Assembly: GCA_021774625.1 (NCBI GenBank)
Contig: JAJFIV010000001.1
Location: forward strand, 1 to 64,000
Origin: Alphaproteobacteria bacterium
GTDB lineage: Bacteria; Pseudomonadota; Alphaproteobacteria; Sphingomonadales; JAKSBY01
Direction of reading: 5' to 3'
DNA: 64,000 nucleotides
The first letter of the stretch is position 1. Each line of letters starts with the position of its first letter. A model generated the notes under the pieces. It was not told the DNA's origin. It did no database searches and saw nothing but the letters and a program-made list of their open reading frames with translations. This document shows, piece after piece, positions 1 to 64,000 of the stretch. The translations under genes were made by a program, and so were the position numbers.

Positions 1-153
1 TTTGCTGAGGCAAAGGCCTGGCAATCGCTTCGCCAATCGGAAACAACGGGCCGCCCGATTGGCAGTGCGGAGTGGATCAAAAGACTGGAAACACAAACCG
101 GCCAAACGCTCGCCCCCCAAAAACGCGGACCAAAGCCGCGCGGTGATAAATAA
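1..153 (+). CDS. REP-associated tyrosine transposase (RAYT/Y1 family), C-terminal end only
   Basis: The window opens inside a reading frame that ends at TAA 151-153. The last 50 codons contain GRPIGSAEWIKRLE and end KRGPKPRGDK. This basic tail, a GRP-x-G motif followed by an RLE helix and a KxGPKPR end, is typical of REP-associated Y1-type transposases, which are IS200-like HUH enzymes usually kept as single chromosomal copies. The catalytic HUH and Tyr residues lie outside the window, so activity cannot be judged. The DNA just downstream (about 154-180) contains TTTAGTAAACTGGCACCGTA, the sort of short sequence often found beside such genes. The family call rests only on the tail. Confidence 0.6.
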   Translation, partial: FAEAKAWQSLRQSETTGRPIGSAEWIKRLETQTGQTLAPQKRGPKPRGDK

Positions 154-458
154 GTGTATTTAGTAAACTGGCACCGTAATACAAAATCCTGGTCAATCGA
201 AGGTGGAGTTAAAATACCTCTTTTTGCGTCTGCAAAATTGAAGGTCGAATTTGGGCGCTGACTGGACAAGTTTTTTGTGCGGTTGATTGGATTTAGGGTT
301 CGTGTCGCAACCTAGTCATTTACGGTGCAGCTTCAATCCACAATCAAAAAATTACGCCCAATCGCAGACAACGGCGCGTAAATCTGGCCTGTCAGATTCA
401 CGCCTGTTTTCGGGTTCGGGGGAACGGTATACTTAATTATCTTTCTTTGACAGTGTAA
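154..458. other. Intergenic DNA after the transposase; no gene seen
   Basis: About 300 bases with no convincing reading frame or RNA gene. It holds two related stretches, CACCGTAAT near 171 and TTTACGGTGCAG near 319, in opposite orientation. They could be remnants of the ends recognised by the adjacent transposase. Together with the following fragment this looks like decayed or mobile-element-flanking DNA. Confidence 0.4.
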
Positions 459-596
459 GGTATCCCGGAAAATTCCGGGAACGCAATTCTAAATTATGCG
501 GCTCGGCTACGTCGCCAGCATTCGCAGATGGCGAGATTGGCGCGGGCGGGCCGCCTTGCAGACGGGGATTATGAGCTCTACCGCGTCTTTGCCTAA
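459..596 (+). pseudogene. Possible gene remnant ending LADGDYELYRVFA
   Basis: Reading from 459 to a TAA at 594-596 gives about 45 codons with protein-like composition in the second half (QMARLARAGRLADGDYELYR), but no convincing start codon or ribosome site. A stop lies just upstream at 456-458. A perfect inverted repeat, TCCCGGAA-AA-TTCCGGGA, sits at 463-480 inside the frame, where a transcription-related palindrome would be more usual than coding sequence. I read this as either the surviving 3' end of a lost gene or chance. I do not recognise the family. Confidence 0.2.
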
Positions 597-629
597 GTCA
601 GTCTCGATCCTGTCCGGGCTGCCGGCCTG

Positions 630-1613
630 TTAAATCAGCCCCGCCAGGGGCGATGACGGGTCGGCATAGCGTTTTTTGGGCATGCGGCCGGCCTGGTAAG
701 CGAGGCGGCCGGCTTCCACGGCCAGCTTCATCGCCCGGGCCATCGCGACGGGGTCCCTGGCTTCGGCGATGGCGGTATTCATCAGAACGCCGTCGCAGCC
801 AAGCTCCATGGCGATGGCGGCGTCGGAGGCGGTTCCCACCCCGGCATCGACCAGAACCGGGACCCTGCTTTGTTCGACAATCAGCCGGATTTGCACCGGA
901 TTCTGGATGCCGAGGCCGGAGCCGATGGGCGCGCCGAGCGGCATGATGGCGACACAGCCCATATCCTCCAGCCGTTTGCACTGGATAGGGTCATCGTTGC
1001 AATAGACCATCACCTGAAAGCCGTCCCTGATCAGTTCTTCCGCCGCGGTGATGGTTTCCGGCATATCGGGATAGAGCGTTTTCTGATCGCCCAGCACTTC
1101 CAGCTTGACCAGATTGAAACCCCCCGCCTCCCGCGCCAGCCGCAACGTCCGCACCGCATCGTCCGCCGTGAAACAGCCCGCCGTATTGGGCAGATATGTG
1201 TAGATTTCGGGGTCGAGATAATCGATCAGCATCGGCCCGCCGGGCTTTGCGATATTCACCCGGCGCACGGCAACCGTGACAATTTCGGCCCCGGACGCCT
1301 CGACGGCCTGTTTTGTCTGCTCGAAATCCTTATATTTGCCGGTGCCGACGATCAGACGCGACTGATAATGCCTGCCGGCAATCTCGAACCCGCCGCCGGT
1401 TTTCTGGGCATCGCCGCCGCCGATGAAATGGACGATCTCCAGCGTATCGCCGTGTCCGATCAGGGTTTCGCCATAGCGCGATTTGGCGACAATTTCCCGG
1501 TTGCGCTCGATGGCCACCTTTTTGCTGTCGAATCCCAGGCTTCGCAGCAGCGCCTCGGCGCTGATTTCCCGGGGAAGAGAGGTTTTGTCGCCATTAACGG
1601 TAATTTCGATCAC
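630..1613 (-). CDS. thiG: Fused sulfur carrier ThiS - thiazole synthase ThiG
   Basis: ThiG condenses deoxyxylulose 5-phosphate, dehydroglycine and the thiocarboxylate sulfur of ThiS into the thiazole phosphate of thiamine. The first ~65 residues are a ThiS ubiquitin-like domain (IEITVNGD ... VHFIGGG). The rest is a ThiG TIM barrel with IVGTGKYKD (the Lys forming the Schiff base is in this strand), [28 protein letters not shown] and [11 protein letters not shown]. The ThiS Gly-Gly, normally the free C-terminus adenylated by ThiF, is followed directly by DAQKTGGG, so the two proteins are one chain. Such fusions are annotated in other alphaproteobacteria. I chose GTG 1613 because AAGGA lies 10 nt upstream and ThiS homology begins there. 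The frame stays open to an ATG at 1688. It is divergent from aroQ, and no other thi gene is in the window. Confidence 0.93.
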
Positions 1614-1724
1614 TGCACTGAATTCCTTGTCGTTGCCCGGATTTTTTTGAACAGAAGCTTTGCAGGCAGGATATAAGACAGTATACATGGCCTCAACGTA
1701 AATTTATCGATTTATTCACTGCCT

Positions 1725-2174
1725 ATGACCCAGCCGCATTCTTCTTTGATATATATCCTGAACGGCCCCAATCTCAACCTGCTGGGCAACCGCGAGCCCG
1801 ATATATATGGAACGGTTACTCTGGAGGATATCGAAAAATCCGCAACCCTGCACGCGGGGAAAAGCGGGTTTGGGGTCGATTTCCGCCAGTCCAATCATGA
1901 AGGCGCGCTGGTGGACTGGATTCAGGAAGCCGGTGAAAAAGCGGCCGGGCTGATCATCAATGCGGGCGCCCTGACCCATACATCGGTGGCGCTTCGCGAC
2001 GCGCTCGCGCCGCTTGGCATTCCAGTTGTGGAAGTGCATTTATCGAACATCTTCGCCCGGGAAAGCTTCCGCCATCTTTCCCATATCAGCCCGGCCGCAA
2101 CGGGCATAATTTCGGGCTTTGGCGCGAACAGTTATATATTGGGACTTGACGCGATAACCGCTACAGTCTCCTAG
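1725..2174 (+). CDS. aroQ: Type II 3-dehydroquinate dehydratase
   Basis: Removes water from 3-dehydroquinate to give 3-dehydroshikimate, step three of the shikimate pathway, in the cytosol. The 149-residue length is normal for the dodecameric type II enzyme. Visible hallmarks are GPNLNLLGNREPDIYG (active-site loop with the catalytic Tyr and the Arg), SNHEGALVDW, NAGALTHTS (substrate-binding Asn) and VEVHLSNIFARESFRH (catalytic His and Arg). It is the first gene of a plus-strand run aroQ-accB-accC-aat with gaps of 28, 11 and 12 nt. The aroQ-accB-accC order is common in alphaproteobacteria, so co-transcription is likely. Confidence 0.97.
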   Translation: MTQPHSSLIYILNGPNLNLLGNREPDIYGTVTLEDIEKSATLHAGKSGFGVDFRQSNHEGALVDWIQEAGEKAAGLIINAGALTHTSVALRDALAPLGIPVVEVHLSNIFARESFRHLSHISPAATGIISGFGANSYILGLDAITATVS

Positions 2175-2202
2175 GGGTCAGACGCAACAAAACGGAATCC
2201 TC

Positions 2203-2649
2203 ATGCCACAGTCAAAAGACAAGAAAAAATACATTCGGGAACTGGCGGAACTGCTGGACGAGACCAATCTTTCCGAAATAGAGATCGAAGAAGAAGGCCT
2301 GCGCATACGGGTGGCCCGCACCGGCGGTGTTACACAATTTGCGCAGCAGCCGGCGCCGGCGGCAATCCTGCCGGAGCCTTTGGTGGCTCCCGTCGACTCC
2401 GGTCCCGGCCAGCATCCCGGCGCGTTGAAATCCCCGATGGTGGGCACGGTCTATCTGTCGCCGGAACCGGGAGCAGAGGCCTTTGTAAGCCTGGGTGACA
2501 CGGTCAAGGAAGGCGAGACCGTTTTCATTGTCGAGGCCATGAAGGTAATGAACCCGATCACGGCGCAGAAGTCAGGCATGGTTAAGGAAATTCTGGTTGC
2601 CGATGCGCAGCCGATTGAATTTGACCAGGTTCTGATGATCATCGAATAA
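2203..2649 (+). CDS. accB: Biotin carboxyl carrier protein of acetyl-CoA carboxylase
   Basis: Carries the carboxyl group on biotin between AccC and the carboxyltransferase in the first step of fatty acid synthesis. It has 148 residues: an N-terminal segment ([20 protein letters not shown]), a flexible Pro/Ala linker (about 45-75), and a biotinyl domain (about 76-148) with the biotinylation motif EAMKVMN, target Lys114. The gene is 11 nt upstream of accC. BirA, which attaches the biotin, is encoded at 37.1-37.9 kb in this window. AccA and AccD are not present here. Confidence 0.97.
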
Positions 2650-2660
2650 ACGGCAAACAT

Positions 2661-4010
2661 ATGTTCGAAAAAGTTCTCATCGCCAACCGCGGCGAAATTG
2701 CCCTTCGCATTCACCGGGCCTGTCACGAAATGGGCATCAAAACGGTGGCCGTGCATTCAAAGGCCGATGAAACGGCCATGCATGTCAGGCTGGCGGACGA
2801 AAGCGTCTGTATCGGACCGGCGCCCTCCCGTGAAAGCTACCTGAATATCCCGGCGATCCTTTCCGCGGCGGAAATCACCGGCGCCGACGCCGTGCATCCG
2901 GGCTATGGTTTTCTGTCTGAAAATGCCCGTTTTGCCGATATCATCAATGAACACGGGCTGACATTCATCGGGCCGAGCGGCGATCATATCCGGCTGATGG
3001 GCGACAAGATCGCCGCCAAGGAAACCGTCAAAAAGCTTGGCATTCCGGTTGTCCCGGGCTCGGCAGGCGGCATCGAAAGCGCCGAAGAAGGCGCGAAACT
3101 CGCCGCGGAAATAGGCTATCCGGTCATTGTCAAGGCGGCATCCGGCGGCGGCGGCCGCGGCATGAAAGTCGTGAGAAGCGAGGAGGAACTGGCGACCGCG
3201 TTTTCCGCGGCCCGCACTGAAGCCAAGGCCGCTTTTGGCGACGATACGGTCTATATCGAAAAATATCTCGGCAAACCCCGCCACATCGAAATTCAGGTTT
3301 TGGGCGATTCCCATGGCAATGCGGTGCATCTGGGTGAACGGGATTGTTCTTTGCAGCGCCGTCATCAGAAGATTCTGGAAGAAGCTCCTTCCCCGGTCAT
3401 TGATCAGAAAACCCGGGACCGGATGGGCGGGATCGTCGCCGACGCGATCCGGGAAATGGGGTATCTGGGGGCCGGCACCATTGAATTTTTATTTGAAGAC
3501 GGTAAATTTTATTTCATCGAGATGAACACGCGGCTGCAGGTGGAACATCCGGTCACCGAAATGATCACCGGCATCGATCTGGTGCGCGAGCAGATCCGCG
3601 TCGCCGCCGGCCACCCGCTTTCCATCAAACAAAAGGACATTAAATTTCACGGCCATGCCATCGAATGCCGGATCAATGCGGAAGACCCCTTAACGCTGGC
3701 GCCCTCTCCCGGCACCGTGACGGAGTATCATCCGCCCGGCGGGCTGGATGTCAGGGTCGATTCGGCGCTGTATGCCGGTTATCGCATCCCCCCCTATTAT
3801 GACAGCCTGATTTCCAAACTGATTGTCCGGGGGGCGACGCGCGAAGACTGCCTGCTCAGACTGCGCCGTTCGCTGGAGGAATATGTCATTGGCGGGGTAA
3901 AAACCAGCATTCCACTGCACCAGAAACTGATCGAAAATGAGGATTTTATCAGCGGGGACTATGACATTCACTGGCTTGAAGCTTATATGGACGAATTACG
4001 CGGGCGGTAA
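2661..4010 (+). CDS. accC: Biotin carboxylase subunit of acetyl-CoA carboxylase
   Basis: Uses ATP and bicarbonate to carboxylate the biotin on AccB. It has 449 residues, the usual length. The N-terminal fold starts [15 protein letters not shown]. The ATP-grasp domain has the glycine-rich loop [12 protein letters not shown] (about 165-175), [15 protein letters not shown] and the catalytic [14 protein letters not shown]. The C-terminal domain contains ECRINAEDP. Together with accB it forms half of the carboxylase. The gene follows accB by 11 nt and precedes aat by 12 nt. Nothing is unusual in the sequence. Confidence 0.98.
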
Positions 4011-4022
4011 AACTGAGCCATC

Positions 4023-4679
4023 ATGAGCATAGTTGCAATAACGCCGGAACTTGTTCTCAAGGCCTATGCCAGCGGCGTCTTCCCGATGGCGGAAAGCCGG
4101 GAGGCCGACACGCTGTTCTGGGTTGACCCCAATGAGCGCGGCATCCTGCCATTGGACGGCTTTCACATTTCCAGGAAACTCGCGAAAACACTAAGGACCG
4201 ATTATTTCCGGGTGACCATCAACCGGGCCTTCACTGCGGTTATCGAAGCCTGTAGCATGGTGCGAAAAGCGGATTCCGACACCTGGATCAATCAAACAAT
4301 CATCGACCTTTATACCGCGCTGCACCGCGCCGGTCATGTCCACAGCGTCGAGTGCTGGCGCGACGACAAGCTGGCGGGTGGTCTTTACGGAGTTTCACTC
4401 GGCGGCGCCTTTTTCGGTGAAAGCATGTTCCACCGGGAGACGGACGCCAGCAAAGTTGCGCTCGTTCATCTTGTCGCGCGGCTAAAGGCCGGGGGCTATA
4501 GTCTGCTCGATACGCAGTTTGTCACGGACCATCTGGCGCAGTTTGGCGCGCTGGAAATAAGCCGGAACCAATATCTTAAAAAACTGGACCAGGCCCTTCA
4601 TATCAATGGAGATTTTTATCTATTGAATGAGACCGTCGCCGGCTCGGAAATTTTACAGTCGATCACCCATACATCATAG
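4023..4679 (+). CDS. aat: Leucyl/phenylalanyl-tRNA--protein transferase
   Basis: Transfers Leu or Phe from tRNA to proteins with N-terminal Arg or Lys, marking them for the ClpS/ClpAP N-end rule pathway. It has 218 residues with the family signatures [23 protein letters not shown], the AYC-like stretch [43 protein letters not shown] and LLDTQF. It is the last gene of the aroQ-acc run. Its final 64 bases overlap the 3' end of the oppositely oriented DUF2155 gene, so the two transcripts converge head to head. Confidence 0.95.
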
Positions 4680-5152
4680 ACCGGATGCTCAAGCGCATTG
4701 AGCGCCGGGCTTGAAGCCATCATCCAGCCGGTAAAAATCCGCTCTTGTTCGCTATCGGATTTCCGGTCATCAATTTCGAGGAAGACGAAGGTTTCCGGCG
4801 GCTCTTCCGGTGGTCGCTGGCGGCAGGTGCGGGCAGTGATCTCAAGCGTGCCAAACTTCACCATTTCACCTTCCGGCAGTTCCAGTTCCGTGATCTGCGC
4901 GGTAATTTTGTCCAGGGCCCGCGCTATGGCGATTGTGGGCTGGCGGATTTCGATGCCATCAGATTTTTCATCCTGCGCGGCTGCGGGAAAAAACAGAAAG
5001 GAAAACACCAGAAGCGCACGCGACAACAAAGAGGCAAAGGACTTGAGTCCGAATACGCGCTGTCCGTGAGGGCGTAAAGTCATTCCTTCCACGTCGAGCC
5101 TGGACACCCGCGTAAGCAGTCTATTGCTGTCCGGCATTTTCCTTGCTTTCAT
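4616..5152 (-). CDS. DUF2155 domain protein, secreted
   Basis: A conserved alphaproteobacterial protein of unknown function, predicted periplasmic. A hydrophobic segment ([16 protein letters not shown]) followed by AQDEKSDG looks like a signal peptide with AxA cleavage. The mature domain has the DUF2155 hallmarks: [52 protein letters not shown]. Two Cys residues may pair in the periplasm. The start is uncertain: ATG 5152 lies inside mlaD's last codons, and internal ATGs at 5137 and 5083 would still keep the signal peptide. It is immediately downstream of mlaD, and antisense to the end of aat at its own 3' end. Confidence 0.85.
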
Positions 5153-5594
5153 CGCCTGTGACCGAAAAGATTGCCTGACCGATCAGACTCATCAGGTCAA
5201 TTGAGCCCTGAGTGAATTCTATTTCATCGCCTTCAACCAGATATTCATCAAACCCGCCCGGCTTGAGCGCAAGATAGGATCCGCCCAGCAACCCTTCCGA
5301 TGTAATGACCGCGACGGTGTCCACCGGCAACTGAATAGCGGAATCGACGCTGATTTTAAGCAGGGCCTGATAGGTTTTGGGATCCAGCTCTTGCCCCACC
5401 ACAGTCCCTACCTTGATACCGCTGAGGCGCACATCGCTGCCAACAGCAAGCCCGTCAATGCGCTCGAACCGCGCCGTCAGGACATAACCGTCAACCGCGC
5501 CGGCATCCGTGATGTTATAGGTAAATACAATAAAAGCGCCTGCAGCCAGCAGGACAATTGCGCCGATCAGGGACTCAACCAAATTTCCGGACAT
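5121..5594 (-). CDS. mlaD: MlaD, MCE-domain lipid transport protein
   Basis: Periplasmic-face component of the Mla phospholipid transport system, which maintains outer membrane lipid asymmetry. It has 157 residues. A single N-terminal membrane anchor (about 7-27, ESLIGAIVLLAAGAFIVF) is followed by one MCE domain (about 38-116) containing FERIDGLAVGSDVRLSGIKVG and ITSEGLLGGSYLAL. The short MlaD-type length, rather than the multi-domain PqiB or YebT type, is clear. The partner ATPase and permease (mlaF, mlaE) are not in the window, so this gene is separated from them. It lies between NDUFA12 and DUF2155, an arrangement I associate with alphaproteobacteria. Confidence 0.93.
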   Translation of the reverse strand: MSGNLVESLIGAIVLLAAGAFIVFTYNITDAGAVDGYVLTARFERIDGLAVGSDVRLSGIKVGTVVGQELDPKTYQALLKISVDSAIQLPVDTVAVITSEGLLGGSYLALKPGGFDEYLVEGDEIEFTQGSIDLMSLIGQAIFSVTGDESKENAGQQ

Positions 5595-5636
5595 TTTCTC
5601 ACCCGTTTCAATTTTAATTATAGGTTAAATACGGCC

Positions 5637-6020
5637 TTATGACGGCCGCCAGGGTTCATAGTCACCGGTTGCGCGGGATCGCTTCCCGCCCTGGGTCAGG
5701 CTGCCCGGCGGATAATAGGCGCGCGCTGTTCCGGTCAAATTCGGCTGGTGCGCTTTTTCCCATGGTTTGGCGGCAAGCGGCATCTCCGTCGGCGGCAGGG
5801 CCGCCGTGCGGTGCAGCCAGCGGTGCCAGTCCGGCGGAATACGCGACGCTTCAATGTCGCCATTATAGAGAACCCAGCGGCGGTCCGCCTTGCGGTCCCG
5901 ATAATAGCGGTTGCCCTGATCATCCTCGCCTACTTTTTCGCCTTTGCGCCAGGTGTAAAGCAGGGTGCCGATTGTGGCGTTATGCCACCAGGTGAATACG
6001 CGTTTCAGAAAATCCAGCAT
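5637..6020 (-). CDS. NADH:ubiquinone oxidoreductase accessory subunit, NDUFA12 family
   Basis: Supernumerary complex I subunit shared by alphaproteobacteria and mitochondria (B17.2/NDUFA12), on the matrix/cytosolic arm. It has 127 residues. The family core is visible as TLLYTWRKGEKVGEDDQGNRYY and RRWVLYNGDIEASRIPPDWHRWLH, followed by a C-terminal tail ending YEPWRPS. It is encoded about 45 kb from the nuo operon and 42 nt upstream of mlaD on the same strand, a common alphaproteobacterial placement. Confidence 0.93.
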   Translation of the reverse strand: MLDFLKRVFTWWHNATIGTLLYTWRKGEKVGEDDQGNRYYRDRKADRRWVLYNGDIEASRIPPDWHRWLHRTAALPPTEMPLAAKPWEKAHQPNLTGTARAYYPPGSLTQGGKRSRATGDYEPWRPS

Positions 6021-6108
6021 CCGGTCCTCATGCTCTTAGTATGTGGTCTTAGGGTGTGCCACAGTCCTGTTAAATATGCCATAACACATGAGCCAATCAA
6101 TGGGGTTA

Positions 6109-6825
6109 TTATTTTTCGAGCGCCGTCTGTATTGCCGCCACCTGCCGATCGATATCAATATCGCAGATCGAAGGGACCTCAATCTCCTCCGCCCGGCTTT
6201 CATAGACAATTTCTCCGGGATGCGCCTTCTGCCATTCAGCAATGGCCGCATCGCGCTTTTGGATCAGACTTTCAATCTGCGGCCGGAACAGGCGGATCAT
6301 GCAGGTGATCCAGATATTCACCGGCCAGGATGGCTGGGCATGGTCGATTTCAAAGCGGTCCAGCATGCGGATGACATCTTCGGCCCGATACCAGGTTTCG
6401 CCGGTCACCCAGCGGTTCACGGTAAAAAGCTTTTGCGGCAGGCTGCGGTTGTTCATGGAAATGCAGATGAGATGAGACAGATCGTCATACTCCGGCTCTT
6501 CATCCTCCGGCTTTGGAACATCGGCCGGAATGATATCTTCCGGCATGCCTTCCTTGCGCAGAAAAGTGTGGAAATGCCCATGCTCGCCGGTCCGGTCATC
6601 CAGAGAATGGGCGTGATAAAAAAATTGCGAATGGCTTTCCTCATCCCGGATATCATCATCGGGATAATGTTCCCATTCAAAGAACTCTTCTTCGGTTTTT
6701 AGAAGCTCGCCGACAATGGTGTCACCGGTTTTGACCAGCACCCGGTGGCACTCGATGACATATAGACCCGCCTCCAGCATAGATTCCAGCTGTTCACGGG
6801 GTATTCTTGCAAAATCAATATCCAT
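6109..6825 (-). CDS. Conserved protein of unknown function (DUF6969-like)
   Basis: An acidic cytosolic protein of 238 residues with no signal peptide or membrane segment. Notable stretches are ECHRVLVKTGDTIVGELL, GEHGHFHTFLR, HLICISMNNRSLPQKLFTVN, RWVTGETWY and an arginine-flanked ITCMIRLFRPQIESLIQKRD near the C-terminus. I associate this pattern with the DUF6969 family, but this is recall, not a search. I chose ATG 6825 because the longer frame (TTG 6894) would begin inside the terminators of the upstream gene. No clear ribosome site precedes the ATG. It shares orientation with the Cys-rich gene upstream but is separated from it by two hairpins. Confidence 0.7.
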   Translation of the reverse strand: MDIDFARIPREQLESMLEAGLYVIECHRVLVKTGDTIVGELLKTEEEFFEWEHYPDDDIRDEESHSQFFYHAHSLDDRTGEHGHFHTFLRKEGMPEDIIPADVPKPEDEEPEYDDLSHLICISMNNRSLPQKLFTVNRWVTGETWYRAEDVIRMLDRFEIDHAQPSWPVNIWITCMIRLFRPQIESLIQKRDAAIAEWQKAHPGEIVYESRAEEIEVPSICDIDIDRQVAAIQTALEK

Positions 6826-6852
6826 AACGGCCAGATTACTTTGATTTTGGGT

Positions 6853-6888
6853 ATAAAGAAAGGCCCGCGCGCAAGGCAACGGGCCCTT
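6853..6888 (-). terminator. Second hairpin downstream of the Cys-rich gene
   Basis: On the minus strand, arms 6880-6888 and 6859-6867 pair over 9 bp (one G-U) around a 12-nt loop, followed by the T-rich run TTTCTTTA. It is a back-up intrinsic terminator, or the first one met by a transcript that reads through the hairpin at 6896-6922. Confidence 0.55.
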
Positions 6889-6895
6889 CTTCAAT

Positions 6896-6922
6896 AAAAA
6901 ACCGCGCCCCGGAGGACACGGT
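6896..6922 (-). terminator. Intrinsic terminator of the Cys-rich gene
   Basis: Minus strand reads ACCGTGTCC-TCCG-GGGCGCGGT followed by a run of T. This gives a 9-bp stem with two G-U pairs, a 4-nt loop and six T. It starts only 8 bases after the stop of the gene at 6930-7205. Confidence 0.8.
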
Positions 6923-6929
6923 CCATCAT

Positions 6930-7205
6930 TTACTTAGGTTTGCAGCCACATTTCTTGGCTTTGCATTTGGCGCCGCACTTCATGGCATGCTCGCCTTCTT
7001 TGGCGCCGCATTTGGCGCCGCACTTCATTTCATGCGCGCCGCATTTGGCGCCGCACTTGGCTTTGCAGCCGCCGCACTTGGCTTTGCACTGCATCATTGC
7101 CATTTGTCCGCCTTCCGGGCTTGCTTTCGCTGCCGGCAGAACAGACAGGGCGCTGGTGCCGGCAAGCGCCGCAACACTCAGAGCTGTAACTGTCTTTTTC
7201 AACAT
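6930..7205 (-). CDS. Small secreted Cys/Lys-rich repeat protein
   Basis: 91 residues. A signal peptide (KKTVTALSVAALAGTSALSVLPAAKA) is followed by a low-complexity mature part built from KCGA-type units, for example CGGCKAKCGAKCGA, MKCGAKCGAKEGEH and MKCGAKCKAKKCGC. There are 11 Cys, nearly all preceded by Lys, plus His and Met residues, which suggests metal (Cu, Zn) binding. The layout resembles periplasmic precursor peptides modified by MNIO (DUF692) enzymes, such as HvfA/BufA-type proteins. No DUF692 or DUF2063 gene lies beside it, so modification is only a possibility. A strong AAGGAG site lies 9 nt before ATG 7205, and a terminator follows directly, so the gene is monocistronic. Confidence 0.85.
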   Translation of the reverse strand: MLKKTVTALSVAALAGTSALSVLPAAKASPEGGQMAMMQCKAKCGGCKAKCGAKCGAHEMKCGAKCGAKEGEHAMKCGAKCKAKKCGCKPK

Positions 7206-7243
7206 GTGACCTATTCTCCTTAGGATCCTGATTTCATTTAACT

Positions 7244-7264
7244 TGTAACAGACGTCTGTAACAG
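7244..7264 (-). promoter_or_regulatory. Repeat/palindrome upstream of the Cys-rich gene
   Basis: TGTAACAG occurs twice (7244-7251 and 7257-7264), 13 nt apart from start to start. The region between them forms a perfect 10-bp palindrome, CAGACGTCTG (7249-7258). It lies 39-59 nt upstream of ATG 7205, in the promoter zone of a monocistronic gene, so it may bind a regulator or form part of an alternative sigma factor promoter. No factor can be named. Confidence 0.4.
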
Positions 7265-7377
7265 GAAGACTATTCCAGACAACCCAACTTAGCCTCCCTC
7301 AGGTTGGCTCTGTGCCGCTGCAATAGCAATATATCAACAGTGATGCAATCAACATTCCCGTGATGAGATGTGAAAAC

Positions 7378-7809
7378 TTATTGATAAATTTCCGCGGCGC
7401 GCGCCTCGAACGCCCCGACCATGCGGTGGATGGCTTCTGTGAACAGGGCGCCGGCCAGGCTTTCGAATAAACGGTTCTTGAATTCGAAATCGACCAGAAA
7501 GCGCACATCCGTGCCACCGCCAGCCGCAGGTTCAAACCGCCAGTCATTGTACAAATAGCGCAGCGGCCCCTTGATATAGTCCACATGGACATGGTTTGGC
7601 CGCTCCAGCGTGACTTTCGACGTGAAACGTTCCTTGAACACCCTGAAACCAATGATCAGATCGGCCTGAAAGCCAGTCTCGCTACGGTCATAAACCCTCG
7701 CGCCGAGGCACCAGGGCAGAAATCCCGGATAGGCCCCGACATCCGCCACCAGATCGAACATCTGTTCCGGCGTGTAGGGTAAGCGGCGGGTTTCGGTATG
7801 GCGGGGCAT
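7378..7809 (-). CDS. ratA: RatA/COQ10-type START-domain protein
   Basis: 143 residues of the polyketide cyclase/START superfamily: MPRHTETRRLPYTPEQMFDLV (first part), VGAYPGFLPWC, GARVYDR, LIIGFRVFKERFTSKVTLE and FKNRLFESLAGALFTEA. Homologues are annotated as ribosome-associating RatA (E. coli) or coenzyme Q-binding COQ10 (mitochondria). In alphaproteobacteria a role in ubiquinone handling is plausible. It lies 12 nt downstream of lipA on the same strand. The lipA-ratA pair is widespread in alphaproteobacteria. Confidence 0.9.
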   Translation of the reverse strand: MPRHTETRRLPYTPEQMFDLVADVGAYPGFLPWCLGARVYDRSETGFQADLIIGFRVFKERFTSKVTLERPNHVHVDYIKGPLRYLYNDWRFEPAAGGGTDVRFLVDFEFKNRLFESLAGALFTEAIHRMVGAFEARAAEIYQ

Positions 7810-7821
7810 CAGCGCCCCTAT

Positions 7822-8745
7822 TCAGCGTTTGCTGGCGAGCTGCGCTTCGCGGGCGGCGCGAAGCTTTTGGAAATCATCGCCGGCATGATAGCTGGAACGG
7901 GTCAGGGGTGACGCCGAGACCATGAGAAAGCCCTTGCCGCGGGCCATCTGCTCATAGGAGCGGAATTCGTCGGGCGTGACGTAGCGTTCCACTTTCGCAT
8001 GGCGCGGCGTGGGCTGGAGATACTGGCCGATGGTCAGGAAATCGATGCTGGCGGCCCGCATATCGTCCATCACCTCGTAAACCTCGCCCTTTTCTTCCCC
8101 CAAACCGACCATGATGCCGGATTTGGTGAAGATGGATGGATCGGCCTGTTTGACGCGGTCCAGAAGCTTCAGGGAATGATAATAACGGGCGCCGGGCCGG
8201 ATTGTGGGATAAAGCCTGGGCACGGTTTCCAGATTGTGATTGAAAACATCGGGCTTTGCTTCAATAACACATTCCAACGCATTGTCTTTATTGCGAAAGT
8301 CAGGTGTTAGAATTTCAATTGTCGTGCCCGGCGCGTGTTTGCGGAGCGCCTCAATAACACGCACAAACTGCTGCGCCCCGCCATCCTCCAGATCGTCCCG
8401 GTCCACCGATGTAATGACAATGTGCTCAAGCCCCAGTTCGCCGCAGGCTTCCGCCACATGCAGCGGTTCCTGAGGGTCGACCCTGCCCGGCATGCCGGTT
8501 TTGATATTGCAGAAGGCGCAGGCGCGGGTGCAGATATCGCCGAGGATCATTACGGTCGCATGCTTTTGCGTCCAGCATTCGCCGATATTGGGGCACGCCG
8601 CCTCTTCGCACACCGTATTCAGTTTCAACGAGCGCATGAGCTTGCGCGTTTCGGCAAAAGCCTTGCTTGTAGGCGCTTTTACGCGGATCCAGTCGGGTTT
8701 TCTGACCCGGGCTTCATTGTCGCGAATGGGTGTGACTTTGCTCAT
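7822..8745 (-). CDS. lipA: Lipoyl synthase
   Basis: Radical-SAM enzyme that inserts two sulfurs into octanoyl groups on lipoyl domains. It has 307 residues, with both iron-sulfur sites: the auxiliary cluster [12 protein letters not shown], and the radical-SAM CxxxCxxC in [13 protein letters not shown]. The auxiliary cluster's serine ligand is in the C-terminal RSSYHAGDD. Its products are needed by the lipoyl domains of PdhB and PdhC encoded 4-8 kb away. It is co-directional with ratA. The octanoyltransferase lipB is not in the window. Confidence 0.98.
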
Positions 8746-8801
8746 AATCCGGTCCTTATGCTCTCCCGTGACATAAGACTTCAGGCCGCTTTCGTCCAGC
8801 C

Positions 8802-9896
8802 TTAACTTTTTTGCCGGACGGCGCTGAGCCAGCGGCCCAGCCGGCCAGTCGCAAACCAGATTGCCAGCGTCAGAATAATCGAGACATAACCGTCAATGGC
8901 ATAATGCCAGGCGAGATGGACCGAGCCGATCATGATCACCGCGGCATAAGCCGTCATGACGATGCCGAAGCGGCGATTGACCTGCCAGGCGCTGAGCGCC
9001 ATCAGGGTGGCGATGGACACATGCATGCTGGGCATGGCGGAAATGCCGCTGCCAAAATGCGTGCGCGAGGCAGAATAGGCATCCCACAGGATCTGCTGGG
9101 CATCCAGCGCCCAGACGCCCAGCATGGGATGCCAGCCTTCGAGAATGGTGTCTATTTCGTGCAGACGGTCCACCAGCGGCCCATAGGGACTGTTTCCGGC
9201 TACTGCCTCATAATAGACCGGACCTGCGGACGAGAGCGTGAACGCGAAAATGGAGCCGATCACAATCCAGCAAAACAGGAAGCCGATGAAATACTGCATC
9301 CTGGCCGGGCCGTGGTGAATTTTAATGGCCTGCCAGATGGTAAAGACCCACATAGCGATGAACCAGACATTATAAAGAAAGGTCAGGATCAGGGTCGCGA
9401 GGGGCGTTCCGAACAGGGCATGGGTGATTCTCCAGGGATCGACGCCAAAATGCAGCATCCGGTCGATTTCCGCAAACAGCGGATCGAACTGAAAGCCATT
9501 CAGGCTCGGCAGCATGCTCTTGAAGGATGTGAAAGCGGCGATAAAAAACGGCAGGACGATAAAGGGCAGCACAATATCCGCCAGATCCCAATTCGTGGGC
9601 GCATAGGCGCGGACATCATTGATCAGCCGCCGCAAGGGCCGCTTTTCCCGCTCGGCAAGGGCCAGTTGCAGCGTATAGGACAAAAGCACAAAAAACCCGG
9701 CGGTGGTAACGGTCGCAATCGCCGCCTGAGAATAGCCATAGAGCACAAAATGATGCGCAAGACCGCTTGCCGCCGAAATGGCATAGACAGTAGCCACATA
9801 AAGGCCAATTACCGTCAGAAAAAACCCGACAGGGCTCAGGGCCACGCCAGCAAAACGCCGCCCAGGATTGGACAAAACAACACTATGATCGGACAT
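8802..9896 (-). CDS. PAP2-superfamily membrane phosphatase/phosphotransferase
   Basis: Integral membrane protein of 364 residues with about six hydrophobic segments. It carries the C-terminal two-thirds of the PAP2 active site: [11 protein letters not shown] (motif 2, Ser and His) and [10 protein letters not shown] (motif 3, catalytic His and Asp). This arrangement, with a long N-terminal membrane part, resembles the Aur1/Ipt1-like inositolphosphotransferase (PAP2_3) group, enzymes acting on lipid phosphates or transferring phospho-head groups. The substrate cannot be told. It lies 56 nt upstream of lipA on the same strand, and may be transcribed alone. Confidence 0.8.
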
Positions 9897-10027
9897 CGGA
9901 CCCCGTTCAAGTTATCCTGGAGTCTGAAATTAGATAAACCGGGTTTAAATTGGCTTAATGCGTGCACTGTCCTTGTTATATCCCCGTCAAGGGGGGTGAA
10001 AACGACTGAGGTTATTTGTTTTGTCTC

Positions 10028-10056
10028 TTGACTGTGCCGCTAAACGTACCATACAT
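10028..10056 (+). promoter_or_regulatory. Sigma-70-like promoter of higBA
   Basis: TTGACT (10028-10033), a 17-nt spacer, then ATACAT (10051-10056). The expected start point is at or next to the A of the higB ATG at 10063. This would give a leaderless mRNA and explains why no ribosome binding site is visible before higB. It is inferred from matches only. Confidence 0.5.
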
Positions 10057-10062
10057 TTGTTT

Positions 10063-10341
10063 ATGATACAGAGCTTTAAATGCAACGATACAAGAAAACT
10101 ATTCGAAACAGGTAAAAGCAAACGCTTTACGAATATAAAAGCAGTTGCAAAAAGAAAACTCGATTATCTGGATGCCGCAGAAGATATTATTGACCTTCGC
10201 ATTCCGCCTGGTAACAGGCTTGCAAAGCTATCCGGTGACCGGATGGGTCAATGGAGTATCAGAATAAATGATCAATGGCGTATTTGTTTTATTTGGGATG
10301 CCAATGACGCCTATGACGCCGAAATTGTGGATTACCACTAG
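10063..10341 (+). CDS. higB: HigB-type RelE-family toxin
   Basis: 92 residues from ATG 10063. HigB toxins are ribosome-dependent mRNA interferases. Family features are the opening MIQSFKCNDTRKLFETGKSKRF (first 20 or so residues), LAKLSGDRMGQWSIRINDQWRICFIW (central beta strands with Arg residues expected in the active site) and the ending AEIVDYH. It lies 11 nt upstream of higA in the usual toxin-first order. Its DNA is visibly more AT-rich than the lpdA and PAP2 genes on either side, which fits horizontal arrival. The frame extends upstream to 10021, but homology begins at 10063. Confidence 0.88.
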   Translation: MIQSFKCNDTRKLFETGKSKRFTNIKAVAKRKLDYLDAAEDIIDLRIPPGNRLAKLSGDRMGQWSIRINDQWRICFIWDANDAYDAEIVDYH

Positions 10342-10352
10342 GAGAAAACGAA

Positions 10353-10634
10353 ATGCGTATCAAAACTCACCCCGGCAAAATCTTGAAAGAGGAATTTATG
10401 CTCCCCCTCAAGCTTAGCGCCCGCACGCTCGCAAAACAGATCGACGTGCCGCATAATCGCATTTCCCAGATCATCAAGGAAGATCGGTCGATAACTGCCG
10501 ATACGGCCCACCGCCTCGCTGCCTATTTCGGCACGACCCCGCAACTCTGGATGAATTTGCAGCGTAATTATGACCTCTCGAAAGAACTGGCGGAACGTGA
10601 GCGGGAATATAAGGCAATCCCCTCACATGCCTGA
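10353..10634 (+). CDS. higA: HigA-type antitoxin, XRE DNA-binding
   Basis: 93 residues. HigA neutralises HigB and represses the operon. HPGKILKEEFMLPLKLSARTL starts the typical domain; the helix-turn-helix spans about 24-45 (LAKQIDVPHNRISQII), then ADTAHRLAAYFGTTPQLWMNLQ and a charged tail. AGGAG lies 8 nt before the ATG. It converges on lpdA: its stop at 10634 is 4 nt from the lpdA stop, so no room exists for separate terminators. Confidence 0.93.
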   Translation: MRIKTHPGKILKEEFMLPLKLSARTLAKQIDVPHNRISQIIKEDRSITADTAHRLAAYFGTTPQLWMNLQRNYDLSKELAEREREYKAIPSHA

Positions 10635-10638
10635 TCCT

Positions 10639-12042
10639 TCAAAAATGAACCACCCGGCCATAGGCGTCGAGAACGCTTTCATGCATCATTTCGGAGAGCG
10701 TCGGGTGGGGGAAGACGGTGGCCATCAGTTCGGCTTCCGTGGTCTCAAGGGTACGGGCGATAACATAGCCCTGGATCAGTTCAGTGACTTCGGCGCCAAT
10801 CATATGCGCGCCCAGTAATTCACCGGTTTTCTTGTCGAAAATGGTCTTGATCAGGCCTTCCGCCTCGCCGAGCGCAATGGCCTTACCATTTCCCATAAAG
10901 GGGAAACGGCCAATGCGAACGTCCCTGCCCGCTTCCTTTGCCGCCTGTTCGGTCATGCCGACGGAGGCAACCTGCGGGCGGCAATAGGTACAGCCGGGAA
11001 TATTGGATTTGTTGAGTGGATGAAGCCCCTTTTCGCCGGCGATCTTTTCAACCGCAATCACCCCTTCGTGGGACGCCTTGTGCGCCAGCCAGGGCGGACC
11101 GGTGAGATCACCAATCGCCCAGAGACCGTCCACGCCGGTGAAACCCCATTCATCAGTGATCACGTGTCCATGGTCAACCTTGACCCCGGCGGCTTCCAGC
11201 CCAAGATTTTCCACATTGCCGGCAATGCCGATGGCGAGGATCACCCGGTCAACGGTGAGTTTTTCGGTCTTGCCGTTCTTGCCCTTGATGCTGGCCGTTA
11301 CATTGTCCTTGCCCGCTTTCAGTTCTTCCACACTGGCGGAGGTGTGTATGGCAATGCCCTGTTTCTTGAAGGCCTTATCGGCAAAGACCGAGATTTCCAT
11401 ATCTTCAACAGGCAGAACACGGTCAAGCGTTTCCACTACGGTCACTTCCGCGCCCATATCCGCATAGAAGCTGGCAAATTCCATGCCGATAGCGCCGGAG
11501 CCGATCACCAGCAGGGATTTCGGCATTTTGTCCGGCGTCATGGCGTGCTTGTAGGTCCAGACCAGTTTGCCGTCCGCCTGCAGATTTGGCAGTTCCCGCG
11601 CCCGCGCCCCGGTGGCGAGAATGATATTTTTCGCGGTCACATCGGCAATCTTTTTACCGCTTTTCTCAACCGTGACTTTGCCCTTCCCCGCCAGCTTGCC
11701 GAAACCGTCAATCACATCGACCTTGTTCTTCTTCAGAAGGTGTTTGACGCCGCCATTCAACTGTCCGGCGATCTTGCGGCTGCGATCAACTATTTTCTTA
11801 AGATCAAATGATAAATCCTTGGCAGACAACCCATAATCATCAAGATTATGGAGATAATGATTGATCTCGGACGTGCGCAGCAGCGCCTTGGTCGGGATAC
11901 AGCCCCAGTTGAGGCAGATACCGCCCAGATGCTCGGCCTCGATCACCACGGTCTTGAGGTTCAACTGCGCCGCCCGGATTGCCGCCACATAGCCGCCGGG
12001 CCCGCCGCCAAGAATTGCCAGATCATAATTTTTAGTGGTCAT
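10639..12042 (-). CDS. lpdA: Dihydrolipoyl dehydrogenase (E3)
   Basis: Flavoprotein that reoxidises dihydrolipoyl groups of the 2-oxoacid dehydrogenase complexes, passing electrons to NAD. It has 467 residues. The FAD-binding GGGPGGYVAA is at the N-terminus, and the redox disulfide in GGICLNWGCIPTKAL is Cys43-Cys48. The NAD-binding GSGAIGMEFASFY is in the middle. The second FAD motif is AIGDLTGPPWLAHKA, and the dimer-interface HPTLSE holds the catalytic His. It is the last gene of the pyruvate dehydrogenase locus, after the cupin gene and a repeat. Confidence 0.98.
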   Translation of the reverse strand: MTTKNYDLAILGGGPGGYVAAIRAAQLNLKTVVIEAEHLGGICLNWGCIPTKALLRTSEINHYLHNLDDYGLSAKDLSFDLKKIVDRSRKIAGQLNGGVKHLLKKNKVDVIDGFGKLAGKGKVTVEKSGKKIADVTAKNIILATGARARELPNLQADGKLVWTYKHAMTPDKMPKSLLVIGSGAIGMEFASFYADMGAEVTVVETLDRVLPVEDMEISVFADKAFKKQGIAIHTSASVEELKAGKDNVTASIKGKNGKTEKLTVDRVILAIGIAGNVENLGLEAAGVKVDHGHVITDEWGFTGVDGLWAIGDLTGPPWLAHKASHEGVIAVEKIAGEKGLHPLNKSNIPGCTYCRPQVASVGMTEQAAKEAGRDVRIGRFPFMGNGKAIALGEAEGLIKTIFDKKTGELLGAHMIGAEVTELIQGYVIARTLETTEAELMATVFPHPTLSEMMHESVLDAYGRVVHF

Positions 12043-12060
12043 AAATTTATGCCTTAACTG

Positions 12061-12120
12061 TCATTCCCGCGAAAGCGGGAATCTGTCTAACATGGATCCC
12101 CGCCTGCGCGGGGATGACGG
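12061..12120. repeat. Paired-hairpin intergenic repeat
   Basis: Two hairpins back to back: ATTCCCGC-GAAA-GCGGGAAT (12063-12082) and ATCCCCGC-CTGC-GCGGGGAT (12096-12115), ending in GACGG. This is a widespread proteobacterial dispersed repeat type. It fills the gap between lpdA (start 12042) and the cupin stop (12128) and may act as a transcript boundary or mRNA stabiliser. Confidence 0.8.
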
Positions 12121-12127
12121 CAAGCGG

Positions 12128-12490
12128 CTAGATCCGCTCCAGATCGCTCACCGTGCGCTCATTCACTTCATCGCCGGTATTGGGCGTGCCTTTTTTCTCC
12201 AGCATCAGGATGTGACACTCGGCATCCGCTGACGGTTTATGCTCCACACCCTTCGGCACGATGATCATTTCACCGGCGTCCAGTTGCTCCACCCGGTCGC
12301 GAAAGGCCATGGTCAGGCGGCCGGTGACCACATAGAACAACTCGTCCGTATCATCATGCTTGTGCCAGATGAAATCGCCCTCAATCTTGGCGACACGGAT
12401 TTCATAATCCTCGAATTCCCCGATGATTTTCGGCTGCCAGTAGCCGGAAAACCGGCCGAGTTTTTCCGCAAGATTGATCTTGCTCATCAT
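12128..12490 (-). CDS. Small cupin-domain protein
   Basis: 120 residues, a single cupin barrel. The metal-binding set is WHKHDDTDELFYVVTG (His43, His45, Glu50) and PKGVEHKP (His84), matching cupin motifs 1 and 2. The substrate is unknown. It starts 4 nt after the pdhC stop, so it is almost certainly co-transcribed with the pyruvate dehydrogenase genes. Two consecutive ATG codons open the frame, and which is used cannot be told. Confidence 0.85.
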   Translation of the reverse strand: MMSKINLAEKLGRFSGYWQPKIIGEFEDYEIRVAKIEGDFIWHKHDDTDELFYVVTGRLTMAFRDRVEQLDAGEMIIVPKGVEHKPSADAECHILMLEKKGTPNTGDEVNERTVSDLERI

Positions 12491-12494
12491 CGCC

Positions 12495-13745
12495 TCACAG
12501 CAGCATCGTCACCGGCTCATCAATAAAGCCCTTGAAAGCCTTCAGAAAGGTCGCCCCCGCCGCGCCGTCAATGGCCCGGTGATCGCAGGACAACGTGCAG
12601 GTCATCACCGTTGCCGGGACCAGTTGACCGTCCTTCACCACCGGCCGCAGTTCCCCCGCACTCACCGCGAGAATCGCCGCCTGAGGGGGATTGATCACGG
12701 CGTCAAACTGCTTGATGCCGAACATGCCGAGATTGGAAATGGAAAACGTGCCGCCCTGATAATCTTCGGGGGCGAGTTTCCCCTCCTTGGCTTTCCCGGC
12801 CAGTTCCCGCATTTCGCGGGAAATCGTCAGCAGCCCCTTCTGATCCGCCCCGCGGATGATCGGCGTCACAAGACCGTCCTTGATGGCCACCGCCACGGAA
12901 ATATCTGCACGGCTGTAGCGGCGCATCACATCGCCGCCAAACTGGACATTGGCGTCCGGCACTTTCATAAGCGCCAGGGCCGATGCCCGGATGACAAAAT
13001 CATTGACCGAGATTTTATCGCCGTCCAGCCCGTCATTGATTTCCTTCCGCGCCGCCAGCAGCTTGTCGATTTCACAATCCACCGTCAGATAGTAATGCGG
13101 CACCGTCTGCTTCGATTCGGTCAGACGCTTCGCGATCACTTTCCGCATGTTGGAAAGCTTCACTTCTTCATAGGGCGCGTCGCCTTCAGCTGCCACGGAC
13201 GGGGCCTTTTGTGCTGAACCTGCTGACAGACGGGCCTCACTGCCCTCAATATCCGCCTTGACGATCCGCCCGTGAGGACCGGAGCCTTTTACGTCTGCGA
13301 GATCAACACCCTTATCCGCCGCCAGCCTGCGGGCGAGCGGAGAGGCAAATATCCGGTCCTTTCCATTGGCTTTTCCAGATTCCGGCCGCTGTTCTTTTTT
13401 AGGTGCGGCAGGCCCTTTGATCTCCTTCGCCTCTTCTTTCTTTCCCGCCTTTTTCGGTTCAGGTGCTTTTGCGGAAACGTCAGCGACGGCGTCGGCATCC
13501 TCGCCTTCCTCCAGCAGAACGGCGATCAGGGTACCGACCGGCACATTCTCGCTGCCCTCATCGACCAGCAGCTTGCCGACAATGCCGTCATCAATGCTTT
13601 CCACTTCCATGGTCGCCTTGTCGGTTTCGATCTCCGCCAGCACGTCGCCGGAGGAAATTTTGTCGCCTTCTTTCACCAGCCATTTGGATAACGTCCCCTC
13701 TTCCATGGTGGGCGACAGCGCCGGCATCTGAATTTCTATGGTCAT
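12495..13745 (-). CDS. pdhC: Pyruvate dehydrogenase E2, dihydrolipoamide acetyltransferase
   Basis: Core of the pyruvate dehydrogenase complex, transferring acetyl groups to CoA. It has 416 residues: one lipoyl domain (1-80, lipoyl Lys in [10 protein letters not shown]), an Ala/Lys/Glu-rich linker, an E1/E3-binding domain ([21 protein letters not shown], about residues 133-165) and the catalytic domain with the active-site [13 protein letters not shown] near the C-terminus. Unlike the common pdhA-pdhB-pdhC order, it is separated from pdhB by two unrelated genes and a palindromic repeat. Confidence 0.97.
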
Positions 13746-13874
13746 AATTTTTGATTATCCTTATCAGCCTTGCGACCAAACATAGGGAAAACCCGCCCAC
13801 GCGACAATTCTTTTGTTCCTGAACGGAAACAAAAGTTGGGTTTCGAGTACATCCCCTTTTGCCGAAAGCACTCC

Positions 13875-13972
13875 CGTTCATCCTGAGTGCCCGCGCGAAG
13901 CGATGGTGTATCGAAAGGAAGGGGGCGGCTCCGCTCTTCGATATTCTTTGCCGACACCTCAGGACGAACGCA
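13875..13972. repeat. Palindromic dispersed repeat, copy 1
   Basis: Left arm CGTTCATCCTGAGTG...GTATCGAAAGG (13875-13918) is mirrored by CTTCGATATTC...CTCAGGACGAACG (13935-13972). It belongs to the same family as the copies at 18221, 20266 and 33941 (shared ends CTTCGATAC and CGAACG). It sits between pdhC and the membrane protein gene. Confidence 0.75.
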
Positions 13973-14010
13973 GGACAAAGTCTGATTGATTCCCTGAAAA
14001 AGCGCGCTGC

Positions 14011-14472
14011 TCAGCTTTTCGCCGGTTTTTTCGGGGCGAGGACGATGGCGGCGCCGATGGCTGAGGTGGCGCCAAGGACAGCGCCGAGGATGGAAAATTC
14101 GGCCCGGAACCAGTCAAAGGAAAAGGCCGCAATAGCAAGCCCCGCCGTCAGGCCCAGCCCTGCAAGGTGATACCAGCGGATATGCCTAAGCCAGTCCGGC
14201 CGGTAAAAGAGCGGCGTTGCGATGATCGCGGCAATCGCAACAACAAAAATATAAATAGCGGGAATACCAATATAGAGCGCGCCGCCGACCGCCATGCCAT
14301 TCATCACCAGCCCGCCCCAATCGGTGAAATAGAGCGTGATCAAATGCGCCGCGACAAAAAGCCCGGTCATCATCAGTCCGAAGACAGGTCCGAATATCAC
14401 CGCCAGCACCAGCCGCGCCCGAATAGATTCCTGTTCCGTCAGCATGGCAGGAAGTATGCCATAAAACACCAA
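14011..14472 (-). CDS. Small multi-span membrane protein, unknown function
   Basis: 153 residues, mostly hydrophobic, with four probable membrane segments (LVLAVIFGPVFGLMMTGLFVAA, ALYIGIPAIYIFVVAIAAIIA, LAGLGLTAGLAIAAFSF and FSILGAVLGATSAIGAAIVL, each about 20 residues) and a basic tail APKKPAKS. I do not recognise a family. It may start at ATG 14445 (MLTEQESIRARL) rather than 14472, and neither has a clear ribosome site. It lies between the pdhC promoter-side repeat and the lectin-like gene, interrupting the usual pdh order. Confidence 0.6.
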   Translation of the reverse strand: MVFYGILPAMLTEQESIRARLVLAVIFGPVFGLMMTGLFVAAHLITLYFTDWGGLVMNGMAVGGALYIGIPAIYIFVVAIAAIIATPLFYRPDWLRHIRWYHLAGLGLTAGLAIAAFSFDWFRAEFSILGAVLGATSAIGAAIVLAPKKPAKS

Positions 14473-14486
14473 TTGAGCAAAACAAA

Positions 14487-14523
14487 CCCCCTCCCTTGAT
14501 GAGAGGGATAAAGGGAGGGAGAG
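14487..14523. repeat. Short CCCTCCC/GGGAGGG inverted repeat
   Basis: CCCCCTCCCTTGATGAGAGGGATAAAGGGAGGGAGAG (given by position): arms CCCTCCC and GGGAGGG flank a smaller TTGATGAGAGGG unit. It is similar in composition to repeats seen near many proteobacterial genes, and sits directly at the 3' end of the lectin-like gene, where it could act as a transcript end. Confidence 0.55.
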
Positions 14524-14528
14524 TTTGG

Positions 14529-15203
14529 CTATTCCCGGTTAATGGCGAAGCAATAGTAAAGCCCGTCACCGCCGGTGCCCTGCAAATCGGCCTGTCCGCA
14601 GCCGCGGGAACCGTGGGCGGAATTCCAGGAGGTAGGATCGGCGCCGCCGCCGGTGCGGTCATGATGGCCGACCTGCGCGCTGCCGTCGCCGGCGCTGCTG
14701 GTCCAGTTGCGGCAGGTTTTGTCTTCCCCTGAGGCAAAGGCCATGCCATTGGCGGCTGAACCGGTCATCACATCATGCCGGTTGGGTGTATCGCCGCGGC
14801 CGTTAATCACCTCGCCTTTTTCGCTGATCGAGTTTTCTTTCGAAAGCTTGTTATTGGCGCTGTGAAGATCATCAACGTCTTTTGCGACCATCACATGGTT
14901 GGCGTTATACCAGGGGCCGGAACCAATCCGGTCGCGGGCATTGACCGCCGCCTTCGCGCCGTCCGCCTGGGTGCTGAGATAGGCGCGCCAGGTGGTTTCT
15001 CCCGCCCCCGCCGCTTCCGCCAGCATCTGGCAATGAGCATCCGCGCCCGCCAGACCGCCGAGATCAGCGCCGTTACCCGGCCCGGCGCTGGTCATAAAGA
15101 AGCTCATGCTTCCGCCCTCATGGTGCGCGCCCTGGGCTGCAGGCAGTGCGAGGCCGCTCGTTGCAAGGGTGGTGAATGCGATGACTGTCAGTGCTTTTTT
15201 CAT
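14529..15203 (-). CDS. Secreted lectin-like protein
   Basis: 224 residues from ATG 15203, chosen because GGGAG lies 6 nt upstream and a signal peptide follows at once (MKKALTVIAFTTLATSGLA, cut near AQGA). The mature part has MSFFMTSAGPGNGADLGGL, GADAHCQMLAEAAGAG, TWRAYLSTQA, ARDRIGSGPWYN, DKTCRNWTSS and GLYYCFAINRE. This pattern (four spaced Cys, WRAYLST, NWTS) matches a family of secreted proteins annotated as lectins with a C-type-lectin/endostatin-like fold. Ligand unknown. It lies between pdhB and the small membrane gene, inside the PDH locus. Confidence 0.75.
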   Translation of the reverse strand: MKKALTVIAFTTLATSGLALPAAQGAHHEGGSMSFFMTSAGPGNGADLGGLAGADAHCQMLAEAAGAGETTWRAYLSTQADGAKAAVNARDRIGSGPWYNANHVMVAKDVDDLHSANNKLSKENSISEKGEVINGRGDTPNRHDVMTGSAANGMAFASGEDKTCRNWTSSAGDGSAQVGHHDRTGGGADPTSWNSAHGSRGCGQADLQGTGGDGLYYCFAINRE

Positions 15204-15269
15204 GATGCTCTCCCGGATATGACTGTTTTCCCGGTGACTTTGCATCAACACGCGATAAATTCAAAGGAA

Positions 15270-16646
15270 TTAATCCCGATAACTGACTTTCTTCACCGCT
15301 TCCACAATGCGGTCCGCCGACAGCAGCCACAGTTTTTCGAGATTGGCGGCATAGGGCGTGGGCGTATCGGCATCGGTGACGCGGAGAACGGGGGCATCGA
15401 GCCAGTCGAAAGCGTCTTCCATCAGGCGGGATGAGACTTCCGAGGCGATGGAGCATTGCGGCCAGTTTTCTTCCGCCACAACGCAGCGGTTGGTCTTTTT
15501 GACCGAAGCAATGACCGTTTCCATATCAAGCGGACGCAAGGACCGGAGATCGATGACTTCGGCCTCAATGCCCTCCCCCGCCAACATTTCCGCGGCCTTC
15601 AGCGATTCTCTCACGCCAATGGTATAGGAGACAATGGTGACATCCGAGCCTTCCCGCACGATGCGGGCCTTGCCAATTGGCAGCACATAATCGTCCATTT
15701 CCGGGACGTCCGAACTATCGCCATAGAGAATTTCATTTTCCAGAAAGACCACCGGATTGGGGTCACGGATAGCGGCTTTCAAAAGGCCCTTGGCATCTGC
15801 AGCAGAATAGGGTGCGATCACTTTCAGGCCCGGCACGGCCGCGTACCAGGCCGCATAATTCTGACTGTGCTGCGCGGCGACCCGGCTTGCTGCGCCGTTG
15901 GGTCCGCGGAATACAATGGGACAGGTGATCTGACCGCCGGACATATAGCGGGTTTTCGCCGCCGAATTGATGATATGATCAATCGCCTGCATGGCAAAAT
16001 TGAAAGTCATGAATTCGACAATGGGTTTCAGACCGGCAAAGGCCGCGCCCGCGCCAAGCCCGGTAAAGCCATGCTCGGTGATCGGCGTGTCGATCACCCG
16101 CCTGGCGCCGAATTCCTCTAACAGTCCCTGACTGACCTTATAGGCACCCTGATATTCGGCCACTTCCTCGCCGATCAGAAAGACGGTTTCATCGCGGCGC
16201 ATTTCTTCCGCCATGGCGTCGCGCAGGGCATCACGGACGGTTTGGGATTTCATTTCCGTTCCGTCAGGGATATCCGGATCGCCGGCCAGCGATGCAGCGG
16301 GCTTCTTTGCCTCGGGCCGGGCTTCGACAGGCTCAGCCCGAACGGCGGCGTCACCGGATTCTTTCGGGGGTGGTGCTTTAACGTCAATATCCGCTTCGCT
16401 CTCGCCTTCTTCAAGAAGAACAGCCACCAGTGTGTTGACGGCGACGCCTTCGGTCCCCTCCTCCACCAGTATTTTGCCCACCGTGCCATCATCGATGGAT
16501 TCCAGCTCCATGGTGGCTTTGTCGGTTTCGATTTCCGCCAGAATGTCGCCGGATGCGACCTTATCGCCTTCCTTGACCAGCCATTTGGACAAAGTGCCTT
16601 CTTCCATGGTCGGCGAGAGCGCGGGCATGAGAATTTCAATGGTCAC
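15270..16646 (-). CDS. pdhB: Pyruvate dehydrogenase E1 beta subunit with N-terminal lipoyl domain
   Basis: 458 residues. The lipoyl domain (1-80, Lys in [10 protein letters not shown]) is nearly identical to that of PdhC. A short linker follows, then the E1-beta transketolase domain from about 130 ([26 protein letters not shown]-like [49 protein letters not shown]). The lipoylated E1 beta is typical of alphaproteobacteria. The linker contains the oddity [10 protein letters not shown], encoded by a copy of the dispersed palindromic repeat (16319-16345). pdhA precedes with a 4-nt overlap. Confidence 0.97.
16319..16345. repeat. Dispersed repeat half-unit inside pdhB
   Basis: The 27 bases read GGGCTTCGACAGGCTCAGCC then CGAACGG, differing at one position from the reverse complement of 33979-34005. 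In pdhB they encode RAEPVEARP within the linker between lipoyl and E1-beta domains, so the insertion kept the frame. Confidence 0.8.
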
Positions 16647-17674
16647 AGAGAGCGCTCCTTAGGCTTCGCATAAATATCGGTATAAAGTTCATCCGCGCCG
16701 GGCTCGGGGCTGTTCTGGGCGAATTCCGCCGCCGCCGCGATTTCGGCCTTGATATCCTTATCCAGCGCTTTGAGATCGTCTTCGCCGGCCGCTTTCAGCT
16801 TGAGGATAATATCTTTTAGTTGCGTGATGGGGTCCTGCTCATCGCGCATTTTTTTGACCTCTTCCTTGGACCGGTATTTGGCCGGGTCCGACATGGAATG
16901 CCCGCGATAGCGATAGGTCATCATTTCCAGAATGACCGGCCCGCCGCCGCTTCGCACCTCGGCAAATGCGGATTCCGCAGCCGCCCGCACTTTCAGCACA
17001 TTCATGCCATCGACCTGTCTGCCGGGAATGTTGTAACCTTCGCCGCGGCGGTAAAGCGCCGTTGCGGCGGATGACCGCTTCACCGAAGTGCCCATGGCGT
17101 ATTGATTATTTTCAATCACAAAAACCACCGGCAGACCCCAGAGTTCCGCCATGTTGAAGCTTTCATAGACCTGGCCCTGATTGGCCGCGCCGTCGCCGAA
17201 ATAGGCCAGGCATATTCCGTTGTCTTCCTTATATTTATGGGCGAAGGCAATGCCGGTACCGAGCGAGACCTGCGCGCCGACAATGCCATGGCCGCCGTAG
17301 AAACCATGGTCCGTCGAGAACATATGCATGGATCCGCCCTTGCCCTTGGAAATGCCGTCGCAACGTCCGGTCAGTTCCGCCATTACCGCCTTGGCGTCAA
17401 TCCCGCAGGCCAGCATGTGGCCATGATCACGGTAGCCGGTAATCACCGAATCCTGATCCTCCGTGGCGGTCTGCAAGCCGACCACCACTGCTTCCTGGCC
17501 GATATAAAGATGACAGAACCCGCCGATCAATCCCATGCCGTACATCTGCCCGGCCCGTTCCTCGAATCGGCGGATCAGCAGCATCTGACGGTAAAATTCG
17601 AGAAGCTCGTCCTTGCTTGCCTGATAGACGTCTTTCGCGCCTGATTTGGTCTTTGCTGTGCTGGCTTTAGCCAT
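16643..17674 (-). CDS. pdhA: Pyruvate dehydrogenase E1 alpha subunit
   Basis: Thiamine diphosphate-dependent decarboxylation of pyruvate, as a heterotetramer with PdhB. It has 343 residues. The TPP motif is [17 protein letters not shown]...[12 protein letters not shown] and [19 protein letters not shown] carry the loop conserved in E1 alpha, though bacterial enzymes are not regulated by the mitochondrial kinase. It is the first gene of the locus, overlapping pdhB by 4 nt (ATGA). Confidence 0.97.
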
Positions 17675-17806
17675 AAATTATAAACCCCGTTTAACCGTGC
17701 ATACGCTTAGGCACCCGCTCAAAGACTGTCAACCCTGTCAGGTTACCGGAAAGTATCCCAGAGACGGAATGAAAGTCGAGTGAATTGCGGGTCAGGTGTA
17801 AATATT

Positions 17807-18121
17807 TTACTCGTGAAGCAGAATAACAATGTCATCCTTGCGGATAAAACCGAGGGCCGCGCGGGCCCGTTCGTCGAGCAGGTCCGGATCGATATTATCG
17901 GGCCGCAGGTCGGATGTGCGGCGCTCCAGAATGGCCTTTTCCGCCCTGACCGCCGCAAGCTGTTCCTCAATCACCGTCAGTTCCTGATTGAGGCCCCGCA
18001 GCGCCAGCAGCCCGTTATCCCCTTCGACCGCGTGATAGCCGAAATAAAACAGGATGGTAAAGACCACCACCGGCCACATGGCGCGGCGCATCTGATAACG
18101 TATGACATTCAGAAACTGCAT
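17807..18121 (-). CDS. ftsB: FtsB-like septum formation initiator (DivIC family)
   Basis: 104 residues: a short cytosolic basic N-terminus (NVIRYQMRRAMW), one membrane segment (PVVVFTILFYFGYHAV), then a periplasmic coiled coil (LNQELTVIEEQLAAVRAEKA) and a tail with DPDLLDERARAALGFIRKDD, the DivIC/FtsB signature. It is expected to bridge FtsL and FtsQ in the divisome. The location between eno and pdhA is the standard alphaproteobacterial one. Confidence 0.9.
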   Translation of the reverse strand: MQFLNVIRYQMRRAMWPVVVFTILFYFGYHAVEGDNGLLALRGLNQELTVIEEQLAAVRAEKAILERRTSDLRPDNIDPDLLDERARAALGFIRKDDIVILLHE

Positions 18122-18220
18122 TTCCCGACAGAATCACATGCGATTCCCGCAGTCAAGAAATTATTTTAGAATCAAGGAGATTCAGCAGAGTCTTGAGAGG
18201 GAATCTTGCTAAGTTCCACC

Positions 18221-18310
18221 CTTCGATACACCTCCGCTACGCTCCGGCACTCAGGGCGAACGGGTAGCGTTACCGTTCGGACCGAGTAAGGCCGGAGGCC
18301 TGTATCGAAG
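18221..18310. repeat. Palindromic dispersed repeat, copy 2
   Basis: A 90-base element with perfect ends CTTCGATACA (18221-18230) and TGTATCGAAG (18301-18310). Internal arms CGAACGG and CCGTTCG also pair. It fills the gap between eno (stop 18318) and ftsB. As a long stem it could end or protect the eno transcript. Confidence 0.85.
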
Positions 18311-18317
18311 TGCGGGA

Positions 18318-19601
<1,284 letters not shown>

Positions 19602-19701
19602 TCAATGCTTGAATGGAATGTGCCGCATGAATAGCGGCTGCGGCGCGTGCCGACAAGTCTCCATATCGACAGCCCGGCAAAAATCACTATGCTGCGCGGC
19701 T

Positions 19702-20254
19702 ATGTTGAAACCGCATATGGACCCCATCGAATTTTCACAGCTGACCGCCGCGCTGACGGCGCTTCAGCCCGGGATTATGCTCGAATGGGGCTGTGGCGGC
19801 GGGACAACTGGCGGCCTGCCCGTTTATTGAACGCTATATCTCCATTGAACATGATCGGGCCTGGTTCGGGGCGGTCCGGAACGGGATCAATGATCCGCGT
19901 CTTTCCCTGCATCTTTGTGAACCCGCTGAGCCCGAACCCCCTGCCCCGCTGATTTATCTACAAAGCGGCAAGCGTAACCAGTGGCGAATGCGGGCCGAAA
20001 CAGATGAAGGCCTGTTCAGGGACTATGTGGCTTTCCCGGCAACCCTCGGGATCAGGTTTGACTGCGTTCTCGTCGATGGCCGGGCGCGGAATTTCTGCCT
20101 GCAAGCAGGCTGGAAACTGCTCCGCTCCGGCGGCCTGTTGATCCTGCATGATGCGCAAAGGGCGGAATATCAGCAAACGCTGGAAGCCATTGGCAAACCA
20201 GTATTTCTAGCACCCTGGAAGCGTGGACAAATTTGCCTGATGCTAAAGAATTAG
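19702..20254 (+). pseudogene. Frameshifted small methyltransferase-like gene
   Basis: ATG 19702 opens MDPIEFSQLTAALTALQPG then IMLEWGCGGGTTGG, a glycine-rich SAM-binding-like motif, but runs into TGA at 19828-19830. A second frame picks up at about 19793 with AACPFIERYISIEHDRAWF, then FDCVLVDGRARNFCL and LLRSGGLLILHDAQRAEY, to a stop at 20254. The two halves read as one protein only if one base is gained or lost in 19785-19815 (GGCGGCGGGACAACTGGCGG). The fold suggests a class I SAM-dependent methyltransferase, with DxxLVDGRAR followed by GGLLILHD. It is a pseudogene unless the sequence has an error there. Confidence 0.7.
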
Positions 20255-20265
20255 CCCTGCCCGCA

Positions 20266-20406
20266 CTTCGATACGCACCTACGGTCCTACTCAGTACGAA
20301 CGGAGGAGCTTGAGCGTTCATCCTGAACCCTGGTCGTGATCAACACGAATGGAATGACCTCACCGTTCGTCCTGAGTGTCCGAGCGAAGCGAGGATGTAT
20401 CGAAGG
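20266..20406. repeat. Palindromic dispersed repeat, copy 3
   Basis: Begins CTTCGATACGCAC and ends GATGTATCGAAG, with internal CAGTACGAACGGAGGA and CCGTTCGTCCTGAGTG. It is about 140 bases long, longer than the copy at 18221 because the middle holds an extra GTTCATCCTGAACCC unit. It lies between the pseudogene and pyrG, whose stop codon is at 20421. Confidence 0.8.
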
Positions 20407-20420
20407 GCGGCAGCCAGTCT

Positions 20421-22058
<1,638 letters not shown>

Positions 22059-22114
22059 CTATAACCCATTTTCCGGGCATGGATAGAGCAAATTTTCATA
22101 AATTTCCCAAACGT

Positions 22115-22139
22115 AAAAACGGCCCGGAATACCGGGCCG
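22115..22139 (-). terminator. Intrinsic terminator of secG
   Basis: Minus strand CGGCCCGG-TATT-CCGGGCCG then TTTTT: a perfect 8-bp GC stem with a 4-nt loop and five T, 24 nt after the secG stop. Confidence 0.9.
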
Positions 22140-22162
22140 CAGCGGCAAAATATCTTTGTCTG

Positions 22163-22465
22163 TTAATTCGGAATTTCGAGGTCGGGCAGTTGTGTTCCCT
22201 GCTCTTCCCCTTCAATTTCATCAAGCACCGATGTCGGAGCTGTGGTCTGCCTCGCCATAATGGCAAGACCGAGACTGAGCCCGATAAAGGCAATAGCCAG
22301 AAGTGTCGTGGCGCGGGTCAGAAAATTTGCCGCGCCGCGCGCCGTCATCATGCCGCCGGGGCCGCCGCCCATGCCCAGCGCCCCGCCTTCCGAGCGCTGC
22401 ATCAAAATCGTGGCCACCAGGGCGATTACGATGATCAAATGAACGATTAAAAGAAACTCTTGCAT
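22163..22465 (-). CDS. secG: SecG preprotein translocase subunit
   Basis: 100 residues. The first membrane segment is LLIVHLIIVIALVATILMQ, followed by the glycine-rich cytosolic loop RSEGGALGMGGGPGGMM and TARGAANFLTRAT, then a second membrane segment (LLAIAFIGLSLGLAIM). SecG sits beside SecY/SecE and stimulates SecA-driven export. It has its own terminator. The tpiA gene that often precedes secG is absent; guaB lies upstream. Confidence 0.95.
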   Translation of the reverse strand: MQEFLLIVHLIIVIALVATILMQRSEGGALGMGGGPGGMMTARGAANFLTRATTLLAIAFIGLSLGLAIMARQTTAPTSVLDEIEGEEQGTQLPDLEIPN

Positions 22466-22577
22466 CTCAGTCTTCCCGCAAAGGGCATCAGCCCCGATTC
22501 AAAATCGCTGGCCTTGTACAACAAAGTGGTGGCAATGAGAAGACTTTCCAGTGTTTTTTTCACCGGGCGCGCCGATC

Positions 22578-24053
22578 CTACATATTAGAGGGATAATTCG
22601 GCGACTCCCGGGTGATGGAAACGTCATGCACATGACTTTCGCGCAGGCCCGCATTGGTGATGCGGACAAATTCCGCCTTTGTGCGCATGTCATCCACCGT
22701 GCGCGATCCGGTATAGCCCATGGCCGCCCTGAGGCCGCCAACCAGTTGGTGCAGCACATTCGCCACCGGCCCTTTGTAAGGCACCTGCCCCTCCACGCCT
22801 TCCGGCACCAGTTTCAGCGCATCCTTGATATCTTCCTGAAAATAACGGTCGGCGGAGCCGCGTGACATGGCGCCCACCGATCCCATGCCGCGATACGCCT
22901 TGTAGGACCGGCCCTGATACAGAAAAACCTCGCCCGGGGCTTCCTGGGTGCCAGCCAGCAGAGAACCGATCATCACGCTGCCGGCGCCGGCGGCAATGGC
23001 CTTGGCGACATCGCCGGACGTCTTGACGCCGCCATCGGCGATGACGGGCACATTGGCTTTAGCGGCTATTTCGACCACATCCATGATCGCCGTCAGTTGC
23101 GGAACGCCGACGCCGGCGACAATGCGGGTGGTGCAGATGGAACCGGGGCCGATCCCGACTTTAATGGCGTCCGCCCCGGCATCGATCAGCGCCCGCGCGG
23201 CATCGCCTGTCGCAACATTGCCGGCGGCCAGCTGGACCTTGTTGGAGGCCTTCTTGATGCGGCAGGCCGCCTCGATCACCCGCGAGGAATGGCCGTGGGC
23301 GGTATCCAGCACGACCAGATCGCATTCCGCGTCTATCAGGGCTTCGGTGCGGGCGAATCCCTTGTCGCCAACCGTTGTGGCCGCCGCGACCCGCAAGCGG
23401 CCGCTTTCATCCTTGGCGGCATCGGGATAGGTCGTCGCCTTCTCAATATCCTTCACGGTGATCAGGCCGATACAGCGGTAATCCTCATCCACCACCACCA
23501 GTTTTTCGATCCGGTGATGATGCAAAAGCCGCTTGGCTTCATCCATACCAACGCCGGGATGAACGGTAATGAGACTCTCATGGGTCATCAGTTCGGAGAC
23601 CGGCTGCCGCATATTTTCCGCAAAGCGGACATCGCGGTTGGTCAGCATGCCGATCAGCTTGCCGGGCTTGCCCACAGGAGAATGTTCCACCACAGGAATG
23701 CCGGAAATTTTATGCCGGGTCATCAGATCAAGCGCCTGCGCCAGGGTCTGATCCGCATGCATGGTCACCGGATTGACCACCATGCCGGATTCGAACTTCT
23801 TGACCTGGCGCACCATTGCCGCCTGTTCTTCGGGCTCCATATTGCGGTGAATGACACCGATGCCGCCGGATTGCGCCATAGCAATGGCAAGATCGGTTTC
23901 CGTCACCGTATCCATGGCGGCGGAAATCAACGGAATGTTGAGCGCGATCCCACGGCTGAGACGGGTTTTCAGATCAACACCGGCGGGCATGACTTCGGAA
24001 GCCGCGGGGACAAGCAATACATCATCAAATGTGAGGCCAAGGCGAATGGTCAT
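22578..24053 (-). CDS. guaB: IMP dehydrogenase
   Basis: Oxidises IMP to XMP, the committed step to GMP. It has 491 residues. The TIM barrel contains [16 protein letters not shown], and the catalytic Cys loop is [17 protein letters not shown]. The flap is [13 protein letters not shown]. Two CBS domains (about 95-205: [37 protein letters not shown]) are inserted in the barrel. It is followed by secG on the same strand after a gap of 112 nt, and preceded by rlmE. It is most likely its own transcription unit or co-transcribed with rlmE-ppx. Confidence 0.98.
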
Positions 24054-24109
24054 AACGTCTCCTTTGGCGAGACCTTATGTCATGTTTCGCGTCATATTGC
24101 TACGGGGAA

Positions 24110-24805
24110 TTACGGCTTTTTGAACCCGCGGGCGATGACATAGAGTTCTGTTGATTCCGGGCGGCTGGCCTCCGGCTTGAAATGTTTGACGCTGGTAAAA
24201 TATTTCCGCATCTCAGCCAGTAATTGCGCTTCGGTGCCGCCCTGCAGGACCTTTGCGACGAAGGTGCCGCCGGGCGCGGTGATGCGGATGGCAAAGTCAA
24301 AGGCTGCCTCGACCAGCACCAGGGTCCGCAAATGATCGGTCTGTTTATGGCCCGTGGTGGGGGCCGCCATGTCGCTTAGCACGACATCCACCTTGCCGCC
24401 GATGGCCTTTAGAAGCCGGTCTTCCGCATCATCGGCCAGAAAATCCAGCTTGAGAATGGTCACCTCCGGCAGCGCATCCATATCAAGAATATCAACGGCA
24501 ATCACGCGGCTGTTTTTGGGTGCCAGTTGCCGGATGATTTGCGTCCAGCCGCCGGGAGCCGACCCAAGATCAAGAATGCTGCCGGCCTTTTTCAGAAACC
24601 CGTGGGTGTTTTCCATTTCCTTCAGCTTAAAGGCCGCGCGCGAACGGTAACCAAGCCGCTGGGCCTCAGCTACGAACGGGTCATTCAGGTGCCGCTCCAG
24701 CCAGCGCCGGGAGGATATCTTGCGCCCCCTGCCCGGTTTCAGCTTGACCCGGGGCCCGCGGCTGCGGCCCGACACATGGCCCGCCCCTTTCCCCTTCCCG
24801 CTCAT
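24110..24805 (-). CDS. rlmE: 23S rRNA 2'-O-methyltransferase (FtsJ/RrmJ)
   Basis: Methylates the 2'-OH of a uridine in the 23S A-loop on the 50S subunit. It has 231 residues. A basic N-terminal extension (KGKGAGHVSGRSRGPRVKLK) is probably for rRNA contact. Then come SRAAFKLKEM (first catalytic Lys), the SAM motif LDLGSAPGGWTQII, DILDM, VVLSDMAAPTTGH and GGTFVAKVLQG (second Lys). It overlaps the upstream ppx by 4 nt (ATGA), so they are translationally coupled. Confidence 0.95.
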   Translation of the reverse strand: MSGKGKGAGHVSGRSRGPRVKLKPGRGRKISSRRWLERHLNDPFVAEAQRLGYRSRAAFKLKEMENTHGFLKKAGSILDLGSAPGGWTQIIRQLAPKNSRVIAVDILDMDALPEVTILKLDFLADDAEDRLLKAIGGKVDVVLSDMAAPTTGHKQTDHLRTLVLVEAAFDFAIRITAPGGTFVAKVLQGGTEAQLLAEMRKYFTSVKHFKPEASRPESTELYVIARGFKKP

Positions 24806-25887
24806 TTCCGGCTCCTGGCATTGACCAGCGGATCCCGCTTCATCAGGCTCCAGAGAATGCCTTCGCGAATGCCGCGGTCCGCTACATGCAGATGCTCGAT
24901 GGGCCAGGCGGACAGGATGGCATCCAGGATCGCACAGCCGGCGGCGACCAGATCGGCCCGCTCGGTGCCGACACAGGCATTGGCCGCCCGCGTTTCATAA
25001 TCCACTGTCGCAATATTTTTCGATAAACCACTGATATCACTTGATAAAAAGCGACTTCCGTCAACTTTATTGCGGTCATAGAAATCAAGACCAAGCTGGA
25101 CGCTGGCCAGTGTGGTCACTGTTCCCGATGTGCCGATCATCTGGACCTGGCCGCGGGCGGCAACCGGCGTCATTTGGGTGTTTTTTTCAAAAACGGAGAT
25201 ATGTTCCGAAACCTCATCGAAAATCCCGCGGTAGGATGCTTGGCTAAGACTGCCGCCATTAAGACGCTCGGATACATTGACCACACCGTAAGGCATGGAA
25301 ACCCAGCCCAGCACCTTGGGCATGCGTTCGCCGCCCAGTTCCACCCAGACCAGTTCGGTGCTGCCGCCGCCGATATCGAAAATCACCGCCGTTTCATATT
25401 GCGTGTTGAACAGCGCGTGGCAGCCAAGGGCTGCGAGGCGCGCCTCCTCCCCGGCCGTAATGACGTCAAGGGCGAGGCCGGTTTCCTCATAGACCCGGGA
25501 AACGAAGGCGCTGGAATTACCCGCCAGCCGGCAGGCTTCAGTCGCCACATGGCGCATTTTAGTGACTTTGCGGCGCTGGATTTTTTCCGCGCAGACCTTC
25601 AGCGCATCAATAGTGCGGTCCATGGCGACGGGGCTGAGCTCCCCCGAGGCGCCCAATCCTTCGCCGAGGCGGACAATTCTCGAAAAGGCGTCAATGATTT
25701 TAAAACCGCCATGAACCGGCTTGGCGATGAGCAAACGGCAGTTATTGGTGCCGAGATCAAGGGCGCTGTAGACCTCCCGTCTGGATATCCGCTGAAAAAG
25801 ACCGCGCCGGACGGAGCCCTGCTGCGGGTTGGATTGACCGTTACCGGCCCGCCGCTCACCGCGGCTGCCATCGCTTTTGACCGTCAT
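24802..25887 (-). CDS. ppx: Exopolyphosphatase / GppA-family phosphatase
   Basis: 361 residues of the ASKHA-fold Ppx/GppA family, which degrade polyphosphate or pppGpp. The phosphate-binding loops are SALDLGTNNCRLLIAKP and IFDIGGGSTELVWVE, with ISAGEEARLA-like ITAGEEARLAALG between them. It is the short single-module form lacking the long C-terminal HD-like extension of E. coli Ppx. The N-terminal 40 residues are rich in Gly and Arg and may not all be translated. It is transcribed with rlmE in a 4-nt overlap, a recurring alphaproteobacterial pair. Confidence 0.9.
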   Translation of the reverse strand: MTVKSDGSRGERRAGNGQSNPQQGSVRRGLFQRISRREVYSALDLGTNNCRLLIAKPVHGGFKIIDAFSRIVRLGEGLGASGELSPVAMDRTIDALKVCAEKIQRRKVTKMRHVATEACRLAGNSSAFVSRVYEETGLALDVITAGEEARLAALGCHALFNTQYETAVIFDIGGGSTELVWVELGGERMPKVLGWVSMPYGVVNVSERLNGGSLSQASYRGIFDEVSEHISVFEKNTQMTPVAARGQVQMIGTSGTVTTLASVQLGLDFYDRNKVDGSRFLSSDISGLSKNIATVDYETRAANACVGTERADLVAAGCAILDAILSAWPIEHLHVADRGIREGILWSLMKRDPLVNARSRK

Positions 25888-25990
25888 AACAAACTTCCCA
25901 GCGGCCGCCCGGAGCCATCCTTACACAGACAGCTCTTCACTTGATTTGCCTATAACATGAAATATCCGGAAAGGGAAAGCCCAATGGAAA

Positions 25991-26020
25991 TTGACAAATC
26001 CCTCCGGGGACGCTTATAGA
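25991..26020 (+). promoter_or_regulatory. Promoter of tRNA-Gln
   Basis: TTGACA (25991-25996), an 18-nt spacer and TATAGA (26015-26020) give near-consensus sigma-70 boxes. The start point would be about 26027, 4 nt before the mature tRNA. Spacer contains GC-rich CCTCCGGGGACGC. Confidence 0.75.
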
Positions 26021-26030
26021 CGTCGCTGAT

Positions 26031-26104
26031 TGCCCCGTCGTCTAATGGTAAGACTACGGACTCTGACTCCGTCAATCGTGGTTCGAATCCACGCGGGGCA
26101 TCCA
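26031..26104 (+). tRNA. tRNA-Gln (CTG anticodon)
   Basis: Acceptor arms TGCCCCG and CGGGGCA pair with a U1-A72 pair typical of glutamine tRNA. The anticodon stem-loop is ACGGA-CTCTGAC-TCCGT, giving anticodon CTG (reads CAG). The T arm has GGTTCGAATCC, and CCA is encoded (26102-26104). A near-consensus promoter precedes it. Structure was checked by eye only. Confidence 0.95.
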
Positions 26105-26195
26105 GATTACACTTCTCTGATTTTTCTCGTCACGAAACACTTGACATTTATAATTTAATAAAATAGGAACATATAAAGAACATAACGAGGCTTAT

Positions 26196-26384
26196 ATGGA
26201 AACTTTATTGAATTTGATGGCTTTTACGCTGGCGTCCGGGTTGTGGATTATGGCTTTTGCCGGGTTGCGTTCCGGGCTGAAAAACATCATCCGGGCCTAT
26301 GAAAATGAAGAGCGGGAGATACGGGATCAGTTCAGGGGATCGCCGGTGAATTCCGCCACCACGCAATATTCACCTGCTGCCTGA
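26196..26384 (+). CDS. Small hypothetical membrane protein
   Basis: 62 codons: an N-terminal hydrophobic segment (LMAFTLASGLWIMAFAGL) and a charged tail (IRAYENEEREIRDQFRG). GAGG lies 7 nt upstream of ATG 26196. The AT-rich leader between the tRNA and the start could carry a promoter. Its last 58 bases overlap the 3' end of the SPOR gene on the other strand. No family recognised; real expression is uncertain. Confidence 0.5.
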   Translation: METLLNLMAFTLASGLWIMAFAGLRSGLKNIIRAYENEEREIRDQFRGSPVNSATTQYSPAA

Positions 26385-26980
26385 AACTGCCGGCAAAGGT
26401 CATCGGCGGCATTTTTGTCCGCTATCGGCCCGGCTTTCAGCCGGTAATAAACGCCGCCAAAAGAGCCCATATCCAGAATACTGATCCGCGCCGCGCGGCC
26501 GGCCAGAAGATCGGGATATTTGGCGCGCAATTCCGTCCAGCCATCCGCCGCCTTGTCAGGATTACGGTAGGATGAGAGATGAAGACCATATTGCACCGGG
26601 CCGGAACTCACCGGCCCCGCTTCCGTCGATAGCGGCTGCTCTTGCCGTTCCGGCTTCTGTTCAACGGGGACAATTTCCACCGGCTGCGTGGTTTTAAAGG
26701 ACTCCTCAGGGGCGGGTGCCTCCAAATCCGGCGCCAGCCGCATCGCCATATCCGTGATATCAGAACGCAAAAGCCCCAGTTCGCGCCGCAATTGCCCGAT
26801 CTCGCCCTCCAGCAGGTCCATGCGAGCCCGCTGCTGGTCGGCTTTGCGTTCCATTTCCACTTCGGCCTGCCGCCGCGCCTGCTGTTCCGCCTCAAGCGCT
26901 TCCTTTTGGCCGAACAACCCATTGGAACAGGCGCCCAGCGATAAAAGCAGAAAAGTGATAAGTCCGACTCGGAGTCTCAT
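26327..26980 (-). CDS. SPOR-domain lipoprotein
   Basis: 217 residues. The lipoprotein signal peptide ends at LLLSLGACSNG (Cys18 lipidated). A coiled-coil region follows (about 28-80: ALEAEQQARRQAEVEMERKA, LEGEIGQLRRELGLLRSD), then a Pro/Glu linker, and a C-terminal SPOR domain (about 130-205: YGLHLSSYRNPDKAADGW, GGVYYRLKAGPI). SPOR domains bind denuded septal peptidoglycan, so a role at the division site or envelope is likely. Its stop region overlaps the small plus-strand ORF. Confidence 0.85.
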   Translation of the reverse strand: MRLRVGLITFLLLSLGACSNGLFGQKEALEAEQQARRQAEVEMERKADQQRARMDLLEGEIGQLRRELGLLRSDITDMAMRLAPDLEAPAPEESFKTTQPVEIVPVEQKPERQEQPLSTEAGPVSSGPVQYGLHLSSYRNPDKAADGWTELRAKYPDLLAGRAARISILDMGSFGGVYYRLKAGPIADKNAADDLCRQFQAAGEYCVVAEFTGDPLN

Positions 26981-27144
26981 GATGACCGCCTGATTACTTT
27001 CAAAGCCTGGATTCCCGCCAAATATATTGACGTAAAGTTAATTTTTACTCAACTTTTCCTTATTTTCGCGCAGGCGATGAACCCGGCACAAAAAAATCAA
27101 CACCTTATAAGATATTTCCCTTTACAAAAGCCGCAGGAAAACAC

Positions 27145-27166
27145 ATATATACGAACAAATATATAT
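27145..27166 (+). promoter_or_regulatory. AT-rich inverted repeat before the PadR gene
   Basis: ATATAT-ACGAACAA-ATATAT (27145-27164) lies about 30 nt before the ATG of the PadR regulator. PadR regulators usually bind dyads of about this size in their own promoters, so it could be the autoregulatory operator. No PadR consensus is confirmed. Confidence 0.35.
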
Positions 27167-27192
27167 CAGTCTGATACGTGTAAGTGAGAATC

Positions 27193-27735
27193 ATGGATAT
27201 TCGTACATTATGTTTGGGAATTTTATCCCTTGGCGACGCCACCGGTTACGAGATTAAAAAGCTTGTGGCCGAGGGTAGTTTCAGTTTTTTCAGCGAGGCG
27301 AGTTACGGCTCCATTTATCCGGCGCTCAACCGCCTCATGGAGGAAGAACTGGTCACCTGCAAGGAAATGGCCCAGGAAAAACGACCGGATAAAAAGGTCT
27401 ACAGCCTGACGGACGCAGGACGGGAGGAATTGATGCAATCTCTCTCTCGCGATCCGGGCCCCGACCGCAACAGGTCGGAATTTCTGGCGGCGCTGCTGTT
27501 TGCAGAATCCGTCTCGCCGGACCGGGTGGGCCAGTTGATTAACGACCGGATTTCCTATCATCAGGAAAAGGTCCAAGCGTTGGAAGCGCTGCTTGAAGAT
27601 GAAATGTCCACCGCTTCCCGCTTTGTTGTTCAGTTCGGGGTCGCGGTCCAGAAAGCAGCCTGTGACTTCCTGCAAAACAACCGGCAGGTGTTTGAGGAAA
27701 CCGGTGTAACAGATGCGAACCAGGCCGCACTATAA
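27193..27735 (+). CDS. PadR-family transcriptional regulator
   Basis: 180 residues from ATG 27193, preceded by AAGTGAG 4 nt upstream. The frame could extend 3 codons to a GTG at 27184. The winged helix domain is clear: LCLGILSLGDATGYEIKKL, FSEASYGSIYPALNRL, DKKVYSLTDAGREEL. The C-terminal half is helical (dimerisation and ligand domain). PadR proteins repress neighbouring efflux or catabolic genes until a phenolic or hydrophobic ligand binds. The RND efflux pair starting 80 nt downstream is the likely target. Confidence 0.92.
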   Translation: MDIRTLCLGILSLGDATGYEIKKLVAEGSFSFFSEASYGSIYPALNRLMEEELVTCKEMAQEKRPDKKVYSLTDAGREELMQSLSRDPGPDRNRSEFLAALLFAESVSPDRVGQLINDRISYHQEKVQALEALLEDEMSTASRFVVQFGVAVQKAACDFLQNNRQVFEETGVTDANQAAL

Positions 27736-27814
27736 GCGGTATTTGAAAAGATAACGAAGGATCCTTGTAACCGGGTGCGACTGGGAGAGGATACGCAGAC
27801 AAGGCGACAGCGAA

Positions 27815-28897
27815 ATGAAAAAACCAATTTTTGCCGCAATTATTATTACCATATTAATCGTGCTCTGGGTTTTGTCCGGGCAGTTCGGCGGCCAGCCATC
27901 GGACGCCGGCCAGGATGACAAGGCCGCAAAGAACGACCAGGAAGAGCTCTTCACTGTCAAGGCGAGCCAACTGGCGGCCCAAAGCTATATCAAACAGATC
28001 ACGGTCCGCGGCCGGACCGAGGCGCTGCGGACCGTTGAACTGAAGGCCGAGACCGAAGGCCGGGTCAGCGCGACGCCTCTGGAAAAAGGCCAGCGCATTA
28101 AAGAGGGTGCGCTGATCTGCCAGCTTGAACCCAATGACAAGGAAGCCAGTCTCGCCGAGGCCCGCGCGCTGGTTCAGCAGCGTCAGCTGGAATATGACGC
28201 GGCGGTTGAACTGGCGGCCAAGGGCCATCGGTCAGAAACCCAGGCTGCAGGTTCCAAGGCATTACTGGACGCCGCCCTTGCGCAGGCACGGCGCGCAGAG
28301 GTCGAACTGGCCCGCACATCGATCCGCGCACCGTTTGACGGACTGATTGAAGACCGGCCCGCAGAAGTGGGCGATCTTCTGCTCAAAGGAAATGTCTGCG
28401 CCAAAATGGTGTTTGAAGATCCGTTTCTGGTGATCGGCGAAGTTTCGGAAAACGAAGTCAGCTTCATCGAGCCTGGACAACCGGCGACTGCGAAACTGGT
28501 TGACGGCAAAGTCTTGAATGGCAAAATCCGTTTTGTCGCCACGACGGCGCGGCCCGAAACCCGCACTTTTCGTGTGGAGATCGAAGTTCCCAACCCCGAG
28601 CACACCCTTCGGGACGGCATTACGGCGGAAATCAAGATCCCGCTGAGCAATATATTTGCCCATTTCATCCCTTCATCCGCGATGGTGCTGGATGATGACG
28701 GCCGGGTCGGCATCCGTGCGGTTGAGAACGGCCATGTCAGATTTTTCCCGATCGAGATTATCGGCGATGATTTCAACGGCCTCTGGGTTTCCGGTTTACC
28801 GAGCCGCTTCTCCCTGATCACGGTCGGTCAGGATTTTGTCAGCGAAGGGCAGGAAGTGGCTGTCAGCCTGGAGGAAAATGCCGGAGGCCAGTCATGA
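27815..28897 (+). CDS. RND efflux membrane fusion protein
   Basis: 360 residues. The N-terminal anchor is IFAAIIITILIVLWVLSG, with no lipobox. Then a barrel-sandwich/lipoyl pair flanks a short alpha-hairpin: ITVRGRTEALRTVELKAETE, EKGQRIKEGALICQLE, the hairpin LVQQRQLEYDAAVELAAKG, TSIRAPFDGLIEDRPAEVGD. It should connect the RND pump to an outer membrane channel, though no TolC-type gene is in the window. It overlaps the RND gene by 4 nt (ATGA). The padR gene 80 nt upstream suggests induced expression. Confidence 0.92.
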   Translation: MKKPIFAAIIITILIVLWVLSGQFGGQPSDAGQDDKAAKNDQEELFTVKASQLAAQSYIKQITVRGRTEALRTVELKAETEGRVSATPLEKGQRIKEGALICQLEPNDKEASLAEARALVQQRQLEYDAAVELAAKGHRSETQAAGSKALLDAALAQARRAEVELARTSIRAPFDGLIEDRPAEVGDLLLKGNVCAKMVFEDPFLVIGEVSENEVSFIEPGQPATAKLVDGKVLNGKIRFVATTARPETRTFRVEIEVPNPEHTLRDGITAEIKIPLSNIFAHFIPSSAMVLDDDGRVGIRAVENGHVRFFPIEIIGDDFNGLWVSGLPSRFSLITVGQDFVSEGQEVAVSLEENAGGQS

Positions 28898-31800
28898 ATG
28901 CGATCATCCGAGCCGCCATCGAGAATAACCGCGCGGTCCTGACCACCCTGGTGATGATTTTTATCATCGGGACCATTTCCTACGTCGTCATCACCAAAGA
29001 AAACAATCCGGATATTCCGATCCCGTTTTTCCAGGTCTTTATCTCTCATGAAGGGATTTCGCCGGAAGACGCGGAGCGATTGCTGGTCAAGCCGATGGAA
29101 GTCAGGCTTGCCACCATTTCCGGCCTGAAGGAAATGCGGGCCAGCGCCCGGGAGGGATCGGCCTCGATCACTCTTGAATTCGACCCCGGATTCGACAATG
29201 AAAAAGCTTTGCTTGATGTCCGGGAAGCGGTTGACCGGGCAAAATCGGAACTGCCCAGCGATAGCGAGGAACCGATTGTCAATGAGTTCAACGCCGGCGA
29301 ATTCCCTATTCTCACCATTATCCTGTCCGGCGATGCCCCGGAACGCACCTTGCTGCAGATTGCCCGCAATCTGAAGGATGGGCTCGAAGGCCTGCCCGGG
29401 GTTCTGGAAGCCGATATCGGCGGTGACCGCGAAGAAGTTCTGGAGGTGATTATCGATCCGCTGAAACTGATCAGCTACAACATTACCCAGGCGGAAATAC
29501 TTAATGCGGTGAGCTCCAATAACCGCCTGGTGGCGGCCGGCTCGCTTGATACCGGCAGCGGCCGTTTTTCGGTCAAACTGCCCAGCGTTTTTGAAGACGC
29601 CAGAGACGTCCTGAACCTGCCGCTGAAAACGTCGGAAGACGGCGCTGTCACGCTGGGCGACATCACCGATGTCCGCCGCACCTTCAAGGATGCCTTTTCC
29701 TACGCCCGGATGAACGGCAAACCGGCCATCACCATTGATGTTTCAAAACGAACCGGCGCCAATATTATCCAGACCTCGCAAATTGTTCGCGCCTTTCTTG
29801 AGAAAGCGAAGGAATCCTGGCCGACCGGCGCCAAAGCCGAAATTCTTTCCGATGACTCCGAATTTATCGAGGAATTTCTGGGCTCCCTGCAAAACAGCGT
29901 GCTGAGCGCCATTTTACTGGTTGCCATCGTGATTGTCGCCGCGCTCGGCCTGCGTTCGGCAGGGCTGGTCGGCATCACCATTCCCGGCTCCTTCCTGCTT
30001 GGCATCAGTTTGCTTTATTTCATGGGTTATACGATGAATATCGTCGTCATGTTCGGCCTGATCCTGGCGGTCGGCCTGCTGGTCGACGGCGCCATTGTGG
30101 TATCGGAATATGCCGACCGTAAAATGATCGAAGGCTTTCATCGCAAAGAGGCCTACAGGCTGGCCGCCCAGCGCATGGCCTGGCCAATCACGTCATCGAC
30201 CATGACAACCCTTGCGGCCTTTTTCCCGCTGCTCTTGTGGCCCGGCATTATCGGCCAGTTTATGAGCTACCTGCCGCTGACGCTGATTTTCGTCCTGACA
30301 TCCTCCCTGCTGATGGCTCTGGTGTTTCTTCCCACTGTGGGCTCTCTGATCGGCAAGGCAGGGGTTGCGGACAAAAAGGCAATGGCGGCTCTGTCGGCCG
30401 ACAAGGATTTTGACCGCAAAAAACTGACCGGCCTGACCAAGGCATATGCGAATATCCTGTCCGGGGCCATGAAGCGGCCCGGCTGGATTATTTCGGCCGC
30501 CGTCGCGACTCTGATCGTGGTCTGGGGCCTTTATGCCGTTTTCCCGACAGGCAGCGAATTCTTTCCCGACGGCGAACCCGACAATGTTGCCGTGAATATT
30601 CATGCCCGCGGCAATCTCTCCGTAAGGGAAATGGACCAGTTGGTGAAGGTAGTCGAAAGCCGGATTCAGGGGATTAACGGCATTGAAGAAATCTATGCCC
30701 GGACCGGATCGCGCGGGTCCGATGTCATCGGCCGCATTTCACTGGGGTTTGTCAACTGGAAAGACCGCCGGCCCACGGACGATATTATCCAGGAAGTCCG
30801 CGACCGCACGGAAAATGTGCCCGGCATCATCGTCGAACCGGTTGTTCAAAGTAATGGACCGACGTCCGGCAAGGATATTCAGATAAAAGTGACGTCGGAG
30901 CTGCCTAATGTTTTGAGCGAAACGGTCGTTGCCATCCGCGGAAAAATGGAAGAGATGGAGGGTATTCTTGACATTAATGACGGCCGGCCCCTGCCCGGTA
31001 TCGAATGGGCGCTGGACGTCGACAGGGCGGAGGCCGCGCGCTATGGGGTCAATATCACGCTGATTGGCAGCGCCGTTCAGCTCATCACCACCGGTATCAA
31101 GGTTGCCGAATATCGTCCCGACGATGCGGTTGACGAAGTTGACATCCGGGTTCGTTTCCCGATTAACGACCGCGGCATCGAACAGCTCGATAATCTCAGG
31201 GTGCAAACCCCCAACGGCAATGTGCCCATCTCAAACTTTGTCAAGCGCGTTCCCAAACAGCGGGTCAGCACCATCACCCGGGTTGACAGCGCCCGCGTGA
31301 TCGACATGGAAGCCAATGTCGGTGAGGATTTTCTCACCAATGAACGGGTGGAAATTCTCAAGACCTGGATTGCCGAACAGAATTTTGACCCGCGTGTGAA
31401 GATTTCCTTCGGCGGCAGCGACGAACAGCAGCAGGAATCCGAAGTTTTCCTCGTTCAGGCCTTTATTATGGCGCTGTTTCTGATGGGTATTATTCTGATC
31501 ACCCAGTTCAACAGCTTTTATCACGCCCTTCTGATCTTGACGGCGATTTTTCTGTCAACGGCCGGCGTGGTTTTCGGAATTCTGATCACCGGACGGCCTT
31601 TTGTGGTTGTCATGACCGGCGTTGGCATTATCTCACTGGCCGGGATCGTGGTGAACAATAATATTGTGCTGATCGACACCTATGCCAGGCTGGTGAAAGA
31701 CGGTGTGCCCAAGCTGGATGCCATCATCCAGACCGGCGCCCAGCGTCTCAGGCCGGTGCTGCTGACCACGATCACCACCATTATCGGCCTGATGCCCATG

Positions 31801-32070
31801 GTCTTTCGTTTCAATATCGACTTTTTCACCCGGCAGGTGGAAATCGGCTCGCCTTCCTCCATGATCTGGGTTGATTTGGCCATGGCCATTGCCTTCGGCC
31901 TGGCCTTTGCAACGGTGCTCACGCTGATTGTCACACCCTGCCTGCTGGCCCTGCCGGTCAAGATGCGGGAAAAACGCGCGCTTCGGCGGGAAAAACGCCA
32001 GGCAAGAAAATCCCTGAAAGCAGGACAAATGAGCAGACCCATGCCGCCCGAACAGGCGCCGGCGGAATAA
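28894..32070 (+). CDS. RND-family efflux transporter (AcrB/HAE1-like)
   Basis: 1058 residues, the normal length. Twelve membrane segments are expected, with large periplasmic loops after the first and seventh. Visible: N-terminal segment followed by ENNPDIPIPFFQVF; EISPEDAERLLVKPME-like GISPEDAERLLVKPMEVRL; central membrane segment ILLVAIVIVAALGLRSAGLV; GLLVDGAIVVSEYADRKM (proton-relay Asp); C-terminal GVGIISLAGIVVNNNIVLID. This group, with the short partner, exports hydrophobic compounds or lipids; substrate unknown. A strong terminator follows. Confidence 0.95.
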   Translation: MNAIIRAAIENNRAVLTTLVMIFIIGTISYVVITKENNPDIPIPFFQVFISHEGISPEDAERLLVKPMEVRLATISGLKEMRASAREGSASITLEFDPGFDNEKALLDVREAVDRAKSELPSDSEEPIVNEFNAGEFPILTIILSGDAPERTLLQIARNLKDGLEGLPGVLEADIGGDREEVLEVIIDPLKLISYNITQAEILNAVSSNNRLVAAGSLDTGSGRFSVKLPSVFEDARDVLNLPLKTSEDGAVTLGDITDVRRTFKDAFSYARMNGKPAITIDVSKRTGANIIQTSQIVRAFLEKAKESWPTGAKAEILSDDSEFIEEFLGSLQNSVLSAILLVAIVIVAALGLRSAGLVGITIPGSFLLGISLLYFMGYTMNIVVMFGLILAVGLLVDGAIVVSEYADRKMIEGFHRKEAYRLAAQRMAWPITSSTMTTLAAFFPLLLWPGIIGQFMSYLPLTLIFVLTSSLLMALVFLPTVGSLIGKAGVADKKAMAALSADKDFDRKKLTGLTKAYANILSGAMKRPGWIISAAVATLIVVWGLYAVFPTGSEFFPDGEPDNVAVNIHARGNLSVREMDQLVKVVESRIQGINGIEEIYARTGSRGSDVIGRISLGFVNWKDRRPTDDIIQEVRDRTENVPGIIVEPVVQSNGPTSGKDIQIKVTSELPNVLSETVVAIRGKMEEMEGILDINDGRPLPGIEWALDVDRAEAARYGVNITLIGSAVQLITTGIKVAEYRPDDAVDEVDIRVRFPINDRGIEQLDNLRVQTPNGNVPISNFVKRVPKQRVSTITRVDSARVIDMEANVGEDFLTNERVEILKTWIAEQNFDPRVKISFGGSDEQQQESEVFLVQAFIMALFLMGIILITQFNSFYHALLILTAIFLSTAGVVFGILITGRPFVVVMTGVGIISLAGIVVNNNIVLIDTYARLVKDGVPKLDAIIQTGAQRLRPVLLTTITTIIGLMPMVFRFNIDFFTRQVEIGSPSSMIWVDLAMAIAFGLAFATVLTLIVTPCLLALPVKMREKRALRREKRQARKSLKAGQMSRPMPPEQAPAE

Positions 32071-32089
32071 ATTACCCACTCCACAATGA

Positions 32090-32887
32090 CTAAACGCCTT
32101 CCGGTTCTTCCGGGAGGCGTTTTTTTACACGGCGATAGCGGACCATGGCGACGGGAACCAGGATGATATAAATCAGGCCGAATGTGATAAGCGTCCACCA
32201 GGTATAGACCGTCAACAGAGCCGCGAGGATGCCCACACCCAGAAGCAGGGGAACCATCTGATCCCGGCTGATCATCAAACCTTTCCAGGAAAAGGTGGCG
32301 ATCCGGGAAACCATGCCGAAACAGAGAACTGCTGTCCAGATACCCACAAAACCAGGATTTTGAAATACTCCGTTGCCGGCCTTGAATTCCAGTATCAGGG
32401 GAATGATGGCGATTCCGGCCGCGGCGGGTGCCGGAATGCCGGTCAGGAATCCTGCTTTTTTCCGCAGATCCTCCCCGTCTTCCAGCTTTGAATTAAAGCG
32501 CGCCAGCCGGAGCGCGCAGCAAACCGCAAAGGCCAGCGCCAGCACCCAGCCGATGCCGCCCAGCTTGTTCAGCGCCCAGACATAGAGAATGACCGCGGGG
32601 GCGACACCGAAACTGATGACATCCGCCAGCGAATCCAGTTCGGCGCCGAATTTGCTCGCGCTTTTCAACAGCCTCGCAATGGTGCCGTCAATCCCGTCCA
32701 GCGTGCCGGCAATAATAACCGCCAGGGCTGCCCGCTCCCAGTTGCCGTCAAGCGCATAGCGGATTGACGTCATGCCCGCCGACAGAGCGAGAATGGTAAT
32801 TACATTCGGAGCCATACTGCGGATATGAAGCCGCCGCAGGCTCTTCAGCCGCCGGGGCTTGACAGTGCGCTGTTCCTCCTCCGTCAT
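32090..32887 (-). CDS. pssA: CDP-diacylglycerol--serine O-phosphatidyltransferase
   Basis: Makes phosphatidylserine from CDP-diacylglycerol and serine, in the membrane. It has 265 residues with about eight hydrophobic segments. The CDP-alcohol phosphotransferase motif, Asp-Gly-x2-Ala-Arg-x8-Gly-x3-Asp-x3-Asp, is visible in IDGTIARLLKSASKFGAELD and the following SLAD. It is the second gene of the psd-pssA operon (5-nt gap). Confidence 0.95.
   Translation of the reverse strand: MTEEEQRTVKPRRLKSLRRLHIRSMAPNVITILALSAGMTSIRYALDGNWERAALAVIIAGTLDGIDGTIARLLKSASKFGAELDSLADVISFGVAPAVILYVWALNKLGGIGWVLALAFAVCCALRLARFNSKLEDGEDLRKKAGFLTGIPAPAAAGIAIIPLILEFKAGNGVFQNPGFVGIWTAVLCFGMVSRIATFSWKGLMISRDQMVPLLLGVGILAALLTVYTWWTLITFGLIYIILVPVAMVRYRRVKKRLPEEPEGV
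32094..32126 (+). terminator. Intrinsic terminator after the RND gene
   Basis: ACGCCTTCCGG-TTCTT-CCGGGAGGCGT plus seven T: an 11-bp stem with one G-U. It lies 24 nt after the RND stop. On the other strand the same bases are the last codons of pssA, so the two transcripts converge on this hairpin. Confidence 0.92.
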
Positions 32888-32892
32888 GATGC

Positions 32893-33552
32893 TTAGCCTT
32901 TCCGGGCGATCACTGTTTCGCCGGCAATCATGGTCTGCCCCGCTTTAACCGCCGGCTGCAGACCGGAATCAAGGTAAATATCAACCCGGCTGCCAAAACG
33001 GATCAGTCCGAACCGTTCGCCGGCGGCTACGTTTTGCCCTTCCTTAACCCAGCACAGAATCCGCCGCGCAACCAGACCGGCAATCTGCACAAAAGCGATT
33101 TCGCTGCCGTCCGCCATTTTCATCGCTAACAGTTGCCGCTCATTATGCTCGCTCGCCTTATCCAGCGACGCATTGAGAAATTTTCCCGGAACATAGACCA
33201 GTTTGGTGATGACGCCCGATGCCGGCACACGGTTTACATGAACATTAAAGACATTCATAAAAATGCTGATTCGCACCCGGCCGCCGCCACCCATTTCCAG
33301 TTCCGGCGGCGCGGGAATACGTGTGATCATCTCCACCATGCCGTCCGCCGGGCTGATCAGGATATCATCTCCCCCCGGCGTCACACGTTCCGGATTGCGG
33401 AAGAAAAAGTAGCACCAGCCGGTCAGGATCACACCAATCCATCCCAAAGGCTGCCACAGCCAGAAAAGCACAGCTGTTATGAAGGCAAAAACAAAAACAA
33501 ACCGCATACCCTCGGGATGCATTGGCGGTATGGCCCTTAGGATCGTCTCCAT
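32893..33552 (-). CDS. psd: Phosphatidylserine decarboxylase proenzyme
   Basis: 219 residues of the short bacterial type. Membrane-anchored at the N-terminus ([20 protein letters not shown]). The self-cleavage Gly-Ser pair, which forms the pyruvoyl group, is Gly187-Ser188 in [11 protein letters not shown]. Other motifs: [35 protein letters not shown]. It makes phosphatidylethanolamine from the PssA product. The RBS-like GAGACG lies just before the ATG. Confidence 0.95.
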
Positions 33553-33683
33553 GAATAAATCCTGTCGTTGATTTTCCCGGCACTATGAGCATCGCGCCGG
33601 CTTCTGTCAAAACTAATGCGGCCGAATCCTAACGCCTGACACCCACAGTTGTTGCAAATTGGCAACACAGAATCTAAAAGAAA

Positions 33684-33891
33684 GCCCGCCCGGATGGAAA
33701 TTGTTATCTTGTATGGTGACAGCGGCACGCTGCATCATTACCTTTCAAATTGCGTCGGACAAGCGACCTTAAATGTTGCTCAAGTTCAGGGAGGCGCGGT
33801 GATCACCGAACCAATTCAGAGCCCATAAAGCAAACAGGGCCAAAATAAAATTCCGGAAAGCAGGGCGTCAAAGCCTTGCTTTCTTTTTTTG
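33684..33891 (+). ncRNA. Candidate small RNA (or 44-codon gene)
   Basis: The strong terminator at 33857-33891 has no annotated plus-strand gene above it, yet a transcript must start upstream. Promoter-like boxes TTGTTG...TCTAAA (about 33649-33680, 18-nt spacing) lie over a perfect inverted repeat (33650-33667). The interior has several hairpins: CAGCG-GCA-CGCTG (33720s), GTCG-GACAAG-CGAC, and CGGTG-AT-CACCG. A 44-codon frame also runs from ATG 33694 to TAA 33828, but it has no ribosome site and no recognisable protein. A trans-acting RNA or 6S-type RNA is possible; identity is not established. Confidence 0.4.
33857..33891 (+). terminator. Strong intrinsic terminator
   Basis: GAAAGCAGGGC-GTCAAA-GCCTTGCTTTC, an 11-bp stem (one G-T) with a 6-nt loop, followed directly by seven T (33885-33891). 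It is on the plus strand with no protein gene upstream in that direction. Confidence 0.9.
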
Positions 33892-33940
33892 TCTATTACG
33901 GTGGCCCCTGTGCGGGAAAAAGATCGTACCCGGCACCGCG

Positions 33941-34005
33941 CTTCGATACGGCCCTCCTCGTACGAACGGTTGAATATTCCGTTCGGGCTGAGCCTGCCGA
34001 AGCCC
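33941..34005. repeat. Palindromic dispersed repeat, copy 4
   Basis: Starts CTTCGATACG, has TACGAACGG...CCGTTCGG in the middle, and ends with GGGCTGAGCCTGCCGAAGCCC. The last 27 bases (33979-34005) are nearly identical to the segment inserted in pdhB. It lies 10 nt from the stop of the DUF1467 gene. Confidence 0.8.
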
Positions 34006-34014
34006 GGCGCCAAA

Positions 34015-34260
34015 TTACGGGCGAAGCGAAATCACATCATATTCGACAATGAAATAGAAAACGGCGAACAGAACCGCCGCGATCAGACTGGTGGTCAGGG
34101 CCTTGCGCCAGATATCGGGCTTTACCGGCGCGCTGGCCGGAGTGCCGGGAACGATGTCTTCCCCGCTTTCATCCTGGCTTATTACACCCACCGGCAGCAT
34201 CATGAAAAAGATCAGCCACCAGATGATCACATAAACCAGGATGCCGGTTGCAATGGACAT
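34015..34260 (-). CDS. DUF1467 family small membrane protein
   Basis: 81 residues with two membrane segments (ILVYVIIWWLIFFMMLPVGV, SLIAAVLFAVFYFIVEYDVI). Function unknown. The family is alphaproteobacterial and normally sits between mce and proS; here it is the last gene of the nuo-side cluster, and proS is missing. TAATG overlap (1 nt) with mce shows translational coupling. Confidence 0.88.
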   Translation of the reverse strand: MSIATGILVYVIIWWLIFFMMLPVGVISQDESGEDIVPGTPASAPVKPDIWRKALTTSLIAAVLFAVFYFIVEYDVISLRP

Positions 34261-34664
34261 TATGCCTCCTCGATCTCAAGAAGGGCGCCGTGGAAGTCCT
34301 TGGGGTGCAGGAAAAGCACCGGTTTGCCGTGCGCCCCTTTCCGCGGCTCGCCAGAACCCAAAATCCGGACACCCGCCGCCGTCAGCTGTGTTTTTGACGC
34401 CTGAATATCCTCCACCTCAAGACAGAGATGATGGATGCCGCCATCGGGGTTGCGCTCCAGAAATTTCGCGATGGGCGATCCCTCCCCCAACGGATGCAGC
34501 AGTTCGATCTTGGTGTTGGCAAGCGAAACAAAGACCGTGGTCACGCCATGATCCGGCAAATCATCCGGCGCGCTGACATCCGCACCCAGCACATCCCGGT
34601 AGCGATCCGAAGCCGCTTTCAGATCCGGCACCACAATGGCAATATGATTCAATTTACCGATCAT
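34260..34664 (-). CDS. mce: Methylmalonyl-CoA epimerase (VOC family)
   Basis: Interconverts (S)- and (R)-methylmalonyl-CoA in propionyl-CoA breakdown. It has 134 residues: a vicinal-oxygen-chelate fold with LNHIAIVVPDLKAASDRYRD (metal His), VFVSLANTKIELLHPLGEGS (second half, Glu), IHHLCLEVEDI (metal His) and GALLEIEEA (metal Glu). No methylmalonyl-CoA mutase is in the window; the gene is part of the conserved alphaproteobacterial rnj-mce-DUF1467 run. Confidence 0.93.
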   Translation of the reverse strand: MIGKLNHIAIVVPDLKAASDRYRDVLGADVSAPDDLPDHGVTTVFVSLANTKIELLHPLGEGSPIAKFLERNPDGGIHHLCLEVEDIQASKTQLTAAGVRILGSGEPRKGAHGKPVLFLHPKDFHGALLEIEEA

Positions 34665-34678
34665 TCCCTTATCCTCAT

Positions 34679-36346
34679 TTAAATTCGGACAACCCGCACC
34701 TCTGCGACCGGTTTTTTGCCGGTAAAAGTGAAACAGGCGCGCCGGGCGGCAATGCGGACCATCTCGCCAAGATGCCCGTGATCCCGCCGGTCCCGCTTTG
34801 CCAGCCGCCGTAGCGTTTCCTCCACCGCAAAGCCGATGGCGTCGATGGTCCGGCCGTCGCCTTCGTCACAACCGGGCAGACCTTTCAGAATAATTTCCGG
34901 CTCGGCGGCTAACGAACCATCCGCTCTCATAGCAAGGATCACGACCAGATAACCGTTTTGCATCATGCGGCGGCGCCATATCAGACCGGGATCATCCATG
35001 GGAACCACCTGAATGCCGTCAAGCGCCAGCCGTCCGACCGGCACCTGATCCAGCAGCTTGGGCCCATCAGGCGCCAGACGGATAACATCGCCATTGAGCG
35101 GCACGATAGCGGCCTTCACGCCGACGCTTCGCGCAAACGCCGCGTGCTTTTGCAAATGCCTGACCTCACCATGCACCGGCACGGCTATCTGCGGCCTGAT
35201 CCAGCCATACATGGCTTTCAGCTCCGCCTGCCCCGGATGGCCCGATACATGGGTGAAGGCATCCTTTTCAGTGATCACATCAACACCTGAATGAATCAGA
35301 TTGTTAACCAGTCCGCCAATGGAAATCTCGTTGCCGGGAATGATTTTGGAAGAAAAAATTACCGTATCATTCGCCCGGAGTTTGATCCGGGGATGCCCGT
35401 CCCGGGCAATGCGCGACAAAGCCGCCCGGTATTCGCCCTGACAGCCGGTGCAAACGATCAGCACTTCGCCGGGCGGCAGATCATTGGCGGCGTCTTCCTT
35501 CAGGACCGGCGGAAAATCCTGCAAATATCCGGTTTCTTTCGCCGCATCGATCAGGCGCAGCAAGGAGCGGCCGATACAGATTAGCTGCCGGCCATGGGTT
35601 TTGGCGATCTTGCCGATGGTCTCGACCCGGCCCACATTGGAGGAAAAGGTGGTGACAATCACCCGGCCTTCGCAGCCGCCGATAATCTCCATCAGGCTGT
35701 CCTGAACCGCCTGTTCCGATCCCGATTCGGTTTTCAGAAATACATTGGTGGAATCGCCGACCATGGCGAGGACGCCCTCATCGCCGATATCGGTCAGGGC
35801 TTTGGGCGTCGAAGGTTTGCCGATCACCGGCGCGGCATCCAGCTTCCAGTCCCCGGTGTGAAAAACCACACCTTTGGATGTGGTCAGTTTCAGACCATGG
35901 CCTTCGGGAATCGAATGGGCGAGCGGCACATAGGAAATCTGAAACGGCCCGATTTCCATCGCGCCGCCAACCGCGACTTCATACAGTTCAACTTCGTCTA
36001 TAAGACCGGCTTCTTCCAGCTTGCGGCGCACCAGGGCCGCCGTGAAAGGCGTGGCATAGATCGGGCGGCGCAATTCACGCCACAGATAGGGCACGGCGCC
36101 GATATGGTCCTCATGCCCGTGGGTCAGCACAATGGCGTCCAGCTTATCGCCAAGGCCGGCAGCGAACCGGTGATCAGGGAACAGAAGATCAATGCCCGGA
36201 TCCCATGTATTGGCGAATGTGAGGCCCAGATCCACCATAATCCAGCGGCCTTCCGAACGGTAAAGGCTGAGATTCATGCCGATTTCCCCGCACCCGCCAA
36301 GCGGCAGGAACAGCAGATCGTCCGGATGGCCCAAATTATCCGCCAT
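34679..36346 (-). CDS. rnj: Ribonuclease J
   Basis: A metallo-beta-lactamase/beta-CASP ribonuclease (5'-3' exo and endonuclease) for rRNA maturation and mRNA decay. It has 555 residues from ATG 36346. The active-site His-x-His-x-Asp-His is in VLTHGHEDHIGA. Also visible: FLPLGGCGEIGMNLSLY, IVTTFSSNVGRVE, HVSGHPGQAELKAM and VPVHGEVRHL. The longer frame to TTG 36373 would overlap coaX by 38 nt and has no ribosome site. It is part of the nuo-birA-coaX-rnj cluster. Confidence 0.95.
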   Translation of the reverse strand: MADNLGHPDDLLFLPLGGCGEIGMNLSLYRSEGRWIMVDLGLTFANTWDPGIDLLFPDHRFAAGLGDKLDAIVLTHGHEDHIGAVPYLWRELRRPIYATPFTAALVRRKLEEAGLIDEVELYEVAVGGAMEIGPFQISYVPLAHSIPEGHGLKLTTSKGVVFHTGDWKLDAAPVIGKPSTPKALTDIGDEGVLAMVGDSTNVFLKTESGSEQAVQDSLMEIIGGCEGRVIVTTFSSNVGRVETIGKIAKTHGRQLICIGRSLLRLIDAAKETGYLQDFPPVLKEDAANDLPPGEVLIVCTGCQGEYRAALSRIARDGHPRIKLRANDTVIFSSKIIPGNEISIGGLVNNLIHSGVDVITEKDAFTHVSGHPGQAELKAMYGWIRPQIAVPVHGEVRHLQKHAAFARSVGVKAAIVPLNGDVIRLAPDGPKLLDQVPVGRLALDGIQVVPMDDPGLIWRRRMMQNGYLVVILAMRADGSLAAEPEIILKGLPGCDEGDGRTIDAIGFAVEETLRRLAKRDRRDHGHLGEMVRIAARRACFTFTGKKPVAEVRVVRI

Positions 36347-37133
36347 TTGGCTGTGTTTCAGTGTTGCGGTCAAAAATCAGCCGCAGACCGTGAATGGTGA
36401 GATCATGATCCACCACCTGAATGGCGTCTGTTTTGCCGAAGAAAACCTTGGCGAGACCGCCGGTCGCCAGCACCTTGAGCCCGTCATTCTTTCGTTCCTT
36501 GCGGATGCGGGCGACAATGCCCTCAATCAGGCCGATATAACCCCAGAAGACGCCGGACTGCATGGCTTCAAGGGTGTTGCGGCCAATGACCCTGAGATCG
36601 GGCGGTTCTTCCACCGCAATGCGCGGCAATTTGGCGGCCGCCTCATAAAGCGCATCTATCGAGAGATTAATACCGGGAGAAATAACCCCGCCCAGATAAT
36701 CGCCATTGTCCGCCACAACATCAAAGGTCGTCGCTGTGCCGAAATCGATCACGATACAGGCCTCACCAACCCGGTCATGAGCAGCGACGGCATTCACCAG
36801 CCGGTCAGCCCCCACTTCCCGCGGGGCGTCAATCCTGATATCGATGCCAAGCGTCACCGCCGGCTCGCCGACCACCAACGGTTCACAGCCGAAATAGCGG
36901 CGGCATAAAAGTGTCAGCGGATGCTGCGTCTGCGGCACCACCGTCGCAATAATCGCGCCGGTCACATCCTTCACCGACACCTCCGCCAGCTTCATCAACT
37001 GGCTGATCCAGACCATATATTCATCCGCCGTCCGTTCGCCATGGGTGGCGATCCGCCATTTACGGACGATTTCCTCGCCCTTGATCAGCGCGAAGACGAT
37101 ATTGGTGTTGCCGGCATCAATGGCAAGAAGCAT
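36336..37133 (-). CDS. coaX: Type III pantothenate kinase
   Basis: Phosphorylates pantothenate in coenzyme A synthesis, needing a monovalent cation and not feedback-inhibited. It has 265 residues. ASKHA motifs: LLAIDAGNTNIVFAL (ATP phosphate loop), REVGADRLVNAVAAH (pantothenate), CIVIDFGTATTFDVV, and GGVISPGINLS. It is adjacent to birA, as in most alphaproteobacteria, with the stop overlapping the rnj start. Confidence 0.96.
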   Translation of the reverse strand: MLLAIDAGNTNIVFALIKGEEIVRKWRIATHGERTADEYMVWISQLMKLAEVSVKDVTGAIIATVVPQTQHPLTLLCRRYFGCEPLVVGEPAVTLGIDIRIDAPREVGADRLVNAVAAHDRVGEACIVIDFGTATTFDVVADNGDYLGGVISPGINLSIDALYEAAAKLPRIAVEEPPDLRVIGRNTLEAMQSGVFWGYIGLIEGIVARIRKERKNDGLKVLATGGLAKVFFGKTDAIQVVDHDLTIHGLRLIFDRNTETQPNGG

Positions 37134-37877
37134 TCAGAGCCTTTCCGGTGGGAAAAAAACGTCGCCGGTATGGACCGGCTGCACCGTTCCATCCGCCCTT
37201 CTTAGGATAAGTGCGCCCGTGTCGTCCAGCGTTTCGAAAATTCCGGAAAGCGTCCGGCCGCCCAGCCTGACGGTGATTTTCTCCCCCAGACCGGATGCGC
37301 GGGCAAGCCAGGTCTCACGAAGCGTCCCAAAGCCCTGATCCCGCCAGACTGTCAGATTTGCCGCCATCGCCGCCGCAAGATGCGCCATGACATCCTCTGC
37401 TGATGCCTCCACCCCTTCCGCCTGCAGGCTTGTGGCGGGATAGGGCGTATCCTGCGGGAAGGATGTGATATTGATCCCGATACCGATCACGACCCAATCC
37501 AGGACCCTTCTCAGCGCAGTTGCCGACTCCAGCAGGATGCCGGAAATCTTTTTTCCATCGATCAGAATATCATTGGGCCATTTGCAGCCAAGGCGTCCGG
37601 CCAATGCGGCTTGCCGCGAAAGCGCATCATAAACCGCAAGCGCTGCGACAAAGGACAGTTCCGCGGCCCGTGTCCCGGGGCATTCCGGCCTGATCAGCAG
37701 GCTGGCGAAAAGATTGCCGCGGTCAGACGTCCAGACCCGGCCCCTGCGGCCCCGCCCGGCGGTCTGTTCATGCGCCATCACCCAGAGCGGTTCCGGGTGA
37801 TCCTTCGCGAGCCTTTTGGCTTCCTCATTGGTGCTGTCAATCCGGTCATGCCGTTTCAGGCCATACCCGGCGGGCAT
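37134..37877 (-). CDS. birA: Biotin--[acetyl-CoA carboxylase] ligase
   Basis: Attaches biotin to AccB. It has 247 residues and no N-terminal helix-turn-helix, so it is a class I enzyme that does not regulate transcription. The biotinyl-AMP loop is TAGRGRRGRVW. Others: IDSTNEEAKRLA, LFASLLIRPE, KWPNDILIDGKKISGILLE and the C-terminal SH3-like domain (AADGTVQPVHTGDV-like RRADGTVQPVHTGDV). It lies 1 nt upstream of coaX and 32 nt downstream of nuoN. Confidence 0.95.
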   Translation of the reverse strand: MPAGYGLKRHDRIDSTNEEAKRLAKDHPEPLWVMAHEQTAGRGRRGRVWTSDRGNLFASLLIRPECPGTRAAELSFVAALAVYDALSRQAALAGRLGCKWPNDILIDGKKISGILLESATALRRVLDWVVIGIGINITSFPQDTPYPATSLQAEGVEASAEDVMAHLAAAMAANLTVWRDQGFGTLRETWLARASGLGEKITVRLGGRTLSGIFETLDDTGALILRRADGTVQPVHTGDVFFPPERL

Positions 37878-37909
37878 AACGATACGGACGGCATGATCCG
37901 GAGGGGTAT

Positions 37910-39364
37910 TCAGGAGACCAGCGATGCTGCGGCGATACCGGCAGCCGCCGCCAGCGGATAAATCAGCACGAACGACAGCGGCGAGTTGAGGGCGGCGGTC
38001 ACGGTCATCACCACGCTCAGCAGCCGGCCTTCCGGTTTTTCAAAACTGGCGACCGGTTCGTCAAAATACATGACCTTGACAATGCGCAGATAATAAACCG
38101 CCCCCACGACACTGGTCACCAGGCCGATAATGGCGAGCGGCACCAGATCGGCCTTGACCGCCGCGACGAAAATATACCATTTGCCGAAAAAGCCCGCCAG
38201 TAGCGGGATACCGGCAAGCGAGAACATAAAAATGCCAAGGGCAAGCGCCAGCATCGGCCGGGTTCGGGCAAGCCCCGCCAGATCATCGATATCCTCGACC
38301 ATGCCGTCCGGGCCGCGCATGCGCAGGATCGCGGCGAATGCCCCGACCGTCATGGTGAGATAAATGGCCATATAGACCAGCACCGCCTGCACGCCCGCCT
38401 GCGTTCCCGCCGCAAGGCCTATCAGCGCATAACCGACATGGCCGATGGAGCTGTAGGCCATCAGCCGCTTGATATTGCTCTGCACCAGCGCCGCGAATGC
38501 CCCCAGAATCATCGAGCCGACGGAAATAAAAATGATCAGCTGCTGCCAGTCATCGGCCACACCATTGAAAGCCGTCAGGATCACCCGCAAAAACAGCGCC
38601 ATGGCGGCTATCTTCGGCGCGATGGCGAAAAAGGCGGTGACCGGCGTCGGCGCGCCTTCATAGACATCCGGCGTCCACATATGGAAGGGTACGGCGGAAA
38701 CCTTGAAAGCCAGCCCCGCCACCAGAAAAACAATGCCAACCAGCAGACCCAGGGACGCACCCGCCTCACTGGCGCCCAGTATGTCCGCAATGCCGGAAAA
38801 TTCAACCGTCCCGGTAAAGCCGTAAATCAGCGAAATCCCATAGAGCAACATGCCCGATGACAAGGCGCCGAGCACAAAATATTTCAGACCGGCTTCGGTG
38901 GAACGCTCCTGGTCACGGGCAAAAGCGGCCAGCACATACAGGCTGAGACTCTGCAGTTCCAGTCCGACATAGAGTGACAGGAGACTGCCGGCGGAAATCA
39001 TCATCATCATGCCCAGAGCGGCGAAAACGATCAGCACCGGATATTCAAACCGTTCCAGTCCCTCCCGCTTCATATAGGGCCCGGACATGGCGACGGCAGA
39101 GAGCGAGCCGATCAGCACCAGGGATTTCATAAACCGGCCATAGGAATCAACCAGAAACATGCCGTTAAAAGCGGTGGCCTTCCCCGGTCCGGCCAAAGTC
39201 GCGATCAGAGTAACCACCAGAAGAAATGCGGTCAGCAGGGTCACCCGTCCGGTGACTTTTTCATCGCCAAACACGCCAACCATCAGCAGCAGCATGCCGC
39301 CAATGGCCATAATCAGTTCCGGTATGGCCGCCGCAAGGTTGAGATTGGTCATGACCTCATTCAT
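37910..39364 (-). CDS. nuoN: NADH-quinone oxidoreductase subunit N
   Basis: Antiporter-like membrane subunit of complex I that pumps protons. It has 484 residues from ATG 39364, which forms an ATGA overlap with the nuoM stop. The long upstream extension in the same frame is in the nuoM coding region and not homologous. About 14 membrane segments. Landmarks: [39 protein letters not shown]-like [34 protein letters not shown] (proton-channel Lys). Last nuo gene. Confidence 0.95.
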
Positions 39365-40866
39365 CGGGCCATCCCTTCCGCAGTCGCCGCCAGCGCCGCC
39401 CCATACTGGTTCAAAAGATTCTCCACCGACACATGTATGACATCCAGGAAAGCGGCGGGATAAACGCCCATCCACAGGACCACAATAACCAGCGGGACAA
39501 ATATCGCGACTTCCCGCAGGTTGAGGTCCGGCAGGCGGATCAAATCTTCTTTGACCAGTTCGCCAAAAACAACCCGGCGGTAAAGATAGAGCATATAGGC
39601 CGCACCCAGAATCACCCCGGTTGCGGCAATAAACGCCACCCATGTATTGGCCTTGTAGGCGCCGACAAGCGCAAGGAATTCACCGACAAAGCCGCTGGTC
39701 CCCGGCAGCCCGACCGATGCCAGGGAAAAAATCAGAAACACCACGGCATATTTCGGCATGTTGTTCACAAGACCGCCATAGCGCCCGATCTCCCGCGTGT
39801 GCAACCGGTCATAGACCACCCCGACACAAAGGAATAGCGCGCCGGACACAATGCCGTGCGACAGCATCTGGAAAATAGCGCCCTCAATCCCCTGCGTGTT
39901 CAGGGCAAAAATCCCGATGGTGACAAAACCCATATGGGCAACAGAGGAATAGGCGATCAGCTTTTTCATATCCTCCTGCGCCAGGGCGACCAGCGAGGTA
40001 TAGACAACAGCAACAAGGCTGAGAGCGAAAACAAGCCAGGTAAAATCATGGCTCGCATCCGGGAACATGGGAAGCGAGAAACGAAGAAAGCCGTAGCCGC
40101 CCATTTTCAGCAGCACACCGGCCAGAATGACGGAGCCCGCCGTCGGCGCTTCCACATGGGCGTCGGGCAGCCAGGTATGGACCGGCCACATCGGCATCTT
40201 GACGGCGAAAGAAGCAAAAAAACCGAGCCAGAGCCAGGTCTGGATTTCCGGCGCAAAACCGTACGCCATCAGCACCGGGATATCGGTGGTGCCGGCTTCG
40301 AAGAACATATAAAGCACGGCCACCAGCATGAAAACGGAACCCAGCAGGGTGTAAAGAAAGAATTTGAAGCTGGCATAAATGCGCCTGACACCGCCCCACA
40401 CACCGATTATCAGAAACATCGGGATCAGGCCGCCTTCAAAGAAAATATAGAAGGTGAACAGATCAAGCGCCACAAAGACACCGATCATCAGGGTTTCCAG
40501 CACCAGAAAGGCAATCATATATTCCTTGACCCGGGTCTGGATGGTTTCCCAGCTTGCCAGTACGCAGATCGGCATCAGAAACGCCGTCAGCACGATAAAC
40601 AGGATCGAAATACCGTCAACACCCAGATGAAAACTGATGGCATCTCCCAGCCACGGATATTTTTCAACAAACTGGAAATCCGGCGTTGAGGGATCGAAAT
40701 TGGCCCAGAGAACCAGTGACAAAACAAAGGTCACCAGGGTCGACCACAGCGCTACATAGCGGATATTGCGTTTTGCCAGATCGTCGTCGCCGCGGACCAT
40801 AAGCATGATCAGCGCGCCGATGACGGGCACCAGAAGCATGACGGAAAGAATTGGCCAATCAACCAC
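39361..40866 (-). CDS. nuoM: NADH-quinone oxidoreductase subunit M
   Basis: 501 residues, antiporter-like proton-pumping subunit with about 14 membrane segments. Landmarks: [53 protein letters not shown] (channel residues), [11 protein letters not shown]. It starts 1 nt from the nuoL stop, which fits one transcript. Confidence 0.97.
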
Positions 40867-42795
40867 TTAAAAGCCTCCTATCATAAAATAGGTGACGGCC
40901 AGCGCAACCCCGATCAACATCGCGAAGGCATAGTGATAAACATAGCCGGACTGGACCAGACGGATCTTCTTCGCCGCCGCCATCACGGCTGCGGCAACGC
41001 CATCCGGCCCAAGGCCGTCAATGGTTTTGCCATCCCCCTGTTTCCAGAGAAAATGGCCGATGCGGAACGCGGGCCGCACAAACAGCCAGTCATAAAGCTC
41101 GTCGAAATACCATTTATTGAGCAGGAACTGATACAGCCCCTTCCAGGTTCGCGCCAGGGCGGCCGGCAGGTCCGTCCGCCAGATATAAAACCAGACTGCG
41201 ATCAGAAACCCGGTCACCATCATTATGGCCGGCAGGAATTTAACGATAAGCGGGGCATGATGTGCTTCCTCAATGACATCCGCGCCCATAGTAAAGATCG
41301 CATCGCCCCAAAAGGCCAGCCGCCCGTCTCCGATGAAATAGCCGTTGAAAATCAAACCGGCAAACAGCGCCCCCAATGCCAGAACCACCAGCGGCAGGAT
41401 CATCACTTTGGGTGATTCGTGGACGTGACTGATCACCTCTTCGCTGGACCGCGGTGCGCCATGGAAGGTCATGAAAATCAACCGCCAGGAATAGAAACTG
41501 GTCATCAGCGCTGCGCTCACCCCCATCAGGAAGGCAAACTGACTGCCGGGGCTGTGGGACGCATAGGCGGCCTCGATAATCATATCCTTGGAATAATAGC
41601 CGGCAGTGAAGGGAAAGCCGGTGAGCGCAATGGTGCCGATGATCATCAGAATATAAGTCGCCGGGATCATGGTCCTCAGACCCCCCATGTTGCGCATATC
41701 CTGTTCATCCGACATGGCGTGGATCACCGACCCTGCGCCGAGGAACAGCAGCGCCTTGAAAAAAGCATGGGTGAACAGATGGAACATGGCCGCGCCATAA
41801 GCGCCGACGCCGGCTGCAAAGAACATATAGCCAAGCTGCGAACAGGTGGAATAGGCGATGACCCGCTTGATGTCATTCTGCACCAGACCGACCGTTGCTG
41901 CGAAAAAGGCCGTCGCCGCTCCCACAACTGTTACCAGGGTCAGTGCGGTTTCTGAATATTCAAACAGCGGTGACATCCGCACCACCAGGAACACGCCCGC
42001 CGTCACCATGGTTGCCGCATGGATCAGCGCGGAAACCGGCGTCGGACCTTCCATGGCGTCCGGTAGCCAGGTATGCAGGCCCAGCTGCGCCGATTTACCC
42101 ATGGCGCCGATAAACAGCAGGATTGAGATGGTGGTGATGGCGTTCAGCTCCCAGCTCAGGAAGGTGAAGGTCGCACCTTCGGCGCCCGCAACACCGGCAA
42201 AGATCGCATCCAGACTGACAGTATTGAACAGGACAAAGGCCGCAAAAATGCCCAGCGAGAAGCCGAAATCACCGATCCGGTTGACCAGGAACGCCTTGAT
42301 TGCCGCCGCATTGGCGCTCGGCTTTTTATACCAGAAGCCGATCAGCAGGTAAGAGGCCAGCCCTACCCCCTCCCAGCCGAAGAACATCTGCACCAGATTG
42401 TCCGCCGTCACCAGCATCAGCATGGCGAAAGTGAACAGCGACAGATAGGCGAAAAAGCGCGGATTATGCGGGTCATGGCTCATATAGCCGATAGAATAGA
42501 TATGCACGATGGAGGATACGCCCGTCACCACAACCAGCATCACCGCCGTCAGGGTATCAATCTTCAAAGCCCAGTCGATGGCAAGATCACCAGAATAAAT
42601 CCAGTCCGCCACCAGAATGCGGTAGCTGTTACCGCCCAGCGCCACATCGAAAAACGCAATAACGGAAAGAAGGGCCGAGACCACTAGCAACCCGGAGGTT
42701 ACAACCTGCGACGCCCGGTCCCCGATCTGGCGGCCGAACAGCCCCGCGACAAGAAACCCGGCCAGGGGCAGAAAGACAATCAGCTTATAAAGCAT
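40867..42795 (-). CDS. nuoL: NADH-quinone oxidoreductase subunit L
   Basis: 642 residues, the largest antiporter-like subunit. Landmarks: [54 protein letters not shown] (channel Lys/His), and a C-terminal lateral helix region followed by a final anchor ([19 protein letters not shown]). It holds the C-terminal arm that braces NuoM and NuoN. 9-nt gap to nuoK. Confidence 0.97.
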
Positions 42796-42804
42796 ATCCC
42801 GGTC

Positions 42805-43113
42805 CTACCCCTTCATCCGGTTGATGTCTTCGACAGCAATACTGCCGCGGTTGCGGAAATAAATCACCACAATGGCGAGGCCGATAGCCGCTTCCGCCGC
42901 CGCCACCGTGAGGACGAACATGGCGAAGACCTGGCCCACCAGATCATTGAGAAAGACGGAAAAGGCGACGAAATTGATATTGACCGCCAACAGCATCAGT
43001 TCAACCGACATCAGAATGATGATCACATTCTTGCGGTTCAGGAAAATCCCGAAAATGCCGAGCGTAAAGAGAATGGCGGCAACCGTCAGATAATGCTCAA
43101 GCCCGATGGTCAT
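42805..43113 (-). CDS. nuoK: NADH-quinone oxidoreductase subunit K
   Basis: 102 residues from ATG 43113 ([19 protein letters not shown]), three membrane segments with buried Glu residues ([30 protein letters not shown]). The longer frame upstream runs through the CCCTC repeat and codes for repetitive Gly/Glu peptide, so I exclude it. It is separated from nuoJ by about 129 nt of repeat sequence, the largest gap in the nuo operon. Confidence 0.96.
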
Positions 43114-43121
43114 GACACTTT

Positions 43122-43218
43122 CCCCCTCACCCCGGCCCTCTCCCCACGGGGAAGAGGGAGAATTAAGCGCCGCCCCCACTTCCCTCTCCCCCAGGGGGAG
43201 AGGGTCAGGGCGAGGGGG
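43122..43218. repeat. Inverted pair of CCCTC-rich repeats in the nuoK-nuoJ gap
   Basis: Unit 1 (43122-43160) is CCCCCTCACCCCGGCCCTCTCCCC with the arm GAAGAGGGAG; unit 2 (43182-43218) is CCCTCTCCCCCAGGGGGAGAGGG with TCAGGGCGAGGGGG, the opposite orientation. Each can form its own hairpin. It resembles a widespread proteobacterial dispersed repeat and lies inside an essential operon. Confidence 0.75.
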
Positions 43219-43242
43219 TATAATGAAAGACTGTCAGCCATT

Positions 43243-43854
43243 CTAAATCCCCTCCCCCGTCTCAACTTTTTTAATTTCAAACGCGTCTTCACGGCGACGC
43301 GAGACCTGATCGGCGATGACCTGCCGCTTGATCCCGGGGCGCGAACGGTGGGTGAGCACGATCGCGCCGATCATCGCCACCAGCAAAATCAACCCGGCCG
43401 CCTGAAAAGCGTAAATATAATCGGTATAGATCAGCGCTCCGAGCGCGCTGGTATTGTCCTGTTCCAGAAGCGGCGGCGTTGGTGCGCTTACCGCTTCCCC
43501 ACTGCCGGGGGCCGACTGCCAGGTCCCGACAATCAGCACCAGCTCCGCCAGCAGAATCAGCCCGATGGTCGCGCCGATAGGCAGATATTTCAAAAATCCT
43601 CCGCGGAGTTCCGAGAAATTAATGTCCAGCATCATGACGACAAACAGGAACAGCACGGCCACCGCGCCCACATAGACAATCAACAGAATCATCGCGATGA
43701 ATTCCGCGCCCAGCAGCACAAACAGCCCGGCGGCGCTGAAGAAAGCCAGAATAAGCCAAAGCACGCTGTGCACCGGATTACGCGACGCAATTACCATCAC
43801 GCCCGCGGCAATCACCACGGTAGCAAAAAGGTAAAATGCAATCACATCAATCAT
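43243..43854 (-). CDS. nuoJ: NADH-quinone oxidoreductase subunit J
   Basis: 203 residues, five membrane segments in the first 170. Landmarks: ASRNPVHSVLWLILAFFSA, GLFVLLGAEFIAMILLIVYV, GAVAVLFLFVVMMLDINFSE. The C-terminal tail (QVSRRREDAFEIKKVE) is hydrophilic and variable. Between nuoI and nuoK. Confidence 0.95.
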   Translation of the reverse strand: MIDVIAFYLFATVVIAAGVMVIASRNPVHSVLWLILAFFSAAGLFVLLGAEFIAMILLIVYVGAVAVLFLFVVMMLDINFSELRGGFLKYLPIGATIGLILLAELVLIVGTWQSAPGSGEAVSAPTPPLLEQDNTSALGALIYTDYIYAFQAAGLILLVAMIGAIVLTHRSRPGIKRQVIADQVSRRREDAFEIKKVETGEGI

Positions 43855-43879
43855 TTAAAATAATTTCCTCAACTTATTT

Positions 43880-44368
43880 CTAACGGTACGGCGCGTCCTG
43901 TTCCAGATTGGCCGCAATCTCCCGCTCCCAGCGATCGCCGTTGGCCAGCAGCTTGTCCTTGTTGTACATCAGTTCTTCCCGCGTCTCGGTGGCGAACTCG
44001 AAATTCGGGCCTTCGACAATGGCGTCAACCGGGCAGGCTTCCTGACAGAAGCCGCAATAAATGCATTTGGTCATATCAATGTCATAGCGGGTGGTGCGGC
44101 GGGAACCATCCTCCCGCGGTTCCGCCTCAATGGTGATGGCCTGCGCCGGACAGATGGCCTCGCACAGCTTGCAGGCAATGCAGCGTTCCTCTCCGTTGGG
44201 ATAACGGCGGAGCACATGTTCGCCGCGAAAGCGAGGGCTCAGCGGACCTTTTTCATAGGGATAATTCAGCGTCGCCTTGGGCCGGAAAAAATATTTCAGG
44301 GTCAGCCACATGGCCGATCTGAATTCGGTCAGAAGCAGACTGCGTGCAGCAAGGCTCAGATTGGTCAT
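43880..44368 (-). CDS. nuoI: NADH-quinone oxidoreductase subunit I
   Basis: 162 residues. Two [4Fe-4S] ferredoxin motifs: [16 protein letters not shown] and [16 protein letters not shown], clusters N6a and N6b. Their relay leads from the peripheral arm to NuoB. An N-terminal amphipathic helix lies on the membrane. It starts 9 nt downstream of nuoH, matching the usual order. Confidence 0.98.
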
Positions 44369-44377
44369 CGCTTCACC

Positions 44378-45436
44378 TTATACCTTTCCCATGGCGACCA
44401 GAATGCCGGAATACGCCATCACCGCGAAGAGCGATAGGGGCAAAAACACTTTCCAGCCAAGCCGCATCAACTGATCGTAGCGGTAGCGCGGCACCGATGC
44501 CTTGACCCAGGCAAACACAAAGAAGAAGAAAGATATCTTGGCAATCAGCCATAATGGCCCCGGAATGAATTCCAGAAAGGCGAAAGGCGCGTACCAGCCG
44601 CCGAAAAACAGGATCGCCATCAGGGCGCACATCAGCAGGATATTGGCATATTCGCCGAGGAAAAACAGCGCGAAGGCCATGGAGGAATATTCCACCTGAT
44701 AGCCGGCCACCAGTTCCGCTTCCGCTTCCGGCAGATCGAACGGCGGGCGGTTGGTTTCCGCCAGGGCGCTGATGAAAAAGATCACAAACATCGGGAACCA
44801 GAAAATAAAATGCCAGTTCCAGAAGCCGCCGGATTGCGCCAGCACAATATCCGTCAGGTTCAGCGACCCCACCTTGACCAGCAGTGTGATCAGGACAAAT
44901 CCGATGGAAACCTCATAGCTGACCATCTGCGCCGCCGACCGCAGCGAGCCGAGAAAGGCGTAGCGGGAATTGGAGGCCCAGCCGGACATGATGATGCCGT
45001 AAACTCCCAGCGACGAAATGGCGAAAATATAGAGAATCCCGACGTTAATGTCTGACAGCACCAGCCCCAGATCCCACGGGATCACCGCCCAGGCGATCAG
45101 CGCCAGAGTGAAGGTGATCATCGGCGCCAGGATAAATATCCCCTTATTGGCCCCCGATGGAATGATGGTTTCCTTCAAAAACAGCTTGAGACCGTCGGCA
45201 AAGCTTTGCAGCAGACCGAACGGCCCGACCACATTGGGGCCGCGCCGCATCTGCATCGCCGCCCAGATTTTACGGTCGAAATAGACCGAGAACGCCACGG
45301 CGAGCAGCAACGGCAATACGATCGCCAGGATCAGAAGAATGATCCAGCTGCCATAAATCGCCCATTCCGGCAGCCAGCCCAAAATGAGGTCAACCAGCCA
45401 AAGATCACGGAATATCTGGTAAACGCCGCTATCCAT
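44378..45436 (-). CDS. nuoH: NADH-quinone oxidoreductase subunit H
   Basis: 352 residues from ATG 45436 ([12 protein letters not shown]), eight membrane segments; forms the quinone site with NuoB/NuoD. Landmarks: [29 protein letters not shown] (the MQxRxGPN region), [19 protein letters not shown] and [19 protein letters not shown]. The start overlaps the nuoG stop by 8 nt. The open frame to 45511 codes in nuoG DNA and is excluded. Confidence 0.97.
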
Positions 45437-47477
45437 CGGTGCCCGTTCCTTCCTTGAGATCAGCCAGCTTGGCATCGCGGCACGCCGCCATGGTATCCGA
45501 AGCCCGGGCAATGGGGTTGGTGCCGTAAAAATCGGTCACGGCGATTTGTATTCCGCCCTTGGCGATCTTTCCCGCTGCGCCGAAATCACCCCAGCCTTCC
45601 CTGGGCGCTTCATCGATCACCGTCACATTCATTTTCGCCCGCAATTCGGGCAGCGAATCATATGGCAAAGTCTTGCCGAGCACGTCGGAAAGCGCCCGCA
45701 GAATGGTCCAGTCCTCCCGCGCATCGCCGGGTGGGAAAATCGCCCGCGGGGCCATCTGCGCCCGGCCTTCGGTATTCAGATAAGTGCCGGATTTTTCCGA
45801 ATAGGCCGCGCCCGGCAGGACCACATCCGCTTCCTGAACGCCACGGTCGCCATGACTGCCAAGATAAACGGTGAAGCTCTTTTTCAGCGGAGCCGCATCA
45901 AACTCATCGGCTCCCAGCAGGAATACGGCTTTTGCATCCTTCAGAAGGCCCTCAAGGCCGCCTTCCACCGTCAGTCCAAGGTCCAGGGCGCCAACCCGGG
46001 ACGCCGCCGTATGCAGGACGTTAAAGCCGTTCCAGCCTTCTTTGATAAAACCGAACTGATCAGCGATATCGTGCGCCGCTTTAAGAACAGCGCCGCCATC
46101 TTCATGGGCGAGAGCCCCCTGCCCCAGGATCAGCATGGGCCGTTCGGCTTTTTTCAGGATATCGGCAAAACCGTTTTTGCCGGCCAGAATATCCGCCACG
46201 ACTGCGGCATTGTCGCCAAGCTGTTCCACCGGATATGTCAGATCATAGGCCGGCCCGATATTGGCAATAGGCAGTTTTTTTGCCAACCAGGTCTTGCGGA
46301 TGCGGGCATTGAGCACCGCCGCTTCCAGCCGGGGATTGGTGCCGATCAGCAGGATCGCATCCGCATCCTCGATCCCGGCAATGGTGGTGTTGAAAAGGTA
46401 GCTTGCGCGAACCGCGCTTTCCAGTTTTGCGCCATCCTGACGGCATTCGATCCGGTCGGACCCCAGCAAGGCCAGCAGACCCTTCAGCGCAAACATGGAT
46501 TCCATATCACAGAGATCGCCAACCACACCGGCAATCTCTTCGCCGGAAAGCCCTTTTAAACCCGTGGCAATCGCCTCAAACGCTGCGTTCCAGCTCGCTT
46601 CCTGCAGTTTGCCGCCTTTTCTCACATAGGGCCGGTCGAGCCGCTGCTTCATCAGACCGTCGCAGGCATAGCGGGTCTTGTCGGAAATCCATTCCTCATT
46701 CACATCCTCGTGCAGGCGCGGCAGGACGCGCATGACCTCCTTGCCACGGGCATCGATCCGGATATTGCTGCCGAGCGCATCCATGACATCCACGCTTTCC
46801 GTCTTGGTCAGTTCCCACGGCCGCGCAGTGAAGGCGTAGGGTTTGGATGTCAACGCCCCCACAGGGCAAAGGTCAATCACATTGCCGGAAAGTTCCGAAT
46901 CCAGCGTCTTCTCAAGATACGTCGTGATTTCCATGTGTTCGCCGCGACCCACCGCGCCCAGTTCCGGTACGCCGGCGACATCGGTCGCAAAACGAATGCA
47001 GCGCGTGCAGTGAATGCAACGCGTCATGATGGTCTTGATCAGCGGTCCCATATGCTTTTCTTCAACCGCGCGCTTGTTTTCCTCGTAGCGTGAGCGGCCT
47101 GCGCCATAGCCCAGAGCCTGATCCTGCAGATCGCATTCACCGCCCTGATCACAGATCGGACAATCCAGCGGATGGTTGATCAGCAGAAATTCCATCACCC
47201 CTTCACGGGCTTTTTTCACGACAGGCGAATCGGTGCGGATATTGGCCGGAGTGCCGTCCGGATTGGGACGCAGATCGCCAACGGAAAGCGCGCAGGACGC
47301 CTGTGGCTTGGGCGCGCCCACCCATTCCACCAGACACATGCGGCAATTACCGGCAATTTCCAGCCGTTCGTGATAGCAGAAACGGGGAATTTCCGCGCCC
47401 GCCAGTTCGCACGCCTGCAACAGCGACATGCCCGCCGGGGCTTCGATTTCCTGTCCGTTGATATTGACCTTCGGCAT
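45429..47477 (-). CDS. nuoG: NADH-quinone oxidoreductase subunit G
   Basis: 682 residues. N-terminal [2Fe-2S] ([20 protein letters not shown]), then [27 protein letters not shown] and [15 protein letters not shown] for [4Fe-4S] clusters. The remainder is a molybdopterin-oxidoreductase-like fold without the cofactor, as in all NuoG. Part of the electron-input module with NuoE and NuoF. Confidence 0.97.
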
Positions 47478-47480
47478 ATC

Positions 47481-48764
47481 CTACTCCGCTGCCTGCCGGT
47501 CGTGATGCCGGTCGATGCGCGCTTCAATTTCATCGCGAAAATGACGGATCAGACCCTGGATCGGCCAGGCCGCGGCGTCGCCGAGCGCGCAGATAGTATG
47601 GCCTTCCACCTGATAGCTGACATCCAGCAGCATATCGATCTCTTCCTTTTCCGCCCGGCCCTCAACCAGCCGTTCCATCACCCGCCACATCCAGCCGGTG
47701 CCTTCGCGGCAGGGCGTGCACTGGCCGCAGGATTCATGTTTGTAGAATTTTGACAGCCGGGCGATGGCGCGGACAATATCGGTGGATTTATCCATCACGA
47801 TCACCGCCGCCGTCCCGAGGCCGGATTTGACATCGCGCAGGGAATCAAAATCCATCAGCACATTATCGCAGGTGGATTTCGGTAGAACCGGCACGGAGGA
47901 ACCGCCTGGAATGATGGCCAGCAGATTATCCCAGCCGCCACGGACGCCGCCCGCATGCTTTTCGATCAGGGTTTTGAGCGGAATGCCCATTTCCTCTTCC
48001 ACATTGCAGGGCCGTTCCACATGGCCGGAAATGCAGAAGACCTTGGTTCCGGTATTGTTGGGACGGCCGAGACCGGCAAACCAGGCCCCGCTCCGGCGCA
48101 GAATAGTCGGCGCAACGGCAATGGATTCGACATTGTTGACCGTGGTCGGACAGCCCCAGACGCCCACATTGGCGGGAAAGGGCGGTTTCAGGCGCGGCTG
48201 GCCTTTTTTGCCTTCCAGACTTTCGATCAGCGCCGTTTCCTCGCCGCAGATATAGGCGCCGGCCCCGCGATGGACATAAACGTCGAAATCATAGCCCGAT
48301 TTGCAGGCATTCCTGCCGATGAGACCGGCCGCATAGGCTTCTTCAATGGCGGCTTCCAGCACATCGGCCTCATCGCGGAATTCTCCGCGGATATAGATAT
48401 AGGCGGCAACCGCCCGCATGGCAAAACCGGCAATCAGACAGCCCTCGACCAGCTTGTGCGGGTCATGGCGCATCATGTCGCGATCTTTGCAGGTGCCGGG
48501 CTCGCCCTCATCGGCATTGACCACCAGATAGCTCGGCCTGCCATCGCTTTCCTTCGGCATGAAGGACCATTTCAGGCCCGTGGGAAAACCCGCCCCGCCG
48601 CGGCCTCTGAGGCCCGATTCCTTCATCTCGCTGATGATCCAGTCCTGCCCCTTGGCAAGAATATCCTTGGTTCCGTCCCAGTCGCCGCGTTTTTGCGCCG
48701 CCTTCAGCCGCCAGTCATGGATGCCATAAAGATTGGTGAAGATGCGATCCTTGTCTTTCAGCAT
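47481..48764 (-). CDS. nuoF: NADH-quinone oxidoreductase subunit F
   Basis: 427 residues, NADH-binding subunit with FMN and one [4Fe-4S]. Landmarks: [20 protein letters not shown] (FMN/NADH), [35 protein letters not shown] (NAD), and the cluster motif [11 protein letters not shown] plus a distant Cys. Translationally coupled: the start overlaps the nuoE stop by 1 nt. Confidence 0.98.
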
Positions 48765-49366
48765 CAGACCGCTCCCTCATCCTGCAAAGTGGTGGGGCCG
48801 CCGACCGGGGCCGAGGTGTGGCGATCAATCTGCGGGCCGGGTTTTAAGTCTTTGCCCGCTTTCAGATCACGGATCAGCTGGCGCATGGCATCCGGCGTCA
48901 AATCCTCGAAATAGCTGTGATGAATGGCGCAAACCGGAGCATTGACGCAGGCCCCGGCGCATTCCACTTCCAGAAGGGTAATTTCCCCATCCGCCGTGGT
49001 TTCACCAAAGCCGATACCAAGTTCATCCTTTGCCGCCGCGACAATATCATCGGAGCCGCGAAGCCAGCAGGGCGTCGTGGTGCAAATCTCGATCACATGC
49101 GTACCGACGGAGCTGAGATTATACATGGTGTAAAAGCTGGCGACCTCATAGGCGCGGATATAGGGCATCTCCAACAGTTCCGCGATATGCTCAATGGCCG
49201 GAACGCTAAGCCAGCCGCCATTCTGCTCCTGCGCGCGGGTCAGAAGCGGCATCACCGCACTGGCCTGTTTGCCTGCCGGATACTTCTTAATCTGACCGTT
49301 CGCCCATTCACGATTTTTTTTCGTGAATTCAAAGGGTTCAGAAGTCTTCTTCACAGCCATACTCAC
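48764..49366 (-). CDS. nuoE: NADH-quinone oxidoreductase subunit E
   Basis: 200 residues, thioredoxin-like [2Fe-2S] subunit: [10 protein letters not shown] (two Cys) and [11 protein letters not shown] (two Cys). The last ~35 residues ([20 protein letters not shown] onwards) are a poorly conserved tail common in alphaproteobacteria. Overlaps nuoD by 4 nt. Confidence 0.97.
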
Positions 49367-50541
49367 CGGTCAACCTCGCCAAAAACGATGTCAATGGAAC
49401 CCAGGACAGCAGGGGCATCGGCCAGCATGTGGCCCCGGCACATAAAATCCATGCCCTGTAAATGAGCAAAGCCGGGGGCGCGGATTTTACAGCGGTAAGG
49501 CTTGTTGCCGCCATCGGAAACCAGATAGACGCCGAACTCACCCTTGGGAGCCTCGACGGCCGCATAAACCTCACCTTCCGGCACATGGAAGCCTTCGGTG
49601 TAAAGCTTGAAATGATGGATCAGCGCTTCCATGGAGCGTTTCATCTCGCTCCGCGCCGGCGGCGTGATTTTCGGGTCAGTCGAACAGACCGGACCACGCG
49701 GCATCCGCTCGATGCATTGCTTCATGAGATGGAGGCTCTGCTTGATTTCCTCCAGCCGGATGATGAAACGGTCATAGCAATCGCCGTGACGGCCGACCGG
49801 AATATCAAAATCAAGCTTGTCATAGCAGTCATAGGGCTGCGATTTTCTGAGATCCCAGGCAAGACCGGAACCGCGGATCATCGGCCCCGAGAAACCCCAT
49901 TCCAGACACTGTTCCGCCGTCACGACGCCGATATCGACATTGCGCTGCTTGAAGATGCGGTTTTCGACCAGCATATCTTCCATGTCCTGCAGGACCTGCG
50001 GAAATGTCTCAATCCATTTGAGCATGTCTTCGGCCATACCTTCGGGCATATCCTGATGGACGCCGCCGGTACGGAAGTAGGCGGCATGGAGCCGCGCGCC
50101 GGAAACCCCTTCGTAAAACTCCATCAGCCGCTCGCGTTCCTCAAAACCCCACAGGATCGGCGTCATCGCCCCCACATCCATGGCATGGGTGGTCAGGTTC
50201 AGCAGATGATTCAATATTCGACCAATTTCACAGAAAAGCACTCTAAGGTATTGACCACGTGGGGGAACTTCCAAACCAAGAAGCTTCTCCGTCGCCAGCA
50301 CAAAAGCATGTTCCTGATTCATCGGCGCGACATAATCGAGCCGGTCGAAATAGGGCATGGCCTGCAGATAAGTCTTATGCTCGATCAGTTTTTCGGTACC
50401 GCGATGGAGAAGTCCGATATGGGGATCGAGCCGCTCGATCACCTCGCCGTCCAGTTCCATGATCAGGCGCAGCACGCCATGGGCCGCCGGATGCTGGGGA
50501 CCGAAATTCAGGCTGTAATTTTTGATATCGATATCGGCCAT
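49363..50541 (-). CDS. nuoD: NADH-quinone oxidoreductase subunit D
   Basis: 392 residues, the 49-kDa-type subunit lining the quinone site. Landmarks: [51 protein letters not shown], and the C-terminal DIVFGEVDR. The C-terminal ending is the usual one. Separate from nuoC, as in alphaproteobacteria (fused in E. coli). Confidence 0.98.
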
Positions 50542-51167
50542 TACGCTTTTTCCTGCCCTTCAGCTTCTTCCGCCTTTTCATCACCGGGCAGGATATACTC
50601 TGCGCCCTCCCATGGGCTCATAAAGTCGAAAGAACGGAATTCCTGCGTCAGCTTCACCGGTTCATAGACGACCCGCTTCTGTTCTTCGGAATAGCGCAAT
50701 TCCACATAGCCGGTGAGCGGAAAATCTTTCCTGAGCGGATGACCCTGAAAGCCGTAATCCGTCAGAATACGCCGCAAATCGGGATGGCCGGAAAACATCA
50801 CGCCATACATGTCCCAGGTTTCCCGCTCGAACCAGCCGGCAGCCGGAAAAACATCCGTCGCACTGGGAACCGGGGTGTCCGCATTGGTCTGCACCTTGAC
50901 GCGAATGCGCTGATTAAGGTGAGGACTGAGCAGGTGATAAACCACATCAAACCGGCTGGACCGTTCCGGATAATCGGCGCCGCAAACATCCATCAGGCAT
51001 TTAAAACGGCATTCCTGATCGTCCCTGAGAAAGGTCAGGACCTTTTCAATCTGATCGGCGCGGACAAGCACAGTCAGTTCGCCATAAGCAATCTCTGTCG
51101 CGATCACTTCATGTTCCAGCGCAGTGGAAATACGCTCGCCCAGTTCTTTCAAGGCCTGATCGATCAT
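50541..51167 (-). CDS. nuoC: NADH-quinone oxidoreductase subunit C
   Basis: 208 residues, the 30-kDa-type subunit: [64 protein letters not shown]. It has a variable charged C-terminus ([15 protein letters not shown]). Overlaps the nuoD start by 1 nt. Confidence 0.97.
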
Positions 51168-51182
51168 ATCTATCTTACTTCA

Positions 51183-51719
51183 CTACCTTCTGATGGTCCC
51201 GGTCCGGCGGATTTTCCGTTGCAGTTGAAGAATGCCGTATAACAGGGCTTCGGCGGTCGGCGGGCAGCCCGGCACGTAAATATCGACCGGCACGATCCGG
51301 TCACAGCCCCGCACTACGGAATAGGAATAATGATAATAGCCGCCGCCGTTGGCGCAACTGCCCATGGAAATCACATAGCGGGGTTCCGACATCTGGTCGT
51401 AAACCTTGCGCAACGCCGGAGCCATCTTATTGGTCAGGGTTCCGGCCACAATCATCACATCGGACTGGCGGGGGCTGGCGCGGGGGGCAACGCCGAACCG
51501 CTCCAGATCATAGCGCGGCATACTGGATTGCATCATTTCGACGGCGCAGCAGGCAAGCCCGAACGTCATCCACCACAGGGAGCCGCTGCGCGCCCAGTTG
51601 ATCAGGTCATCCGCTTTGGTGACGAGAAAACCCTTGTCATCCAGTTCCGTATTCAGGTCCCGGAAGAACGCATCGCTGCCAGCTGTGGTGTCTTTTTTGG
51701 CGGGCGCTTCTATTCCCAT
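51183..51719 (-). CDS. nuoB: NADH-quinone oxidoreductase subunit B
   Basis: 178 residues from ATG 51719, chosen because AAAGGGG lies 7 nt upstream (an ATG at 51740 is also possible). Binds the terminal cluster N2. The adjacent Cys pair is in [12 protein letters not shown], and the other ligands in [15 protein letters not shown] and [12 protein letters not shown]. Its 5' end lies at the nuoA stop. Confidence 0.97.
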
Positions 51720-52078
51720 TCCAAAGCCCCTTTCCGCCATTCATAAATGAACCCGACCGTCAGCACGCCAAGGAAAATCATCATCGACCACCAACCATAG
51801 AGACCGATATCGCCAAGCGCCACCGCCCAGGGAAACAGAAAAGCAACCTCAAGATCGAAAATAATAAAAAGAATGGAGACCAGATAGAACCGCACATCAA
51901 AGCGGCGGCGGGTGTCATCGAAGGCGTCAAAGCCGCATTCATAGGCGGACAACTTCTCGTTATCCGGTTTTTGCGGGGCGGCGATAACCGCGGCCAGGAT
52001 AAACAGACCGGACAAAATAATGGCGATCCCGAGGAAAATCAGGATGGGCAAATAGTCGAGAAGCAGATCGTGTATCAT
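51710..52078 (-). CDS. nuoA: NADH-quinone oxidoreductase subunit A
   Basis: 122 residues from ATG 52078 ([17 protein letters not shown]), three membrane segments. The quinone-site Cys loop is [20 protein letters not shown], and [20 protein letters not shown] is the last segment. First gene of nuoA-N; the 215-nt gap upstream (52079-52293) holds the AT-rich promoter region. The longer frame to 52153 lacks homology. Confidence 0.96.
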
Positions 52079-52293
52079 ATAAGGCTTTTCCCACAGATAC
52101 CCGTTGACACTAGGGCAAAACAGCCACTCGAATCCCTCACAGCCAGGACGCATCGCAAGTCGTGACCCTCAGAACCGCCCCTCAGGCAAATTCGCGGCTA
52201 CTATAATCACGGCATTTCGTAAAGAAAAGACCTATATATTTAAAATTTTGTGGTTTTTTCTGAAAGAACGCAAAGTCAGTGAATCGGCATGTG

Positions 52294-53070
52294 TCAGTTT
52301 TCTTCGCCGCCCATCTGTTTTTTCAGATCCGCAATGACGCCCGTGAGGAATTCAAATTCCGGATCGAGTTCGAGGACCTTTTCATAGGCAGCCACGGCTT
52401 CGGAAATGCGGCCCAGGCTTTCCATGCCGTTACCAAAGCTCAGATATGTCCATGCGATGCCGGGGTACAGCTCCCGGTTCATGCCATGAAAACGCATGCC
52501 GCCTTCGATATCGCCTTCGGAAAATAATGTGTTGGCAAAATCACCAAGACGCCGGGGAGAAAAATCATACTGAAAACCGGGGAAATAAATCAGATGCAGT
52601 TCCCGGTACCTGGCTTCAGCCGCGTCAAGCCCGCCGTCTGCGCGCTCTTTGGCCAGAATGTCCTGGATCATTTCCGGCTTGCGCACGCCGCGATGGCAGG
52701 TGACGCACTGAACCTCGACGGCCTCATGATCCGGCCCCCGGTCAAGCCCGCCGACCGTCTCGTTAATGGTGTTGACCATTTTGAGCATAACGCGGGCCAC
52801 CTGTTTTAGCTCCTTGACATCGGACGCGAAGTCATATTCCTCGATGGGGCGGCCCTCTGGCCCTTCGTGACATTGCGAACAGCGAATGCCTACCTGGCGC
52901 GCAAACCCGCGCATTGTATCGCGCAATTCCTCAGGCGTAATATCCTTGGGCAGGATTTTGAGATTTTTAGGATTTGCGAAAATATTGGGCTTCTCCTGCG
53001 CTTGAGCCTCAAGAAGCGGCAGCGCCAGAATGATCATCATTCCCAGCCATCGTCCGAATAATATCCGCAT
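52294..53070 (-). CDS. PufC-like diheme c-type cytochrome with C-terminal TPR
   Basis: 258 residues. A signal peptide (MIILALPLLEAQAQ) is followed by two heme c sites: CSQCH (Cys64, Cys67, His68) and CVTCH (Cys122, Cys125, His126). Between them VARVMLKMVNTIN resembles the methionine-bearing heme-ligand helix of the photosynthetic reaction centre cytochrome subunit family. The C-terminal half has a tetratricopeptide-like repeat (TYLSFGNGMESLGRISEAVA, AYEKVLELDPEFE). No photosystem genes are nearby. It probably serves in a periplasmic electron chain; partner unknown. It lies upstream of nuoA on the same strand, 216 nt apart. Confidence 0.85.
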   Translation of the reverse strand: MRILFGRWLGMMIILALPLLEAQAQEKPNIFANPKNLKILPKDITPEELRDTMRGFARQVGIRCSQCHEGPEGRPIEEYDFASDVKELKQVARVMLKMVNTINETVGGLDRGPDHEAVEVQCVTCHRGVRKPEMIQDILAKERADGGLDAAEARYRELHLIYFPGFQYDFSPRRLGDFANTLFSEGDIEGGMRFHGMNRELYPGIAWTYLSFGNGMESLGRISEAVAAYEKVLELDPEFEFLTGVIADLKKQMGGEEN

Positions 53071-53222
53071 CGTAAATTCTCCCGTATATTTTCCGCACCC
53101 TACAGGGAGAGGGATGAAAAACCGGCATAAAGAATTGTAAAATCGGGTATTTAGGGTCAGCGAAAGGTGCGGTTAAAACATTTATCAAGGAACGGAGAAT
53201 GATCAAATAAAAAATGAAAAAG

Positions 53223-53957
53223 TCAGTCTGGACGGTCCTTATCACTCATAAGGAGGCGGACGGCATCGGCATGGTCTCGTTGACGTTGAAACAACTCATA
53301 ATTACTTCCCCGGGACCCGGCCAGCATATTGAGCATGGTATGGAAATCCCGGTTGTTGGCCATGGCTTCCAAATCATAAGTGCGGATTTCGGCAAAGCTA
53401 GCATCCTTCAGGTTGATCTGGAGCTCGATATTTTCATACAAGGGGCGGGTGTAGGCGCCCGCCTCACCCCGGAGGGAGCGCCAGGCTTCCCAGGTAACCT
53501 GGGTGTGCTGGTCATACGCAATCAGTACATTGCGAAGCGTCTCATCCCGTAAAAGACTTAAATCACCGGACGACAGCATTTCGACAAACGTAGCGGACCG
53601 CCCGGCGGGAAAGGCATCCGCGGACAAACGGATAAGGGTCTGGGCGAACACTTCCTGATCCGGCGGCGGACTTTGCTTCGCTTCCGCCTGGTTCTTGACC
53701 ACTTGTGAAACCGCGGCAATGGCCTTTGTGCTGTCCGCATAGACGTCAAGCGCGGTTTGTAGGTGGGCGTCGATTGCGGCAAAATCCGAGGACAGACGCT
53801 CAAGGTAGGCCCGTTCCTGGTCACGATCAATCCGCTGCTGCTTCCATTCCTGAACCTGCAATCCCATGAACACACCCAGCACGACAATGATAAAATCGAG
53901 GCCGACGGCAAACCAGCTTTCCGATTTGACATGCTCTATAATACGGCGCAGGCGCAT
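53223..53957 (-). CDS. DUF6090-like single-span membrane protein, separate copy
   Basis: 244 residues from ATG 53957, preceded by AGGGA 5 nt upstream (an ATG at 53972 is also open). It follows the same plan as the large array: basic start LRRIIEHVKSESWFAVGLDF, membrane segment (IIVVLGVFMGLQV), Trp-Lys cap, then a helical domain with FVEMLSSGDLSLLRDETLRN, YDLEAMANNRDFHTMLNML and a charged tail. It is the most divergent of the complete copies. No Cys. It stands alone between the cytochrome and the divergent dsrE-like gene. Function unknown. Confidence 0.85.
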   Translation of the reverse strand: MRLRRIIEHVKSESWFAVGLDFIIVVLGVFMGLQVQEWKQQRIDRDQERAYLERLSSDFAAIDAHLQTALDVYADSTKAIAAVSQVVKNQAEAKQSPPPDQEVFAQTLIRLSADAFPAGRSATFVEMLSSGDLSLLRDETLRNVLIAYDQHTQVTWEAWRSLRGEAGAYTRPLYENIELQINLKDASFAEIRTYDLEAMANNRDFHTMLNMLAGSRGSNYELFQRQRDHADAVRLLMSDKDRPD

Positions 53958-54144
53958 AAGGGTCCCTGTCATTCAAATTCAGGTCATATACTACATACAT
54001 ATACATCTCATAAACGACAACACCCCGCCGTTTTGCGGCCTGTGCTATAATATTTTACTGACCAGGGTCAGCAAGAACCATCTGGCTGAGACGCTGCTCT
54101 CTGCTATAGTCCCTTTTTCGGATCATTGATAAGAGGACAATAAA

Positions 54145-54678
54145 ATGCTGAGATTCGCTATGGGTTTTGTAACTGTTCTGGGGCTTTGTTTTGCAGCAGG
54201 ATTTGCATGGGCGCAACAGCCGCTTCCCGATGCTTTCCATCCCGGGCCGGTGCTGCCTGACTATGGCCAGGTCGCGACCATTGAGGCCGATATGACAATT
54301 CCCGAAGGGACGGTCTTCAGGGTCGCATTCGATGTGACCAAGCGGGCGGAAGAAGGTGACCTCAACCGCTCCCTCGTCAGCGCCGCGCGTTTTCTGAACA
54401 TGCATGCGGAAGCCGGCGTTCCGGTGGACGATATTCACGTTGCCCTGGTTTTTCACGGCCCTTCGGTTCATGACGTAACGACGGAAAACGGCAAGGCCAG
54501 TGCCGCGCTGATCAAAGCCCTTCTAAGCAAGGGCGTTGATATCATCGTCTGCGGCCAGAGCGCCACGGCGCAGGATGTGGCGAAAAAAGACCTGCAGCCC
54601 GGCGTCAGAATGGTCCTCTCCGCCATGACCGCCCATGCGCTGTTGCAACAGCAGGGCTACACGCTCAATCCGTTTTAA
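54145..54678 (+). CDS. DsrE-like exported protein
   Basis: 177 residues. A signal peptide (MGFVTVLGLCFAAGFAWA-QQ) then a DsrE/DsrF-like fold: FRVAFDVTKRAEEGDLNRSL, VDDIHVALVFHGPSVHDV, LIKALLSKGVDIIVCGQSAT with the Cys at the position often used for sulfur binding in DsrE, and TAHALLQQQGYTLNPF. A role in periplasmic sulfur handling is a family-level guess only. A ribosome site AAGAGGAC lies 6 nt before the ATG. It is 50 nt upstream of the ridA-like gene, probably co-transcribed. Confidence 0.85.
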   Translation: MLRFAMGFVTVLGLCFAAGFAWAQQPLPDAFHPGPVLPDYGQVATIEADMTIPEGTVFRVAFDVTKRAEEGDLNRSLVSAARFLNMHAEAGVPVDDIHVALVFHGPSVHDVTTENGKASAALIKALLSKGVDIIVCGQSATAQDVAKKDLQPGVRMVLSAMTAHALLQQQGYTLNPF

Positions 54679-54728
54679 CCGGGAAAATCCGTTCAGGTCA
54701 GGACCTGGCAAACATTAGAGGGCATTTT

Positions 54729-55124
54729 ATGACGAACACCGATCCGCGAATGACACCGATCACTACCGACAAAACAAGAGCCGCAGGCGGGCATTACAGC
54801 CAGGCCATGCAGGCCGGAGGCATGATTTACGTGTCCGGCCAATTGGGGTTTATGCCCGGTGTTAAAGAGCCGATCATTGGCACGATCCAGGAGCAAACCC
54901 GCAATTGCCTCACAAGCCTGGAGGCCATTCTGCACGCCGCCGGATCCAGCCTCAACCGGGTGGTGAAAACCACGGTTTATGTATCGGACAGCGACCACTG
55001 GCCAGAAGTGAACCGGGTTTACGGAGAAATATTCGGCGATCACAAACCGGCCCGCGCCATCGTGCCCTGCAAAAGCCTGCATTATGGCTTCGATGTTGAA
55101 ATCGAGGCTGTCGCTCTGGCGTGA
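54729..55124 (+). CDS. RidA-family enamine/imine deaminase
   Basis: 131 residues of the YjgF/YER057c/UK114 family. Visible: YSQAMQAGGMIYVSGQLGF, NCLTSLEAILHAAGSSLNRVVKTTVYVSD, and the C-terminal KPARAIVPCKSL...DVEIEAVALA, where the Arg of PARA corresponds to the conserved RidA residue. GAGGG lies 7 nt before ATG. Its stop is immediately followed, on the opposite strand, by the truncated end of the DUF6090-like array. The substrate is not known. Confidence 0.9.
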   Translation: MTNTDPRMTPITTDKTRAAGGHYSQAMQAGGMIYVSGQLGFMPGVKEPIIGTIQEQTRNCLTSLEAILHAAGSSLNRVVKTTVYVSDSDHWPEVNRVYGEIFGDHKPARAIVPCKSLHYGFDVEIEAVALA

Positions 55125-55280
55125 GGCCTGTTGCCGTTCCAACGCATTATCTTCCCGCGCCTTGTTCCACTCATCGACCTGCAGACCAACAAAGACCCCG
55201 ATAACGACGATAGCGAAATCGATCCCGACTGCGAATCAGCTCTGCGCTTTGACGTGTTCGGTGATGCGGCGCAGGATCAT
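55125..55280 (-). pseudogene. Truncated DUF6090-like relic at the end of the array
   Basis: From ATG 55280 (ATGA overlap with the upstream gene's stop at 55277) the frame reads MILRRITEHVKAQS then a TGA (55236-55238) where all paralogues have Trp15, then FAVGIDFAIVVIGVFVGLQV, DEWNKARE, NALERQ. Homology stops after about 50 codons at the stop of the convergent ridA. So it keeps only the N-terminus and membrane segment. It is a pseudogene by truncation and nonsense mutation. Confidence 0.88.
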
Positions 55281-56017
55281 TCCGAGGTCTCCTCAGGATC
55301 AATGCCCAGAATTTGCGCCAGCTTGTCGCGCAGGACGGCGATCCTTCGCATATGACTGTCATTGAAGGCGACCGCCTGCCGGGAATTCATCTGCACATGG
55401 GCGAACAGATTGATAAATTCCTGATCCGCCGCAAGCGCAGCGAAATCAAACCCCGCTTCGACCGGGTCCGCCGTCTGAAATCCGTAAACGAGGGGGTCGA
55501 AGCGCTTCAACAGGGATTCGCGGATCAGCAAGATCTGCTGTATCGACTCGCTGACAACCCGGTCGGCCCGATGATAGTCTCCATCCGTCGCCGCAATCAA
55601 CGCCCGCAGCTCCGTATCGCGCAACACCGCTATATTGCCGGTTGATTTCAACTCCTCCACCGTCCCCCAGCGGCGGCGTATCGGATTGTGCGATCCAACA
55701 AACATCAAACCCCTCGCGAACGCCTCGCGGTCTTCCTGGTTCAGCTCGCCAGCGCGCAGCGCATTGAGAACCAGCTCTTGCGTTTCAATGCGCGTTACAT
55801 CCCAGCCGTCATTTTCCGCATAATCCTGAAGGCTGCCCTGCATGTCATCATAAAGCCGCAGCAGATATTCCTGCTCCAGTGCACGATCAGCGCGGCGCTC
55901 ATTCCATGCGGTGATCTGGAAGGCGATGAGAATACCTATAACCACAATCAGGAAATCGAGTGCAATCGCGGTCCATTCCTGATTGCGGAAATGTTTGATG
56001 ACACGGCGCAGGATCAT
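55277..56017 (-). CDS. DUF6090-like membrane protein, array copy 12 (nearest ridA)
   Basis: 246 residues. N-terminus differs from the majority: MILRRVIKHFRNQEWTAIAL, LDFLIVVIGILIAFQI then TAWNERR. Core motif VEELKSTGNIAVLRDTELRA (about residues 119-138). Body: VLNALRAGELNQEDREAFAR, VGSHNPIRRRWG. The body is closest to the copy at 59055-59795 (ALRxGELxxxxRxxF...WxTVxEIxSTG), although the N-terminal segments differ. No Cys. Translationally coupled by ATGA to the copy upstream (56014). Confidence 0.9.
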   Translation of the reverse strand: MILRRVIKHFRNQEWTAIALDFLIVVIGILIAFQITAWNERRADRALEQEYLLRLYDDMQGSLQDYAENDGWDVTRIETQELVLNALRAGELNQEDREAFARGLMFVGSHNPIRRRWGTVEELKSTGNIAVLRDTELRALIAATDGDYHRADRVVSESIQQILLIRESLLKRFDPLVYGFQTADPVEAGFDFAALAADQEFINLFAHVQMNSRQAVAFNDSHMRRIAVLRDKLAQILGIDPEETSE

Positions 56018-56751
56018 TTTTGTCTTTCTACTTCTTCGGCTAATAACGCCTTAACGGCGCGCGCTTCGTTGGCCGCGGTGAGTAGCACGCTGCGAATGTC
56101 AGTGACGATGTCCCATTTTACGGCGACGACGTTTCTAAATTCCGCCGTCGACAGCACCGTTAATATACGCTCCGTGTCAAAACCGGCGCTCACCGGCAAA
56201 CCACGATCTTTCCGAAACATGCCTGGATAATCGAGGTTAGTGATGATGTAGGGCTGGAAAATATTGACTAGCTGCATTTCGTGCGTGTCGGATACGAGTT
56301 TGACGACTTCAGCCTTGCCGAAAAAGGATGACATTGCGTTCTTCACTGTCTGACTTTTGATGATGGTAAGATCACCCGAGCCGGTGAGATTTGAATAGGT
56401 GCCGGAGATGATCGGCGTTCCTTCCATCGCTACCAGCTGGCTGACTGCCTCGTTTAGCGCGTCAAGTGACACATCTGGGGCAGCTTTGCGCGACTGATCG
56501 AGCAGCAGTGTCATTGAACTGGCGATTGCCTCATAGCGCGCGATGTCGCTTTCAAGTTCAGTGATGACAGCGCCAAAATCTTCTTGCAGTGCTGTCAGAT
56601 AGGACATCTCGCGGCGCGCTTCTGCCCACGTTTCGTTCCAGTTTGCGACCTGGATACCGATGAACACTCCGACCACGACAATCAGGAAATCCAGGAATAT
56701 GGCGGTCCATTCCTGTTTGCGAAAATGCGATATGACGCGGCGCAGGATCAT
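56014..56751 (-). CDS. DUF6090-like membrane protein, array copy 11
   Basis: 245 residues. N-terminus MILRRVISHFRKQEWTAIFL is of the same variant as copy 12. Membrane segment DFLIVVVGVFIGIQVANW, then helical body with the core motif YSNLTGSGDLTIIKSQTV (about residues 119-136), an unusual N-P-Y-I region QPYIITNLDYPGMFRKDRG and C-terminal TERILTVLSTAEFRNVV. No Cys. ATGA overlap at both ends. Confidence 0.9.
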   Translation of the reverse strand: MILRRVISHFRKQEWTAIFLDFLIVVVGVFIGIQVANWNETWAEARREMSYLTALQEDFGAVITELESDIARYEAIASSMTLLLDQSRKAAPDVSLDALNEAVSQLVAMEGTPIISGTYSNLTGSGDLTIIKSQTVKNAMSSFFGKAEVVKLVSDTHEMQLVNIFQPYIITNLDYPGMFRKDRGLPVSAGFDTERILTVLSTAEFRNVVAVKWDIVTDIRSVLLTAANEARAVKALLAEEVERQK

Positions 56752-57518
56752 GGGGCGACCTTCGTGTAAGCAACCGGTGCCGCCTCGCCGAGCGCCGTCA
56801 GGATTCGCGCGCGCAACTCCTGCGCTGCGTCGAGCCGCCGCCTATAGGCGCGAATATCGTCGTATCGGTCCGTCACTGTTGGCAGCCATTCGATAAAGGA
56901 AGGGCGTTCGAGCATGCGCGCGTAAGCCGCCATCGCATCTTCGACGGAAACGTCAGGAACGCCCTCCGCATACGGCGTTTGTTTGAGCAAATCATAGGAG
57001 AGGATGCCGGCGGATCGTTTGATATATTCGGTCTGTCTGACTTCGCGAATATAATCCCACTGCGCGTCGCCTTGCACCCGCGTATAGAACTCGGTGAGAT
57101 CGACCAGCAGCACCTTGTCGCGAAAGATGCCGAGATCGCCAGCCGATTTTATTTCCTCGAAGGTGTGGGAGCGAATCTCCGGCGAATAGGTATAGCCGTC
57201 TGTGAGCACAGCAAAGATAAAGCGTCCGGGCTCAGCGCGCACGACGTCGGGCTCTTGGACGGATTTCATGAGAAAGCGGCCGAGTTCTTCACGCTCTTGC
57301 GCGGTGACGATGCTGTCTTCCATCGCCACAATGCTTTGATCGAGCTCGGTCGCGATGCGTTCAAGATAGTCGCGCTCAAGCGCGCGCTCTCGCCGATCTT
57401 CGTTCCATTCGGTGATCTGGAAGGCGATCAGGATGCCGACCACGACGATAACGAAGTCGAGCCCAACCGCGAACCAGTTCTGGGTTTTGACGTGCTCGGT
57501 GATGCGGCGCAGGATCAT
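56748..57518 (-). CDS. DUF6090-like membrane protein, array copy 10
   Basis: 256 residues. Standard N-terminus MILRRITEHVKTQNWFAVGL but with a membrane segment IVVVGILIAFQITEWNE of the copy-12 type, suggesting mosaic origin. Core motif FEEIKSAGDLGIFRDKVLLV; body RRSAGIL, DMAEYARMLERPSFIEWL-like AMAAYARMLERPSFIEW. No Cys. Highly acidic and arginine-rich. ATGA overlaps both neighbours. Confidence 0.9.
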   Translation of the reverse strand: MILRRITEHVKTQNWFAVGLDFVIVVVGILIAFQITEWNEDRRERALERDYLERIATELDQSIVAMEDSIVTAQEREELGRFLMKSVQEPDVVRAEPGRFIFAVLTDGYTYSPEIRSHTFEEIKSAGDLGIFRDKVLLVDLTEFYTRVQGDAQWDYIREVRQTEYIKRSAGILSYDLLKQTPYAEGVPDVSVEDAMAAYARMLERPSFIEWLPTVTDRYDDIRAYRRRLDAAQELRARILTALGEAAPVAYTKVAP

Positions 57519-58297
57519 CGGGCTTCCCCAGCGATAGCGTGCAGGCTGTCCATGAGGTCCTGATTGGTGAAAATGAGATTATTGATCATGGTTCGCACAT
57601 CCATGGCGCGCAGTCGCAACAGCGCAACAATTTCCGGGTCGGCGCGCAAAGCGCCCGCCGCCTGCTCGATCTGCTCAGGTGAGAAGTCTGTCTTGCACGC
57701 ATAATTCAATTGATTTCCGATAACGCCATAATCGCCGACCGGCGAAAATTTGTCGCCGCACTTCTCCCCCAACGCAATTTGCATCTCCACCGGAAGACTT
57801 TTCCTGAACGCGATGCGATAGGGCGAGTCAATACCTTCTTCTAGAGCCTGTGCGATGATAGGTAAGGTGTAAACCATCACAGCGGTATTGCGCAGCGCAG
57901 GATCCTCGATCAGGGCGATCGAGCCGGTCGAAGTCAGTTCGTCATAGGTAGCGCGCCGGCGTACCCCGCCGCTATACTGGGTCGCCCGATAGGCGTAGAT
58001 CAGCAGTTGTTGGTCTGAGGCGCCGGCTCTGCCTTCAAGGACGGCGAGCGCCAGATCGGCGTTCTCCTGAACATCTCCGAGATAATCGATCATCACGTCA
58101 TAGTTCCATGCCTCGATCTTCAGATCCTCCTTCAAGCGTTCGGCAAATATCGCGCCCTGACGCGCCTCGAGACGCGCCACGTTCCAGTTGTTGACCTGCA
58201 GGCCAAGAAAGATGCCGAGGACGACAATGAGCGTTTCCACAGCAACGGTGAACCAGTCCTGTCGAAGAAATGCGGTGGCGACACGGCGCAGGATCAT
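57515..58297 (-). CDS. DUF6090-like membrane protein, array copy 9
   Basis: 260 residues. Divergent N-terminus MILRRVATAFLRQDWFTVAV, membrane segment LIVVLGIFLGLQVNNW. Core motif YDELTSTGSIALIEDPALRN (about 118-137). Cys180 and Cys201 flank a short segment (GDKFSPVGDYGVIGN) and could form a disulfide. The body resembles copy 8 (58294) in DYLGxVxENA..LxY..., ATYDEL, and C...C placement, though its N-terminus is unlike. C-terminal MDSLHAIAGEAR. Confidence 0.9.
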   Translation of the reverse strand: MILRRVATAFLRQDWFTVAVETLIVVLGIFLGLQVNNWNVARLEARQGAIFAERLKEDLKIEAWNYDVMIDYLGDVQENADLALAVLEGRAGASDQQLLIYAYRATQYSGGVRRRATYDELTSTGSIALIEDPALRNTAVMVYTLPIIAQALEEGIDSPYRIAFRKSLPVEMQIALGEKCGDKFSPVGDYGVIGNQLNYACKTDFSPEQIEQAAGALRADPEIVALLRLRAMDVRTMINNLIFTNQDLMDSLHAIAGEAR

Positions 58298-59058
58298 GGC
58301 GTTGCGATCCCCTCAGCGACCGTCTGACGCAAGGCCTTCGCGCTGGTCATCCGGTCGCGTCCTATGAGGCCGGCGACATGCATGGTCGACATCCAGTAAC
58401 GCAGTTCGTCCATCAGCGCAGCATCGTTTCTGATGGCGTCGACGATTTCCGCCGTGCGCGCCTCATCGATGGGCGAAGGGCAGGAATGCATCTCCTGATC
58501 GCCGGCCGCGTTGGATGCGTAGCAGGCGTCCCAGATATATTTCTGGACATCGAGCGGGATGACGCCGCGCACATGCTCGCGATAGCGCGGACGCTCCGTC
58601 AATGTCGGCGCAGCGGAGAAATTATAGTAATTCGTCAGCGCGTTGCGAAAGGCAAGATTGGCGATCAATCCCATTTCACCAGCGCCTTTTAATTCGTCAT
58701 AGGTCGCCTGCGACGGGATCAGTTCTGAGACCTGACTGGCTTGAAAATAGGCGAGCAGCAATTCCCACTGCGTATGATCGCGCGCATTGCCGGATTCGGC
58801 ATAGTCGAGACCAAGCGCGCCATAATCGGCGACCTGACGCCAGAAAGCCGTGCGCTCGATGATGGCCGCAATGTCAGCGTCGAGATCGGCGCCGATGCGT
58901 TCCAGATATTTTTCAGCGCGCACCTGATCAATTCGCGCGGCGTTCCAGTTCGACACCTGAATGCCGACAAAGACGCCGACAACGACGATCAGGAAATCAA
59001 TCCCGACGGCGAACCAGTTCTGGGTTCTCACATGTTCAGTGATGCGGCGGAGGATCAT
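58294..59058 (-). CDS. DUF6090-like membrane protein, array copy 8
   Basis: 254 residues. N-terminus MILRRITEHVRTQNWFAVGI, segment LIVVVGVFVGIQVSNW. Core motif YDELKGAGEMGLIANLAFRN. Cys179 and Cys193 (WDACYASNAAGDQEMHSC) likely paired in the periplasm. NDAALMDELRYWMST is the shared C-terminal helix. Same body type as copy 9. ATGA overlaps both neighbours. Confidence 0.9.
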   Translation of the reverse strand: MILRRITEHVRTQNWFAVGIDFLIVVVGVFVGIQVSNWNAARIDQVRAEKYLERIGADLDADIAAIIERTAFWRQVADYGALGLDYAESGNARDHTQWELLLAYFQASQVSELIPSQATYDELKGAGEMGLIANLAFRNALTNYYNFSAAPTLTERPRYREHVRGVIPLDVQKYIWDACYASNAAGDQEMHSCPSPIDEARTAEIVDAIRNDAALMDELRYWMSTMHVAGLIGRDRMTSAKALRQTVAEGIATP

Positions 59059-59795
59059 TGGCTGTTCGGCTCCGGTTTTATATTCCGGCGTTGACCGAGT
59101 TCATGCCCGAAGGCGTCAATAGCGGCGGCGAGATTGTCCAAGTTGTTTGATTTGGTGCGAGCGTAATAATCAATCTGCGACAACAGATTCAAGAACTCGG
59201 TATCTTCTGCGAGTGCGGCAAAGTCGTAGTTTAGCGTTGCCCCACGCTCGGAGGAGTAGTCAAAGTTGACGACTTCATATCGGTTAGCTATTTTTTCGCG
59301 CAGCGAACTGATTGTTTCGCTGAGCGTTGCGTTAAGTCCCTTTCTACGAGCGATTTCCGATTGTAGTCGCCCGATTTCAGCACGCAGCCATACGTCGCGG
59401 ATGATGGTTGTGCCTCCGGTCGACTGTATTTCGTCGACTGTCGCCCAGCGCACACGAGGTCCGCTGACATAACCAAACAACAAAAGCCCAGTGTCGAAAT
59501 CATTCCGCTTATCGGGTTGGAGTTCGCCTGACCGCAATGCCGTCAGAACGATTTGCCGTGTCCTTCGTCTTTCTTCGTCCCATATCGCATCTGACTTTCG
59601 ATCTTCAACTGATTTTTCCATGTCTACCAAGAGACGTTCAACGTAATCACCCTCAAGCATTCGGTTTTGTCGTTCAGTATTCCAGTCATTGACCTGCAAA
59701 CCGACAAAGACGCCGACAACGACGATCAGAAAGTCGAGCGCCACTGCGAACCAGTTCTGGGTTTTGACGTGTTCTGTGATGCGGCGGAGGATCAT
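59055..59795 (-). CDS. DUF6090-like membrane protein, array copy 7
   Basis: 246 residues. N-terminus MILRRITEHVKTQNWFAVAL, LIVVVGVFVGLQVNDW. Core VDEIQSTGGTTIIRDVWLRA; long Arg/Lys-rich coiled region QSEIARRKGLNATLSETISS. Body of the copy-12 type (ALRSGELQPDKRNDFDTGLL). DNA is more AT-rich than its neighbours. No Cys. It is the only member not overlapping the gene upstream: a 5-nt gap separates it from copy 6's stop. Confidence 0.9.
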   Translation of the reverse strand: MILRRITEHVKTQNWFAVALDFLIVVVGVFVGLQVNDWNTERQNRMLEGDYVERLLVDMEKSVEDRKSDAIWDEERRRTRQIVLTALRSGELQPDKRNDFDTGLLLFGYVSGPRVRWATVDEIQSTGGTTIIRDVWLRAEIGRLQSEIARRKGLNATLSETISSLREKIANRYEVVNFDYSSERGATLNYDFAALAEDTEFLNLLSQIDYYARTKSNNLDNLAAAIDAFGHELGQRRNIKPEPNSQ

Positions 59796-59800
59796 GGGTT

Positions 59801-60565
59801 TTATCTCCCGTCCCTATCTGCGTTTTCAGTATTTGCTCCGTCAGCCGCTGGCGTGAAAGTCCCTCCAATACTAGCGGCCACCTTGCGCCCGAGAGATTTA
59901 ATCAGCTCGGATTGCCGCTCATGAACATTGTTTACATAGGCGACATAACGGCGCCTGTTGTCGGTAAAGTCGTTCAGGAACGAGTTGTTTGTCGCCATTA
60001 AATTGAATTCGCATGTCGCATCCTCCCAGTCCGATAAACCGTGTCGGATGAGATCTGGATGTTTGCGCGCAAGCGGCAATCGGTCGATCTGGATGTCTGT
60101 GCGCAATTGAGTGAATTCTTCGTTAGCCCGGTCGAATGCAAGGATGGCCGTTCGAAGCGCGTCATCACGAATCAGGACAATGCGCCCGGTAGAAATCAGT
60201 TCTTTGATTGTTGGCGGATAAAAAATGACACCGGCATAAATATGCGAGCGCCCGAGCGCCGCGCAATGCGTTCCATTGAGGGCGTCGCCGCCCTTGCCCG
60301 TCTCGAAATAATCTCTGACCTGCAAGATCAGTTCGTAGCGTTCGCTAACATTTTCGAATTCCGCATTAGTCTGCGGCAATATTTCCATTAGCTCCTGTTG
60401 AAGCCGCACCAGATACTGCGCTTCAATTTCACGATCACGACGGGCATCGTTCCAGTTTGCGACTTGAATACCGATGAAAACACCGACAACGACGATGACA
60501 AAGTCGAGACCAACGGCGAACCAGTTCTGGGTTTTGACGTGCTCGGTGATGCGGCGGAGGATCAT
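59801..60565 (-). CDS. DUF6090-like membrane protein, array copy 6
   Basis: 254 residues. N-terminus and membrane segment identical in protein sequence to copies 3 and 4 over the first 39 residues (MILRRITEHVKTQNWFAVGL then DFVIVVVGVFIGIQVANW). Cys101 (GTHCAALGRSHIYAG) and Cys185 (TCEFNLMATN) are both conserved in copy 5 at Cys101 and Cys192. Core IKELISTGRIVLIRDDALRT. The 5' 100 nt are nearly identical to those of copies 3 and 4. Confidence 0.92.
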   Translation of the reverse strand: MILRRITEHVKTQNWFAVGLDFVIVVVGVFIGIQVANWNDARRDREIEAQYLVRLQQELMEILPQTNAEFENVSERYELILQVRDYFETGKGGDALNGTHCAALGRSHIYAGVIFYPPTIKELISTGRIVLIRDDALRTAILAFDRANEEFTQLRTDIQIDRLPLARKHPDLIRHGLSDWEDATCEFNLMATNNSFLNDFTDNRRRYVAYVNNVHERQSELIKSLGRKVAASIGGTFTPAADGANTENADRDGR

Positions 60566-61314
60566 TGGTCGGCCTCATTGGCATGTTGGATGTCAAGAGC
60601 ATCGTCGACAAGCGCGTGAACCGCATCGAACTGTGATTTCCAGGGCGCCAGTCCATCCCTTACGAAAGCATCGAAACGGTCAACATTTTGACTAAAATCA
60701 TTCATGAAGCCCTGATTGGCGCGCAGCGCATGCGTATCACATTGCGATCTGACCCGCGCCTCGCCGCCATCCGGATCAAACGACGGAGTCAGTGTGAACA
60801 AATCCGGATACTTCGAAGGGATATCGACAGCGCTTGCGATTTGCGTGTTTATATAACTGGCGAGGCCGGCTTCTGTTTGCTGCAGGCCGACCAAAGCAGT
60901 CCGCAGATTTGGATCCTTGATGATCGTCATACGGCCTGAGCTTATAAGTTCCACAATCGCCGGCAAATTTCCGATATTGATATTGTAATAATGCGTTGAG
61001 CCAATGATCCGGCACCCCTCGGCATCTAGCTCGGTCTCTGCACTGCGTTCGAACAATATGTCAGACATCATTCGCAGCTCATCCGGATATCTAAGCCGGC
61101 GCTCGATAAGCCTTGCGCTGAGCACGTTCGCCTGTTCGATATCTTCGTGCAGGCGCATGAGAAACAACCGCGCGTCGGATTCGTCCTTGCGACTGTCATT
61201 CCAGTTCGAGACTTGAATACCGATGAAAACACCAATGACAACGATCAGAAGATCAATCCCGACCGCGAACCAGTTCTGGGTCTTCACATGTTCGGTGGTG
61301 CGACGGAGGATCAT
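60562..61314 (-). CDS. DUF6090-like membrane protein, array copy 5
   Basis: 250 residues. N-terminus MILRRTTEHVKTQNWFAVGI, LLIVVIGVFIGIQVSNW. Cys101 (AEGCRIIGSTHYYN) and Cys192 (QCDTHALRANQ). Core VELISSGRMTIIKDPNLRTA. The body is a sibling of copy 6: GxTH..., DSxxL..., C-terminal FMNDFSQNVDRFDAFVRDGL. The ending (ALDIQHANEADQ) is acidic. ATGA coupled. Confidence 0.92.
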   Translation of the reverse strand: MILRRTTEHVKTQNWFAVGIDLLIVVIGVFIGIQVSNWNDSRKDESDARLFLMRLHEDIEQANVLSARLIERRLRYPDELRMMSDILFERSAETELDAEGCRIIGSTHYYNINIGNLPAIVELISSGRMTIIKDPNLRTALVGLQQTEAGLASYINTQIASAVDIPSKYPDLFTLTPSFDPDGGEARVRSQCDTHALRANQGFMNDFSQNVDRFDAFVRDGLAPWKSQFDAVHALVDDALDIQHANEADQ

Positions 61315-62060
61315 GGATTTCGCTCCTTTTCTATATCGGCGAGGAGCGCGTCGGCGCGGTTTGCCGCGTCAGCCAGCAAATGACGGTGCGCATCAGTAAA
61401 TGACCAATAATCCTTGGCGACGGCCATCAGGGCCGCATCGTTACGGACAAGCTCAATGATCCGCTCCGGCGGGGTCGTGTCTTCAAAAGAGAAACCGGCA
61501 GCGATCTGCGCGTCCAGCAGCTTTTCACGAGTCGAAATAAGTCGCGTTTCGAAATTGTTCACCAGATCCACCCTGGCATAATACTGCTGGATCTGGCGAA
61601 CGAGCGACCGGTTCGTGATTGTCTCGATACCGCCGGTGCTGATCATCGCTTCGTATGCGGTGCGGTTCCCGTCCAGGAGGCGGGTAAGCGTCATGGCCTT
61701 GTTGATCGCGTGAGGCGGCTCCAGGTCGAAGGCGGCGATCTCTGACACCAGCGTGGAGCCGGTTTCAGTGACCAACGCTGTTGGCGTTTCAGTCCCCGAG
61801 GCTTGCCGCAGTACATGATCGAGCGCGGATATGCGCCATTCCGCGGATTTGCGAGCGCGGTCGATCGCCACTTTGTCGGCGCGCAGGTCCTCTGACAGAT
61901 AAGTCAAAAGGCGCGCTTCAGTGCCCCGCTCGGCGAGGCGTTCATTCCAGTTTGCGACTTGAATACCGATGAAAACACCGACAACGACGATGACAAAGTC
62001 CAGGCCAACGGCGAACCAGTTCTGGGTTTTGACGTGCTCGGTGATGCGGCGGAGGATCAT
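61311..62060 (-). CDS. DUF6090-like membrane protein, array copy 4
   Basis: 249 residues. Standard N-terminus identical to copies 3 and 6. Body: WRISALDHVLRQASGTETPT, core YEAMISTGGIETITNRSLVR, helix VDLVNNFETRLISTREKLLD. No Cys. C-terminal AANRADALLADIEKERNP. Distinct body type, not clearly paired with another copy. ATGA overlaps both neighbours. Confidence 0.9.
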   Translation of the reverse strand: MILRRITEHVKTQNWFAVGLDFVIVVVGVFIGIQVANWNERLAERGTEARLLTYLSEDLRADKVAIDRARKSAEWRISALDHVLRQASGTETPTALVTETGSTLVSEIAAFDLEPPHAINKAMTLTRLLDGNRTAYEAMISTGGIETITNRSLVRQIQQYYARVDLVNNFETRLISTREKLLDAQIAAGFSFEDTTPPERIIELVRNDAALMAVAKDYWSFTDAHRHLLADAANRADALLADIEKERNP

Positions 62061-62827
62061 GGTGTTTCGACTTCCGATTCAAGAATCACCAAGACCCGCT
62101 TTGTTATTTCATGAACTCGGAGGAACCAATTTTCATTGTAGACGCGCATCCCATAAAACGCGCGCAGCCCTTTCGTAAATTCTGGATCAATGAGCGCCTC
62201 CTCCAGGACTGTTTCTGGATTCGGAGATCCCGCCTGAAACGTTGACTGAATAAAAGCACTCCCGAAAGCCGGCGTTGCGGCCCCATGATTAAAGCCTATC
62301 GCCCTGACCGCTTCCTCTCGCTCGGCGCTGTGTTCCAGGAGAGCGCTGCGTACACGCTCAGATCGGATCAATCTGAAATCACCACTGGTGACAAGCTGCT
62401 GGAACGTAATCGAAATATCGGGTCGGCGCTCGCCACCAAACGCTGTGGCAAACAACTCGGAAGCAGAACTGTCGGACATTTCTCGCGCCAGATCCGGCGC
62501 CTCGGATTCGTAGTAATCAACGAAGAGTGCCCGAAGCCTACGCAAGTCCAGCGATTCATCATCCTCGGCAGCATCGATCCAGCGTGCCATGAGTTGCCGC
62601 TGCTGGGCTGAACGCACCAGATAGGCATCGCCTTTTTCGGCAATGTCGCGATATTCTGCAGCCAGGCGTGCGAGAATCGCTTGTTCTTCCAGGAGTGCTA
62701 TCCGGCTTTCATTCCAATTCGCAACCTGAATACCGATGAAAACACCGACAACGACGATGACAAAGTCGAGACCAACGGCGAACCAGTTCTGGGTTTTGAC
62801 GTGCTCGGTGATGCGGCGCAGGATCAT
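62057..62827 (-). CDS. DUF6090-like membrane protein, array copy 3
   Basis: 256 residues. N-terminus as copies 4 and 6. Body rich in Glu/Arg: VRSAQQRQLMARWIDAAEDD, DYYESEAPDLAREMSDSSAS, core FQQLVTSGDFRLIRSERVR (about 142-160). Its DSSASELFATAFGGERRPDI stretch precedes the core and is not seen in other copies. No Cys. ATGA overlaps both neighbours. Confidence 0.9.
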   Translation of the reverse strand: MILRRITEHVKTQNWFAVGLDFVIVVVGVFIGIQVANWNESRIALLEEQAILARLAAEYRDIAEKGDAYLVRSAQQRQLMARWIDAAEDDESLDLRRLRALFVDYYESEAPDLAREMSDSSASELFATAFGGERRPDISITFQQLVTSGDFRLIRSERVRSALLEHSAEREEAVRAIGFNHGAATPAFGSAFIQSTFQAGSPNPETVLEEALIDPEFTKGLRAFYGMRVYNENWFLRVHEITKRVLVILESEVETP

Positions 62828-63564
62828 GGGCGAGTCCTGCTTTCCAGTGATGCATTGCCGAGATGTTCTTCGAGAAGGGCGGCTAATTCAACACTCCGAT
62901 CAACAATTGTAATAGATACAGTTTGCCAGTCCCTTTGCATATCGATGATTTCAACCATTGCGTTGATGATCTCACGATTATGACAGAGCTCAGCCAGATC
63001 GTATTCAGCCAATATCGGTTTCCCCTTCTCATCCGTAGAAAGTTGAACACTCTCCCAGATTATTTGGTCAACCACTGCCAAACTATCCCGAATCCGCGGC
63101 ACATTTCGGTGAAAGTTTTCTATCTCGGTAAAAAAATCAGCAATCGACTTTTTCAAATTGTCATCTTGAAGCGCGGCGAGTGCTCCCGATGACAGCATTT
63201 CATTATAGGTTGCATCACGCACCTGAAAGCCCACTGTATTCTGATACTGTGTGAACGTACGATCAAAATCCTCCCGGGTCGCACCCTCCGGCGAACATGT
63301 TTCTATCGCCCGCAGGACGCTGATCATTGAATCCTGCAGGCCAGCGGCTATCGTGCGAGGGCGATCAAGACTTTCATTGATCGCGACAACATCCTGTTTC
63401 AGGGCAATGAGGTAGGATTTCTCCCGCGCTTGCGATTTTCTACCGTCATTCCAATTGGAAACCTGAATACCGATGAAGACACCGGCAACGACAATGAAAA
63501 AGTCGAGACCAACGGCGAACCAGTTCTGGGTTTTGACGTGCTCGGTGATGCGGCGGAGGATCAT
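62824..63564 (-). CDS. DUF6090-like membrane protein, array copy 2
   Basis: 246 residues. N-terminus MILRRITEHVKTQNWFAVGL, with DFFIVVAGVFIGIQVSNW. Cys90 (IETCSPEG) and Cys194 (LAELCHNREI). Core YNEMLSSGALAALQDDNLKK. Contains DRTFTQYQNTVGFQV. The later part is AT-rich relative to copies 3-6. Overlaps copy 1 by ATGA. Confidence 0.9.
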   Translation of the reverse strand: MILRRITEHVKTQNWFAVGLDFFIVVAGVFIGIQVSNWNDGRKSQAREKSYLIALKQDVVAINESLDRPRTIAAGLQDSMISVLRAIETCSPEGATREDFDRTFTQYQNTVGFQVRDATYNEMLSSGALAALQDDNLKKSIADFFTEIENFHRNVPRIRDSLAVVDQIIWESVQLSTDEKGKPILAEYDLAELCHNREIINAMVEIIDMQRDWQTVSITIVDRSVELAALLEEHLGNASLESRTRP

Positions 63565-64000
63565 TGTTGCGCCTCCAGTCCGTGATCGACAGCAAGAACG
63601 CGGTCGAGTTCGATATGAATGCGTTCGAGCAGGACGCGCTCCGGCGCCAGCAACCTCTGGTGAAAGAAGCCGGCGCGCTCGCGCACCTCGTTGAAGGCGT
63701 TGAGAAAGGCGGGGTCTGTCCGCATGGCGGCGAGATCACATTCATTTGTCACTTTTCGGACGCCGTCTGTGATAGCCACCCGCGTGGCGATCATGGAAGG
63801 AAAGTCCCGCCGCAAAATCGGTGCGCGCGCGCTGACGGCGCCGGCGCGGGACGGCGAAAACCCTGTGAAGGAGAGATAATCCGAAAGCGATTTGAGCAGG
63901 CCCTGATCGCGGATGAGACCGAACTGGCCGCTGGCGACCAGCTCTTCCAGGGTCGGCAGCGCATAGCCTTCCAAATAAAAAATATGAAGACGGGCGATGC
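63561..64000 (-). CDS. DUF6090-like membrane protein, array copy 1, 5' end beyond the window
   Basis: The frame is open to the right edge, with 145 codons visible. Membrane segment lies outside. Visible core: IARLHIFYLEGYALPTLEEL then VASGQFGLIRDQGLLKS, the shared C-terminal CDLAAMRTDPAFLNAFNEV with the Cys of the copy 5/6 type, and an Arg-rich end (ERVLLERIHIELDRVLAVDH). The array continues beyond the edge, so its true length is unknown. Confidence 0.88.
   Translation of the reverse strand, partial: IARLHIFYLEGYALPTLEELVASGQFGLIRDQGLLKSLSDYLSFTGFSPSRAGAVSARAPILRRDFPSMIATRVAITDGVRKVTNECDLAAMRTDPAFLNAFNEVRERAGFFHQRLLAPERVLLERIHIELDRVLAVDHGLEAQQ

Follow-up and report, generated by a model that had tools for sequence, protein, structure and literature searches.

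Cysteine-repeat proteins encoded beside DUF6969: a candidate two-part unit in Alphaproteobacteria

Small exported proteins crowded with cysteines raise the question of whether a dedicated partner acts on them before they leave the cytosol, and if so which one. The 64,000-nucleotide stretch of alphaproteobacterial DNA analysed here (the window) carries such a case: a single ORF of 91 aa with 11 Cys and five KCGA tetrapeptides, for which the original prediction of a KCGA-repeat protein with a signal-peptide-like start was confirmed by ORF analysis and residue counts and, for the start, by eye. The same prediction described the gene as an orphan and a single-gene unit. Neither point was confirmed, as a gene for a protein of the Pfam family DUF6969 adjoins it on the same strand and the pairing recurs widely in other genomes. 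The two genes have the appearance of a so far undescribed route to Cys-rich, probably metal-handling proteins.

The cysteine-repeat gene and its surroundings

The protein starts with a hydrophobic, Lys-containing segment which, by eye, resembles a Sec signal and ends in an A-x-A-like site, followed by a tail of KCGA, KCGG, KCK and KCGC units (Table 1). Searches of Pfam and NCBIfam gave no match up to E 10 (HMMER filters drop most weak matches), and hence none to the Pfam metallothionein family or to DUF2282; the string EGKCG does not occur in the sequence, and the predicted structure is uninformative (pLDDT 46). It is plausible that the product is a metal-handling exported protein. The DUF6969 gene is the next one after it, 104 bp past the stop codon, and its product matches PF22308 with 267.5 bits against a curated cut-off of 27.

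Table 1. Coordinates in the window of the features of the Cys-repeat/DUF6969 locus, with the basis of each assignment.
Feature	Position	Strand	Basis
DUF6969 (PF22308) protein, 238 aa from ATG	6109..6825	-	Pfam E 8.6e-80; 6.4e-80 from ATG
Second terminator-like hairpin, then T-rich run	6862..6885	-	By eye; loop too long for scan
Terminator-like hairpin between Cys-repeat gene and DUF6969	6899..6924	-	Scan, 11 pairs
Cys-repeat protein, predicted to be exported (putative precursor)	6930..7205	-	ORF; Cys count; relatives L004-L008, L230 adjoining DUF6969
Signal-peptide-like N-terminus, 28 residues	7122..7205	-	By eye; identity in L005-L008
Ribosome-binding site AAGGAG	7216..7221	-	Sequence; 10 nt before ATG
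20-bp near-palindrome	7244..7263	-	38 bp upstream of start codon; unique in genome

The strong ribosome site that had been noted holds up, the AAGGAG ahead of the Cys-repeat ATG being the sole one in the 3.3-kb locus (L001). The candidate operator fared differently in its two parts. The near-palindrome itself, TGTAACAGACGTCTGTAACA, is symmetric at 18 of 20 positions and, with up to three mismatches allowed, was matched once in the window as opposed to never in 100 shuffles. Its role as an operator was not borne out: no other site was found at the same tolerance in the 2.99-Mb genome, and an inverted-repeat scan upstream of 64 related genes detected nothing resembling it, so that its symmetry is what remains in favour of that role. 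An operator shared by a regulon was accordingly rejected. TGTWAC-type half-sites numbered 16, compared with 11.4 in shuffles, and no sigma-70-like promoter was found between 6780 and 7450.

The twin terminators of the original prediction correspond to the two hairpins of Table 1, one found by the scan and one by eye, but the interval between the Cys-repeat gene and DUF6969 in the window performed no better than shuffles in a hairpin test (8 of 10 shuffles also scored). Across related loci, a hairpin separates the Cys-repeat gene from DUF6969 in 31 of 42 close same-strand pairs, with 15.9 expected from shuffles, and many of the real intergenic hairpins score high.

Cysteine repeats are linked to DUF6969 across genomes

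The nearest relatives of the window protein (L004-L008) have a similar signal peptide (71-75% identity over residues 1-28 in L005, L007 and L008; 68% over residues 1-34 in L006) but carry CNPCAAKK repeats, and all five are followed by DUF6969 on the same strand. A further relative, L009, likewise has this signal peptide and repeats of CNPC type, but no DUF6969 within the 6 kb examined. The KCGA repeat recurs in a genome of another class (L230), where it lies directly before DUF6969 in a protein 59% identical to that of the window in a low-complexity alignment. The refuting condition named in the original prediction, a Cys pattern that is not conserved in orthologues, was partly borne out: the nearest relatives do not retain KCGA as such, but richness in Cys, the export signal and the linkage to DUF6969 are kept. 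Weak matches in two other genomes (G030, G058) were spurious on inspection.

Taken over all loci, the repeats differ widely in sequence, with KCGA, CNPCAAKK, CCAAEG, CAACGA, CAACGAACAAG, CAAAGCAPAG, NPCAANPCAA and CSPCGAAK all adjoining DUF6969, whereas the DUF6969 partner is constant. The low-complexity proteins of CNPC/CCAA type that were tested gave no convincing family match. We propose to group these proteins as DUF6969-linked Cys-repeat exported proteins, a grouping that takes in the window pair, in which the Cys-repeat gene immediately precedes DUF6969 and is read in the same direction.

The linkage was quantified with Cys-repeat ORFs defined as low-entropy ORFs in which a stretch of 45 residues holds 7 or more Cys. 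The set of DUF6969 genes comprised 146 non-redundant members, including a few fragments, and 79 have such an ORF within 4 kb, 75 being genuine-looking repeats and 4 noise-like. The count is 73 of 140 without six loci brought in by the precursor search, and 37 of 81 when only genes with about 4 kb of flank on both sides are considered; of the 138 genes with roughly 500 bp of flank, 50 have a Cys-repeat ORF inside that distance. In random control windows, placed in 30 stretches of 20 kb from DUF6969-carrying genomes at sites picked by round coordinates, only 5.9% (4 kb) and 1.4% (500 bp) of draws held a Cys-repeat ORF, and the four ORFs concerned were Arg/Ser/Trp-rich non-repeat noise. A stricter rule, demanding the same strand, a distance of at most 700 bp upstream and a hydrophobic start, is passed by 44 of 147, at least two of which look spurious (L099, L128). 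The remaining 67 of the 146 genes (71 when the four noise-like cases are dropped) lack a Cys-repeat ORF within 4 kb, and some of these negatives have weaker Cys tails just under the threshold (L032, L053, L259).

Linkage is accompanied by co-occurrence at the level of whole genomes, a measure independent of where the genes lie. DUF6969 is carried by 37 of 296 genomes sampled in the order, 90 of 385 in the class and 20 of 398 in the phylum, 7 of these 20 lying outside the class. The DNA pattern for CNPCNPC was matched in 35 of the 385 class genomes, and DUF6969 is present in 32 of these versus 58 of the other 350 (Fisher P = 1.7e-19, odds ratio 54, kinship ignored). The three CNPCNPC genomes without it are G418 (93% complete), G588 (91% complete) and G451; neither the two matches in the last nor the match in the DUF6969-positive G592 corresponded to a repeat ORF at the stretches examined. 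Some genomes (G633, G391, G665) have CNPCNPC matches away from DUF6969, and in G322 a repeat ORF is present at such a remote match (L244). Outside the class, four of the seven DUF6969 genomes (G852, G931, G1003, G743) showed no Cys-repeat ORF in the stretches examined. Three of them (G852, G931 and G1003; L227, L228 and L231) are genomes of about 2 Mb with no such ORF in 10 kb, whose substrates may be elsewhere or different.

A precursor model of CCAAEG type matched 26 of the 296 order genomes, 24 of which have DUF6969. As this model was built from DUF6969 loci, its informative part is the negatives matched: 2 of 259 DUF6969-negative genomes (G206, G193), neither with Cys in the mature part. 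A looser search covering 80 of these 259 genomes matched 14, and of 11 loci inspected from it three passed the signal-peptide filter, all without mature Cys; G142 is one further recognisable Cys-less candidate. Among the Cys-less proteins of G206, G193 and G142, only that of G206 is a convincing relative. It is a lipoprotein-like product (L257, 5182-5439) that keeps AEG repeats behind a signal peptide of similar sequence, and Glu and Met stand in place of the Cys of its relatives. The occurrence of Cys-less relatives in DUF6969-negative genomes is suggestive support for a DUF6969-Cys link.

These data bear on another account of the gene, a plain unmodified metallothionein-like periplasmic sponge with DUF6969 as a merely co-inherited neighbour. 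The short tail, whose structural model is of low confidence, could bind soft metals through its eleven Cys unmodified, and bacterial metallothioneins of the SmtA type are likewise small, Cys-rich and presumably metal-binding, although SmtA is cytosolic, whereas the window protein begins with what resembles an export signal and matches no Pfam family. A co-occurrence with DUF6969 that spans many families, some genomes of other classes and unlike repeats, together with the missing mature Cys in the recognisable relatives of DUF6969-negative genomes (G206, G193, G142), makes this account very unlikely.

DUF6969 as a possible partner of the precursor

The Pfam name of PF22308 carries, to our knowledge, no function. 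A literature search, with subscription papers and preprints mostly outside its scope, found no paper containing 'DUF6969', and among the matches listed no title or abstract start dealt with DUF6969 or these repeats. In an alignment of 138 family members, H71, H84, H86, H118 and R191 are present in every sequence, D192 and N137 are each found in 137, H73 in 136, H53 in 134 and E81 in 132, and T141 is likewise conserved. In 143 of 146 DUF6969 ORFs there is no hydrophobic start and no apparent export signal, the other three being over-long ORFs.

An AlphaFold2 model of DUF6969 is confident (pLDDT 93.3, pTM 0.92), and comparison with the PDB turned up no clear fold match, the top scores being E 1.9 with Foldseek and Z 6.4, over 57 residues, with VIA. 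The best E value against a viral fold library was 0.31, and no solved structure was matched by sequence up to E 10. For this predicted model, the lack of a clear fold match means that no relative was recognised and is in itself no evidence of a new fold. The HxHxH and HxH motifs suggest a histidine-triad (HIT) or cupin protein; that assignment was set aside in view of this fold comparison, which does not disprove a relationship. A fusion of DUF6969 to Cys repeats or other domains was likewise rejected: long extensions occur in 28 ORFs, and the six inspected read as upstream frame artefacts. Two extra copies (L051, 6163-6972, in G021; L052, 1637-2446, in G032) have a decayed motif with Leu at H73 and are perhaps paralogues losing function.

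The reading that we favour, at a probability of roughly 45%, is that the window gene supplies the precursor in a conserved unit of two parts, in which DUF6969 would act on the Cys-rich precursor before export, either modifying its Cys or loading it with metal. The mechanism that we infer, including contact, chemistry, metal and transcriptional coupling, would run as follows. The precursor would be made with its Sec-type signal, followed by a short repeat tail that is rich in Cys and variable in sequence. DUF6969 would remain cytosolic, meet the precursor and act on this tail ahead of export, most likely as a metal-dependent Cys-modifying enzyme; a more modest version has it loading metal or serving as a chaperone. 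Once exported, the product would bind a soft metal in the periplasm, with copper as a first guess, and probably buffers it there. Both genes would be served by one promoter, the intergenic terminator-like hairpins allowing much precursor and little DUF6969, an arrangement with abundant precursor and scarce enzyme as in RiPP clusters. Recognition of the precursor through its leader would fit the identities in one of three groups of loci, where conservation is higher in the signal peptide than in DUF6969 (68% versus 54%, 274 pairs); the relation is reversed in the group of the window (49% versus 56%, 78 pairs) and in the third group (33% versus 57%, 65 pairs).

The invariant His could also have a structural or sensing role. 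In a rival account DUF6969 leaves the Cys unmodified, its His cluster binding metal so as to load the precursor, keep it reduced and export-competent, or sense metal and tune expression. An invariant set consisting mostly of His fits metal binding as well as catalysis, and the lack of an apparent export signal and a DUF6969 less variable than its putative substrates also speak for this account. The conserved R191-D192, N137 and T141, however, look to us like more than metal ligands, and the fold comparison pointed to neither a DNA-binding protein nor a known chaperone, which is weak evidence; on the whole we regard a purely non-modifying DUF6969 as somewhat unlikely.

The favoured reading, that of an enzyme or loader acting on the precursor, has to be set against the known route to such products. 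In the portions of PMC12452194 drawn on here, it is MNIO enzymes that produce exported, Cys-rich metallophores with such a design, and the bufferins (Buf1/DUF2282 and Buf2) are described as MNIO-modified RiPPs with a Sec-signal precursor, the MNIO and a partner protein. The original prediction likened the window protein to MNIO-modified precursors, which is correct in that the broad design is the same; it was also right that no DUF692-type enzyme is adjacent, though it overlooked the DUF6969 neighbour. Its suggestion that the modifying enzyme may lie elsewhere fails for MNIO. Neither MNIO (PF05114) nor DUF2063 (PF09836), the MNIO partner family, was matched anywhere in the genome of the window (2.99 Mb, 35 contigs, estimated 100% complete), while both searches were positive in Caulobacter and that for PF05114 also in Deinobacterium, and an MNIO gene elsewhere in the genome was therefore rejected.

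Among the 36 other DUF6969 genomes of the order, an MNIO gene is present in 25 and missing in 11, indicating that the two systems often coexist yet are separable. The similar broad design of Sec-like start and Cys-rich tail and the 25 MNIO-bearing genomes are what favours a bufferin or oxazolin precursor modified by a distant MNIO. Against a genome with no PF05114 or PF09836 match, a precursor with no EGKCG motif and no NCBIfam or Pfam match, and 11 further DUF6969 genomes in which MNIO is missing as well, the likelihood of this explanation is next to negligible. EGKCG genes are themselves very few in genomes without MNIO and its partner, as PMC12452194 reports. In one genome (G129, contig C1) an MNIO gene (24301-25116) lies about 2.5 kb from DUF6969 (27652-28218), and in two others (G245, G258) the two genes are on one contig within about 16 kb; a shared metal-response neighbourhood is possible.

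By analogy, the bufferin system is the closest working parallel, one of design and not of membership, its defining enzyme and partner not having been found here. Both systems have a Cys-rich precursor, with a Sec signal in bufferins and a Sec-like start, judged by eye, in the window protein; dedicated biosynthetic partner proteins are a further parallel, a part that DUF6969 would play here. The cytochrome c and FGE-sulfatase families, which occur in a few bufferin fusions (PMC12452194), are neighbours of DUF6969 in our loci. They differ in that the genome of the window lacks MNIO and DUF2063 matches and its precursor a DUF2282 match, the partner being DUF6969, for which Pfam and PDB searches revealed no relation to MNIO. 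Repeated Lys-Cys-Gly units after a signal peptide, or in the window protein a signal-peptide-like start, are shared with Buf_EGKCG/oxazolin precursors, but the window protein has neither their EGKCG motif nor their 17-residue repeat (PMC12452194).

A bolder form of the favoured reading, which we advance tentatively, is that DUF6969 is a cytosolic metalloenzyme of a novel, His-ligated class with no relation to MNIO, which modifies Cys in exported precursors of near-arbitrary repeat. Its products would be metallophores of ribosomal origin or thiol-cofactor proteins, forming a large family that has escaped recognition; they would occur across the class and in some genomes of other classes of the phylum, and some would be made where P460 or SoxA/TsdA-like cytochromes and FGE-like proteins indicate metal or sulfur redox chemistry. 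If DUF6969 does the job of MNIO without being related to it, there would be a second route to exported Cys-rich metallophores, present in 90 of 385 sampled class genomes and overlooked by genome mining keyed to MNIO; PF22308 would gain a function, and the low-complexity proteins of CNPC/CCAA type would be explained.

Neighbourhoods of DUF6969 loci

Neighbour clusters were compiled around the 146 DUF6969 genes, and Pfam matches of one or two members gave each cluster its name. They include CNPC-P460 (35 loci), FGE-sulfatase-like (26), cytochrome c (19) and Sulf_transp (7) proteins, for which a BLAST recount gave 33, 33, 26 and 7, respectively. Other common clusters are DUF2336 (15), FtsJ-type (12), DctM-type transporters (12) and TspO (8), and some of the clusters may be mere synteny among related genomes. 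Repeats are also fused to SoxA/TsdA-like cytochrome c at L225 and L229, from another class, and at L235, from the same class.

Because of these P460, SoxA/TsdA and Sulf_transp contexts, a redox role is a live rival: the pair would belong to a sulfur or nitrogen-oxide redox unit, in which the repeats, beside or fused with cytochromes, use their Cys to carry sulfane sulfur or to react with oxidants. Both the neighbour clusters and the three cytochrome fusions point in this direction. The locus itself does not, since the seven tested neighbours of the window gene include no protein of P460, FGE, cytochrome c or Sulf_transp type, and none was found in 29 loci whose proteins have the look of what we take to be a sphingomonad type, 21 of which had only about 1.5 kb per side. 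As an explanation of the window pair we consider it distinctly unlikely.

The fused repeats of L225, L229 and L235 are of NPCAAK/CNPC type, as are those of a further case judged by eye (L232); in all four the cytochrome c domain is SoxA/TsdA-like or MauG-like and DUF6969 lies next to the fusion. The genome of the window carries a second DUF6969 gene (contig C4, L041) in an operon-like row on one strand, comprising a P460-kind protein with CNPC/KCGG repeats (8819-9838), an FGE-like protein (7911-8798) and DUF6969 (7164-7898). Elsewhere in the window, two small adjoining genes on the plus strand (10021-10341 and 10353-10634) resemble, by eye, a HigB/HigA toxin-antitoxin pair.
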